The position numbers were made by a program, and so were the translations under genes. A stretch of DNA of 39,709 nt from NCBI GenBank assembly GCA_003563005.1, contig PWTC01000084.1:1-39709 (forward strand), read 5' to 3'. Of the stretch, positions 1 to 39,709 are shown in pieces. This DNA is from Candidatus Acetothermia bacterium. Its GTDB lineage: Bacteria > Bipolaricaulota > Bipolaricaulia > Bipolaricaulales > Bipolaricaulaceae. The notes beneath the pieces were generated by a model. The model had not been told where the DNA came from. It saw nothing but the letters and a program-made list of their open reading frames with translations, and did not search any database. The first letter of the stretch is position 1. Every line of letters starts with the position of its first letter.

Positions 1-1292
1 ACCTTCGGGACGAGGTAGCCTCCGTAGCCTTCGCCGTGAGAGACGAGTTGCTGCTCTGCTCCGACGGCCTCCACATTGCCCAGCGCGCGGAGGCCCGACT
101 CGGTGACGCGCATGTCCTCCACGGCGTCTGTCACGCGACCGTCCTCGATGAGGAACGTGCCGTCGCGCGTCATCATCGTCATGATCGACTTCCGGGGCTC
201 CACAGGGCGGGCGTAATGGAAGCGGGTCACCAACAGCCCGCGCTCCACCCCGGAGATGAGCTTATCATCGTCGTCGGCGCCGGGCTCCATGATGACATGG
301 CCCGGCAGCGGCGCGTAGGCGCTGTAGGGTGGTGGGAGGGCGTGGCCGGTGGAACGCACCCCGGCGGCGGTGGCCGTGCGCGTGTCGTGCACGACCCCTT
401 CGGCGACCCCCTGACGGAAGAAGTACACGCGCTGCTTGGGGACACCTTCGAAATCGAACGGGACCGGGATGCCACGCTCATCCAGTCCATCGTCGTAGAC
501 GGTGATGAGCTCGGACACGAGCTTCTGGCCGAGCACGCCCTCGAGGTAACTGCGCTTCTCCAGAAGCGCACGGGCCGAGAAGCCCATGTAGCTCAGCATA
601 CCCAGGACCGTGGCCACGGCGGGTTCCTCGAGCACCACCGTGTACTCCCCTGGTTCCATGGCGATCCGTTCCTCCGAGGCGCGGGCCTTGGCGAAGGCAC
701 GGGCGGACGTGGCCTCCGGGTCGAAGTCGGCGAGGTTCGAGCCGGAGAAGGCCGCGTACCCCGAGCCGCCCGTCTTGCCGTTGATCACGGTGATGAAGCG
801 TGCGGCCGAGCTTCGCGTGTGGGCGCGCACCCCCCGGGAGGACATGACCCACAGTTCACTACCGCCGGTGGAGAGCGCACCGGAGGCGTTGAACCCGGCT
901 GCGTTGGACTCTCGGACTGCCTTGGCCACGAGGTCGGCACGCAGGTCGGGCGAAGCGTCCCAGGTGACCTCGTCCCAAGGGTCGATCTCGGGCAAAGGCT
1001 GCGGGTCGGGGGGATGGTATCCCGCAGGGGAGGACTGGCAACGCGCCGCCTCGGCTGCGCTCATGACAGCCCGCCGCACGCCATCTTGAGTGAGATCGTT
1101 GGTCTCGGCGACGCCTGTCTTGCCCTCGATCCAGGCGCGCACGAACAGGTGTGTGTCCTCGCTTGCTACGTTCTGGTGGATCTGGCCTCCGGTGAACCGC
1201 GTTAGATCCTGACGCGAGCGGATTGCGATGAGTTCGAGCTCGTCGGCCGGTTTGGCCTTGAGCGTGTCCTCCAGCGTTCTTTGCATCTGCAC
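1..1292 (-). CDS. TldE/PmbA-like metalloprotease-family protein (partial)
   Basis: The protein resembles the TldD/TldE (PmbA) family, whose TldD-TldE heterodimer degrades unfolded peptides and matures some modified peptides. The minus-strand frame is open from the start to the window edge, so the C-terminus is missing (about 430 codons visible). It runs as an RSRQDLTRFTGG-like N-terminal segment and a central EEPAVATVL helix region. No HExxxH zinc motif appears in the visible part, which suggests the non-catalytic TldE/PmbA partner rather than TldD. The GTG at 1292 is preferred because a G-rich Shine-Dalgarno lies 6 nt upstream; ATG at 1286 is the alternative. It follows NAD kinase by 3 nt and is probably the last visible gene of the ABC-transporter operon. 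A tldD partner could lie beyond the left edge. Confidence 0.8.
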   Translation of the reverse strand, partial: MQMQRTLEDTLKAKPADELELIAIRSRQDLTRFTGGQIHQNVASEDTHLFVRAWIEGKTGVAETNDLTQDGVRRAVMSAAEAARCQSSPAGYHPPDPQPLPEIDPWDEVTWDASPDLRADLVAKAVRESNAAGFNASGALSTGGSELWVMSSRGVRAHTRSSAARFITVINGKTGGSGYAAFSGSNLADFDPEATSARAFAKARASEERIAMEPGEYTVVLEEPAVATVLGMLSYMGFSARALLEKRSYLEGVLGQKLVSELITVYDDGLDERGIPVPFDFEGVPKQRVYFFRQGVAEGVVHDTRTATAAGVRSTGHALPPPYSAYAPLPGHVIMEPGADDDDKLISGVERGLLVTRFHYARPVEPRKSIMTMMTRDGTFLIEDGRVTDAVEDMRVTESGLRALGNVEAVGAEQQLVSHGEGYGGYLVPK

Positions 1293-1295
1293 GTG

Positions 1296-2120
1296 TTACC
1301 CCCTTCCGATCGGGCCGGGCAGCCAGCCCAGCTTGTCCCTCAAGCGCTCGAAGAAGGTCGGCTCCTCCGGGAGCCGTACCAGCCATGTGCATGCGGAGGA
1401 GATGCTCACATCCACAGCCTGTCCTCCGCTGAGCGTCCCTGCCGGATCCCCGTCGAGAAAGAGCGCTGTAGGGAACGTGGCGCGCACGGTGATCGTCGCT
1501 TTCTCGGGGAGAACCAGGGGGCGCGTGCCGAGCCTGTGCGGGGCGATGGGGACGACCGTCATCGCCGCCAGCCCTGGGTGGAGCACCGGTCCTCCGCAGG
1601 CGAGAGCATAGGCGGTGGAGCCGGTATTGGTGGCGATGACGAGACCGTCGCCCGAGACGACGGCCGCCGACTGCCCGTCGATCCACACCTCGACCTGGGT
1701 GAAGCGCGCCGGAGACGTGCCCAGTAGCACGAGGTCGTTCAGCGCCGTCCCCGTCATGTCGGCGGCCTTCGCGGTCAGCCGCTGCCGGGGTTCCACCCCT
1801 GCCTTGCCGGAGAACACCGCCTCCAGGGCGTCCTCCAGCTGGTCGGCGCTGCAGGAGGCGAGGAACCCCAGCGACCCCATGTGCACGCCGAGGATGGGCA
1901 CCTGTGCAGGGTGGAGCACGGCGGCGGTGCGGAGCAGGGTGCCGTCGCCGCCGACGGCCACAGCCAGCTCTCCTTCGTGGCATGTGAACTGCCGTCTGGA
2001 GGTGACCCTTGCTCTGATCCCCTGCTGGGCACACCAGGAGGCGCCCCGCTCGGCCGCCTGTCGGGTGCCAGGCTTCTCTGCGTTGTAGACGAAGACCGCG
2101 CCTTTAGGTTCCACCGCCAC
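1296..2120 (-). CDS. nadK: NAD kinase
   Basis: This ATP-dependent NAD kinase makes NADP+ in the cytoplasm. The 274-residue protein shows the GGDGT motif at residues 57-61 and a DGLVIATNTGSTAY motif. The usual proline of TPTGSTAY is replaced by Asn here, while the other core residues are kept. The length is typical of compact bacterial NadK. The start is GTG; a second in-frame GTG lies two codons on. The first 17 nt overlap the 3' end of the upstream ABC permease gene, so translation is probably coupled. A cofactor kinase inside an ABC-import operon is unusual and may only reflect shared transcription. Confidence 0.93.
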   Translation of the reverse strand: MAVEPKGAVFVYNAEKPGTRQAAERGASWCAQQGIRARVTSRRQFTCHEGELAVAVGGDGTLLRTAAVLHPAQVPILGVHMGSLGFLASCSADQLEDALEAVFSGKAGVEPRQRLTAKAADMTGTALNDLVLLGTSPARFTQVEVWIDGQSAAVVSGDGLVIATNTGSTAYALACGGPVLHPGLAAMTVVPIAPHRLGTRPLVLPEKATITVRATFPTALFLDGDPAGTLSGGQAVDVSISSACTWLVRLPEEPTFFERLRDKLGWLPGPIGRG

Positions 2121-2937
2121 CCCCTACGTGCCGCCACCGGCACAGCCATCGGTCGAGGAGCTCGAGGGCCGTGTAGAACACGAGTCCCATGAGGGCCAGC
2201 CCGACCACGGCGGACAGTTCGTACTCGGCCGGCGCGTGGCTGTGAACCTTGATGAACACCCCCAGCCCTGACCGTGCCCCGCCCACGGCACCGATCCTGG
2301 TCTCCGCGATGTACAAGAGCGTGATCCCCAGTCCCACCGAGACGCGTGCCGCCGTGAGCATGCTAGGCAGCGTAGCCGGCAGCACGACGTGTTTGTAGAG
2401 TCCCCACTTGGTCGCCCCCGCCGAGCGTACCGACGTCACGAACGAGGGCGGGATCTGCCTCGCCGCCCCCATCGCCGCCACCAGGAGCTGGAAGAACAGG
2501 GCGATGGTCACCACGAACACCCGTACCGCCTCTCCCGTGCCGAACGCCATGTACAAGAACACGAGCAGGGCCACAGGCGGAATCGGATACGTGAGGAACA
2601 CGAGCGGCGAGACGTACTGGTGCAGTCTGCGACTGAACCCTACGACGAGCCCGAAGGGCACGGCGAGCACGAATGCCACCACGATGGAGATCAGAAACCG
2701 CAGTGCGGAGTTACCGAAGGCCGGTGCCAGATCTCCCCTGAGCGTGATGGCGAGCCGAAAGGTCTCCGCTGGCGTGGGCAACACGCTGTAACCTCGTACA
2801 GCGTACAGGATGTGCGCCACGATCCACCACACCCCGAGCACCACGCACGCCGCCAGCAGATACGTCGCCACGGACTTCGCCCCGGACAGGATCTCCGCCG
2901 CGGAGCGCCGATCCCCACCTTGTGTGCGGACGCTCAC
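2104..2937 (-). CDS. ABC transporter permease, SsuC/TauC/NMT1 type
   Basis: Inner-membrane permease of a nitrate/sulfonate/taurine or pyrimidine-precursor type importer (BPD_transp_1 family). The 277-residue protein has about six hydrophobic segments beginning near residue 23, and an EAA-like cytoplasmic loop around SVRSAGATKWGLYKHVVLPATLP that docks on the ATPase. It begins with an ATGA overlap on the ATPase gene and ends overlapping NAD kinase. The substrate cannot be read from sequence. Confidence 0.92.
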   Translation of the reverse strand: MSVRTQGGDRRSAAEILSGAKSVATYLLAACVVLGVWWIVAHILYAVRGYSVLPTPAETFRLAITLRGDLAPAFGNSALRFLISIVVAFVLAVPFGLVVGFSRRLHQYVSPLVFLTYPIPPVALLVFLYMAFGTGEAVRVFVVTIALFFQLLVAAMGAARQIPPSFVTSVRSAGATKWGLYKHVVLPATLPSMLTAARVSVGLGITLLYIAETRIGAVGGARSGLGVFIKVHSHAPAEYELSAVVGLALMGLVFYTALELLDRWLCRWRHVGGGGGT

Positions 2938-3665
2938 TGCACTCCTCCCAGGAGCTCATGCAGGTATCGTACCCGCTGCACGAACGTGTCGCTGCCTCGG
3001 TACGCGGCCGTCCCCGCCTCCGGGTTGGCGATTGCTTCCACCACGCGCGCGGGGCGGCGGGAGAGCACGAACACGTGTCGACCGAGGAACACCGCCTCCT
3101 CGATGTCGTGCGTGACGAGCAGTGCTGTGAAACGCAGGCTCTTCCATAGGTCGAGGATGAGCTTCTGGATGTGTTCTCGGGTGAGCGAATCGAGGTTCGC
3201 CATCGGTTCGTCCATGAGCAGCACGCGGGGGTGCAGTGCCAATGCGCGGGCGATGCCCACCCGGCGCTTCATGCCTTCCGAGAGCTCGGCGGGGAAGCTG
3301 TTCTCGAAGCCGGTGAGGCCGAGCGTGTTCAGGATATCCGCCACATCCTCGCCCACTCCCTGGATGCGCAGGGCCAGTTCGGCGTTCTGCCGGACGGTCT
3401 TCCAGGGAAGCAGTCCCGCGTCCTGGAGGATGAGCGCCACATCCCGGCGCACTCCGTGGACCGGCTCGTCGGCAACGCTGATCGTACCTTCCGTGGGCGG
3501 GATGAGCCCGTCGACCGCGTAGAGGATCGTGCTCTTGCCGCAGCCGGAGGGGCCAACCAGCGCGCCCATCTCGCCGGTAGGCACGGAGAGCGAAACGCGG
3601 TCGACCGCCAACACGCGGCGACGCCCCGTACCATAGGCCACCGAGAGGTCCGCAACTTCGATCAT
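2934..3665 (-). CDS. ABC transporter ATP-binding protein, SsuB/TauB type
   Basis: Nucleotide-binding subunit that powers the neighbouring permease. It shows Walker A (GPSGCGKST, residues 38-46), the signature LSEGMKRRVGIARAL, Walker B (VLLMDEP) followed by a D-loop, and the switch histidine in VTHD. The length of 243 residues is normal. It overlaps the binding-protein gene upstream and the permease gene downstream by 4 nt each, giving a binding protein-ATPase-permease operon. Confidence 0.95.
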   Translation of the reverse strand: MIEVADLSVAYGTGRRRVLAVDRVSLSVPTGEMGALVGPSGCGKSTILYAVDGLIPPTEGTISVADEPVHGVRRDVALILQDAGLLPWKTVRQNAELALRIQGVGEDVADILNTLGLTGFENSFPAELSEGMKRRVGIARALALHPRVLLMDEPMANLDSLTREHIQKLILDLWKSLRFTALLVTHDIEEAVFLGRHVFVLSRRPARVVEAIANPEAGTAAYRGSDTFVQRVRYLHELLGGVQ

Positions 3666-4699
3666 CGCGTGGGTACGGCAACCACCAGCTGATCGAACTC
3701 CGCTTCACCGAACAGGTACCCCCGCGCGCGTGCCCAGTCACGGATGACCCCGAAGACCGCAGGATCCACCGGGCTTGGAGGGGGGAACTCGGGGATGATG
3801 ACCGCTTCGAGCGCCGCCGAGGCCATGGCGCGCTGTTCTTCGGTCAGCGAAGCGGGGTCCTGGCCTGGAAGGAACAGGTCCGCCGCGAGTTGCCATCCCA
3901 AGGGGATGAGCTCGTCACGTGGAAGCTCGTTGAGCTGGGCAATCGTCATCTCGATGGCTTCATAGAACAAGGCAACGCGCTCGGGGTCCTCTTCCACGAT
4001 GTGACGGGCGAACACGACCACCGTGGGGGGAACTGGGATGCCGTCGAAGCCCGTCATGACGAACGGAGTCGGGAGTCCAGGCGCGACGAGGTTGGAGATG
4101 TAATCCGCGTAGGGCTGCGGGAACACGGCGGCGCCTGCCTTGCTGAAGCCCAGGCGGAACACCTTGGAGTTCTCCACAAGATCGTCCTCGCCCAGGTACA
4201 TGTGGCGTGGCGGGGTGAGGGCGTTCTGCTCGAAGAGGGCGTCGAGCATGAACTCGAGGTCCGAACGGGGGGGTACCACCACCGTGAGCTGACCTTGCTG
4301 CGCTCTCTGGACGATATCTCGTAGGCTGGAGACCCTGGCGAAGGGCATCGCCAAGAGCAGCACATGCGTCTGGTTATCCTCGGCGGGCTCGTAGATGGTG
4401 CTCGTGATGACCCCGTAACCCGGGCGCCGGTTATTCAGAAGCAGCGCGCCCGTGAGGTCGGTGATCAGCGCGTCGAGCTGTCCGGCCCAGAACACCGCCC
4501 TGCGGTCGTGCTCGCTGGCCAGGGGGACGATCTCCACATCGACCCCCATTTCCTCGAACAGACCCCACTCTTGCGCCAGGATCACCGGCACGGAGCCCAT
4601 GGCGGGAGGCAGCGCGATGCGAAGCGGCTGAGCTGCGATCGCGACCGACGAGAGGATGAGCAGAAACACAGAAAGAGCAGCACGATGGGCTGTACGCAT
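3662..4699 (-). CDS. ABC transporter substrate-binding protein, NMT1/THI5-like
   Basis: Periplasmic or surface-exposed binding protein of the SsuA/NMT1 family, 345 residues. An N-terminal signal peptide (about 22 residues, ending near IAAQP) leads into an IALPPAMGSVPVILAQEWGLFEE segment typical of this fold. The ligand is unknown; relatives bind sulfonates, nitrate or thiamine-pyrimidine precursors. The ATG has no Shine-Dalgarno. Instead a near-consensus promoter (TTGCGG, 17 nt, TATAAT) ends only 8 nt before it, so the operon transcript is predicted to be leaderless. It is the first gene of the five-gene operon running to the left edge. Confidence 0.9.
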   Translation of the reverse strand: MRTAHRAALSVFLLILSSVAIAAQPLRIALPPAMGSVPVILAQEWGLFEEMGVDVEIVPLASEHDRRAVFWAGQLDALITDLTGALLLNNRRPGYGVITSTIYEPAEDNQTHVLLLAMPFARVSSLRDIVQRAQQGQLTVVVPPRSDLEFMLDALFEQNALTPPRHMYLGEDDLVENSKVFRLGFSKAGAAVFPQPYADYISNLVAPGLPTPFVMTGFDGIPVPPTVVVFARHIVEEDPERVALFYEAIEMTIAQLNELPRDELIPLGWQLAADLFLPGQDPASLTEEQRAMASAALEAVIIPEFPPPSPVDPAVFGVIRDWARARGYLFGEAEFDQLVVAVPTR

Positions 4700-4707
4700 G
4701 GCCCGCC

Positions 4708-4736
4708 ATTATACGGACCCCTACGGGACCCCGCAA
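4708..4736 (-). promoter_or_regulatory. Sigma70-like promoter of the NMT1-type ABC operon, leaderless
   Basis: On the minus strand TTGCGG (4736-4731) is separated by 17 nt from a perfect TATAAT (4713-4708). The start codon lies 8 nt after the -10 box, so the transcript should begin at or within 1-3 nt of the ATG. Seen in sequence; the start site is inferred. Confidence 0.8.
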
Positions 4737-4755
4737 TCGCTGTAATGTACATCAC

Positions 4756-4784
4756 TTGCAGCCAGGCGGGCCGAGGACTATAGT
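4756..4784 (+). promoter_or_regulatory. Sigma70-like promoter for small ORF and Cys-rich secreted protein
   Basis: TTGCAG (4756-4761), 17-nt spacer, TATAGT (4779-4784). The expected start near 4791 leaves a 5' leader of about 18 nt carrying a strong Shine-Dalgarno (AGGAGGTGATC, 4794-4804). It lies back to back with the ABC-operon promoter, and the imperfect palindrome TGTAATGTACATCA sits between the two. Confidence 0.75.
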
Positions 4785-4808
4785 GGCTGCGTGAGGAGGT
4801 GATCGGCG

Positions 4809-4883
4809 ATGCTAGGATGGTGGTTGCTCGCGTTCTTCTGGGTCCTGTGGTTGGGTGTGTTCGCCTCTTGGTGGTGCTGCTGA
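4809..4883 (+). CDS. Small hydrophobic leader ORF, 24 aa
   Basis: A 24-codon ORF encodes a Trp- and Phe-rich single membrane segment: starts MLGWWLLAFF, ends SWWCC. It has the best ribosome-binding site in the region, an 11-nt anti-SD match 4 nt before the ATG. Its TGA ends 2 nt before the ATG of the next gene, so it probably drives that gene by translational coupling, or is itself a small membrane protein. It is too short for homology-based naming. No function is assigned. Confidence 0.55.
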   Translation: MLGWWLLAFFWVLWLGVFASWWCC

Positions 4884-4885
4884 AC

Positions 4886-5617
4886 ATGCGGCGGGTTGTG
4901 TGCGCGCTGAGCGTGGGGTTCGCCCTTCTCGTGGGGTGTTCTGTCGCGTTCGGCCAGACGGTCGATGAGGTCATCGCGCAGACAGGGCTGGACCGCGACC
5001 TCGTCGCGGTGCTCACGGTGGACGCCCCTTCAGGCAAGTTCCTGATGGTGGCCGTCTACGTGAACGAGCGCACGGTGGCCACGAGGATGCAGGCCGGACT
5101 CGCGGCCACGCTTCCTGAGTTCGTCGGCAGGAATGCTGTGCTCGTCTGGGCCTACACCGAGTCCGGCGCGGCGATCGAGCCCGGCTCGCTGCTCTTTGCG
5201 CAGGACGGCAGCACGGTCACGATGGGGGAAGACAACGTCTTCCCGGTGACGGGAGACCTGCGCGAGGGGGTGTTGCCGCCAAGGCAGGTGGTGGCCTCCA
5301 TCATCGTGCTCGGTGACGCCATCGACCCCACGGCGCCTTTCACCATCACCTACGGGGAGTGGGCGGCGACGTTGGCCGTGGAGCCTGCACCCGATGTGGT
5401 GGTCGCTGCGGGGCAGGAATCTCCGGCGCAACCTGAGGGCCTCGGCCTGACACCGGAGCCGGTGCCCGGGCCACCCGCGTCCGATGCTTGCTGCGATCCG
5501 TGCGCGTTCCTCTGTGGTTGGTGGCGCCAGCCCTGCCAGACGTGTGCGCCCTGCGATCCCTGTGAGGTTTTGCGTGGCGGCCTTATGTTCTTGCTGCTTC
5601 TTCTAGGCCAGAAGTAA
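4886..5617 (+). CDS. Secreted Cys-rich hypothetical protein
   Basis: I do not recognise this 243-residue protein. It begins with a signal peptide; an LVGC lipobox with Cys18 allows lipoprotein processing, and an AFG-Q signal peptidase I site is the alternative. The middle is a beta-rich globular region. A Pro-rich linker follows, then about 27 residues with nine cysteines in CCDPC, CQTC and CDPC patterns, and finally a short hydrophobic tail (LMFLLLLLG). A longer upstream start at 4799 is open, but ATG 4886 gives a clean signal peptide and sits 2 nt after the small ORF. Its last 35 nt overlap the convergent hydrolase gene. Confidence 0.75.
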   Translation: MRRVVCALSVGFALLVGCSVAFGQTVDEVIAQTGLDRDLVAVLTVDAPSGKFLMVAVYVNERTVATRMQAGLAATLPEFVGRNAVLVWAYTESGAAIEPGSLLFAQDGSTVTMGEDNVFPVTGDLREGVLPPRQVVASIIVLGDAIDPTAPFTITYGEWAATLAVEPAPDVVVAAGQESPAQPEGLGLTPEPVPGPPASDACCDPCAFLCGWWRQPCQTCAPCDPCEVLRGGLMFLLLLLGQK

Positions 5618-6416
5618 GCATCTCGATTGAAGGCCCCATGATCTCAGGGACATAGCCCCCCTCGAGCACGCAGAACGAGGGGAGCTTGAGGTCGCCCAGG
5701 ATGAAGCCGATGTCGTAGAAGGCCTCGACTTCGAGTCCGAGAGAGGCGAGCGGATCGTCCACGTGGGTGTCGAATCCCGCCGACACGGCGAGGAGCGCGT
5801 AGTTCCGCCCGGCTTCTTCCAGAGCGCGCTCCAGCGTGTCCAGGTACAGGGCCTTGCCGCAGCGGGGAGGCAAGGGGAAGTTGAGGCAGTTCCCCCGCGA
5901 CTGATGGCCGGTGCCCGGGTAGTTGTACATGCGGTGTAGCGACACGTAGGTGACCAGGGGGTCGCCGTGGAATACTGCTTGGGTGCCGTTCCCGTGGTGT
6001 CCGTCGATGTCGACGATCAACGTGCGTACACCGGCGGCGCGCACGGCGACCGCGATGGTGTTGTAGTAGCAAAACCCTCCAAGGAAGTCCGGACCCGCAT
6101 GGTGTCCTGGCGGCCGCATGATCGAGAACCCAAGGCGCTTCCAGGCGAGGATCGCCCCTCCGGCCGCGAGGCGTGCGTGTTGCTCGATGCCAGGGTAGTT
6201 CGGGCTGTCCGGATCGTGGAAGTCACCCGACTCGACACGCCTTATGTGCTCCTCCGTGTGCGCCCGGAGCAGGTCCTCATGGCCTGCCGGGAGCGGCTCG
6301 AAGAAGGGGTAGCCGAGGCGCTCCAGGTAGTGCTGGGCCATGCGGACGCGTCCGGGGCCCTCGGGGTGGCCGACGGCGTGGTATTCGAGGCAACGTTCGC
6401 TGAAGATGATGTCCAT
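5583..6416 (-). CDS. Histone deacetylase-family deacetylase (AcuC/class II-like)
   Basis: Zinc amidohydrolase of the arginase/deacetylase fold, 277 residues. Bacterial members remove acetyl groups from acetyl-lysine proteins, acetylpolyamines or similar amides. Motifs in order: RPPGHHAG with His105-His106, GFCYYNTIAVA, DIDGHHGNGTQ with zinc ligands Asp138 and His140, PGTG, SAGFDTH with the third zinc Asp, and the EGGY loop. All catalytic positions are present. The substrate is unknown. Its ATG overlaps that of the divergent maf gene by 2 nt, and TTGCGG-17-GATAAT ends 8 nt before the ATG, which suggests a leaderless transcript. Confidence 0.93.
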   Translation of the reverse strand: MDIIFSERCLEYHAVGHPEGPGRVRMAQHYLERLGYPFFEPLPAGHEDLLRAHTEEHIRRVESGDFHDPDSPNYPGIEQHARLAAGGAILAWKRLGFSIMRPPGHHAGPDFLGGFCYYNTIAVAVRAAGVRTLIVDIDGHHGNGTQAVFHGDPLVTYVSLHRMYNYPGTGHQSRGNCLNFPLPPRCGKALYLDTLERALEEAGRNYALLAVSAGFDTHVDDPLASLGLEVEAFYDIGFILGDLKLPSFCVLEGGYVPEIMGPSIEMLTSGLEEAART

Positions 6417-7038
6417 GCGCGCCGATTATCGGGATGGCCGCCGACAACCGCAACGCCTGGTGCTCGCCTCCGCATCCCCGCGGCGACGTTTCCTGCTTGG
6501 ACTCGTGGTACCGGAGTTCGACCAGGTGGACCCGTGCGTGGACGAAGGGACGATCCGATCCCCCGAGGACTTGCTGGCGACGGCCCGCCGCAAGGCGGCA
6601 GCGTGCGGTCCGCCGCGGGGGGACCAGCTCGTGCTCGCTGCCGACACCGGTGTGTTCGTCCAGGGGCGGCATCTGGGGAAGCCGACGGATCGCTCCCAGG
6701 CTGCCGAGATGCTGCGCATGCTCTCGGGCAGATGGCACGTCGTGTACACCGCTGTCTGTCTGCGGGCCCCGGGCGACGCGCGCGAGGCGTTGGTGGCAAC
6801 ACGCGTGCGGTTCCATGTGCTCTCGGAGGAGGAGATCGTCTGGTGCCTGAGCGGAGAAGACGTGATGGACAAGGCGGGGGCGTATGCCATTCAGGGGCGC
6901 GCAGCAGCGTTCGTCGAGCGCATCGAAGGGGAGTACACCAACGTGGTGGGCCTGCCGCTGAGCGTGCTGTACCGCATGTTGCGGGAGCTAGATTGGCGGC
7001 CGGGGATCGCAGGTGCGCCTCGGCCGGAAGGAGGATGA
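6415..7038 (+). CDS. Maf-like nucleotide pyrophosphatase
   Basis: Maf/HAM1-type pyrophosphatase that hydrolyses non-canonical or pyrimidine nucleoside triphosphates (dTTP/UTP or m7GTP class). The 207-residue protein shows LASASPRRR near the N-terminus, the catalytic-Asp motif AADTGVF, a KAGAYAIQG segment (family form KAGAYxIQG), and ending EYTNVVGLPLSVL. ATG 6415 overlaps the divergent deacetylase start codon. Two earlier in-frame ATGs (6406, 6409) lie inside that gene, so the exact start is uncertain. It is followed by the next gene with a 1-nt gap. Confidence 0.9.
   Translation: MRADYRDGRRQPQRLVLASASPRRRFLLGLVVPEFDQVDPCVDEGTIRSPEDLLATARRKAAACGPPRGDQLVLAADTGVFVQGRHLGKPTDRSQAAEMLRMLSGRWHVVYTAVCLRAPGDAREALVATRVRFHVLSEEEIVWCLSGEDVMDKAGAYAIQGRAAAFVERIEGEYTNVVGLPLSVLYRMLRELDWRPGIAGAPRPEGG
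6425..6453 (-). promoter_or_regulatory. Sigma70-like promoter of the deacetylase gene, leaderless
   Basis: Minus strand TTGCGG (6453-6448), 17 nt, GATAAT (6430-6425), then 8 nt to the ATG. The promoter lies inside the coding region of the divergent maf gene. The geometry matches the ABC-operon promoter at 4708-4736. Confidence 0.65.
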
Positions 7039-7039
7039 C

Positions 7040-7507
7040 ATGATGGCAAAGGCGGTGGTGATGGTGGTTGTGGCCCTGGCGATCGTGTTGCCGGGGCTCG
7101 ACTGCCGGGGGATGGAAGGCATCGACCCGGTGGTGCCGCAGTTCATCGTCGGGACACTCGCCGGCTACGGGCTCGGCCTGGCTGGCGCGTACGGACTTGC
7201 GGCCTTGTTCACCGTGGATTGCCAGGGATGGGAGTGCCTTGGACGGGCCATCATCGGGGCGGCCGTGGGGTACCTCGGCGGTGCGACGTTGGGCGCGAGC
7301 CTGGGGGTGTGGGCCACGGGGAGCCTCCTGGGCGTCGAGGGGAACATCGGCCTGTGCTTCCTGGGCGGGTTCGCCGGCGCGGGGACCTTCGTGGGCCTGG
7401 GCTTCGTACTCCAGCTTCCAGAAGTGCTTTACCTCGTGCCGCCGGCGGCGGCAGCGGGGGCCACCGCGGGCTACAACGCCGGCCGTCGCCGGGCGCCTGC
7501 TCGCTAG
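7040..7507 (+). CDS. Gly/Ala-rich membrane protein, unknown function
   Basis: Unrecognised 155-residue protein. An N-terminal hydrophobic segment (signal peptide or anchor) is followed by three or four Gly/Ala-rich hydrophobic stretches, with cysteines at DCQGWECLG and GLCFLGG, and a basic C-terminal tail. The glycine-zipper-like pattern is common in small outer- or inner-membrane proteins. ATG 7040 is preferred over the upstream GTG at 7013 because AAGGAGG lies 5 nt before it; this Shine-Dalgarno sits inside the end of maf, so the two genes are probably cotranscribed. Confidence 0.7.
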   Translation: MMAKAVVMVVVALAIVLPGLDCRGMEGIDPVVPQFIVGTLAGYGLGLAGAYGLAALFTVDCQGWECLGRAIIGAAVGYLGGATLGASLGVWATGSLLGVEGNIGLCFLGGFAGAGTFVGLGFVLQLPEVLYLVPPAAAAGATAGYNAGRRRAPAR

Positions 7508-7587
7508 ACGGGAGGCGCCCTGACGGATGATGGCCCGGTGTGGCCGGCACGCTTGACGAGCGATACCATGAGCCGCAAGGAGGTGCC

Positions 7588-8451
7588 ATGACGGACAAAC
7601 GCTCGAAGGTCACGATCCCGGATCTCTACGCCATGGTGGAGCGAGGGGAGCCGATCAGCTTCCTCACCGCTTACGACTACCCGACGGCGCTGCTGGAGGA
7701 CCGGGCCGGGATGGACATGATCCTCGTGGGGGACTCAGGCGCCATGTGCCTGCTTGGCCACACGTCGACGCTGCCGGCCACGATGGACTTCATGGTACAG
7801 ATCACCGCAGCCGTTTCCCGGGCTGCCTCGCGGGCGTTCGTGGTGGGCGACATGCCGTACATGTCCTACCAGCCCTCGGACGAAATGGCTGTCCGCAATG
7901 CGGGACGGTTCATCTCCGAGGGTGGCGCGGATGCGGTCAAGCTTGAAGGTGGCGCACGCATGGCGGACCGCGTACAGGCCATCGTGGACGCGGGAATCCC
8001 GGTGATGGGGCACATCGGCCTCACCCCTCAGGCGGCGAGCATGATCGGCGGCCTGAAGTCCCAGGGGCGGAGCGCCGAGGTGGCGCTGGAGCTGCTCGAC
8101 GACGCGGAGATCCTCGAGGAGGCCGGCGCGTTCGCCATCCTTGTGGAGGCGGTCCCTGCGAGGGTGGCGGAGGTGATCGTACGTCAGGCGAGCGTTCCGA
8201 TTTTGTCGATCGGATCTGGAGGAGCCTGTCACGGTCAGTTGCTGATCGTGCACGATATCCTATCCTTGTTCGAGGCCTTCACACCCAAGTTCGTCAAGAA
8301 ATACACCGACATCGCCAGCCCGATGCTGGAGGCTTTCCAGAGTTACATCAAGGACGTCAAGGAGAGGAGATTCCCCGCCGCGGAGCATGAATACCGCATC
8401 CCGGACGAGGAGTGGAGAAGGCTGGAGAAGGCGATCGAGGAGGACGCATGA
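7588..8451 (+). CDS. panB: PanB-type ketoacid hydroxymethyltransferase
   Basis: TIM-barrel enzyme of the 3-methyl-2-oxobutanoate hydroxymethyltransferase family, which adds a hydroxymethyl group from methylene-THF to a 2-oxoacid (ketopantoate synthesis in the classical case). The 287 residues keep the expected active-site positions: GDS and GDMP magnesium aspartates, Lys and Glu in VKLEGG, His in GHIGLTPQ, and Glu in LVEAVP. The usual GDSLGM is altered to GDSGAM, and the C-terminus is longer and acidic. ATG 7588 has AAGGAGG upstream. It overlaps the next gene by ATGA. No panC, panD or panE is nearby, so the real substrate may be a different ketoacid. Confidence 0.85.
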   Translation: MTDKRSKVTIPDLYAMVERGEPISFLTAYDYPTALLEDRAGMDMILVGDSGAMCLLGHTSTLPATMDFMVQITAAVSRAASRAFVVGDMPYMSYQPSDEMAVRNAGRFISEGGADAVKLEGGARMADRVQAIVDAGIPVMGHIGLTPQAASMIGGLKSQGRSAEVALELLDDAEILEEAGAFAILVEAVPARVAEVIVRQASVPILSIGSGGACHGQLLIVHDILSLFEAFTPKFVKKYTDIASPMLEAFQSYIKDVKERRFPAAEHEYRIPDEEWRRLEKAIEEDA

Positions 8452-9398
8452 ACCAACACAAGGTAGCCGAGATGATGGAACGGCACGGCATCCCCGGGCG
8501 TGATGTCTACGAACTCCCGGACAGCTCACACAGATTCCCTGATGGCGCGCAGTATCGCATGGAGATCTCGGGCATCGAGCGGCCGGGCGTGCTGGAAGCC
8601 GTCATCGATGAAGCCAAAAAGCGCAACGTCCCCGTCCACAGGATGATCTCCGCGGTCATGGGGGCGACGCTGCTCTCCCGATCGGAATTGCGTGACTTCG
8701 CCCAGATCGCGGCCGAAGGCCGTGTGGAGGTCATCCTCACACCCGGACCCCGCTCCGGCTGGGACACCGGAAGGCAGCTGGTGACGCCGGAGGGCGGTCT
8801 CTCGGGGCTCAGGTTCCGAGGTTCGGATCAGCTTCGGTACGTGATCGCCGACATCATGCGCGCGGTCGAAGTGGGCTTCCGTGGATTCCTCGTACTGGAC
8901 GAGGGACTTCTCTGGCTCCTTTCGAAGATGCGCGCCGCGGGAGATCTCCCCAAGGACGTAGTGTTCAAGGTGTCCGTGTTCGCCGGGCACGGCAATGCGG
9001 CCGGCGCTAGGGTGCTCGAGGAGCTAGGGGCCAACACGTTCAACCCACTTGGTGACCTGTCGCTCCCCGCGCTCGCCTCGATCCGCCGCGGGGTGAAGAT
9101 GCCCTTGGATCTTCATATCTACCTCACGGACTCCTTCGGCGGGTTCAACCGCTTCTACGATGCCCCGGAGATGGTCCGCACGTGTGCGCCCTGCTACTTC
9201 AAACTCGAGCCGGGACCGGCATGCGTGGTCGGCCCGGGAGCACTGTACAAACCCTGGGTCTCCGAGGCCATGCTCGCCGACTGGGGAAGGGAAAAGGTCA
9301 AGCACGCGGAGATCATCCGTGAACTCGTTGATGCATCGCTGCCCGGTGCGGTCCTCTCCGACTGGGGCGTGGACGACCTCGCGGTGCCACGCGTCTGA
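8448..9398 (+). CDS. Unknown TIM-barrel-like protein, possibly U32-peptidase-like
   Basis: I do not recognise this 316-residue protein with confidence. The pattern of alternating beta strands and helices (VEVILTPGPRSGWDTG, GFLVLDEGLLWLL, VVFKVSVFAGHGNAAGARVLEELGANTFNP, LDLHIYLTDSFGGFNRFY) suggests a TIM barrel, remotely like U32-type or radical-SAM-barrel proteins but without a CxxxCxxC cluster. It contains a CAPCYFKLEPGPACVVGPG segment with three cysteines. It is translationally coupled to panB (ATGA) and followed 30 nt later by the ligase gene, so it is almost certainly an enzyme of the same pathway. Confidence 0.8.
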   Translation: MNQHKVAEMMERHGIPGRDVYELPDSSHRFPDGAQYRMEISGIERPGVLEAVIDEAKKRNVPVHRMISAVMGATLLSRSELRDFAQIAAEGRVEVILTPGPRSGWDTGRQLVTPEGGLSGLRFRGSDQLRYVIADIMRAVEVGFRGFLVLDEGLLWLLSKMRAAGDLPKDVVFKVSVFAGHGNAAGARVLEELGANTFNPLGDLSLPALASIRRGVKMPLDLHIYLTDSFGGFNRFYDAPEMVRTCAPCYFKLEPGPACVVGPGALYKPWVSEAMLADWGREKVKHAEIIRELVDASLPGAVLSDWGVDDLAVPRV

Positions 9399-9428
9399 GC
9401 GGCCTCTGCCCTGCACGAAGGAGGAGCG

Positions 9429-10820
9429 ATGGACTTCGAAGACGTCTTGACGTTGATCAAAGACAACCGCATCGAGCGCGTCGATCTGCGGGGCGTGGAC
9501 CTGATGGGACGTCTGCGCCGGCTCACCCTGCCGGTGAGCGAGATGACGCCGGATCTGTTCAGGCGGGGCGTCGGGGCGGACGCGTTCAACTACGGACTGG
9601 GAGACGTGGAGCGGAGTGACGTGGTGCTCGTTCCGGATCCGAGTACCGCCCGCATCGATCCGACGCGCGAGCTGCCCACGGTGACCATGATCGCGGACCT
9701 GGCTCACGCCGATGGTGAACTGCTCCCGGCTGCACCGCGCTCGGTGGCCCGCAAGGCACAGGGCCTGCTGGCGCAGGAGGGGCTTGCGGACGAAGCCCGC
9801 CTGGGGGTCGAGCTGGAGTTCTACGTGTTCGACTCGCTGCACGTGGACGACGGGCCGTTGTCCCAAGCCTTCAGCATTCTGCCGATCGAGGGCGACGCCT
9901 GTCTCAGCCTGGACGCGCTGCCCAGCGCGCGGACAGCGTATCACGCAGGGGGAACGGAAGACCGCGGGCTCGACTTGCGTGACGAGGTCACGGGGATCTT
10001 GGAGACCTGGGGTGTCCCGGTGCGCTACCACCACCACGAGGCAGGCTCGCTGGGGCACAACGAGATCGAGCTGGGGTTCGGGGACCTCTTGGAGGCAGCC
10101 GACTGGACGGTGCTCATCAAGGACCTCGTGGCGCGGCTCGCCTCCGAGCGGGGGATGGTCGCTTGTTTCCTTCCCAAACCGCTTCACGGGCAGCCGGGCA
10201 ATGGACTCCACTTCCACCAGTACCTCGTCCGCGCCGGGGTGAACCTTTGTGCCGACGGCGACGGGCTTTCACAGCTAGCGCTCCGGTGGATCGGTGGGCT
10301 CCTCACTCACGGGCGGGCATTGTCGGCCTGGGTGACACCGTCGACCAACTCCTACCGAAGGCTGGTTCCGGGACACGAGGCCCCCGTCCACCTCGCCTTC
10401 GGGCACGCCAACCGCACGGCGGCGGTACGGGTGCCCGGATATGCCAAGGGGTCGGGCACCATGCGATTCGAGTACCGGGTCCCTGATCCGACCTGCAACC
10501 CCTACCTCGCCTTCGCTGCTTGCCTCATGGCCGGCCTCGACGGGGTCAGACGGGACATCGACCCGGTGGCCAAGGGCTGGGGGCCGTGGGACGAGAACCT
10601 GTACCAGTTGAGTGGGCGCAAGGCGGATCGTATCCACATGCTGCCGCGCGATCTTCACGAGGCGGCGGAGGCGCTTCGCTCCGATCACGCTTTCCTGACC
10701 TACGGTGATGTGTTCCCGCAGGCGCTTGTGGATGCTTGGGTGCGGAGCCGGATCGACGAGGCGCGGGCGGTGGCGGCGCGGCCTCACCCGCACGAGTTCA
10801 GACTCTACGGAGGTTGGTGA
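9429..10820 (+). CDS. Glutamine synthetase-family ligase
   Basis: ATP-dependent carboxylate-amine ligase of the glutamine synthetase type I/GlnT-PuuA-like superfamily, 463 residues. Visible motifs: GVELEFYVFD with metal ligands Glu128 and Glu130, HHEAGSLGHNEIELGF, the ATP/metal segment LPKPLHGQPGNGLHFHQ, TNSYRRLVPGHEAPVH, NRTAAVRVPG, and RFEYRVPDPTCNPYLAFAA. The fold core is complete, so it should be active. Its place between a PanB homologue and an amidohydrolase points to gamma-glutamylation or amidation of a pathway intermediate rather than bulk ammonia assimilation. A good Shine-Dalgarno (GAAGGAGGAG) precedes the ATG. The stop overlaps the next start (GTGA). Confidence 0.9.
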   Translation: MDFEDVLTLIKDNRIERVDLRGVDLMGRLRRLTLPVSEMTPDLFRRGVGADAFNYGLGDVERSDVVLVPDPSTARIDPTRELPTVTMIADLAHADGELLPAAPRSVARKAQGLLAQEGLADEARLGVELEFYVFDSLHVDDGPLSQAFSILPIEGDACLSLDALPSARTAYHAGGTEDRGLDLRDEVTGILETWGVPVRYHHHEAGSLGHNEIELGFGDLLEAADWTVLIKDLVARLASERGMVACFLPKPLHGQPGNGLHFHQYLVRAGVNLCADGDGLSQLALRWIGGLLTHGRALSAWVTPSTNSYRRLVPGHEAPVHLAFGHANRTAAVRVPGYAKGSGTMRFEYRVPDPTCNPYLAFAACLMAGLDGVRRDIDPVAKGWGPWDENLYQLSGRKADRIHMLPRDLHEAAEALRSDHAFLTYGDVFPQALVDAWVRSRIDEARAVAARPHPHEFRLYGGW

Positions 10821-11824
10821 ACGCATTCCGCCGGGGCGGCTACACGTTGGGAGGAAGCGCGCCGGGTCCGCGGGGGACGATCGCCGACGTGCCCGGCGTG
10901 CGCGTGGGTCATGCCACCCGGATCGAAGGGGAGGGTCCCTGTGCCGTGCGCACAGGCGTGACCGTTGTCGTGCCCCCTGGGGACGTGTATGCGCGCCCAT
11001 GTCCAGCGGGAGCGTTCGTGCTCCACGGGCATGGGAAGGCTGCCGGTCTGTGGCAGCTTATCCACCTGGGGGCGCTGGAAACGCCGCTGATCATCACCAA
11101 CACGCTGGCGGTGGGGGTGGGTTTCGATGCGCTTGTGTCGTGGACCCTGGCGCGGCATCCACACGCCCGCTCGATCAACCCGGTGGTGCTGGAGTGCAAC
11201 GATGGGTACCTGTCAGCGATCGAGGCGCGGCCGGTGCGCGAGGAAGACGCGCGCGAGGCACTCGCCCACGCCGCTGACGACGTCGCCGAAGGCTGTGTGG
11301 GCGCCGGCACGGGAATGCGGGCCTTCGGCCACAAATCGGGCGTGGGCACGGCCTCGTGCCGGGTAGGGGCGTTCTCTTTGGGAGCGTTGGTCGTCCCGAA
11401 CATGGGGCGGGCCAGCGACCTCAGGTGCGGCTTCGCAGATCCGGAGCTCGCCATCGCGAGAGAGGACGTTCCTGAGCAAGGATCGGTGGTGGTCGTCCTG
11501 GCGACGGACGCCCCCCTCCTTCCCAGGCAACTGGGTCTCCTGGCACGCCGCGGGGCGCTGGGGCTAGCGCGAACGGGTGCCCCGGCCGATCCGGGCAGCG
11601 GCGACTTTCTCGTCGCCTTCAGCACGGGGTGGCGCATGGATCGCGAGGCGGCCCTGCAGCAGGCCCCCTTCATCCCAGATGCCGCGCCGGCGACGGCACA
11701 GCTCTACCGGGGGGCCGCGCAGGTGACCGAGGAGGCCGTGTGGTCCGCGATGATCGCCGCCGAGGCCATGACGGGTCGAGACGGGCGATCCGCCCCAAGA
11801 CTCCGACTTCTGCGCCGCGGTTGA
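10817..11824 (+). CDS. P1-family (DmpA/BapA-like) N-terminal nucleophile hydrolase
   Basis: Peptidase family S58/P1 (DmpA fold) self-processing aminopeptidase/amidase, 335 residues. Characteristic segments are IADVPGVRVGHAT, TGVTVVVP, LITNT-like IIITNTLAVG, GAGTGM, KSGVGTAS, LGALVVPNMG and QGSVVVVLATDAPLLP. By analogy with DmpA, autocleavage would occur before Ser223 (Gly222-Ser223), giving chains of about 222 and 113 residues; this is inferred from family knowledge. Relatives cut N-terminal D-Ala, beta-amino or other amides. GTG 10817 overlaps the ligase stop and has GGAGG upstream. It is the last gene of the panB-ligase operon and may remove a protecting amide made earlier. Confidence 0.88.
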   Translation: MNAFRRGGYTLGGSAPGPRGTIADVPGVRVGHATRIEGEGPCAVRTGVTVVVPPGDVYARPCPAGAFVLHGHGKAAGLWQLIHLGALETPLIITNTLAVGVGFDALVSWTLARHPHARSINPVVLECNDGYLSAIEARPVREEDAREALAHAADDVAEGCVGAGTGMRAFGHKSGVGTASCRVGAFSLGALVVPNMGRASDLRCGFADPELAIAREDVPEQGSVVVVLATDAPLLPRQLGLLARRGALGLARTGAPADPGSGDFLVAFSTGWRMDREAALQQAPFIPDAAPATAQLYRGAAQVTEEAVWSAMIAAEAMTGRDGRSAPRLRLLRRG

Positions 11825-11847
11825 ACCCGGAGCACTCCGCGGACGAC
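11823..11847 (+). promoter_or_regulatory. Possible ECF-type autoregulated promoter
   Basis: GAAC (11823-11826) and CGAC (11844-11847) are 17 nt apart just upstream of the ECF sigma gene, resembling the GAAC/CGTC pattern that ECF factors often use at their own promoter. The match is short and could be chance. Confidence 0.3.
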
Positions 11848-11966
11848 ATACATTGGGAGGGAGGAGCCGCCCAGCGGCGAGGTGGCCCTTGACCCTCGAC
11901 CGTGGGAGCACAAGGCCCGAGCGCGATCGGACGCAGCGAGAGTATCGAACAGGGACAGGAGGCAGC

Positions 11967-12482
11967 TTGGTCGACGATCAAGGGGCGGTCGCCGATGTGG
12001 GGCGTGGAGACCGGCGTGCGTTTGAGTCCCTGTACCATCGCTATGCAGACCGCGTGTACCGATTCGCCTTCACCTTGCTGCGGAACCGACACCTCGCCGA
12101 GGAGGTCGTGCAGGAGACGTTCATCGCTGTCTGGAAGGGGGCCAAGGGGTTCGAGGGTCGGTCCCAGGTGTCGAGCTGGCTCTTTGGGATCGCGCGCAAC
12201 CAGGCCCACGCGCTCCTCAGGCGAGAGGCCAGGGGGGAACGGGCACGGGAGCTTCCCGCACCTCTGCCCGATCCCGAGGAGGCGTTCGCGCGGGATCAGC
12301 TGGCGAGCCGCGTATGGGAAGCGTTGGGAAGACTGTCCGAAGCGCACCGTGAGGTGGTCTTCCTGGCCTACTACGAGGGCATGTCGTACCAGGACATCGC
12401 GCAGATGCTCTCCCTTCCGGAGGGAACGGTGAAGTCACGCATGCATCATGCGCGACGAGCGCTGGCGGAGGTGTTGACGTGA
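11967..12482 (+). CDS. ECF-type RNA polymerase sigma factor
   Basis: Sigma70-family extracytoplasmic-function factor, 171 residues. Region 2 covers about residues 12-80 (AFESLYHRYADRVYRFAF, QETFIAVWK, SSWLFGIARN), and region 4 about residues 110-168 with the helix-turn-helix MSYQDIAQMLSLPEGTVKSRMHHAR. The TTG start is chosen because AGGAGG lies 4 nt upstream and the protein then begins exactly where ECF homology does. The stop overlaps the start of the anti-sigma gene (GTGA), the classical arrangement for a sigma factor held by its partner. Confidence 0.92.
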   Translation: MVDDQGAVADVGRGDRRAFESLYHRYADRVYRFAFTLLRNRHLAEEVVQETFIAVWKGAKGFEGRSQVSSWLFGIARNQAHALLRREARGERARELPAPLPDPEEAFARDQLASRVWEALGRLSEAHREVVFLAYYEGMSYQDIAQMLSLPEGTVKSRMHHARRALAEVLT

Positions 12483-12865
12483 GGCAGGATTGCACAGAAA
12501 CGCGGGAACTGCTCACTTGGTATGCCAGCGGCGGACTGGCCCCTTCCGAGCAGGGAACCGTGCTGGCGCACCTCGGTGCCTGCGAGGCATGCCGACTGGA
12601 ACTGGCGGAGGCGCTCCGCGTGGCGCGTGCAGTGCGCAGCACGGTGCGCCAGATCCCCGGCCCGCCAAGGCGGGCTCTGGCGCACGTACTGGCGAACACG
12701 GAGGGCGTTCCCATAGCCGAGATCGAGATGGGGTCGTCCTTGGCGGGGGTCAGCTTGGGCATGTCCGCTGGGGAGCGGGGCTTGCCCATAAGAGGCCGGC
12801 TGCGGCTGCTCGGTCGCGAGGTGGAGATCTTCCGGGTCTCCCGAAGCCTGAGCGCCGCTGTGTAG
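12479..12865 (+). CDS. Zinc-finger anti-sigma factor
   Basis: Short anti-sigma-like protein of 128 residues. The N-terminal zf-HC2/ZAS-like domain has Cys5, then His31, Cys35 and Cys38 (HLGACEAC), the HxxxCxxC arrangement of zinc anti-sigma factors. No membrane segment is visible, so it would be cytosolic and possibly redox- or zinc-responsive. The C-terminal half (GRLRLLGREVEIFRVS) is unfamiliar. It starts with GTG overlapping the sigma stop. Confidence 0.8.
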   Translation: MRQDCTETRELLTWYASGGLAPSEQGTVLAHLGACEACRLELAEALRVARAVRSTVRQIPGPPRRALAHVLANTEGVPIAEIEMGSSLAGVSLGMSAGERGLPIRGRLRLLGREVEIFRVSRSLSAAV

Positions 12866-12894
12866 CTACCAGCATAGCAGAAGGAGGCAAGACG

Positions 12895-13209
12895 ATGGGA
12901 GAGCACAAGAACGAGGCCGCGGAAGTGCGGGAGATCCTGGATGTTGTTTCGGATCGTGTTCCGGGCTTGTTGCGTGGACTGAGGGATGTTCTCTATTCGC
13001 GTGAGGCCGCGGAGAGCATGGCCGACTCGGTGGCCACCTTCTACAAGAAGCTCACGGAGGCGGGGATCCCCAAAGAGGACGCGCTGGAAATGGCCCGTGG
13101 GTACATGATCAACCTGCGCGAGCTGGTCGGGGGCAAGGGGATCAACATCGGTAACTTCGACACGGGGTCGAAGCATCGCGAGCGAGGAGGCGCGGAGGAC
13201 GAGGGCTGA
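12895..13209 (+). CDS. Small helical hypothetical protein in ECF operon
   Basis: Unrecognised 104-residue, charged, mostly helical cytosolic protein (REILDVVSDRVPGLLRGLRDVLYS; MADSVATFYKKLTEAG) with a flexible Gly/Glu-rich C-terminus. ATG 12895 has a perfect AAGGAGG 7 nt upstream, stronger than those of its neighbours, so it may be the most highly translated product of the operon. Its stop overlaps the next ATG (TGATG). Confidence 0.7.
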   Translation: MGEHKNEAAEVREILDVVSDRVPGLLRGLRDVLYSREAAESMADSVATFYKKLTEAGIPKEDALEMARGYMINLRELVGGKGINIGNFDTGSKHRERGGAEDEG

Positions 13210-13466
13210 TGCGTTGGCTGGGCGTCATCTGGGCCGTCCTGTGTCTGTTGGGTTCGCTGGTGACGGTGGGGCTGGGGTTCTTCTGGCAACGCCGTCGCGC
13301 GGTTGCCCGCTTCCGGCGGCGCCTGCGCCGCCGGGGGCTAGATCGCGAGGTGGCCGCCGAGTTTGCAGAATGGTATCGGGGGCTCCTCCCGCTGCGTGAG
13401 CTTGCCCAATCAGGGCGGCGCGGGAGGAGCCCGGCGGAGCAAGACGGTCGATCGGGCGGAGGCTGA
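13209..13466 (+). CDS. Small single-pass membrane protein in ECF operon
   Basis: An 85-residue protein with one N-terminal transmembrane segment (about residues 4-26) followed by a very basic stretch (WQRRRAVARFRRRLRRRG) and a polar tail. The topology is probably N-out/C-in by the positive-inside rule. It is coupled to the preceding gene by TGATG. Function unknown; with the helical protein it may be the envelope-linked part of the ECF system. It ends directly against the convergent Nudix gene. Confidence 0.65.
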   Translation: MRWLGVIWAVLCLLGSLVTVGLGFFWQRRRAVARFRRRLRRRGLDREVAAEFAEWYRGLLPLRELAQSGRRGRSPAEQDGRSGGG

Positions 13467-13946
13467 TCAGCCGCCGGCAAGGGCCAGCGCGGCCAACGTT
13501 TTCGCATCCCCGTGGCCTTCTCTGGCCATGGACAGGATGCTCGGCACGGCGAAGAACCTCGCTTCGTCCACCTCCGATCGCCCCGTCGCCTCACCCGTGA
13601 TCCCCTGGGCTAGAAAGAGCGTGATGCGTTCGTTCGAGTACCCGGGTGTGGGGAAGATGGTGCCGAGTTGTGTCCACCGTGAGGCCTGCAGACCCGTCTC
13701 CTCGAGGAGTTCGCGCTGTGCGGTGGCCAGGGGTGGTTCCCCGGGCTCCCGTGTTCCGGCTGGTATCTCCCACAAATCCCCTCCTGCCCCCACCCGCGAT
13801 TGGCGTACGAGAAGGACACGCCCGAAGGGATCACGGACAAGGACCGCCACAGCCCCCGGATGCTCGACGAGTTCTCGCGCTCCTTCGGGAGTCTGAATCA
13901 GACGGACGCTGACGAGGCGACCACGATAACCATACGTTGCCTTCAC
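13467..13946 (-). CDS. Nudix hydrolase, ADP-ribose pyrophosphatase-like
   Basis: Nudix pyrophosphohydrolase of 159 residues. A complete Nudix box (GTREPGEPPLATAQRELLEE, then TGL) fits Gx5Ex7REUxEExGU, and the proline about 15 residues downstream (FPTPGYSNE) fits the ADP-ribose pyrophosphatase subfamily. It likely hydrolyses ADP-ribose or a related nucleoside diphosphate linked compound. The Shine-Dalgarno is AGGAGGGGAG before the ATG. It converges with the ECF operon without any spacer. Confidence 0.9.
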   Translation of the reverse strand: MKATYGYRGRLVSVRLIQTPEGARELVEHPGAVAVLVRDPFGRVLLVRQSRVGAGGDLWEIPAGTREPGEPPLATAQRELLEETGLQASRWTQLGTIFPTPGYSNERITLFLAQGITGEATGRSEVDEARFFAVPSILSMAREGHGDAKTLAALALAGG

Positions 13947-14033
13947 ACTCCCCTCCTTTTGTGATCTCCCATGGTTGCCTTCACGAAGCCGGGCTGCAAG
14001 GTCTTCCGCGCTGCTCTCGGCGCCCCTCCGGCG

Positions 14034-14061
14034 TTGCAGCGTTCGGGGCGGAGGCTACACT
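14034..14061 (+). promoter_or_regulatory. Sigma70-like promoter of the carbonic-anhydrase-like gene
   Basis: TTGCAG (14034-14039), 16-nt spacer, TACACT (14056-14061), with the start codon at 14086 and GGAAGGGGG between, giving a short leader. Confidence 0.6.
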
Positions 14062-14085
14062 GGGCGGGCCGCGGAAGGGGGCGCG

Positions 14086-14556
14086 ATGGAAGGAACGCAA
14101 GGGGGGTTCGCCACGGCGGTGAACTGCATGGACGGCCGGGTACAAGACCCGGTGACGGACTGGCTCAAGGACCTGTGCTGCGTGGAGTACGTGGACGTGA
14201 TCACCGAGCCGGGTCCGGTGCGGCTGTTGGCCGAGGGTGATGCTGTGGCGGCCGACTCCATCCGAAGACGTGTCGAGGTCTCGGTGCGCGCGCACGGATC
14301 GTCGGTGGTGGCCGTGGTGGCCCACGGCGACTGCGCGGGCAACCCTGTTTCGCCCGAGGAGCAGCAGACGCAGCTCCTTCGGGCGGTGGAGCGTGTCGCT
14401 GGTTGGGACCTCGGTGTCAGCGTGCTGGGCCTGTGGGTCGACGAAGGCTGGGAGGTCCAGCAGCTCGGCGCAGGAGGCACCCCGATGACCTGCCCTCACG
14501 GGGTCTCCCCAGCGAGCGATCGTGCCGACAGAGCCCGTCAGGGCGAGCTCACGTAA
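14086..14556 (+). CDS. Beta-carbonic-anhydrase-like small protein
   Basis: Compact 156-residue protein resembling a small putative carbonic anhydrase family. It has NCMDGRVQDPV (Cys plus the Asp-Arg dyad) and VVAHGDCAGNPV (His and Cys), i.e. the Cys-His-Cys zinc set of beta-carbonic anhydrases in a shortened fold. It would interconvert CO2 and bicarbonate, but many short homologues are untested. The start is ATG 14086, after GGAAGGGGG; longer upstream reading frames are not supported. The 3' end overlaps the convergent M28 peptidase gene by 19 nt. Confidence 0.75.
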   Translation: MEGTQGGFATAVNCMDGRVQDPVTDWLKDLCCVEYVDVITEPGPVRLLAEGDAVAADSIRRRVEVSVRAHGSSVVAVVAHGDCAGNPVSPEEQQTQLLRAVERVAGWDLGVSVLGLWVDEGWEVQQLGAGGTPMTCPHGVSPASDRADRARQGELT

Positions 14557-16388
14557 CCGAGCTTCTCCAAGACACCCAGCGCAGCCCGCACGTCCTCCTC
14601 GGGAACCCACCGATCCAGGTCGAGCGAGAGTCGCTCTGCGATCTCGACCGGGTCTCGCCGCCCGTCGCACAGGTTGGCGGTGGCCTCGAGCAGGACGTTG
14701 AACCCCGCGGAGAGCTTCTCCTTGACCGTGTGGCGGTCCTCTTCAGGGAGATCGTCGATCCTCGCATAGGCGATGGGTCCGTCCTGAACACGGATCGGAC
14801 CGCCGGTCTCGCTGCGTCCCCGAGCGTCGGCGCCGAGGGCGCCTGCGATGCTCTGTAGCGCCCTCAGGTGCGTTGCGGGATCCCAGGGCTCGCCCAGTGC
14901 GCTCTGGGCGAAGGCTGCGTACGCCTCCGCGCGCGCCTGCTCGATGCCGAGGGCCAACTGCACGAACCGGCCGCGGGTCTTCGCACGCCCGCGGCCGAGC
15001 ACGCTGGCGCGGACAAGCCGATCCGCGGCGTAGCCGAGCAGCCAGTCCGCGAGTGTCCCGACCTCTCCGGTGAGCGAGGGGATCAGTGCCAGGCTCCCGG
15101 CGAGGACGCCGACCTGTTGGAGCCGACTGGCGTCGACACGATCGAGCCTGTCGAGGTGCGTATGCCACAGCGGATCGTCGTGGCCCAGCATGGTCGCCGG
15201 CACCCGGTACGGGGGAGCGTTGAACACCAGATGGTCGCTCCCCCCCATCGGTGGACCCAAGCGCCAGTGCAGTGGCCGTCGCGAACCCGTGGGGGCGAAG
15301 ACGTCCCCTCGGGCGGCGATGAGCCCCGCGAGGGGACCGAGCCAGGCGTTGAGCGGGCTCGGGGGTGTCGCCGGGGGCTGGGAGATGGTGAGGGGTGTCC
15401 CCACGCACTCGGGGGATTGCCCGACCATGTCGAGGTTCACCGCGTACCACGTACGTGCCAGCAGGGGGGAGTGTTCAACTGCCCATGGCAGGGTCCCGCT
15501 GAACTCGGGCACCCACAGGAGTCGGACTCCGTGGCCGAGCTCGTGCGTGCTCTGGAACGCGTGGAGAACGCGGGCGAGCTCTACGAGCAGCCCGCTTCCC
15601 GATGCGTTGTCGTTCGCGGATTGGCGCGGGTGGCAGAGGTGCGCGCACAGCAACACCTGATGGGCCTCTGTGTCGCCGAAGTGAGTCTCGATCACCGGTT
15701 GGGTGCCCGTCCCCAGGACGGCGTCGATCTCGCCTTGGAGCCGGACCGGATGCGAGGCGAGCGCGGCGATGAGCTCGTCGGCGACTCTACGTGAGATGGA
15801 GAAACCAGGCATCAGATCGTGTGCTTCCGGCCCCCGTGCGTAGTAGCCCTGGTACTGGATGAGGTCGTAGTCGGCTGAGGCGCGCTTGGAGTCCGGATAG
15901 ATCACGATTCCCACGGCGCCCCGCGCCGCCGCGGCCCGTGCCACCAGGCGCGCCCGGCCGTGGGCCAAGATGAGCTTGCCGGCCACCTCGCGCCCGGCGT
16001 AGTCAGCGTCGGTTGTCCCTTCGCCTACGTGAGCGAGCGGAGCGTCCACCTTTCCGCCGGGACTGTGGGCGACCACGGCCTGGGGCACGTCGTCGAACCG
16101 TACGAGAACGCGCGCCTGGGGTGTCACCTGGCGAAGCTCGCCCGAGCGCACCTCCCAAGTGTGCGGCATCGTCCAGCCGAACGCCTGGGTCGTGCCGTCC
16201 GCAGGCACGGGGTGGACCTTCGAGGCGATCCCGTGCGCTGCGAGCATGGCCTGCACATCCTCCGCGGCCGTCCACAGGCCGGGCGAGCCCTGGATCCTGT
16301 GGTGCCCCGCTATGCGTGCTACTGCATCATGCGCGCGCGCTCCGGAGATCTCCGAACAGATCCAATCGAGGGTTCCTCTGATGTCCAT
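14538..16388 (-). CDS. M28-family aminopeptidase with PA domain
   Basis: Zinc aminopeptidase-like protein of 616 residues. A PA (protease-associated) insert with AGKLILAHGRARLVARAAAARGAVGIVIYP is followed by the M28 core: AHLCHPRQSANDNASGSG with His250 or His253 and Asp260, NLDMVGQSPE, and a late HTHLDRLDR histidine. The last about 80 residues (PVEIAERLSL, EEDVRAALGVLEKLGYV) look like a winged-helix domain, as in DUF4910-type proteins. No clear signal peptide, so it is probably cytosolic. ATG 16388 (GAGAAGGGA upstream) is used; the frame stays open further but that part is antisense to the next gene. Confidence 0.82.
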   Translation of the reverse strand: MDIRGTLDWICSEISGARAHDAVARIAGHHRIQGSPGLWTAAEDVQAMLAAHGIASKVHPVPADGTTQAFGWTMPHTWEVRSGELRQVTPQARVLVRFDDVPQAVVAHSPGGKVDAPLAHVGEGTTDADYAGREVAGKLILAHGRARLVARAAAARGAVGIVIYPDSKRASADYDLIQYQGYYARGPEAHDLMPGFSISRRVADELIAALASHPVRLQGEIDAVLGTGTQPVIETHFGDTEAHQVLLCAHLCHPRQSANDNASGSGLLVELARVLHAFQSTHELGHGVRLLWVPEFSGTLPWAVEHSPLLARTWYAVNLDMVGQSPECVGTPLTISQPPATPPSPLNAWLGPLAGLIAARGDVFAPTGSRRPLHWRLGPPMGGSDHLVFNAPPYRVPATMLGHDDPLWHTHLDRLDRVDASRLQQVGVLAGSLALIPSLTGEVGTLADWLLGYAADRLVRASVLGRGRAKTRGRFVQLALGIEQARAEAYAAFAQSALGEPWDPATHLRALQSIAGALGADARGRSETGGPIRVQDGPIAYARIDDLPEEDRHTVKEKLSAGFNVLLEATANLCDGRRDPVEIAERLSLDLDRWVPEEDVRAALGVLEKLGYVSSP

Positions 16389-16427
16389 GCGACAGTCCCT
16401 TCTCCCGGGCACCGCCCCAGGAACCCG

Positions 16428-16456
16428 AGGATATGCCCTCAGGCGCCCTGAACCAA
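16428..16456 (-). promoter_or_regulatory. Sigma70-like promoter of the M28 peptidase
   Basis: Minus strand TTGGTT (16456-16451), 17 nt, TATCCT (16433-16428), leaving a leader of about 32 nt with a Shine-Dalgarno. This one is a leadered transcript. Confidence 0.5.
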
Positions 16457-16480
16457 CTGCGCTCGACCGGAGGAGGTAAG

Positions 16481-16564
16481 ATGGCCGCAGCGGTGTCGCG
16501 TCATGCCAGGCGGCGCCGCTGGGGGATGATCCGATGGGGTATACGCGTCCGAGCATCGTCGTGA
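16481..16564 (+). CDS. Possible 27-aa basic leader ORF upstream of DUF523/DUF1722 gene
   Basis: A 27-codon ORF (starts MAAAVSRHARRRRWG) follows a perfect GGAGGAGGT ribosome-binding site and overlaps the start of the next gene in another frame. It may couple translation into the downstream gene. It could also be accidental in GC-rich DNA. Confidence 0.35.
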   Translation: MAAAVSRHARRRRWGMIRWGIRVRASS

Positions 16565-17499
16565 GCAAGTGTCTGGGCTTCGCGCACTGCCGCTTCAACG
16601 GCCTGACCATCCACTCCGATGCCGTGGCCGCGATGGTCCCGCATGTGGACTTCGTGCCCGTGTGCCCGGAGATGGAGATCGGCCTTGGGGTGCCGCGCGA
16701 TCCGGTGCGGATCCTTCGCCGCGGTGGAGGGGAGCGGCTCGTCCAGCCGGAAACAGGACGCGATGTCACCGATGAGATGCGGAAGTTCGCTGATCGCTTC
16801 CTCACCGGGCAGGCACACGTGGAGGGGGTCATCCTCAAGAATCGCTCACCCTCTTGCGGCATTACCGATGTGAAAATCTACACCAAGACCGAGAAGGCGC
16901 CCGCCGTGGGTCGCACCGCGGGCTTCTTCGGGCGCGCAGTGCTCGAGCGGTTCGGGGAACTCGCCGTCGAGGACGAAGGCAGGATCACGAACTTTCGCAT
17001 ACGGGAGCACTTTCTGACGAAGGCGTTCACGCTGGCGGCGTTCCGGCAGGTGGCGGCGGCGGGCCCGATGAGAGAGCTCGTTGCCTTCCAGACGCGCAAC
17101 AAGCTACTGCTCATGAGCTACAGCCAGGTCGAGCTCAGGGCGCTCGGGAGGATCGTGGCCAACCAGGAGCACCGGCCGTGGGAAGAAGTGGTGCAAGCGT
17201 ATCGGGATCACCTGATCCGTGCGCTCGCTCGCCCTCCGCGGCGGACCTCGGCGGTGAACGTCGCCCAGCACGCGTTTGGCTATGTATCCCGTGACCTTTC
17301 GCCGGCCGAGCGGGACTATTTCCTCGATGTGCTTGAGAAGTACCGACTGGGTCGGCAGCCGTTGAGCGTGCCCGTGGGGCTGCTCGGCGCTTGGGTGACC
17401 CGCTTTGGCGTCGAGTACCTGGCCGACCAGACCTTCTTCGCGCCGTACCCGGAGGAACTCGTCGAGATCACCGACTCGGGTAAGGGTCGAGATTTCTAG
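16534..17499 (+). CDS. DUF523-DUF1722 protein (YbgA-like)
   Basis: Two-domain protein of 321 residues. The N-terminal DUF523 part (SKCLGFAHCRFNG, PVCPEMEIGLGVPRDPVRI, LKNRSPSCG) has conserved cysteines at CLG, VCPE and SCG; recent family knowledge links such DUF523 (TudS-type) cysteines to a [4Fe-4S] cluster used in thiouracil desulfuration. The C-terminal DUF1722 part follows from about residue 190 (LLLMSYSQVELRALGRIVAN). E. coli ybgA sits next to phr, and the same pairing is seen here. ATG 16534 matches the family N-terminus. The activity of this protein is inferred. Confidence 0.9.
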   Translation: MGYTRPSIVVSKCLGFAHCRFNGLTIHSDAVAAMVPHVDFVPVCPEMEIGLGVPRDPVRILRRGGGERLVQPETGRDVTDEMRKFADRFLTGQAHVEGVILKNRSPSCGITDVKIYTKTEKAPAVGRTAGFFGRAVLERFGELAVEDEGRITNFRIREHFLTKAFTLAAFRQVAAAGPMRELVAFQTRNKLLLMSYSQVELRALGRIVANQEHRPWEEVVQAYRDHLIRALARPPRRTSAVNVAQHAFGYVSRDLSPAERDYFLDVLEKYRLGRQPLSVPVGLLGAWVTRFGVEYLADQTFFAPYPEELVEITDSGKGRDF

Positions 17500-17509
17500 C
17501 CCTTCCGCC

Positions 17510-18889
17510 GTGATCCAGCCTGACCGGGTGCACGTGTTGAAGGCGAGCGGCGAGCACAGCGGCCGTTACGTGCTCTACTGGATGCAGGCCGCGCAGCGGG
17601 CCGAGTGCAATCCGGCGCTCGAATACGCGGTCCGCGAGGCGGATGCCCGGCGCCTGCCGGTCGTCGTCTGCTTCGGCCTCACGGGCCGCTACCCCGAGGC
17701 GAACCTGCGCCACTACGCATTTCTCATCGACGGCCTGCGCGACGTGGCCCGGCGCCTCGCCGAGCGCGGCATCGGCTTCCTCCTGAGGGTTGGGTCTCCG
17801 GCGTCGGTGACGGCCGAGCTCGCGCTCGACGCGGCCCTGCTGATCGTCGATCGCGGCTATCTCGCCCACCAGCGAGTCTGGCGGCGCCAACTGGCCGATG
17901 CGGTCGCCTGCCCTGTGGTGGAGATCGAGGGCGAGGTGGTGGTGCCGGTCAAGACCGCCTACCCGCGCGAGGCGTACAGCGCGGCCGTGCTGCGGCGGAA
18001 GATCGGCCCGATGCTGGAGCGATTTCTCGTGCCGCTCGAGACTCGGGGGCCCGAGACACGGGCGGACAGGCTCGATCTGGGGGACCTCCCCGACTGGACG
18101 GGATTGCTCGATGCGTTGGACGTCGACCGCGCGGTGGCGCCCGTCCCGGGGGTGGAAGGGGGGACGGAGGCAGGCATGGCCTTGCTGGAGGGCTTCGTGG
18201 AGTCGAGGCTCGCGGACTACGCCGAACGCCGCAACGATCCGGCCGAAGACCGCCAGTCCGGCTTGAGCCCCTACCTGCACTTCGGGCACGTCGCGCCCGT
18301 CCGGATCGCCTCGCGGGTCGCCCAGGCCGGAGGACCCGGTGCGGAAGCGTTCCTCGAGGAGCTGATCGTCCGGCGCGAGCTTGCCGTGAACTACGTCTGG
18401 TACAGTCATGCGTACGATGTCTTGGACGGGCTACCGGCCTGGGCGCGGGCGACGCTCGAGGCCCATGCGGGGGATCCCCGGGAGCACGTGTACACGGTCG
18501 CGCAGTTCGAGCAGGCCGAGACGCACGATCCTTACTGGAACGCGGCCCAGAAGGAACTCCGCGTGACGGGCCGCATGCACGGGTACATGCGGATGTACTG
18601 GGGCAAGAAGATCCTCGAGTGGAGCCCGACTCCGGAGGCGGCGCTCGATGTGGCGCTGCGGCTCAACAACCGCTACGGGCTCGACGGTCGGGACCCGAAC
18701 TCGTATGCCGGGGTGGCGTGGTGCCTGGGCAAACACGACCGGCCGTGGAAGGAGCGCCCGATCTTCGGCACGGTGCGGTACATGAACGCCGCCGGGCTGG
18801 AGCGCAAGTTCGACATCGGTGCCTACGTCGCCCGCATCGGACTCTTGGGGTCAGGTCTTGCATTGCAGCACGCAAAACACCGCGTTTAG
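17510..18889 (+). CDS. phr: Class II CPD photolyase
   Basis: FAD-dependent deoxyribodipyrimidine photolyase that repairs cyclobutane pyrimidine dimers using light, 459 residues. Class II signatures: YWMQAAQRAECNPALEYA near residue 25, RMHGYMRMYWGKKILEW, NNRYGLDGRDPNSYAG and RPIFGTVRYMNAAGLERKFD. The GTG 17510 start, 10 nt after the DUF1722 stop, is chosen since homology begins there. The natural C-terminus seems to end near AYVARIG; the last 13 residues (GSGLALQHAKHRV) and the stop codon are supplied by a REP-like palindromic element that begins at 18847. The active site should be unaffected. Confidence 0.92.
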   Translation: MIQPDRVHVLKASGEHSGRYVLYWMQAAQRAECNPALEYAVREADARRLPVVVCFGLTGRYPEANLRHYAFLIDGLRDVARRLAERGIGFLLRVGSPASVTAELALDAALLIVDRGYLAHQRVWRRQLADAVACPVVEIEGEVVVPVKTAYPREAYSAAVLRRKIGPMLERFLVPLETRGPETRADRLDLGDLPDWTGLLDALDVDRAVAPVPGVEGGTEAGMALLEGFVESRLADYAERRNDPAEDRQSGLSPYLHFGHVAPVRIASRVAQAGGPGAEAFLEELIVRRELAVNYVWYSHAYDVLDGLPAWARATLEAHAGDPREHVYTVAQFEQAETHDPYWNAAQKELRVTGRMHGYMRMYWGKKILEWSPTPEAALDVALRLNNRYGLDGRDPNSYAGVAWCLGKHDRPWKERPIFGTVRYMNAAGLERKFDIGAYVARIGLLGSGLALQHAKHRV

Positions 18890-18972
18890 CACCCAAATGA
18901 TTGGGAGGCCGTGGCCAGCACGGCTGTAGCTTGTGCGAGGCACGGGGATGCTGCAATGCAAGACCTGACCCC
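18847..18972. repeat. 126-bp palindromic REP/MITE-like element
   Basis: Perfect 24-bp terminal inverted repeats (18847-18870 and 18949-18972; outer part GGGGTCAGGTCTTGCATTGC) enclose two smaller hairpins: CCCAA/TTGGG with an ATGA loop, and GCCGTG/CACGGC. It lies between the convergent photolyase and dcd genes, runs into the photolyase reading frame and stops 6 nt short of dcd. Such palindromes are typical of RAYT-mobilised REP units; no RAYT transposase is in the window. It could also act as a bidirectional terminator. Confidence 0.8.
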
Positions 18973-18978
18973 GGTTCC

Positions 18979-19539
18979 TCAGTACGGGAGCGTCACGCCC
19001 GGCTGATCCTGATAGCCGCCCCCGGATTCCTTCTCCGAGTAGGTACGGCCGGGGCGTGCCCCGCGGAAGAACACGACCTGGGAGATCCCTTGCCCTATGT
19101 GCATGCGTATGGGAAGCGGTGACAGATTCGCCAGCTCCAGCGTGAGGCGGCCGATCCAACCCGGCTCGAGCGGGGTGACGTTGACCAGAAGGCCGCAGCG
19201 GGCGTAGGAGCTCTTCCCCCAGGCAACACCCACGACGTCTTCGGGCATGTGGAAGGTCTCCACCGACTCGGCGAGGACCTGGGAGTTGGGGGCCAGCTCG
19301 AACACACGGTCTGCCTCCACGTGGCGGAAGTGGGCCCGCGGAAAGTCGACAGGGTCCAGTACCGCGTTCACCCCCCCCAAGGGAACCAGAAACCTTCTAC
19401 CCAGGCGCAGGTCGTACCCGAAGCTGCCCAGGCCCCACGAGGGCTTGCCCTCCTGGCGCTCCACGAAGGGGTCGAGCATCGGCGGTGAGATCTTGCACAG
19501 TGCGGTGATCTCGCGGTCGGACAGGATGGAGTAGCTCAC
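18979..19539 (-). CDS. dcd: dCTP deaminase
   Basis: Trimeric dCTP deaminase (or bifunctional dCTP deaminase-dUTPase), 186 residues, feeding dUTP/dUMP to thymidylate synthesis. Family signatures: GSFGYDLRLGRRF, SSYARCGLLVNVTPLEPGW, GRLTLELANLSPLPIRMHIGQGISQVVFF, and a C-terminal YSEKESGGGYQDQPG lid. The GTG start overlaps the thyX stop by 2 nt (GTGA), so the two are cotranscribed. A longer upstream frame is antisense or within thyX and is not used. Confidence 0.93.
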   Translation of the reverse strand: MSYSILSDREITALCKISPPMLDPFVERQEGKPSWGLGSFGYDLRLGRRFLVPLGGVNAVLDPVDFPRAHFRHVEADRVFELAPNSQVLAESVETFHMPEDVVGVAWGKSSYARCGLLVNVTPLEPGWIGRLTLELANLSPLPIRMHIGQGISQVVFFRGARPGRTYSEKESGGGYQDQPGVTLPY

Positions 19540-20123
19540 TCGGACACCTCCAGGTCTTCGAACACCGCTGCTGCTTGTTCCTTGAGCAGCTTGAGCATCC
19601 CGCGCGCGAGGTCGCGGATCTCCCACTGGGCATGGCCGGATCCCCTGAGGGCGATGATGTGCCGTGCCTCGCGGAAGTTGACGCACATGGCGAGTGCTGT
19701 GCTCGCGCCGATGGGAAGGACATACCGAGCGTCCTCTTTCGGGACGCCCTCTGCGACCAGCCTCTCGTAGAGCGCCACGGCCTCGTCGTACAGACGCTCG
19801 ACGGCCTGTTTCGAGTTCGAATCGGCGATCGAACGGGGAGTGACGAGCGGCCGGTCTCGCACGTCCACGTAGCGCTGGGACTCCTGTACGAAGCTGGCCA
19901 ACCGATGCCGGGTGAGCTGGTTGGCGCATGCCCGGGACAGCCCCTCGACCACGAACGTGGCCTGAGCGAACTCGAGCACCGAGAGGTGTCCCCAGCGGAT
20001 CAGTCGGCGCACGAGATCCGCGTCTGCCTCGGGGCCGGTGCCCTCGCTGCGGTGGCTGATCCTGGCGCAGCGTGCGATGTGCCCGATGGCGTCCGGTGTG
20101 ACGTGCACAAGCTCCACGTTCAT
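19536..20123 (-). CDS. thyX: Flavin-dependent thymidylate synthase
   Basis: ThyX converts dUMP to dTMP using FAD, NADPH and methylene-THF. The 195 residues contain the signature RHRx7S (RHRLASFVQESQRY), an N-terminal ISHRSE segment and LPIGASTALAMCVNFREARHII typical of the family. ATG 20123 has no clear Shine-Dalgarno; a TATTAT box 10 nt upstream sits at the edge of the palindromic repeat, so the mRNA may be leaderless. With dcd it forms a dCTP to dTMP module. Confidence 0.94.
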   Translation of the reverse strand: MNVELVHVTPDAIGHIARCARISHRSEGTGPEADADLVRRLIRWGHLSVLEFAQATFVVEGLSRACANQLTRHRLASFVQESQRYVDVRDRPLVTPRSIADSNSKQAVERLYDEAVALYERLVAEGVPKEDARYVLPIGASTALAMCVNFREARHIIALRGSGHAQWEIRDLARGMLKLLKEQAAAVFEDLEVSE

Positions 20124-20140
20124 GCTGGAGTAGATAATAA

Positions 20141-20247
20141 GGGGACAGGCTGGTTTTCGCGAAGCGAAAACCAGCCTGTCCCCCTCTCGCGAAGCGAAAA
20201 CCAACCTGTCCCCCTCTCGCGAAGCGAAAACCAGCCTGTCCCCTTTT
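20141..20247. repeat. Palindrome plus three 30-bp tandem repeats
   Basis: A 20-bp arm (20141-20160) pairs perfectly with 20164-20183 around a GAA loop. The right arm is part of a 30-bp unit (CGCGAAGCGAAAACC, then AGCCTGTCCCC) repeated at 20158-20187, 20188-20217 (one A/G change) and 20218-20247, the last ending in TTTT. It lies between the divergent thyX and trmI-like genes, so it may alter both promoters. It resembles an expanded REP unit, not a CRISPR: there are no spacers. Confidence 0.85.
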
Positions 20248-20261
20248 ACAATGGTGGGGTG

Positions 20262-21056
20262 ATGCGACCCTTGGAGTACGGAGAGGACGTCATGGTGTGC
20301 CTTGTCGGTCGTGAGAAATCCTTCCTGGTCACGCTCGAGCCCGGCGGGATGCTCCACAGCCATCGGGGGACCGTGTCCCACGACGCGCTGGTCGGGCGTC
20401 CTGCGGGCTCCCTCGTCCAGTCCAACCTGGGCGACTGGTTCATGGCCCTGCGGCCGCGGGTGGTCGATCGCATGTTCAAGGTGCGGCGGCGGACCCAGAT
20501 CGTGTACCCCAAGGACGCCGGGTGGATCGTGATGGCGCTCGATCTGAAATGCGGAGACAGGGTGATCGAGATGGGCACCGGGTCCGGTGCGTTGACGATC
20601 TTGCTGGCGCAGTTCGTCGGGCCCCAGGGACGTGTGTACACCTTCGACCAGGACGCTTAGCACCTGGAGAACGGCCTCGCCAACGTGGCCCGCGCTGGGC
20701 TCGGAGAGCGCGTGGAAGGTCAAGTGCTGTCCGCCGGGGAGCCGTTCCCTGTGTACGGTGTCGACGCGGTGTTCCTGGATCTCCCTGAGCCCTGGGAAGC
20801 GGTCCGCGCGGCCAGGGAGGCCATGGTGCCGGGGGCTCCATTGGCGCTTCTCGTGCCGACCGCCGAGCAGCTCAAGGCTTCGTTCGCCGGCCTTCAAGAC
20901 GCCGGCTTCTCGAGGATCGAGGCGGTGGAGCTTCTGGAGCGGCGGATGCTCGTGCGCTGGAAGGAGGGTGTCCGCCCTTCGGAGCGCATGGTGGGGTTCA
21001 CCGCCTACTTGGTCTCAGCACGCTCTACCCCGCCCCGCGAGGCGGGCGTCCCGTAG
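20262..21056 (+). pseudogene. tRNA (adenine-58-N1)-methyltransferase-like gene with in-frame TAG
   Basis: TrmI-like SAM-dependent methyltransferase that would make m1A58 in tRNA. Reading from ATG 20262, all family segments are present in one frame: TQIVYPKDAGWIVMALDL, the SAM motif IEMGTGSGALTILLA, VFLDLPEPWEAV and RMLVRWKEGVRPSERMVGFTAYLV. Codon 133 is TAG (20658-20660) right after YTFDQDA, at a position where the family has an ordinary residue; a GAG, CAG or AAG codon is one base away. There is no frameshift. Either it is a nonsense-inactivated gene, a sequencing error or a readthrough case. The 3' end overlaps hyuB by 52 nt. Confidence 0.85.
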
Positions 21057-22588
21057 CCGCCGCCTCCCGGCGTGCGCACCGAGATCACCCCGTCCGGTGC
21101 CACCTCCACAGTGCCCTTGGCCGGAAGGCGGCGGGGCGCTTCGCCCTCGATCATGAGCCAGTCCTCCCCCGGCGATCCCGGCTCTCCGCCAGCCAGTCCG
21201 TAGGGTCTGCCCACTCTGCGGTCGGCGAGGAGCGAGACGGTGGCCGTATGGCCAAGGACGCGAATATCGCGCCGCAGCCCGTCTCCCCCGCGGCGGACCC
21301 CGGCGCCGCCTGTTCCCGGCCGGAGCTCGTAGCGCTCGACGCGAAGCGGATAGGCGAGTTCCAGGGCCTCGATCGGGGTGTTGAGCGTGTTGGTCATGTG
21401 ACTGTGCCGGCCGCTCAACCCGTCTTGGTCCGGCAATGCCCCCGCTCCCCCGGCGATCGTCTCGTAGAAGCTGTAGGGGGTGCCGTCGTCGGCACGCACA
21501 CCGCCGAGCGTCAGATTGTTCATGGTGCCCTGGCTCGCTGCGGGCACCCGATCGGGCACGGCCTGGGCGAACGCCCCGAAGACGACATCCACGATGCGTT
21601 GCGAAAGCTCGAGGTTCCCGCCTCCGACCGGGGCGGGGTGCACGGCGTTCACCACGGTTCCCTTTGGGGCGATGATCCTCACGCCGCGCCACGCGCCGTC
21701 GTTGGGCGGGACGCCCGGATCGAGCACGGTGCGGAGGCAGTAGTAGACCGCCGAGGCGGTCACCGCGAGCGGCGCGTTGACGGGGGCGCGCGTCTGGGGA
21801 GAGCTCCCGGCGAAATCGATCGTCAGGCCCGCAGCCTCGCGGGTGATCACTACGCGGACGCGCTGCCCTTCGTCGAGCGTGTCCTCGAAAGCCCAGGAGC
21901 CGACGGGCAGCATGCCGATGGCCTCGGTCATCCTGCGTTCGGCGTAGGCCATGAGGGCGTCCATCCCTTCGGCCAGGATCCCAGGCCCATACCGATCGGC
22001 GAGGCCGGCCAGCCTGTGGGCGCCGACATGGACTGCAGCGAGTTGGGCACGCAGGTCCCCGGCGCGCTCGAGCGGCGTGCGCACGTTGGCAAGGAGCACC
22101 CTCCACAGGTCATCGTCGAGCTTCCCGGCGCGCCAGAGGCGCACAGGAGGCAGGATCAGGCCCTCCTGGTAGATCTCCGTTGCCCCTGCGGGCAGGCTCC
22201 CAGGCGTCGTGCCCCCCACATCGGCATGGTGGGCGCGTGCAGCCACGTAGCCCAGGAGACTGCCCCTCAAGAACACCGGGGCGACGAAGGTGAGGTCGGG
22301 GAGGTGGGCCCCTCCATGGTAGGGGTCGTTGAGCACGATCACGTCGCCGGACTGAGGGTCGGGGCAGGAGGCCACGGCAGCGGCGACCGAGAAGGGCATC
22401 GCCCCCAGGTGCACGGGTATGTCCTCTGCCTGGGCCGCCATCCGGCCGCGTGGGTCGAAGACCGCGCATGAGCAGTCGCGCCGTTCCTTGATGTTGGGCG
22501 AGTAGGCGCTGCGGACGAGCGCCGCGGACATCTCCTCGGCCACGCCGGCGAGCGCGTGGCCGAGCACGGACAGGGTCACCGGGTCCAT
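21005..22588 (-). CDS. hyuB: Hydantoinase B / oxoprolinase beta-type subunit
   Basis: HyuB-family subunit, 527 residues, which with HyuA forms an ATP-dependent hydantoinase, 5-oxoprolinase or related cyclic-amide/acetone-carboxylase-like enzyme. It shows the family N-terminus DPVTLSVLGHALAGVAEEM, RSAYSPNIKERRDCSCAVFD, GDVIVLNDPYHGGAHLPDLT, ARAHHADVGG, and a Gly-rich end (TPGGGGYGTP). The ATG at 22588 lies inside the hyuA end, 13 nt overlapping. Longer N-terminal frames are not supported. Substrate unknown. Confidence 0.9.
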   Translation of the reverse strand: MDPVTLSVLGHALAGVAEEMSAALVRSAYSPNIKERRDCSCAVFDPRGRMAAQAEDIPVHLGAMPFSVAAAVASCPDPQSGDVIVLNDPYHGGAHLPDLTFVAPVFLRGSLLGYVAARAHHADVGGTTPGSLPAGATEIYQEGLILPPVRLWRAGKLDDDLWRVLLANVRTPLERAGDLRAQLAAVHVGAHRLAGLADRYGPGILAEGMDALMAYAERRMTEAIGMLPVGSWAFEDTLDEGQRVRVVITREAAGLTIDFAGSSPQTRAPVNAPLAVTASAVYYCLRTVLDPGVPPNDGAWRGVRIIAPKGTVVNAVHPAPVGGGNLELSQRIVDVVFGAFAQAVPDRVPAASQGTMNNLTLGGVRADDGTPYSFYETIAGGAGALPDQDGLSGRHSHMTNTLNTPIEALELAYPLRVERYELRPGTGGAGVRRGGDGLRRDIRVLGHTATVSLLADRRVGRPYGLAGGEPGSPGEDWLMIEGEAPRRLPAKGTVEVAPDGVISVRTPGGGGYGTPASRGGVERAETK

Positions 22589-24609
22589 GTGCCTACCTCC
22601 ACGAGCAGATTTCCGATCGCGTCCACCTCGGCCCGAGATCCGGGAGGGAGGAGGCAAGTGGACTCCTCCCCCTCGACGACGCAAGGCCCCTCGAGCGTCC
22701 TTCCTGCCGGGAGGGCCGTGCGGCGGAACACGGGCGTCTCCAGCGCGAAGTCCGGTCCGAAGTGGACCGACCTTCGCTCGACGAGCAGATCGCCGGACGC
22801 GATCCTGGGCGCCTCAGGCAGCGGGGCTTTGGCCACGAGTCCCCGTGCGGTGAGCCTGAGGCTCACGAGCTCCAGCGGCGCCTCGGGCGTCGCGAACCCG
22901 TAGGCCGCCTCGTGGGCGGCGTGGAACCGCTCCGCCAGAAGGGCGATGTCCGCGTGCGTGATCACGGGCGTGGAACAGGCTACGGTGAGTTCATGCCCCT
23001 GTCCCTGATAGCGCACATCCGCTGCCGCCTGGGCGCGGATCCCCCTGTGGGCCACGCCTGCGGCGGCAAGGCGCGCGTGTGCCTCACGCTCGAACTCGTC
23101 CCAGACACCCGCCAAGAGCTTCGGGGACAGGCGGCTCCAGGAGGTGACGAGCGAACGGACGAACGTGCATACGAGATCGGCCGCGGTCAGGCCCAGTGCC
23201 GAGAGCACGCCCGCGTGGGCCGGGACGAGCACGCGGGCGATCCCCAGCTTGCGGGCGAGGCTCACGCCGTGGAGGGGCCCGGCCCCGCCGAAGGCGACGA
23301 GTGCCAGCCCTCGTGGATCGTGGCCGCGCTCGACGGAGATGATACGGACGGCCCGCTCCATCGCCGCCTCGGCGATCTCCAGCACACCCCAGGCGGTTGC
23401 TGGGACGGGCATGTCCAGCTGAGCGGCGACTTTGGCGAGTGCGCGCTCGGCGCGCGCCCTGGAGAGGGCCTCGAGCCCTCCGAGGGGGCGGTCCGCGGGA
23501 AGCCGTCCGAGGATGAGCTGTGCGTCGGTGACCGTGGCCTCGGCTCCCCCGCTCCCGTAACAGGCCGGACCGGGCGATGCGCCCGCGCTGCGTGGCCCCA
23601 CCCGCAACGCACCGCCTGCGTCGACCCAAGCGATGCTGCCTCCACCCGCACCGATGGTGTGCACGTCCACCATGGGAAGGCGCACCGGGCGGCCAGCGAT
23701 GAGCTGCGCGCTCGACAGCTGCGCCTGGCCCTCGAGAACGAGGCCTACGTCGGTGCTCGTCCCTCCCATGTCCAACGTGATGGCGTCGGAAATCCCGGCG
23801 GCGGCGGCCACGGTCCTTGCGCCCTGGACGCCGGCTGCGGGGCCCGACAGAAGAAGCCCCGCGGCCCTGCGGCACGCGTCGGCGGGGCTCAACACGCCCC
23901 CCGCGGAGTCCATGAGGAGAAGAGGGCAGTTCCCCCCGCGTGCCGCCAGGCCGGCGCATAGGCGCTCCAGGTATCCGGCTACCACGGGCCGCAGCGCGGC
24001 AGAGACGACGGTCGTCGAGGTCCTCTCGTACTCGCGCACCTCGGGTAGGACCTCGCAGGAGAGCGTGATGGGGAGCTCCACCCCCTCGGCGCGTAGGAGC
24101 TCGGCCACGCGGCGTTCGTGGTGGCCGTCGAGGAAGGAGAACAACAACGCGACCGCGACCGACCGCACGCTTGCCGGGAGGGCGCGGGCCACTGCGCGTA
24201 CGGCCGGCTCATCGAGGGGTCGCACCACGCGACCGCGGGCGTCCAGGCGCTCGGGGATCTCGAAGCGCAACGTGCGGGGCACGATCGGTGCGGGCGGGAC
24301 GGCCTGCAGGTCGTAGAGCGCCGGCCGCGCCTGCCTTCCGATCTCCAGAACGTCGCGGGTCCCGTCCGTCACCAGGAGGGCCGTCTCCGCCCATGCCCCC
24401 TCGAGGAGCGCGTTCGTGGCCACGGTGCTCCCGTGGACGAGGCGGTCTAGTCCCACGGTGCTGAGCGCCTCAAGCCCTCTCAGGAAGCCTTCCTCCTGGG
24501 ATCGCGTCGAGGGGACCTTCAGCGTGCGCAGGTCTACGCCGTCCGTCCACACGAGGTCGGTGAACGTGCCCCCGACATCCACACCGACTGCGCGGACGCC
24601 GGCGCTCAT
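22576..24609 (-). CDS. hyuA: Hydantoinase A / oxoprolinase alpha-type subunit
   Basis: ATP-binding ASKHA-fold subunit of 677 residues, starting with VGVDVGGTFTDLVW (phosphate-1 loop) and carrying DMGGTSTDVGLV (phosphate-2) and an Asp/Gly-rich adenosine segment AFGGAGPLHG. It should activate the ring or carboxyl group of hydantoin, 5-oxoproline or a similar compound. It overlaps the phosphatase gene upstream by ATGA and hyuB downstream, so the three are one operon. Confidence 0.92.
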   Translation of the reverse strand: MSAGVRAVGVDVGGTFTDLVWTDGVDLRTLKVPSTRSQEEGFLRGLEALSTVGLDRLVHGSTVATNALLEGAWAETALLVTDGTRDVLEIGRQARPALYDLQAVPPAPIVPRTLRFEIPERLDARGRVVRPLDEPAVRAVARALPASVRSVAVALLFSFLDGHHERRVAELLRAEGVELPITLSCEVLPEVREYERTSTTVVSAALRPVVAGYLERLCAGLAARGGNCPLLLMDSAGGVLSPADACRRAAGLLLSGPAAGVQGARTVAAAAGISDAITLDMGGTSTDVGLVLEGQAQLSSAQLIAGRPVRLPMVDVHTIGAGGGSIAWVDAGGALRVGPRSAGASPGPACYGSGGAEATVTDAQLILGRLPADRPLGGLEALSRARAERALAKVAAQLDMPVPATAWGVLEIAEAAMERAVRIISVERGHDPRGLALVAFGGAGPLHGVSLARKLGIARVLVPAHAGVLSALGLTAADLVCTFVRSLVTSWSRLSPKLLAGVWDEFEREAHARLAAAGVAHRGIRAQAAADVRYQGQGHELTVACSTPVITHADIALLAERFHAAHEAAYGFATPEAPLELVSLRLTARGLVAKAPLPEAPRIASGDLLVERRSVHFGPDFALETPVFRRTALPAGRTLEGPCVVEGEESTCLLPPGSRAEVDAIGNLLVEVGTWTR

Positions 24610-25388
24610 CCCAGATCCACAAGTTCCAGATCCCGCGCCGTGCGCAGGGGACGGTCCGGGTGGAGGGTCGCGACCTGTCGCCTGCGTCCTCCGTAGGCGT
24701 GCGACGTGAAGACAGTCAGGCAGCGGCCGTCGTACATGTGGGTCGGTGCCGTGGGCTGGTGCGAACGCACGACCGCGCGCAGCTCAAGGCGTTCCGTGAC
24801 GTGAGCGAAGTGGTCGGCACCGAACGCGGGACGGCTGGTGACGAGCGCTGTCTCCGCTTCGGCGTCGGAAGCATCGCTCCAGTCTCCCCATACGATCGCC
24901 TTCCAGTCAGGGGAACCCAAGGGGAGGCCCTCGATCTCCTCCAGACTCTCGACGGCGGGGATGGCTCCGTGGACCGCGAGGAGTCCTTGCGGGTGGTACG
25001 CCGCGAACGGAAGGAGCGAGAGGACCCCCGACCACGCCTCCTCTTCTTCCGGGCTGAGCGTCTCCCAGAAGTCCGCAGGAGAGAAGGATGTTGCTGCCCA
25101 ACCCTCGTGGTTGCCCATCAGCAGGACCACGCTCTCGGGATGGTCGATCCGGGATCGGGCCAGCAGCACGAGGTTCTCCAGCGACGCGGGACCGCGGTCC
25201 ACGTAGTCGCCGAGGAAGACGAGCACATGCTCCCCGGGAGGGAAACGCGTGAGCACGCGCTGGGTAGCCTCCACATCGCCGTGGGTGTCGCCTACGAACA
25301 CGACCGGCCTTCCTGTCGGTAGCCGTTCCAGGCGGGGCGCCCCGTCGAGCGCGCACTCGAGGGATGCGATCAGGTGTGCATCGCGCAT
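24606..25388 (-). CDS. PPP-type metallophosphoesterase
   Basis: Serine/threonine-phosphatase-like metallophosphoesterase, 260 residues. The metal motifs are complete: GDTHGD, GDYVDRG, GNHE, with later histidines in VHGAIP and RSHQP. Such proteins act as protein phosphatases or ApaH-like Ap4A hydrolases. ATG 25388 is chosen since TTGCAG-17-TACCGT ends 8 nt before it (leaderless). It heads an operon with hyuA and hyuB; a regulatory link is only inferred. Confidence 0.9.
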   Translation of the reverse strand: MRDAHLIASLECALDGAPRLERLPTGRPVVFVGDTHGDVEATQRVLTRFPPGEHVLVFLGDYVDRGPASLENLVLLARSRIDHPESVVLLMGNHEGWAATSFSPADFWETLSPEEEEAWSGVLSLLPFAAYHPQGLLAVHGAIPAVESLEEIEGLPLGSPDWKAIVWGDWSDASDAEAETALVTSRPAFGADHFAHVTERLELRAVVRSHQPTAPTHMYDGRCLTVFTSHAYGGRRRQVATLHPDRPLRTARDLELVDLG

Positions 25389-25396
25389 TTGGAGAT

Positions 25397-25425
25397 ACGG
25401 TAGCGCCTGCCCTGCCGGGCTGCAA
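25397..25425 (-). promoter_or_regulatory. Sigma70-like promoter of phosphatase-hyuA-hyuB operon, leaderless
   Basis: Minus strand TTGCAG (25425-25420), 17 nt, TACCGT (25402-25397), 8 nt to the ATG. Same spacing as the promoters at 4708-4736 and 6425-6453. Confidence 0.55.
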
Positions 25426-25468
25426 CGTGTTGTCGGGTGTCTACCAGGCACTCGAGGCCCTGGCGGGC

Positions 25469-25497
25469 TTGCGTCTGTCGCCCCGGGGGAATAGGAT
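25469..25497 (+). promoter_or_regulatory. Sigma70-like promoter for the trpB2 leader
   Basis: TTGCGT (25469-25474), 17 nt, TAGGAT (25492-25497). Expected start about 25504, directly at a GTG-ATG pair that opens a 17-18 codon ORF. Confidence 0.5.
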
Positions 25498-25506
25498 ACG
25501 CGTGTG

Positions 25507-25560
25507 ATGTACAAGCAGCGCATCATCCGCTGCACCCTGCGCGAGTTCTGGCGCCGCTAA
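25507..25560 (+). CDS. Possible 17-aa leader peptide upstream of trpB2
   Basis: ORF of 17 codons (MYKQRIIRC, TLREFWRR) that begins at or next to the predicted transcription start, so it would be read leaderlessly. Its stop lies within a hairpin GGCGCC-GCTAA-GGCGCC (25551-25567) followed by a pyrimidine run. It has one Trp next to Phe and several Arg codons. This fits a leader-peptide attenuator but is not proof. Confidence 0.35.
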   Translation: MYKQRIIRCTLREFWRR

Positions 25561-25619
25561 GGCGCCCCCACCTCTTTTCCTTCAGATAAGACCTATGCGT
25601 TGTGGCCGGGCGACCGGCC
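25551..25619 (+). promoter_or_regulatory. Structured leader of trpB2: two hairpins
   Basis: The 305-nt divergent region 25389-25693 holds no long gene. In the trpB2 leader there is GGCGCC/GGCGCC with a GCTAA loop (25551-25567) followed by CCCCACCTCTTTT, and GGCCGG/CCGGCC with a GNRA-type GCGA loop (25604-25619). The first could terminate transcription; the second resembles a stable structural RNA stem. No known riboswitch or T-box consensus is recognisable. Confidence 0.4.
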
Positions 25620-25693
25620 CTGAGGATCCCCCGGTACGCGACCCAGTCCGTGAATGTACTGGAGCCGTACCTCTGCCATGAAGGAGGTGGCCT

Positions 25694-27058
25694 GTGGTCG
25701 AGCCGACCAAGGTCCTGCTCAGCGAAGCGGAGATGCCCAAGGATTGGTACAACGTGCGATCGGACCTGCCGTTTTCCATGCCCCCCATGCTGCACCCGGG
25801 GAAAGGGGCGCCCGTCGAGGAAGATGACCTTGTTCCGATCTTCCCCCGTGCGTTGGTGGAACAGGAGCTCACCCTGGAGCGTTGGGTGGCGATCCCCGAG
25901 GAGATACGCGAGATCTACGCGCTGTGGCGCCCCACGCCCCTTGTCCGCGCGCAACGCCTGGAGAAGGCGCTGGGGACACCGGCACGGATCTACTACAAGT
26001 GGGAGGGCGTGAGCCCCCCAGGCAGTCACAAGGCAAACACCTCGGTGGCCCAAGCCTTCTACAATAAGCTCGAAGGGGTGAAGCGCCTGGCGACGGAGAC
26101 CGGTGCCGGCCAGTGGGGCAGTGCGCTGGCCTTCGCCTGTCAGCTCTTCGACCTGGCCTGCAAGGTGTACATGGTCCGGGTCAGCTACGATCAGAAACCC
26201 TACCGCCGGATCCTGATGGAGACCTGGGGTGCCACCTGTGTGCCCAGCCCCAGCAGAGAGACGGAGGCGGGCAGAAAGGTCCTAGAGGCCGACCCCGAGA
26301 CGAGCGGATCCTTGGGGATCGCCATCAGCGAGGCGGTCGAGGAGGCGGTGAAGCGCGAGGACACCAAGTACTCCCTCGGCAGCGTGCTGAACCATGTCAT
26401 GCTCCACCAGACGGTCATCGGCCTGGAGGCGAAGGCGCAGCTGGCGTCGATCGGGGCGTACCCGGATGTTCTGATCGGCTGCGTGGGCGGAGGCAGCAAC
26501 TTCGCGGGGCTCTTCCTGCCCTTCATCCCCGACAAGCTGAACGGTGCTGCTCCCGAGTTGCGCGTGGTGTGCACCGAGCCGGCCGCGTGTCCCACGCTCA
26601 CTCGGGGGCCGTATGCCTACGACTTCGGCGACACGGCCTGTACCACGCCGCTTCTCAAGATGTTCACCCTGGGGCACGCGTTCGTGCCCCCGCCCCTGCA
26701 TGCGGGGGGCCTCCGCTATCACGGCATGGCACCCATCATCTGTGCGCTGCTCGACCAAGGGCTCATCGAGGCCCGTGCCTACAGCCAGCTCCCCGTGTTC
26801 GCGGCGGGCCTTCAGTTCGCCCGTACGGAGGGGACGGTCCCGGCGCCGGAGCCGATGCACGCCATCCGGGCCGTGATCGACGAGGCGCTGCGGTGCAGAG
26901 AGGCAGGGAAGGCCGAGACGATCGTGTTCTCCCTGAGCGGCCACGGGCACTTCGATCTGAGTGCCTACGCGGCCTACCTCTCCGGATCTCTGGAGGAGCC
27001 AGCCCAGGAGGAGGACGCCGTACGCCAGGCGCTGGCCTGCCTGCCCATGGTTCCGTGA
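25694..27058 (+). CDS. trpB2: TrpB2-type tryptophan synthase beta chain
   Basis: PLP enzyme joining indole and serine to tryptophan, of the TrpB2 class found mainly in archaea and deep-branching or thermophilic bacteria. The 454 residues include Lys113 in GSHKAN as the Schiff-base lysine, [12 protein letters not shown], and the phosphate loop [10 protein letters not shown]. The GTG start has a strong AAGGAGGTGG. No trpA is adjacent, as usual for TrpB2, which works without stable TrpA binding and may use free indole or act as serine deaminase. Confidence 0.94.
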
Positions 27059-27067
27059 GCACAAGCG

Positions 27068-27098
27068 GGGGTCGCCCGTCCCAGCGGCGGGCGGCCCC
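27068..27098. terminator. Bidirectional hairpin terminator between trpB2 and tdk
   Basis: An 11-bp stem (GGGGTCGCCCG with CGGGCGGCCCC, one G-U pair) and a 9-nt loop lies between the convergent genes. No clean U tract follows. Confidence 0.5.
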
Positions 27099-27133
27099 GT
27101 TCCCCCGGGGACGGAAAGCACATCTGTGGAGTG

Positions 27134-27757
27134 TCAGCTTTGGGCTGGGTGACCGGGAGGGACGAAGTGATCGCGGCAGCGAGCCTCGTAGGATTCGAGT
27201 CCCCCCACGAGGATCTCGGGACCGCCTTCGGCGGGGGCGCCGTTCACCAGACGCTGCGTGCGTGTGGCGGGCTGGCCGCAGACCACGCAGACGGCGGAGA
27301 GCTTGAGCACCTCGTCGGCCTGCGCGAGCAGCACTGGCATCGGGCCGAACGGTTCGCCGCGGAAGTTGAGGTCGAGCCCCGCGACGATGAGGCGCTTTCC
27401 GGACTGCACGAGTACTTCGCACAGGGAGGGGAAGTCCTGTCCGAAGAAGTTGCCTTCGTCGAAGGCCACCACATCGGCCATCTCCAGCTCCCACCCGGCT
27501 GCCTCATGTAGCGCATCGATCGAAGGATCCTGCGGGACACGGAAACAGGGCAGGCGCCGCCCGTGATGGGCGACCACCTCCTCGGGGGCGTACCGCGTGT
27601 CGAGCGCGGGTTTGACCAACAGCACGTGTTTGCGCCCGATGCGGGCGCGCTCCACGCGCCGGAGGAGTTCCTCCGTCTTGCCCGAGAACATGCACCCCGC
27701 GATGACCTCCAAGCGTCCAGCCACGCAGGGATGGTACATCCCCTGCGTCAAGGCCAC
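27134..27757 (-). CDS. tdk: Thymidine kinase, TK1-type
   Basis: Phosphorylates thymidine (and deoxyuridine) to dTMP with ATP, the salvage route. The 207 residues show the P-loop GCMFSGKTEEL, the catalytic DEGNFF (usual DEAQFF), GLDLNFRGEPFG, a zinc CxxC (CVVCG) with its second half YEARCRDHF. GTG 27757 or ATG 27739 could be the start; neither has a good Shine-Dalgarno. It is divergent from the nuclease/ABC operon, consistent with a shared role in using external DNA. Confidence 0.92.
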   Translation of the reverse strand: MALTQGMYHPCVAGRLEVIAGCMFSGKTEELLRRVERARIGRKHVLLVKPALDTRYAPEEVVAHHGRRLPCFRVPQDPSIDALHEAAGWELEMADVVAFDEGNFFGQDFPSLCEVLVQSGKRLIVAGLDLNFRGEPFGPMPVLLAQADEVLKLSAVCVVCGQPATRTQRLVNGAPAEGGPEILVGGLESYEARCRDHFVPPGHPAQS

Positions 27758-27765
27758 AACGGGAG

Positions 27766-27794
27766 TTGCGGCGTGTGGGGCGATGGAGTAACGT
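27766..27794 (+). promoter_or_regulatory. Sigma70-like promoter of ABC/nuclease operon, leaderless
   Basis: TTGCGG (27766-27771), 17 nt, TAACGT (27789-27794), then 9 nt to ATG 27804. Confidence 0.5.
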
Positions 27795-27803
27795 CGAGTG
27801 CCG

Positions 27804-28673
27804 ATGGCGGTATCGGGTGAGGCGCAGCGGCTCCGGGGGATGACGACTTACCGTCTGCAGCGAGGGCTGGGGCGGATGTCTCTGTACGTGGTGCTCATCG
27901 TGGGCGCGGTGGTCATGCTTCTGCCCTTCTTCTGGATGCTGTCCACATCGTTCAAGACCCTGGTCGATGCGATGCGCATCCCGCCGATCTGGATTCCGTC
28001 GCCGTTGCAGTGGCAGAACTACCCGGCCGCTTGGCACGCCGCGCCGTTCGCACGCTACTTCTTCAACTCGTTTTTCATCTCGAGCATGACCATGGTCGGC
28101 GAGGTCATCACCTGTATCTTCGCCGGGTACGCGTTTGCCAAGATGAAGTTCTTCGGAAAGCACGTCTTGTTCCTGCTTGTCCTGGCCACCTTCATGATCC
28201 CCGGGCACATGCTGCTCGTCCCCAGCTACGTGCTGGTCCGCGGCTTGGGTTGGTACGACACATACTGGGCCCTCATCATGCCCTGGATCACCTCGGGCTT
28301 TGGCATCTTCCTGATGCGGCAGTTCTTCCGGACGCTGCCGGATGAACTGTGGGACGCGGCGCGGATCGACGGTTGCCCCAGAGTACGCTATGTGCTGCAG
28401 ATAGCTGTTCCTATGGTGCGTCCGGGGATCGCCACGGTGGCGCTTCTGCAGTTCATCAACTCCTGGAACTCGTTTCTGTGGGTGCTCATCATGACCGACA
28501 GCCCGCTCATGCGTACCATCCCCGTGGGGTTGCGCTTCTTCCAGATGGAAGCAGGTACGGAGTATCCCATGCTCATGGCTGCCAGCACGATGGCGATCGT
28601 ACCGGTGATCATCTTGTTCTTCTTTGCGCAGAAGCACTTCGTGCGCGGCCTGGCGAGGACGGGAGTCAAGTGA
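27804..28673 (+). CDS. CUT1-type ABC sugar permease (MalG/UgpE-like)
   Basis: Inner-membrane permease with six predicted membrane segments, 289 residues. The EAA loop ELWDAARIDGCPRVRYVLQIAVPMVRPG near the C-terminal third is diagnostic for the MalG class. ATG 27804 is favoured by a promoter ending 9 nt before it; GTG 27798 and ATG 27840 are alternatives. Cargo is expected to be a sugar, glycerol phosphate or nucleoside-like solute. It opens the operon ahead of the binding protein. Confidence 0.9.
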   Translation: MAVSGEAQRLRGMTTYRLQRGLGRMSLYVVLIVGAVVMLLPFFWMLSTSFKTLVDAMRIPPIWIPSPLQWQNYPAAWHAAPFARYFFNSFFISSMTMVGEVITCIFAGYAFAKMKFFGKHVLFLLVLATFMIPGHMLLVPSYVLVRGLGWYDTYWALIMPWITSGFGIFLMRQFFRTLPDELWDAARIDGCPRVRYVLQIAVPMVRPGIATVALLQFINSWNSFLWVLIMTDSPLMRTIPVGLRFFQMEAGTEYPMLMAASTMAIVPVIILFFFAQKHFVRGLARTGVK

Positions 28674-28766
28674 AAGGGGAGGTGAGCACGGGAGACAGGG
28701 AGCGTCATTCCAGGCAGGACCCCACTCTAGCGGTGGGTTGTCCTTGGATCCTCTCGGAGGTGAGAG

Positions 28767-29984
28767 ATGCGTAGGTTCTTTGTGGTAGCAATGGCAGGAC
28801 TGTTGGCCGCCGGAGTGGCGGGTGTCGCGAGTGTGGAAATCAGCTTTTGGCATGTCTTCACCGAGGAGCACGCACGAGCGCTTCAGGCTTTGGCTGATGA
28901 GTTCATGGTCGAGAACCCGGATGTCAAGGTGGAACTAGTTTTCCAGGGCGGATACGGTGACCTTTCCCGGAAGCTCTTCGCCGCGCTGGCTGCCGGCACG
29001 CCGCCCACGTTGTCCCTGCAGTACGAGAACTGGACGACGCAGTGGCTGGATTCGTTGGTGGATCTCGATGCGTACGTGGACCCGGACGTTCTCGCCGATG
29101 TTCACCCCCGGTTCGTGCAGGAGTTCGACGGTCGTCTGGTGACGCTGCCGTTCAACCGCTCGATCATCATCATGTACTACCGCAAGGACATGGTGCCCGA
29201 GCCTCCCACGACGTGGGATGCGCTCCTCGAGCTGTGCCGCGAGCTGACCCAGGACACCACGGGTGACGGCGAGACCGACTTCTGGGGTTTCCATCTGCGT
29301 CCGCGGAGCCCTGAGGAGGCGTTCCTCATCTACCTAGAGCAGGCAGGGGGGACGATCCTTTCCGAGGACTGGACCGAGGTGACGATCAACGACGAAGACG
29401 GACTCAGGACGGCCGATTTCCTCACGGAGCTTGCCCAGTACTCGCTCGTCGACCCGGCGTTCTCCTCCGGTCCGTTCGGCGAGGGTGTTGTCGCCATGTT
29501 CATTGGCACGTCTGCCGGCCTTCCCTTCAACCAGGCCGCGGCCCAGAGGGCCGGCGTTGAACTGGGGTTCGCAACCGTGCCCTATCCGGAGGACGGCAGG
29601 CCCGCCTCGCAGATGATGGGGACGAACGTTGCCATCTTCGAAATGGGGCAGTCCGAGGCGCAGATCGAGGCCGCGGCGCGGTTCATCGAGTATTTGCTCA
29701 GGCCGGAGAACACCATCGACTGGGCGTCGATCACGGGTTACATCCCGGTGACCACCAGCGCCATCGAGTCGGAAGCGTGGCAGGCGAAGATGGATGAGAA
29801 CCCCTTCTTCGCAGTTCAGACAGAACAGCTGGTGATTGGCGGCTTTGGCCAGCTGCTCCACCCGGAGTATTGGGACATACGGTCCGTGATCACGGACTAC
29901 GTCGAGATCATCATCATGGGCGACATGGCCCCTAAGCAGGCTCTGGACGCCTTGGCTGACGAGATCAGGTGGATCATAGAGTAG
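28767..29984 (+). CDS. ABC extracellular solute-binding protein, family 1 (UgpB/MalE-like)
   Basis: Binding protein of 405 residues with a signal peptide (cleavage near GVASVE) and the family-1 core VEISFWHVFTEEHARALQALADEF, FQGGYGDLSRKLFAALAAGTPPTL, LPFNRSIIIMYYRKDM and TTWDALLELCRELT. These resemble UgpB-type proteins for glycerol-3-phosphate and sugars; the ligand here is unknown. Strong Shine-Dalgarno (CGGAGGTGAG). A 12-bp hairpin follows the stop and probably keeps its mRNA level above that of the second permease. Confidence 0.92.
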   Translation: MRRFFVVAMAGLLAAGVAGVASVEISFWHVFTEEHARALQALADEFMVENPDVKVELVFQGGYGDLSRKLFAALAAGTPPTLSLQYENWTTQWLDSLVDLDAYVDPDVLADVHPRFVQEFDGRLVTLPFNRSIIIMYYRKDMVPEPPTTWDALLELCRELTQDTTGDGETDFWGFHLRPRSPEEAFLIYLEQAGGTILSEDWTEVTINDEDGLRTADFLTELAQYSLVDPAFSSGPFGEGVVAMFIGTSAGLPFNQAAAQRAGVELGFATVPYPEDGRPASQMMGTNVAIFEMGQSEAQIEAAARFIEYLLRPENTIDWASITGYIPVTTSAIESEAWQAKMDENPFFAVQTEQLVIGGFGQLLHPEYWDIRSVITDYVEIIIMGDMAPKQALDALADEIRWIIE

Positions 29985-29995
29985 GGAGGCTGATT

Positions 29996-30023
29996 CGGGG
30001 AGGGGGCAGCCGCCCCCTCCCCG
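29996..30023 (+). terminator. Strong GC hairpin between binding protein and second permease
   Basis: A perfect 12-bp stem (29996-30007 with 30012-30023) and AGCC loop, without a U tract. It is best read as an mRNA-stabilising or partial terminator within the operon, setting subunit ratio. Confidence 0.65.
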
Positions 30024-30033
30024 GCTGACGATC

Positions 30034-30969
30034 ATGGCCGGCCGAAGAGGATTGCGGAACCCGAGGGCCTTGCGTGAGTCCGGGGAGGCGTATCTCTACC
30101 TCCTCCCGGCGTTCTTCATTCTGGGCCTGTTCACCTTCTACCCCTTCGTAGACGCATTCCGAATGAGCTTCCAGAACGTGCGGACGGGGGTACGGATCGA
30201 CGGGCAGTTGATCCCGTTCTTCCGTGAGTACATCGGACTCACGAACTTCCAGATCTTGTTCCGCGACCGCCATTTCCTCCAGGCCCTTACCCAGACGTCG
30301 ATCTACGTTGCGATCTCCGTTCCGCTGACGCTGGGGCTGGCGCTGCTGCTTGCCACGGCACTCAACCAGGCACTGCGCATGCGGGCTTTCTTCCGGCTAG
30401 CCTACTTCATCCCGTACATCACCCCGGTGGTGGCCCTGGCCATGGTGTGGACCTGGATCTACCACGATCGGGTAGGATTGCTGAACTACATATTGGGCCT
30501 GTTCGGTATCAGCCGCATGCGCTGGCTGAACGATCCCTCGCTGGCGTTGCCAGCGATCATCCTGTTCAACGTGCTGAGGTACGTGGGCTATCAGGCGCTC
30601 ATTCTCTTGGCCGGGATGCAGAATATAGAACGTACTTACTACGAGGCTGCCAGGGTCGACGGGGCCAGCCCTGCCAAGGCGTGGCGGCACATCACCGTGC
30701 CGCTCTTGACGCCGCAGCTGTTCTTCGTGTTCCTGATCTCTTTGATGGGAGCCTACAGGATTTTCGATGAGGTGTTCATCCTGTTCGCCGGGGGGGCAGG
30801 CCCTCTGGGCAGCGCTCGGACGATCGTCTTCTACCTCTACGACCAGGCCTTCAACAACTTCCGCTTGGGCCGGGCCGCGGCGGCGTCCGTGGTGTTGTTC
30901 GGGATCATCTTCGTGTTGGCGCTGTTCCAGATCACGGTTACCCAGAGAAGGGTCCACTACGACCAGTAA
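30034..30969 (+). CDS. CUT1-type ABC sugar permease (MalF/UgpA-like)
   Basis: Second permease subunit, 311 residues, with six membrane segments and the EAA loop TYYEAARVDGASPAKAWRHITVPLLTP. It pairs with the MalG-like protein encoded upstream. The order malG-malE-malF is unusual, and no ATPase gene is in the cluster, so a shared MsmX/UgpC-type ATPase must come from elsewhere. The ATG at 30034 has only a weak ribosome-binding site. Confidence 0.92.
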   Translation: MAGRRGLRNPRALRESGEAYLYLLPAFFILGLFTFYPFVDAFRMSFQNVRTGVRIDGQLIPFFREYIGLTNFQILFRDRHFLQALTQTSIYVAISVPLTLGLALLLATALNQALRMRAFFRLAYFIPYITPVVALAMVWTWIYHDRVGLLNYILGLFGISRMRWLNDPSLALPAIILFNVLRYVGYQALILLAGMQNIERTYYEAARVDGASPAKAWRHITVPLLTPQLFFVFLISLMGAYRIFDEVFILFAGGAGPLGSARTIVFYLYDQAFNNFRLGRAAAASVVLFGIIFVLALFQITVTQRRVHYDQ

Positions 30970-31001
30970 CGCGCCCACCCCTGGCACCTGAGGAGGTGCA
31001 C

Positions 31002-32912
31002 ATGAGATACCCGCTGTTCGTGGCGCTTGCGCTGCTTGTGTGGGCAGGTTTGGCCCTGGGAGCAGTCCCTGGGGATCCTTTCGAGGTGAGAGTTCTCAGC
31101 GCCGTCGATGGGGACACCGTGGATGTCCGGGTCATGGATCCTCCGGAGGGCGTCTGGCTGCGGGAGCGCGTGCGCTTGCTCGGTTTCGACGCTCCGGAGA
31201 TCGGTGAGCCATACGCTGCCGAGGCCACTCGTCTGGTGCGTGAACTGGCGCGCAGCGGCAGGACGTGGTTGGAGCTGGACCGACAACTGCGCGACCCCTA
31301 CGACCGCCTGCTGGCCCACCTTTGGGTGGAAATCGACGAGGACTGGCTGCTTGTCGGTGAGGAGGTACTGCGCGCTGGACTGGCTCGGACGCTGTTCATC
31401 CCCCCGAACGATAGCTATTGGGACCGGTTGCGCAGGGCCGAACTCGAGGCCCAGGTACGTGGTGCAGGCATTTGGGGGGTGTTCGCCGAGCCGCTCTCGC
31501 TCCGTGAGCTGGAGGGGGATCCGGTTCGCTACGTGACTAAGGTTGTCTCCGTACGCATGACCATCGGTGAGATCCAGGCCACGACCGCTGGGGTGGTGCT
31601 GCACGCCGTTGGCTCCGGCATGGGATTCCATGCAGTGGTCGACGAGCCTGTCTGGGATGCCTTGGAGGGGCAGCTGAAAGCAGCCGTGGGTACGCGGATC
31701 GACGTGCGTGGGGAACTCGACTGGCGGAGGCTGGCCGACGGCCCGTTCATCCGCGTAGAGTGGGCCGAGCAGATCGAGCTAGTGGACGAGTGGCCCCGTG
31801 GGGGGTTCATCCACGGACCGTACACGGGGGCACCCGATGGCGCAGGCGTGACCGTGTCCTGGACGGCCGAGCCCCCTCTTCCTGGGCGTGTGGAGTACGG
31901 ACTCTGGGAGGAGTACGTGGCGACACAGGAGCTCCCACTCAGCGTAGCCTATAACCCAGACGCGGCCGAGGGCAGGGCGACGGCGCATGTCCGGCTGCAT
32001 GCACTGGATCCGAGCAGCCGCTACGCCTATCGCGTGGTGCTCGGGACGGAAGACGAAGAGGAATCCTCCCCAGTGGGGACATTCCACACGGCGCCACACG
32101 CGGGCGAGCCATTGGCCTTTGCCGTGATCGCCGACACCCAGTGGCAATGGGATGGCGTGAACCGCATCCAGCTCGTGGGAGATGCGCTGGCGTCAGATCC
32201 CAGCGAGCTGCACTTCATCCTCCACGGTGGGGACCTGGTGGAAAGCCCCATCCCGCGATTCTGGGACCACATGTTCTTCTCTCTCTCCGATGCCCTGTTG
32301 CGGGCTCCGTTCCTGCCGGTATTGGGCAATCACGAGCGCAATTCGCGCACGTATTACGAGCTGTTCACACTTCCCCCTGGCGGTGGACTGATGGACAAAC
32401 GCTGGTGGGCCTTGGAGTACGGTGATGTGGTGGTGATCGGCCTGGACACGAACGTGAACCGTCCGGGCGACTACACAGCGCAGGTCGAGTTCCTGCGCGA
32501 GCAGCTTTCGGGGGAACACGCCCACCGGTTTGTGATCTTCCACCACCCGGTGTTCACCTCGGATGCGATCTACGGCCCTGGGTCGGACGGATTACAGTTG
32601 CTTTTCCATCCCGTGTTCACCGAGATGGGTGTGAATATCGTGTTCACCGGGCACGCACACAACTACGAGCGGATAGAGCGCGACGGCGTGACGTACCTTG
32701 TGGTGGGCGGCGGAGGAGCGACGCTGCGTCCGTTGGCCGCTGAGCGCGTGGACGGCTCTCAGTTCTCCTGTGACGAGCACTACTTCTACGTGCGGGTGTT
32801 CACCGATCCCGAGGGGATTCGTGTGGAGGCGGTGAAGGTCGCCCGTCAGCTGAACGGTGAGGTCGTGCCCGCGAGCGGAATCCTGGACGCTTTCACGTTG
32901 CCGTCCGACTAG
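31002..32912 (+). CDS. Secreted thermonuclease-OB-purple acid phosphatase fusion
   Basis: Multidomain exported protein of 636 residues. Signal peptide (cleavage near ALGAVPG). Residues about 27-165 are a staphylococcal-nuclease domain: Asp36/Asp38 (VDGDTV), Arg58, Asp63 and Glu66 in VRLLGFDAPE, and Arg102 in DPYDRLLA match the calcium and catalytic residues. About 170-265 is OB-like. About 268-370 is a fibronectin-like PAP N-domain. About 375-600 is a metallophosphoesterase with ADTQ (378), GGD (409), GNHE (442-445), FHHPVF and GHAHNYE (550-556). It should cut nucleic acid and remove phosphate. Strong Shine-Dalgarno GAGGAGGTG; last gene of the ABC operon. Confidence 0.9.
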   Translation: MRYPLFVALALLVWAGLALGAVPGDPFEVRVLSAVDGDTVDVRVMDPPEGVWLRERVRLLGFDAPEIGEPYAAEATRLVRELARSGRTWLELDRQLRDPYDRLLAHLWVEIDEDWLLVGEEVLRAGLARTLFIPPNDSYWDRLRRAELEAQVRGAGIWGVFAEPLSLRELEGDPVRYVTKVVSVRMTIGEIQATTAGVVLHAVGSGMGFHAVVDEPVWDALEGQLKAAVGTRIDVRGELDWRRLADGPFIRVEWAEQIELVDEWPRGGFIHGPYTGAPDGAGVTVSWTAEPPLPGRVEYGLWEEYVATQELPLSVAYNPDAAEGRATAHVRLHALDPSSRYAYRVVLGTEDEEESSPVGTFHTAPHAGEPLAFAVIADTQWQWDGVNRIQLVGDALASDPSELHFILHGGDLVESPIPRFWDHMFFSLSDALLRAPFLPVLGNHERNSRTYYELFTLPPGGGLMDKRWWALEYGDVVVIGLDTNVNRPGDYTAQVEFLREQLSGEHAHRFVIFHHPVFTSDAIYGPGSDGLQLLFHPVFTEMGVNIVFTGHAHNYERIERDGVTYLVVGGGGATLRPLAAERVDGSQFSCDEHYFYVRVFTDPEGIRVEAVKVARQLNGEVVPASGILDAFTLPSD

Positions 32913-32941
32913 CCGCTCGCGGAAGGGGCAGCCGAGGACCG

Positions 32942-32994
32942 AGGGCTCGGCGTGGGGCGCTGGCTCGCTCTGACTGGTGCCCCCGCCGAGCCCT
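32942..32994. terminator. Bidirectional terminator hairpin between nuclease and DUF192 genes
   Basis: A perfect 11-bp stem (AGGGCTCGGCG with CGCCGAGCCCT) continues after a 1-nt bulge into GGGGC/GCCCC. It lies between the convergent genes. Confidence 0.7.
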
Positions 32995-33004
32995 GTTCAT
33001 GAAC

Positions 33005-33559
33005 TTACAGCCGGCGGATCTGGTCGACGTGAAGACGTGAGCCTGCGGTAATGCCTTTCGCGGAGAGCAGCCCCTCCTGTGCGGCCAGCACCCAGCGATG
33101 ACGCCCTGCGACGACTGCCGTGCTCGCGTCCTGAGCCACGCGCTGCACGGATGTGACCGTGCCGTCGGCCTGGATGACGGCCAGTTCGAGTGGAGCGCGC
33201 AGTCCGGTCATCGCGTAGGACGTGGTGGCCGTGGTACGCTCGCGTGTCTGGTCGTACAGCAACACCGTGGTGGCCAGGACAGCAGGCCCCGCTTGACCGA
33301 GGCCGGTGTTGCGGGACTCCACGGTGTTCGCCAGGCGCACCAGCAAGGTGACCGTGGTGTCATCGGGGTTGGTGACGACGATGATCGAAGTGGGCATCGC
33401 CGCGAGCGCTCCGGGCAGGTACGTCTCCGATCCGCGTTGAATCTGCGGTGCGACCGCGTAGAGCCCCACGATGAAGGCCAACGCGACGGCCACCAAGGCG
33501 ATGGCGCCGAGCTTGACGGCGGTGCCCCCGATCCGACGTTCCGTGACCTGTTGAGGCAT
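33005..33559 (-). CDS. Membrane-anchored DUF192 protein
   Basis: A 184-residue protein: cytoplasmic N-terminus, one transmembrane segment (about residues 15-38), then a DUF192-like outer domain (VRLANTVESRNTGL, ATTSYAMTGLRAPLELAVIQADGTVTSVQRV, RWVLAAQEGLLSAKGITAGSRLHVD). DUF192 is a small, secreted or anchored beta-barrel domain of unsettled function. AGGAGGATCCC precedes ATG 33559. It is divergent from an ArsR-type regulator with overlapping promoters, so it is a likely regulon member. Confidence 0.75.
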   Translation of the reverse strand: MPQQVTERRIGGTAVKLGAIALVAVALAFIVGLYAVAPQIQRGSETYLPGALAAMPTSIIVVTNPDDTTVTLLVRLANTVESRNTGLGQAGPAVLATTVLLYDQTRERTTATTSYAMTGLRAPLELAVIQADGTVTSVQRVAQDASTAVVAGRHRWVLAAQEGLLSAKGITAGSRLHVDQIRRL

Positions 33560-33570
33560 GGGATCCTCCT

Positions 33571-33606
33571 GATGGCTGTGTTTCTGTAGTTGTACAGTTA
33601 GCCATC
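33571..33606. promoter_or_regulatory. Nested inverted repeat, candidate ArsR operator
   Basis: GATGGCT (33571-33577) pairs with AGCCATC (33600-33606), and inside lies CTGTA-GTTG-TACAG (33584-33597). The inner palindrome overlaps the -35 box of the regulator promoter and the leader of the DUF192 gene, the usual site for an autoregulating ArsR protein. Confidence 0.5.
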
Positions 33607-33618
33607 TGTGCATATACT
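33590..33618 (+). promoter_or_regulatory. Sigma70-like promoter of the ArsR-type regulator
   Basis: TTGTAC (33590-33595), 17 nt, TATACT (33613-33618). The -10 box overlaps that of the divergent DUF192 promoter. Confidence 0.7.
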
Positions 33619-33642
33619 AGTGCGTGGACGATCACCTGTCAA
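33614..33642 (-). promoter_or_regulatory. Sigma70-like promoter of the DUF192 gene
   Basis: Minus strand consensus TTGACA (33642-33637), 17 nt, TAGTAT (33619-33614). Leader of about 48 nt with a Shine-Dalgarno. Confidence 0.75.
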
Positions 33643-33704
33643 GCAGCTGGCGTGAACGGGAACGCCGTGGCGGGCACAATCGTGCTCGAAGATGAGGAGG
33701 GGAG

Positions 33705-33995
33705 ATGCCCGATCAGTACGCCGCGTTCTTCAAGTGCTTCTGTGCCTCGTCGCGCAATCGGATGCTGAGGGTACTCGCGCAACACGGCGAGTTGTCCGTT
33801 GAGGAGATCGCACAGCGAGTCGGGCTGAAGGAACCCACCGTGTCGCGCCACCTCCAGCTCCTGCGCCTGCATGGTGTTGTCGAAGTCCGCCCCGAGCCAC
33901 CCATGCACTACTATTCGCTGAACGGTGATGTGGTTCCGCGGAGGTTCGCCGACTTCTTGGCCTTCCTCGGGTTGACGGGGTCGTCCGAGGCGTGA
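33705..33995 (+). CDS. ArsR-family winged-helix regulator
   Basis: A 96-residue transcription factor with a winged helix-turn-helix (LAQHGELSVEEIAQRVGLKEPTVSRHLQLLRLHGVVEVRPE). Near the N-terminus FFKCFCASSRNRML carries two cysteines as in some metal- or redox-sensing relatives, but no ELCVCDL arsenic/cadmium box is present, so the inducer is unknown. Shine-Dalgarno GATGAGGAGGGGAG. It probably represses its own and the divergent DUF192 promoter. Confidence 0.9.
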   Translation: MPDQYAAFFKCFCASSRNRMLRVLAQHGELSVEEIAQRVGLKEPTVSRHLQLLRLHGVVEVRPEPPMHYYSLNGDVVPRRFADFLAFLGLTGSSEA

Positions 33996-34039
33996 GGCGC
34001 GGTGACCCGCGGCGTGAGGAGGGGACGGGTGCTCGTGTG

Positions 34040-34076
34040 AGCCCCGTACGGGGGCTGTTCCGGGGGAGACCCCCGG
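34040..34076 (+). terminator. Two hairpins downstream of the ArsR gene
   Basis: AGCCCC/GGGGCT (34040-34056) and CCGGGGG-AGA-CCCCCGG (34060-34076) lie in the 166-nt gap before floA. There is no U tract. Possibly terminator plus leader structure. Confidence 0.4.
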
Positions 34077-34161
34077 AGACGGCCAAGGCAGGCCTGCGAC
34101 GAGGGCCGACCAGGGGACATCCGCGCGGAGCGTGCTCCAACTGCGGACAGGAGGCTTGGCA

Positions 34162-35055
34162 ATGGGCTTGACGATCTACGTGGTTGCGGGTATCGCGTTG
34201 TTCTTCGTGTGGCTCTTCTTCTACTTCGTGCCTGTTGGGCTCTGGATCTCGGCCCTTGCCGCGGGGGTCCCCGTAGGGCCGGGATCTCTGATCGGAATGC
34301 GGCTGAGGAAGGTCAGCCCACACAGGGTCGTGGGGCCGATGATCGCCGCATGGAAGGCGGGACTTCAGCCGTCGGCCTCAGGCCTTGAGGCCCACTACCT
34401 GGCCGGGGGGAGTGTAGATCGCGTCGTGCGGGCGCTCATCTCGGCGGACAAGGCGAGCATCGCGCTGGATTTCGAGCGGGCGGCGGCCATCGATCTGGCG
34501 GGACGTGACGTACACGACGCCGTAGCCATGTCGGTCAACCCGCGCGTAATCGACACCCCGCGCATCGGGGCGGTCGCCAGAGACGGCATCCAGCTCTATG
34601 CCCACGCCCGCGTAACCGTGCGTGCCAACATCGCCGCCCTTGTCGGAGGCGCTACCGAGGCGACGGTCATCGCCCGTGTGGGAGAGGGCATCGTATCTGC
34701 AATTGGCTCCGCATCCGACCATAAGGAAGTCCTCCGGAACCCCAACTCCATCTCCGAGCGGGTACTGGAGCGGGGACTGGACGCCGGCACGGCGTTCGAG
34801 ATCCTCTCCATCGACATCGCTGACATCGATGTGGGGCGCAACATCGGGGCTGAGCTCCAGATGGATCAGGCGACGGCCGATCTGCGGGTAGCGCAGGCTA
34901 AAGCTGAGCAACGTAGGGCGATGGCCGTCGCCCAGGAACAGGAGATGAAGGCCCTGGTGCAGGAGCGGCGCGCAGCCGTCGTGGAAGCCGAGGCCGAGGT
35001 CCCCCGGGCGATCGCGGGGGCATTCCGGAAAGGCCAGATGGGGGCCTTGAGCTAG
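34162..35055 (+). CDS. floA: Flotillin-like protein FloA, short C-terminus
   Basis: SPFH/UPF0365 membrane-scaffold protein that oligomerises in lipid microdomains, 297 residues. N-terminal membrane hairpin ([27 protein letters not shown]), then the family core RMRL-like [50 protein letters not shown], and [18 protein letters not shown] leading into an Ala/Glu-rich coiled coil. The C-terminus stops after [13 protein letters not shown], some 30 residues earlier than Bacillus FloA (about 331). No NfeD partner is adjacent. ATG 34162 has GGAGG upstream. Confidence 0.92.
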
Positions 35056-35058
35056 GCT

Positions 35059-35283
35059 GTGGCTGGGTGGGGTGGAAGTGGGCAGCGGCTTGCCCTCCCG
35101 GCATGGGTATGTGGCTCCAGGGTTACGTTCGTGGGCGACCAAGTCGCGTTCTACCTGCTGGGCTCGGGTCTCAACCCCGGAGACTCGATCTGCCAAGCGG
35201 GACACAACGCCACCCCCGTTTGGGGACACAGCGAAGGAGACCTTGGTGGGATCGGGCCCATGGCTCGAGGACGCCCCGCGTAA
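35059..35283 (+). other. Unassigned 294-nt gap with one weak 74-codon frame
   Basis: Between floA and the large sensor gene there is no convincing gene. A GTG-started 74-codon frame (WVCGSRVTFVGDQVAFYLLGSG within it) has no Shine-Dalgarno and no family resemblance. I found no tRNA T-arm or riboswitch consensus. Confidence 0.3.
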
Positions 35284-35291
35284 GCCCACGG

Positions 35292-35322
35292 TTGAGGACG
35301 GGAGGGAGCTCTGTGATATATT
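35292..35322 (+). promoter_or_regulatory. Promoter of the MEDS/HD-GYP sensor
   Basis: TTGAGG (35292-35297) and TATATT (35317-35322), spacer 19 nt; the overlapping GATATA gives 17 nt. The GTG start follows at 35350 after GGGAAGAGGG. Confidence 0.45.
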
Positions 35323-35349
35323 CTGGTTGCCCGAGCTTGGGAAGAGGGC

Positions 35350-38340
35350 GTGGGCGGGCGTACGGCGAAAGGAGGCCGCCTGGCCAGCCGGGGAGCACGC
35401 AAGAGCTCAGGTGCAGGTGCCGGAGGAACTCCGCGCATCCTGGGTGACCTTCGCTTGGGCGACCATCTGTGCATCATCTACCGCAACGATGAGGAGCACC
35501 GTGCCATCCTGAGCGAGTACATGAGCCAAGGACTGCGCTTGGGGCAGCGGATGGTCTACATCGTGGACGCGCGCACGGCGCGGACCCTCCGCGGCTACCT
35601 GCGGGGGGCGGAGGTGGATGTGCCGGCCGCGGAGGAGCGCGGCCAGTTGGTGTTTCTCACGCGGGACGACGCCTACATGAGGGGAGGAGAGTTCGACCCG
35701 CAGGGGATGATCAGACTTCTTCGCGAGGAGACGCAGCGGGCGCTGGATGAGGGGTACGAGGGCCTGCGGGTGACGGGGGAGATGACATGGGCGCTGCGGG
35801 GGCTGCCTGGTTCGGAGCGGCTGATGGAGTACGAGGCGCTGCTGAACGAGTTCTTCCCTGGTTCGAAGGCCACGGCGCTCTGCCAGTACGACGCCCGGCA
35901 CTTTCCGGCGGAGGTCCTGCTCGATGTCCTGCGCACGCACCCCATCGCCGTCGTAGGGACGAAGGTCTACGACAACTTCTACTACGTGCCGCCGGAAGAG
36001 ATGCTCGCTGGGAAGAGCGCGGCGGCGACACTGGAGCGTTGGGTGGGGAGCCTGGAGGAGAACCGGCGGCTGACGGAGAGCTTGCGGGAGCACACAAGAG
36101 CGCTGGAGGAACGGCTAAAGGAGCTGGAGTGCCTGCGGGAGGTGCGGGAGCTCACCGCCCGTGAGGAGCTTCCTGTCCCCGAGCTTATGCAGGCGGCGCT
36201 GGAGCCGATCCGGCGGGGTTGGCGCTGGCCGGAGTGGGTGCAGGTGCGCATCGGCCTGGGGGAGTGGCACTACCAGACGGCCGGGTACCAGGAGACGCCG
36301 CACCGCATAACCGCGGAGATCCGCCGTCAGGACGAGCCGGTGGGCACGTTGGAGGTGAGCTACCCGGAACCAGCGCCGGCGGCCGAGCCGTTCCTCTCCG
36401 AGGAACGCGCGCTACTCGGGGCGCTTGCCACGCGGCTTGGCCAGGCGCTGACATCGCGCTGGCAGGATGAGAGGATCCTGCACCTGAACTCGGTGCTCAA
36501 GGCGATCCGCAACGTGAACCAGCTGATCGTGCGCGAGCGTGAGGAGGGGGCGCTGATCCGGGGGGCGTGCGCCATGCTGGCGGAGGCACGGGGGTTCTCG
36601 TTTGCGTGGATCGTGTTGCTGGACGAGGGGGGCAGACCTGCACGGTGGGACGGATCAGGGGTGGACGAGGAACTGGCTCAGCTGGTGAGTGCCTGGAGCG
36701 AGGGGAAACTGCCGCTCTGTGCCGAGCGGGCGCTGGGGAACGCACCGCCCGCGGTCATCGACGATCTGTCGCGGGATGGTGGGGGCTGCCCGGTAGCTGC
36801 GGGTCATCCTGGTGAGGCGGGGATGGCGGCGGCGATCCGGCACGAGGGGCGGGCGTACGGGGTGATGGCAGTGGGGCTGCCGCCGGGGTACGCGTCGGAC
36901 CCCGAGGAGCAGGCGCTGATGGCCGAGGTCGCGGGGGATCTGGGGTACGCGATTGCGGGGATTCGAGCCGAAGCGGCGCGGCGGGAGACGGAGCGGCAGC
37001 TCGGGCAGTTGATGGCGAACCTGCCGGGGATGGCCTACCGGTGTCGTGTGGACCGGGATTGGACGATGGAGTTCCTGAGCGAGGGATGCCGAGAACTCCT
37101 GGGGTACGCGCCCGAGGCGGTCGTGGGCAGCCGTGTTGTGGCGTACGGTGAGCTGGTCCACCCGGACGATCGGGAGCGGATCTGGGATGAAGTGCAGCAG
37201 GCGGTTGCACAACAGGAACTGTTCACCCTGACTTACAGGGTCCGCACGCGCGCGGGCGAGGAGAAGTGGGTGTGGGAACAGGGGGGCGCGGTCCTGCAGG
37301 ACACGGGTGAGGTTGTGCTTGAGGGGTTCATCACCGACGTCACGGACACCGTGCGTGCACAGGACGCGCTGCGGGAGAGCGAGGAGCACTACAGAACGCT
37401 GTTTGAGAGAACGACCAACCCGATCCTCGTCATCGACGTGGAGGGGAACTACTTGGATGGGAACGAGGCTGCGCTCTGGTTCCTCGAGTGCACGCGAGAG
37501 GAGCTTATCGGACGGAACGTGGCAGACATGCTTCCCCCGGGCGTGGACTCCGACGTTGTGATGCGCGCGCACAGAGAGCTGTGGAAGCGTGGTGGGAGGA
37601 TAGAGACCGACCACTATGTCAACGGCGTTCTGAAGACGCTTGACCTTACCATCACCCCAGGCTCTCGGCAGGGGAGGCCTGTCATCTGGGGTGTGGGGAC
37701 GGACATCACAGAACGCAAGCAGGCTGACGCGAGCTTGCGGGCAAGCAAGGAGCGGTACCGGCAGCTGTTTTCCGGAGTGGTGCTGTCCCTGGCGAGGCTC
37801 TCGGAGATGCGCGACCCGTACACGGCTGGGCATCAGCAGCGGGTGGCCGAGCTCGCCGGTGCGATCGCCGCGAGGATGGGCCTGGCGGATGAGCGGGTCG
37901 AGGCCCTGCGCATCGCCGCGCTCCTGCACGACATCGGCAAGTCATCCGTGCCGGCGGAGATCCTGAACAAGCCGACGAAGCTGAGCGAGCTGGAGTTCAG
38001 CATAGTGAAGGGGCACGTCCAGGCAAGCTATGACATCCTGGAGAGGATTCCCTTCGAGAGCCCGGTGGCGGAGGTTGTACTGCAGCACCATGAACGGCTG
38101 GACGGCTCGGGCTATCCGCAGGGGCTCGAGGGGGAGGAGATCCTGTTTGAGGCACGGATCCTGACGGTGGCCGATGTGGTGGAAGCGATGGCCTCGCACC
38201 GGCCGTATCGTCCGGCGTTGGGGGTCGACGAAGCCCTGGGGGAGATTCTGACCCACAGGGGACGGCTCTACGATCCCGATGTGGTGAAAGCCTGTGTGGC
38301 GCTCTTTGAGGAGGGCTTCGAGATCCCCCGGGCCGGATGA
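35350..38340 (+). CDS. MEDS-GAF-GAF-PAS-PAS-HD-GYP c-di-GMP phosphodiesterase
   Basis: A 996-residue cytosolic sensor. Order: MEDS domain about 33-215 (LRLGDHLCIIYRNDEEHRAIL, VTGEMTWALRG), coiled coil 230-285, GAF-like 285-400, GAF about 405-545, PAS about 555-680, PAS 690-810 and HD-GYP 815-996. The HD-GYP part has LLHDIGK with His860-Asp861 and HHERLDGSGYP (His913-His914, Gly921-Tyr922-Pro923), so it should hydrolyse c-di-GMP to GMP. MEDS domains (from DcmR-type regulators) bind small hydrocarbon-like ligands in some relatives. No membrane segment is seen. The GTG start is preceded by GGGAAGAGGG. The downstream GGDEF sensor may antagonise it. Confidence 0.9.
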   Translation: MGGRTAKGGRLASRGARKSSGAGAGGTPRILGDLRLGDHLCIIYRNDEEHRAILSEYMSQGLRLGQRMVYIVDARTARTLRGYLRGAEVDVPAAEERGQLVFLTRDDAYMRGGEFDPQGMIRLLREETQRALDEGYEGLRVTGEMTWALRGLPGSERLMEYEALLNEFFPGSKATALCQYDARHFPAEVLLDVLRTHPIAVVGTKVYDNFYYVPPEEMLAGKSAAATLERWVGSLEENRRLTESLREHTRALEERLKELECLREVRELTAREELPVPELMQAALEPIRRGWRWPEWVQVRIGLGEWHYQTAGYQETPHRITAEIRRQDEPVGTLEVSYPEPAPAAEPFLSEERALLGALATRLGQALTSRWQDERILHLNSVLKAIRNVNQLIVREREEGALIRGACAMLAEARGFSFAWIVLLDEGGRPARWDGSGVDEELAQLVSAWSEGKLPLCAERALGNAPPAVIDDLSRDGGGCPVAAGHPGEAGMAAAIRHEGRAYGVMAVGLPPGYASDPEEQALMAEVAGDLGYAIAGIRAEAARRETERQLGQLMANLPGMAYRCRVDRDWTMEFLSEGCRELLGYAPEAVVGSRVVAYGELVHPDDRERIWDEVQQAVAQQELFTLTYRVRTRAGEEKWVWEQGGAVLQDTGEVVLEGFITDVTDTVRAQDALRESEEHYRTLFERTTNPILVIDVEGNYLDGNEAALWFLECTREELIGRNVADMLPPGVDSDVVMRAHRELWKRGGRIETDHYVNGVLKTLDLTITPGSRQGRPVIWGVGTDITERKQADASLRASKERYRQLFSGVVLSLARLSEMRDPYTAGHQQRVAELAGAIAARMGLADERVEALRIAALLHDIGKSSVPAEILNKPTKLSELEFSIVKGHVQASYDILERIPFESPVAEVVLQHHERLDGSGYPQGLEGEEILFEARILTVADVVEAMASHRPYRPALGVDEALGEILTHRGRLYDPDVVKACVALFEEGFEIPRAG

Positions 38341-38438
38341 GCCCGAGTACCCGCGTCGATAGAAGACGACAGAAGGTCGGGGCAGAAGCCGGAAGGGCGT
38401 GGGCTGTGGGATACGTGGCGACAGGCGCGGCAGCTAGC

Positions 38439-38444
38439 TATACT
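38439..38444 (+). promoter_or_regulatory. Possible -10 box of the GGDEF sensor gene
   Basis: TATACT with a poor TGGCGA -35 17 nt upstream (38416-38421), in the 169-nt gap before the gene. Confidence 0.35.
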
Positions 38445-38509
38445 CCGCGGCGACCGGGCCTCAGCCCATCCCTCTCTTGATAGACCACGGCAGCAGACGG
38501 TGATCAGAA

Positions 38510-39709
38510 GTGTGTGAGAAGGGACGGAGGGACAAGGAAGAAGGGAAACCGGAAGCTCGGGCGAGCGAGCTCTTCGAAGCTCTCGTGGAGAACGCGGTCG
38601 TCGGCGTCTACATCAGCACGCTGGACGGCCACATCTTGTACGCCAACGAGGCGATGCGGCGCATGTTCGGCTATGACTCCGTGCCCGAACTCGTGGAAGT
38701 GGGAGTAGAAGGTCTGTACAGGGATCCAGCGCAGCGCATGGATCTGCTGCGCGCGCTCACGGAGTCAGGGCAGGTCACCGGCCACGAGATCGAGATCGTG
38801 ACGAAGCAGGGATTGGTGAGGCGTGCCTCTGTGAACGCCTACCTCGCGGGGGACAGGGTGGCGGGCATGCTGCTCGATGTGACCGAGCAGCGGGAGACCG
38901 AAGAGGCGCTTCGGGAGAGCGAGGAGCGATTCCGCATCTTGTTCGAGCGCCTCGCCGACGCCGTGTTCATCGTCCGATACAGCGGTGAGATCCTGCAGGC
39001 GAATGAGGCTGCAGCGGCCCAGACTGGGTACAGCAGGGAGGAGCTGCTACGGCGTAACGTCATGCGTGATCTGGCCGTCGACGAACCCCCTCTCACCTAC
39101 GAGACCATCGTCGAGTCGCTGCGAAGGGGCGAGACGGTGCAGTTCGAGGAACGTAAGCGTCGCAAGGACGGCACACTCTACTGGACCGAGTGCGCGCTGA
39201 GCCCCGTGGACATCCTGGGTGAACCGCTCGTGCTCTCCATCAACCGGGACGTGACCGGCCGCAAGGACGCCGAAGAGCGGTTGCAGTACCTGAGCGCGCA
39301 CGATCCGCTCACAGGAGCCTACAACCGCGGCTACTTCGATGAGGAACTCGCGCGCTTGGCCCGCGGCAGGCGGTTCCCGGTGAGCGTGGTCATGGTCGAC
39401 GTGAATGGGCTCAAGCAGATCAACGATAGGGAAGGTCACGCGGCCGGCGACCAGGTGCTCCGCTGTGCGTGCGAGGTGTTGCGGTCGGTCGTGCGCGCTG
39501 AGGACGTGGTGGCGCGTATCGGAGGAGACGAGTTTGCCATACTGCTCCCCGAGACAGACGAGGAGAGTGCGCTTGGGGTCATCGCTCGGATACGGGCACA
39601 CCTGGCGGAGCACAACCGCCGGGAGGGCCACAGGCCGGTGAGCATGGCCCTGGGTGCAGCGACAGCCGCCCCGCACGACCGTCTTGAGCCCGCGATGCGG
39701 CTGGCCGAC
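38510..39709 (+). CDS. PAS-PAS-GGDEF diguanylate cyclase (partial)
   Basis: The open frame runs from GTG 38510, the first possible start after an in-frame TGA, to the window edge: exactly 400 codons, C-terminus missing. Two PAS domains (about residues 18-125, starting SELFEALVENAVVGVYIST, and 130-255, with RYSGEILQANEAAAAQTGYS) precede a GGDEF domain from about 260. It contains NGLKQINDREGHAAGD and the active-site RIGGDEF (residues 336-342), so it should make c-di-GMP from two GTP. No RxxD inhibitory site (RAED, residues 331-334 region) can be judged fully. No membrane segment is visible. The weak Shine-Dalgarno makes the start moderately sure. Confidence 0.88.
   Translation, partial: MCEKGRRDKEEGKPEARASELFEALVENAVVGVYISTLDGHILYANEAMRRMFGYDSVPELVEVGVEGLYRDPAQRMDLLRALTESGQVTGHEIEIVTKQGLVRRASVNAYLAGDRVAGMLLDVTEQRETEEALRESEERFRILFERLADAVFIVRYSGEILQANEAAAAQTGYSREELLRRNVMRDLAVDEPPLTYETIVESLRRGETVQFEERKRRKDGTLYWTECALSPVDILGEPLVLSINRDVTGRKDAEERLQYLSAHDPLTGAYNRGYFDEELARLARGRRFPVSVVMVDVNGLKQINDREGHAAGDQVLRCACEVLRSVVRAEDVVARIGGDEFAILLPETDEESALGVIARIRAHLAEHNRREGHRPVSMALGAATAAPHDRLEPAMRLAD

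Follow-up and report, generated by a model that had tools for sequence, protein, structure and literature searches.

Does a single bacterial protein really join a thermonuclease to an enzyme resembling purple acid phosphatases (PAPs), and if so, what would such a protein do for its host? These questions are raised by an open reading frame in a 39,709-nucleotide stretch of DNA, all of which is referred to here as the window, from a Bipolaricaulota bacterium whose genome is 88% complete. The genes for extracellular-DNA enzymes and importers usually lie dispersed and are difficult to spot; in this uncultured phylum, four such functions (nuclease, phosphatase, importer, and thymidine kinase) are grouped at one locus, the first two now as one protein.

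Domain organization of the fusion protein

The open reading frame extends from 31002 to 32912 on the forward strand, is uninterrupted to the TAG stop codon ending at 32912, and has an ATG start preceded by the ribosome-binding site GAGGAGG. It is present in single copy in the genome and encodes 636 amino acids. The signal-peptide-like N-terminus (MRYPLFVALALLVWAGLALGAVP; 31002..31070, +) was read from the sequence and appears in the structural model as a low-confidence helix at residues 4-14. It is followed on the same strand by a thermonuclease (SNase) domain (approximately residues 27-159; 31080..31478), an OB-fold domain (approximately residues 163-263; 31488..31790), a fusion junction or linker, DEWPRGGF (31788..31811), placed by comparison with relatives in which the gene is split, a fibronectin-like PAP N-terminal domain (residues 281-363; 31842..32090), and a metallophosphoesterase catalytic domain (residues 373-555; 32118..32666). 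The protein is predicted from its sequence to be exported. Pfam searches matched SNase (PF00565) at residues 56-158 (E 2.5e-12), Pur_ac_phosph_N (PF16656) at 281-363 (E 2.3e-7), and Metallophos (PF00149) at 373-555 (E 1.4e-12), each exceeding its curated cut-off, and the AlphaFold2 model of the full-length protein had a mean pLDDT of 88. Pfam, AlphaFold2, and Foldseek together bear out the sequence-only reading of this locus, which had placed SNase, OB-like, and PAP-like domains in one polypeptide.

The SNase domain scored 47.6 bits against a PF00565 cut-off of 21 and matched Staphylococcus aureus nuclease both in sequence (E 4.3e-10) and in fold (Foldseek, TM 0.89). Residues D38, T39, R58, E66, and R102 align with D21, T22, R35, E43, and R87 of the S. 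aureus enzyme and are invariant in 21 of 21 relatives; the key positions named from the sequence alone (D38, R58, E66, and R102) were thus correctly located. The S. aureus Ca2+ ligand D40 corresponds to D63 here and is Asn in 8 of the 21 members, which counts against the scavenging role proposed below. The domain is probably Ca2+-dependent. Enzymes of the SNase family produce 3'-phosphate ends.

The segment between the SNase and PAP-like domains (residues 163-263) matched no family in the Pfam search and was modeled by AlphaFold2 with a pLDDT of 92. Foldseek related it to the anticodon-binding domains of class-II aminoacyl-tRNA synthetases and to Stn1/CST OB folds (E 5e-5 to 3e-4), both of which are nucleic-acid-binding, and, at the sequence level, a profile of the segment matched PriB weakly (E 0.07). 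The modeled structure supports reading this segment as an OB-like domain.

In the phosphatase half, PAP folds ranked best in Foldseek, with plant purple acid phosphatases matching at E ~1e-21. Plant enzymes (PDB 1xzw, 4dhl) share with the fusion protein the two-domain fold and six metal ligands, here D378, D411, N443, H514, H551, and H553, which are invariant in all 20 members aligned. In alignment with sweet-potato PAP, however, the position of the Tyr ligand of the ferric site (GDxxY) is E414, and the DxH position, two residues after the first Asp, is Q380; these are Glu and Gln, respectively, in 20/20 members, whereas the plant enzymes have the Tyr ligand. That Tyr is the source of the purple color and the defining residue of the family. 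The metal motifs, which had been taken as complete, are therefore complete for a general metallophosphoesterase but not for a PAP. We reject assignment as a true purple acid phosphatase on the basis of the Tyr-to-Glu replacement in all 20 members and, given both substitutions, use the name PAP-like metallophosphoesterase.

Distribution and origin of the fusion

Among the 100 Bipolaricaulota genomes searched, the full fusion was found in 8, every one within the family of the window (G000, G010, G003, G029, G023, G004, G036, and G061); the G003 copy is cut by a contig end and the G036 copy is split over two contigs. The architecture is thus not widespread within the phylum. In at least 18 other genomes (13 closest-relative neighborhoods and at least five more), the two halves are neighboring genes. 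That the halves are separate in most relatives might suggest that an assembly or frameshift error has united two genes. The fusions, however, come from independent assemblies at 58-69% identity, the junction is homologous in all eight genomes, one of which is a single-contig assembly, and a missed stop codon would not account for the loss of the second signal peptide. We consider the chance of such an artefact negligible; the SNase-OB-PAP-like fusion is genuine.

The split pairs suggest how the fusion could have formed. Several overlap as ATGA, so that one base both opens the PAP start codon and closes the final SNase codon, and the split PAP genes begin at the SNase stop with a signal-peptide-like N-terminus of their own. 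In the fusions, the linker W-P-x-x-x-F-[ILV]-H-G-P-Y stands in place of the stop and the second signal peptide. The fusion probably arose from two adjacent, translationally coupled genes for secreted proteins by loss of the first stop codon and the second signal peptide.

All fusions form one clade in the SNase tree (UFBoot 99), whereas in the importer tree the fused operons fall at two places. Two independent fusions are disfavored despite the importer tree, since the SNase clade is single and the junctions are homologous. The simplest reading of the sequences is one fusion that was later exchanged between lineages, and mosaic PAP genes argue for such exchange. The split PAP of G032 is ~95% identical to the fused PAP of G029 over residues 390-569 and only ~28-48% identical over 270-359. 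This G032 gene (L038:9324-10481 versus L032:8030-9928) is a mosaic with a G029-like catalytic part and an N-terminal domain of the split type, which suggests recombination between fused and split alleles.

Occurrence outside Bipolaricaulota was tested weakly, with a plasmid collection that held no full-length fusion and with an insensitive genome-wide search using a single fusion protein, which returned two loci; the named relatives from the latter assign the host to Bipolaricaulota. The PAP proteins of G014 and G020 (L049:7858-9144, -, and L050:9149-10495) carry a C-terminal hydrophobic stretch followed by ...LRR that resembles a membrane anchor.

Gene neighborhood

Three genes for an ABC importer precede the fusion gene on the same strand. 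Permease A (UgpE-like; 27798..28673, +) and permease B (UgpA-like; 30034..30969, +) both match PF00528 and score under the cut-offs of their NCBIfam models (UgpE, 6e-41; UgpA, 7e-34), permease A being conserved in position; between them lies a substrate-binding protein of the CUT1/UgpB group (28767..29984, +). The gaps from permease A through the binding protein and permease B to the fusion gene are ~93, 49, and 32 nt, and we infer that the four genes are co-transcribed. No Rfam match to an upstream RNA regulator was found anywhere in the window. In many relatives (e.g., L032:6563-7780), permease B carries extra sequence, absent from the window's version, inserted behind its first membrane segment.

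The order importer-SNase-PAP on one strand, fused or split, is found in the window and 20 relatives, and the importer order is kept in all neighborhoods of the closest relatives. In 12 further genomes, belonging to two families, the importer adjoins SNase, PAP, or both. Five loci have a PAP gene with no importer nearby, which counts against a scavenging role.

A thymidine kinase gene (27134..27757, -; PF00265, 8.9e-44) diverges from the operon at a distance of ~40 nt and has the same place in 16 other genomes, making 17 genomes, with the window, in which it and the importer diverge at a spacing of no more than 210 nt. It lies 2-2.7 kb from the importer in three genomes and just downstream on the same strand in two; in the sequence covered for eight genomes with an importer linked to SNase and/or PAP it was not found, a further point against scavenging. 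Open reading frames for a dCTP deaminase-like protein and for the thymidylate synthase ThyX are near neighbors (18979-20897, -) some 7 kb away from the thymidine kinase gene, so de novo TMP synthesis is probably also present.

Elsewhere in the host genome, and in keeping with scavenging, there is one MalK-type ATPase gene, unlinked to the operon, and three PNP_UDP_1 genes. A search for DeoC, and with it for deoxyribose catabolism, gave no match in the genome (88% complete), which also weighs against scavenging; the absence is probably due to genome incompleteness, as DeoC is present in 31 of 36 relatives, and its presence there again fits scavenging.

Proposed role

The importer and thymidine kinase genes next to it suggest that the fusion gene belongs to a locus that scavenges nucleic acids, for which its product is probably the exported enzyme. 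In this protein, the SNase domain would cut DNA and/or RNA to fragments and nucleotides with 3'-phosphates, and the OB-fold domain may help it by holding single strands. The tethered PAP-like metallophosphoesterase would strip terminal phosphates, leaving phosphate, nucleosides, and short dephosphorylated oligonucleotides. These products would enter the cell through the CUT1-type ABC importer of the same operon, presumably powered by the unlinked MalK-type ATPase, and the divergent thymidine kinase would trap thymidine as TMP. The conserved importer and thymidine kinase next to the fusion gene strengthen the earlier suggestion that nuclease and phosphatase act jointly on DNA or RNA ends to give nucleosides and phosphate. 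The claim that this occurs in one step is too strong, as the chain has two active sites that would act sequentially.

Secreted nucleases elsewhere serve in matrix remodeling or in removal of incoming DNA during phage attack or competence (e.g., PMC4118848), and the enzyme could have such a role with its gene order being incidental. We regard this as very improbable, because coupling to a phosphatase, an importer, and a thymidine kinase is conserved over two families. The locus offers a testable handle on nucleic-acid turnover in uncultured bacteria, and its importer is a defined candidate for one that carries nucleosides or dinucleotides.

Importer substrate

The best NCBIfam models for the three importer parts are UgpB, UgpA, and UgpE, all matched far under their cut-offs (93 bits for the binding protein against a UgpB cut-off of 411), and scores against every named transporter family are likewise far under cut-off, which counts against the scavenging reading. 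The best solved relatives of the binding protein are the PDB 7c0f/7c0v group (E 2e-33), distant in sequence, which we take to be the U3G (dinucleotide)-binding protein of Thermus. The Thermus U3G-binding protein is a member of the UgpB branch; two Tyr and two Ser residues that contact phosphate are common to UgpB and the glycerophosphocholine (GPC)- and U3G-binding proteins, and a Trp pair is special to UgpB (PMC12718374). The four phosphate-contact residues are kept in every operon binding protein that covers those positions, and the Trp pair is missing, a conserved segment ending in Arg-Pro being found instead. This combination favors a phosphorylated or nucleotide-like ligand.

The Ugp matches could be taken to mean that the importer is a true Ugp system for glycerol phosphates or glycerophosphodiesters, with the enzymes serving mainly to release free phosphate. 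With scores so far under the cut-offs and no Trp pair to clamp glycerol phosphate, a true Ugp transporter is unlikely, and the thymidine kinase and nuclease point to nucleic acids, so we consider (organo)phosphate scavenging improbable.

A variant of the nucleic-acid-scavenging explanation differs in the species imported: the SNase would yield NpNp, the phosphatase would trim only the 3'-phosphate, and NpN would be imported and cleaved inside the cell. Dinucleotides may be imported given that the nearest solved relative, in the 7c0f group (E 2e-33), is presumably a dinucleotide binder, and SNase is known for leaving 3'-phosphate ends. In addition, the phosphate-contacting Tyr/Ser set of the Thermus protein (PMC12718374) is kept in all operons. 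Those four residues are, however, also common to glycerophosphate binders, and the thymidine kinase requires a nucleoside. Although the contact residues of the Thermus U3G/UgpB group are identical to those of the operon protein, the sequence match is remote, a dinucleotide is a putative ligand of the operon protein, and the link from the PDB codes to the Thermus protein is presumptive. We hold this route as a tentative possibility. A broader version, in which Bipolaricaulota have a phylum-wide locus for eating DNA or RNA whose exported two-enzyme chain makes dinucleotides that are imported whole, with the adjacent kinase salvaging the thymine part, is somewhat more doubtful; if true, it would be a nucleic-acid utilization locus comparable to polysaccharide utilization loci.

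Comparison with known systems

The scavenging role preferred here has partial counterparts in other bacteria. In YhcR of Bacillus subtilis, a UshA-type 5'-nucleotidase occurs together with a TNase domain. This protein is reportedly the subject of Oussenko et al. 2004. YhcR is a nonspecific nuclease that also has an OB-fold part and apparently acts as a 5'-nucleotidase (PMC3222306, PMC6085458, PMC4118848), and so resembles the fusion in having an exported nonspecific nuclease, an OB fold, and a nucleotidase/metallophosphoesterase in one chain. The fusion protein differs in that its phosphatase is PAP-like, with no Pfam match to a UshA-type 5'-nucleotidase C-terminal domain, and in its linked importer and thymidine kinase. 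YhcR is also sortase-anchored and has a Tat signal, whereas the fusion has no C-terminal sortase anchor motif, ending in ...DAFTLPSD directly after the catalytic domain.

Other systems divide these functions. Pseudomonas aeruginosa EddA-EddB are a co-encoded secreted phosphatase and DNase for the use of extracellular DNA, described without a linked importer of the kind found beside the fusion (PMC3572637); they are separate proteins from families other than those of the fused domains, alkaline phosphatase in one case and ExeM-type DNase in the other. Shewanella ExeM joins an OB-fold region to a nuclease (PMC6085458), in this case of EEP type rather than SNase. In marine degraders of extracellular DNA, nuclease, nucleotidase, and transporter are combined by the cell on separate proteins (PMC8289736). 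No account of an SNase-PAP fusion turned up in the open-access literature, in agreement with the sequence-only reading, which knew of no described enzyme with exactly this fusion, but YhcR is a precedent for the nuclease-OB-nucleotidase principle, and the joining of nuclease and phosphatase is already described from other bacteria. The apparent novelty lies in the phosphatase partner being PAP-like, in the derivation of the protein by fusion from a coupled gene pair, and in the association with an importer and a thymidine kinase across Bipolaricaulota.

Other features of the window

A second metallophosphoesterase gene (24606-25535, -; PF00149, 1e-19) lies less than 3 kb from the operon. Beyond the fusion gene, a small ArsR-type regulator is followed by a flotillin-like FloA gene (33705-35055), and a 996-amino-acid protein of MEDS-GAF-PAS-PAS-HD(GYP-like) architecture is encoded at 35350-38340.
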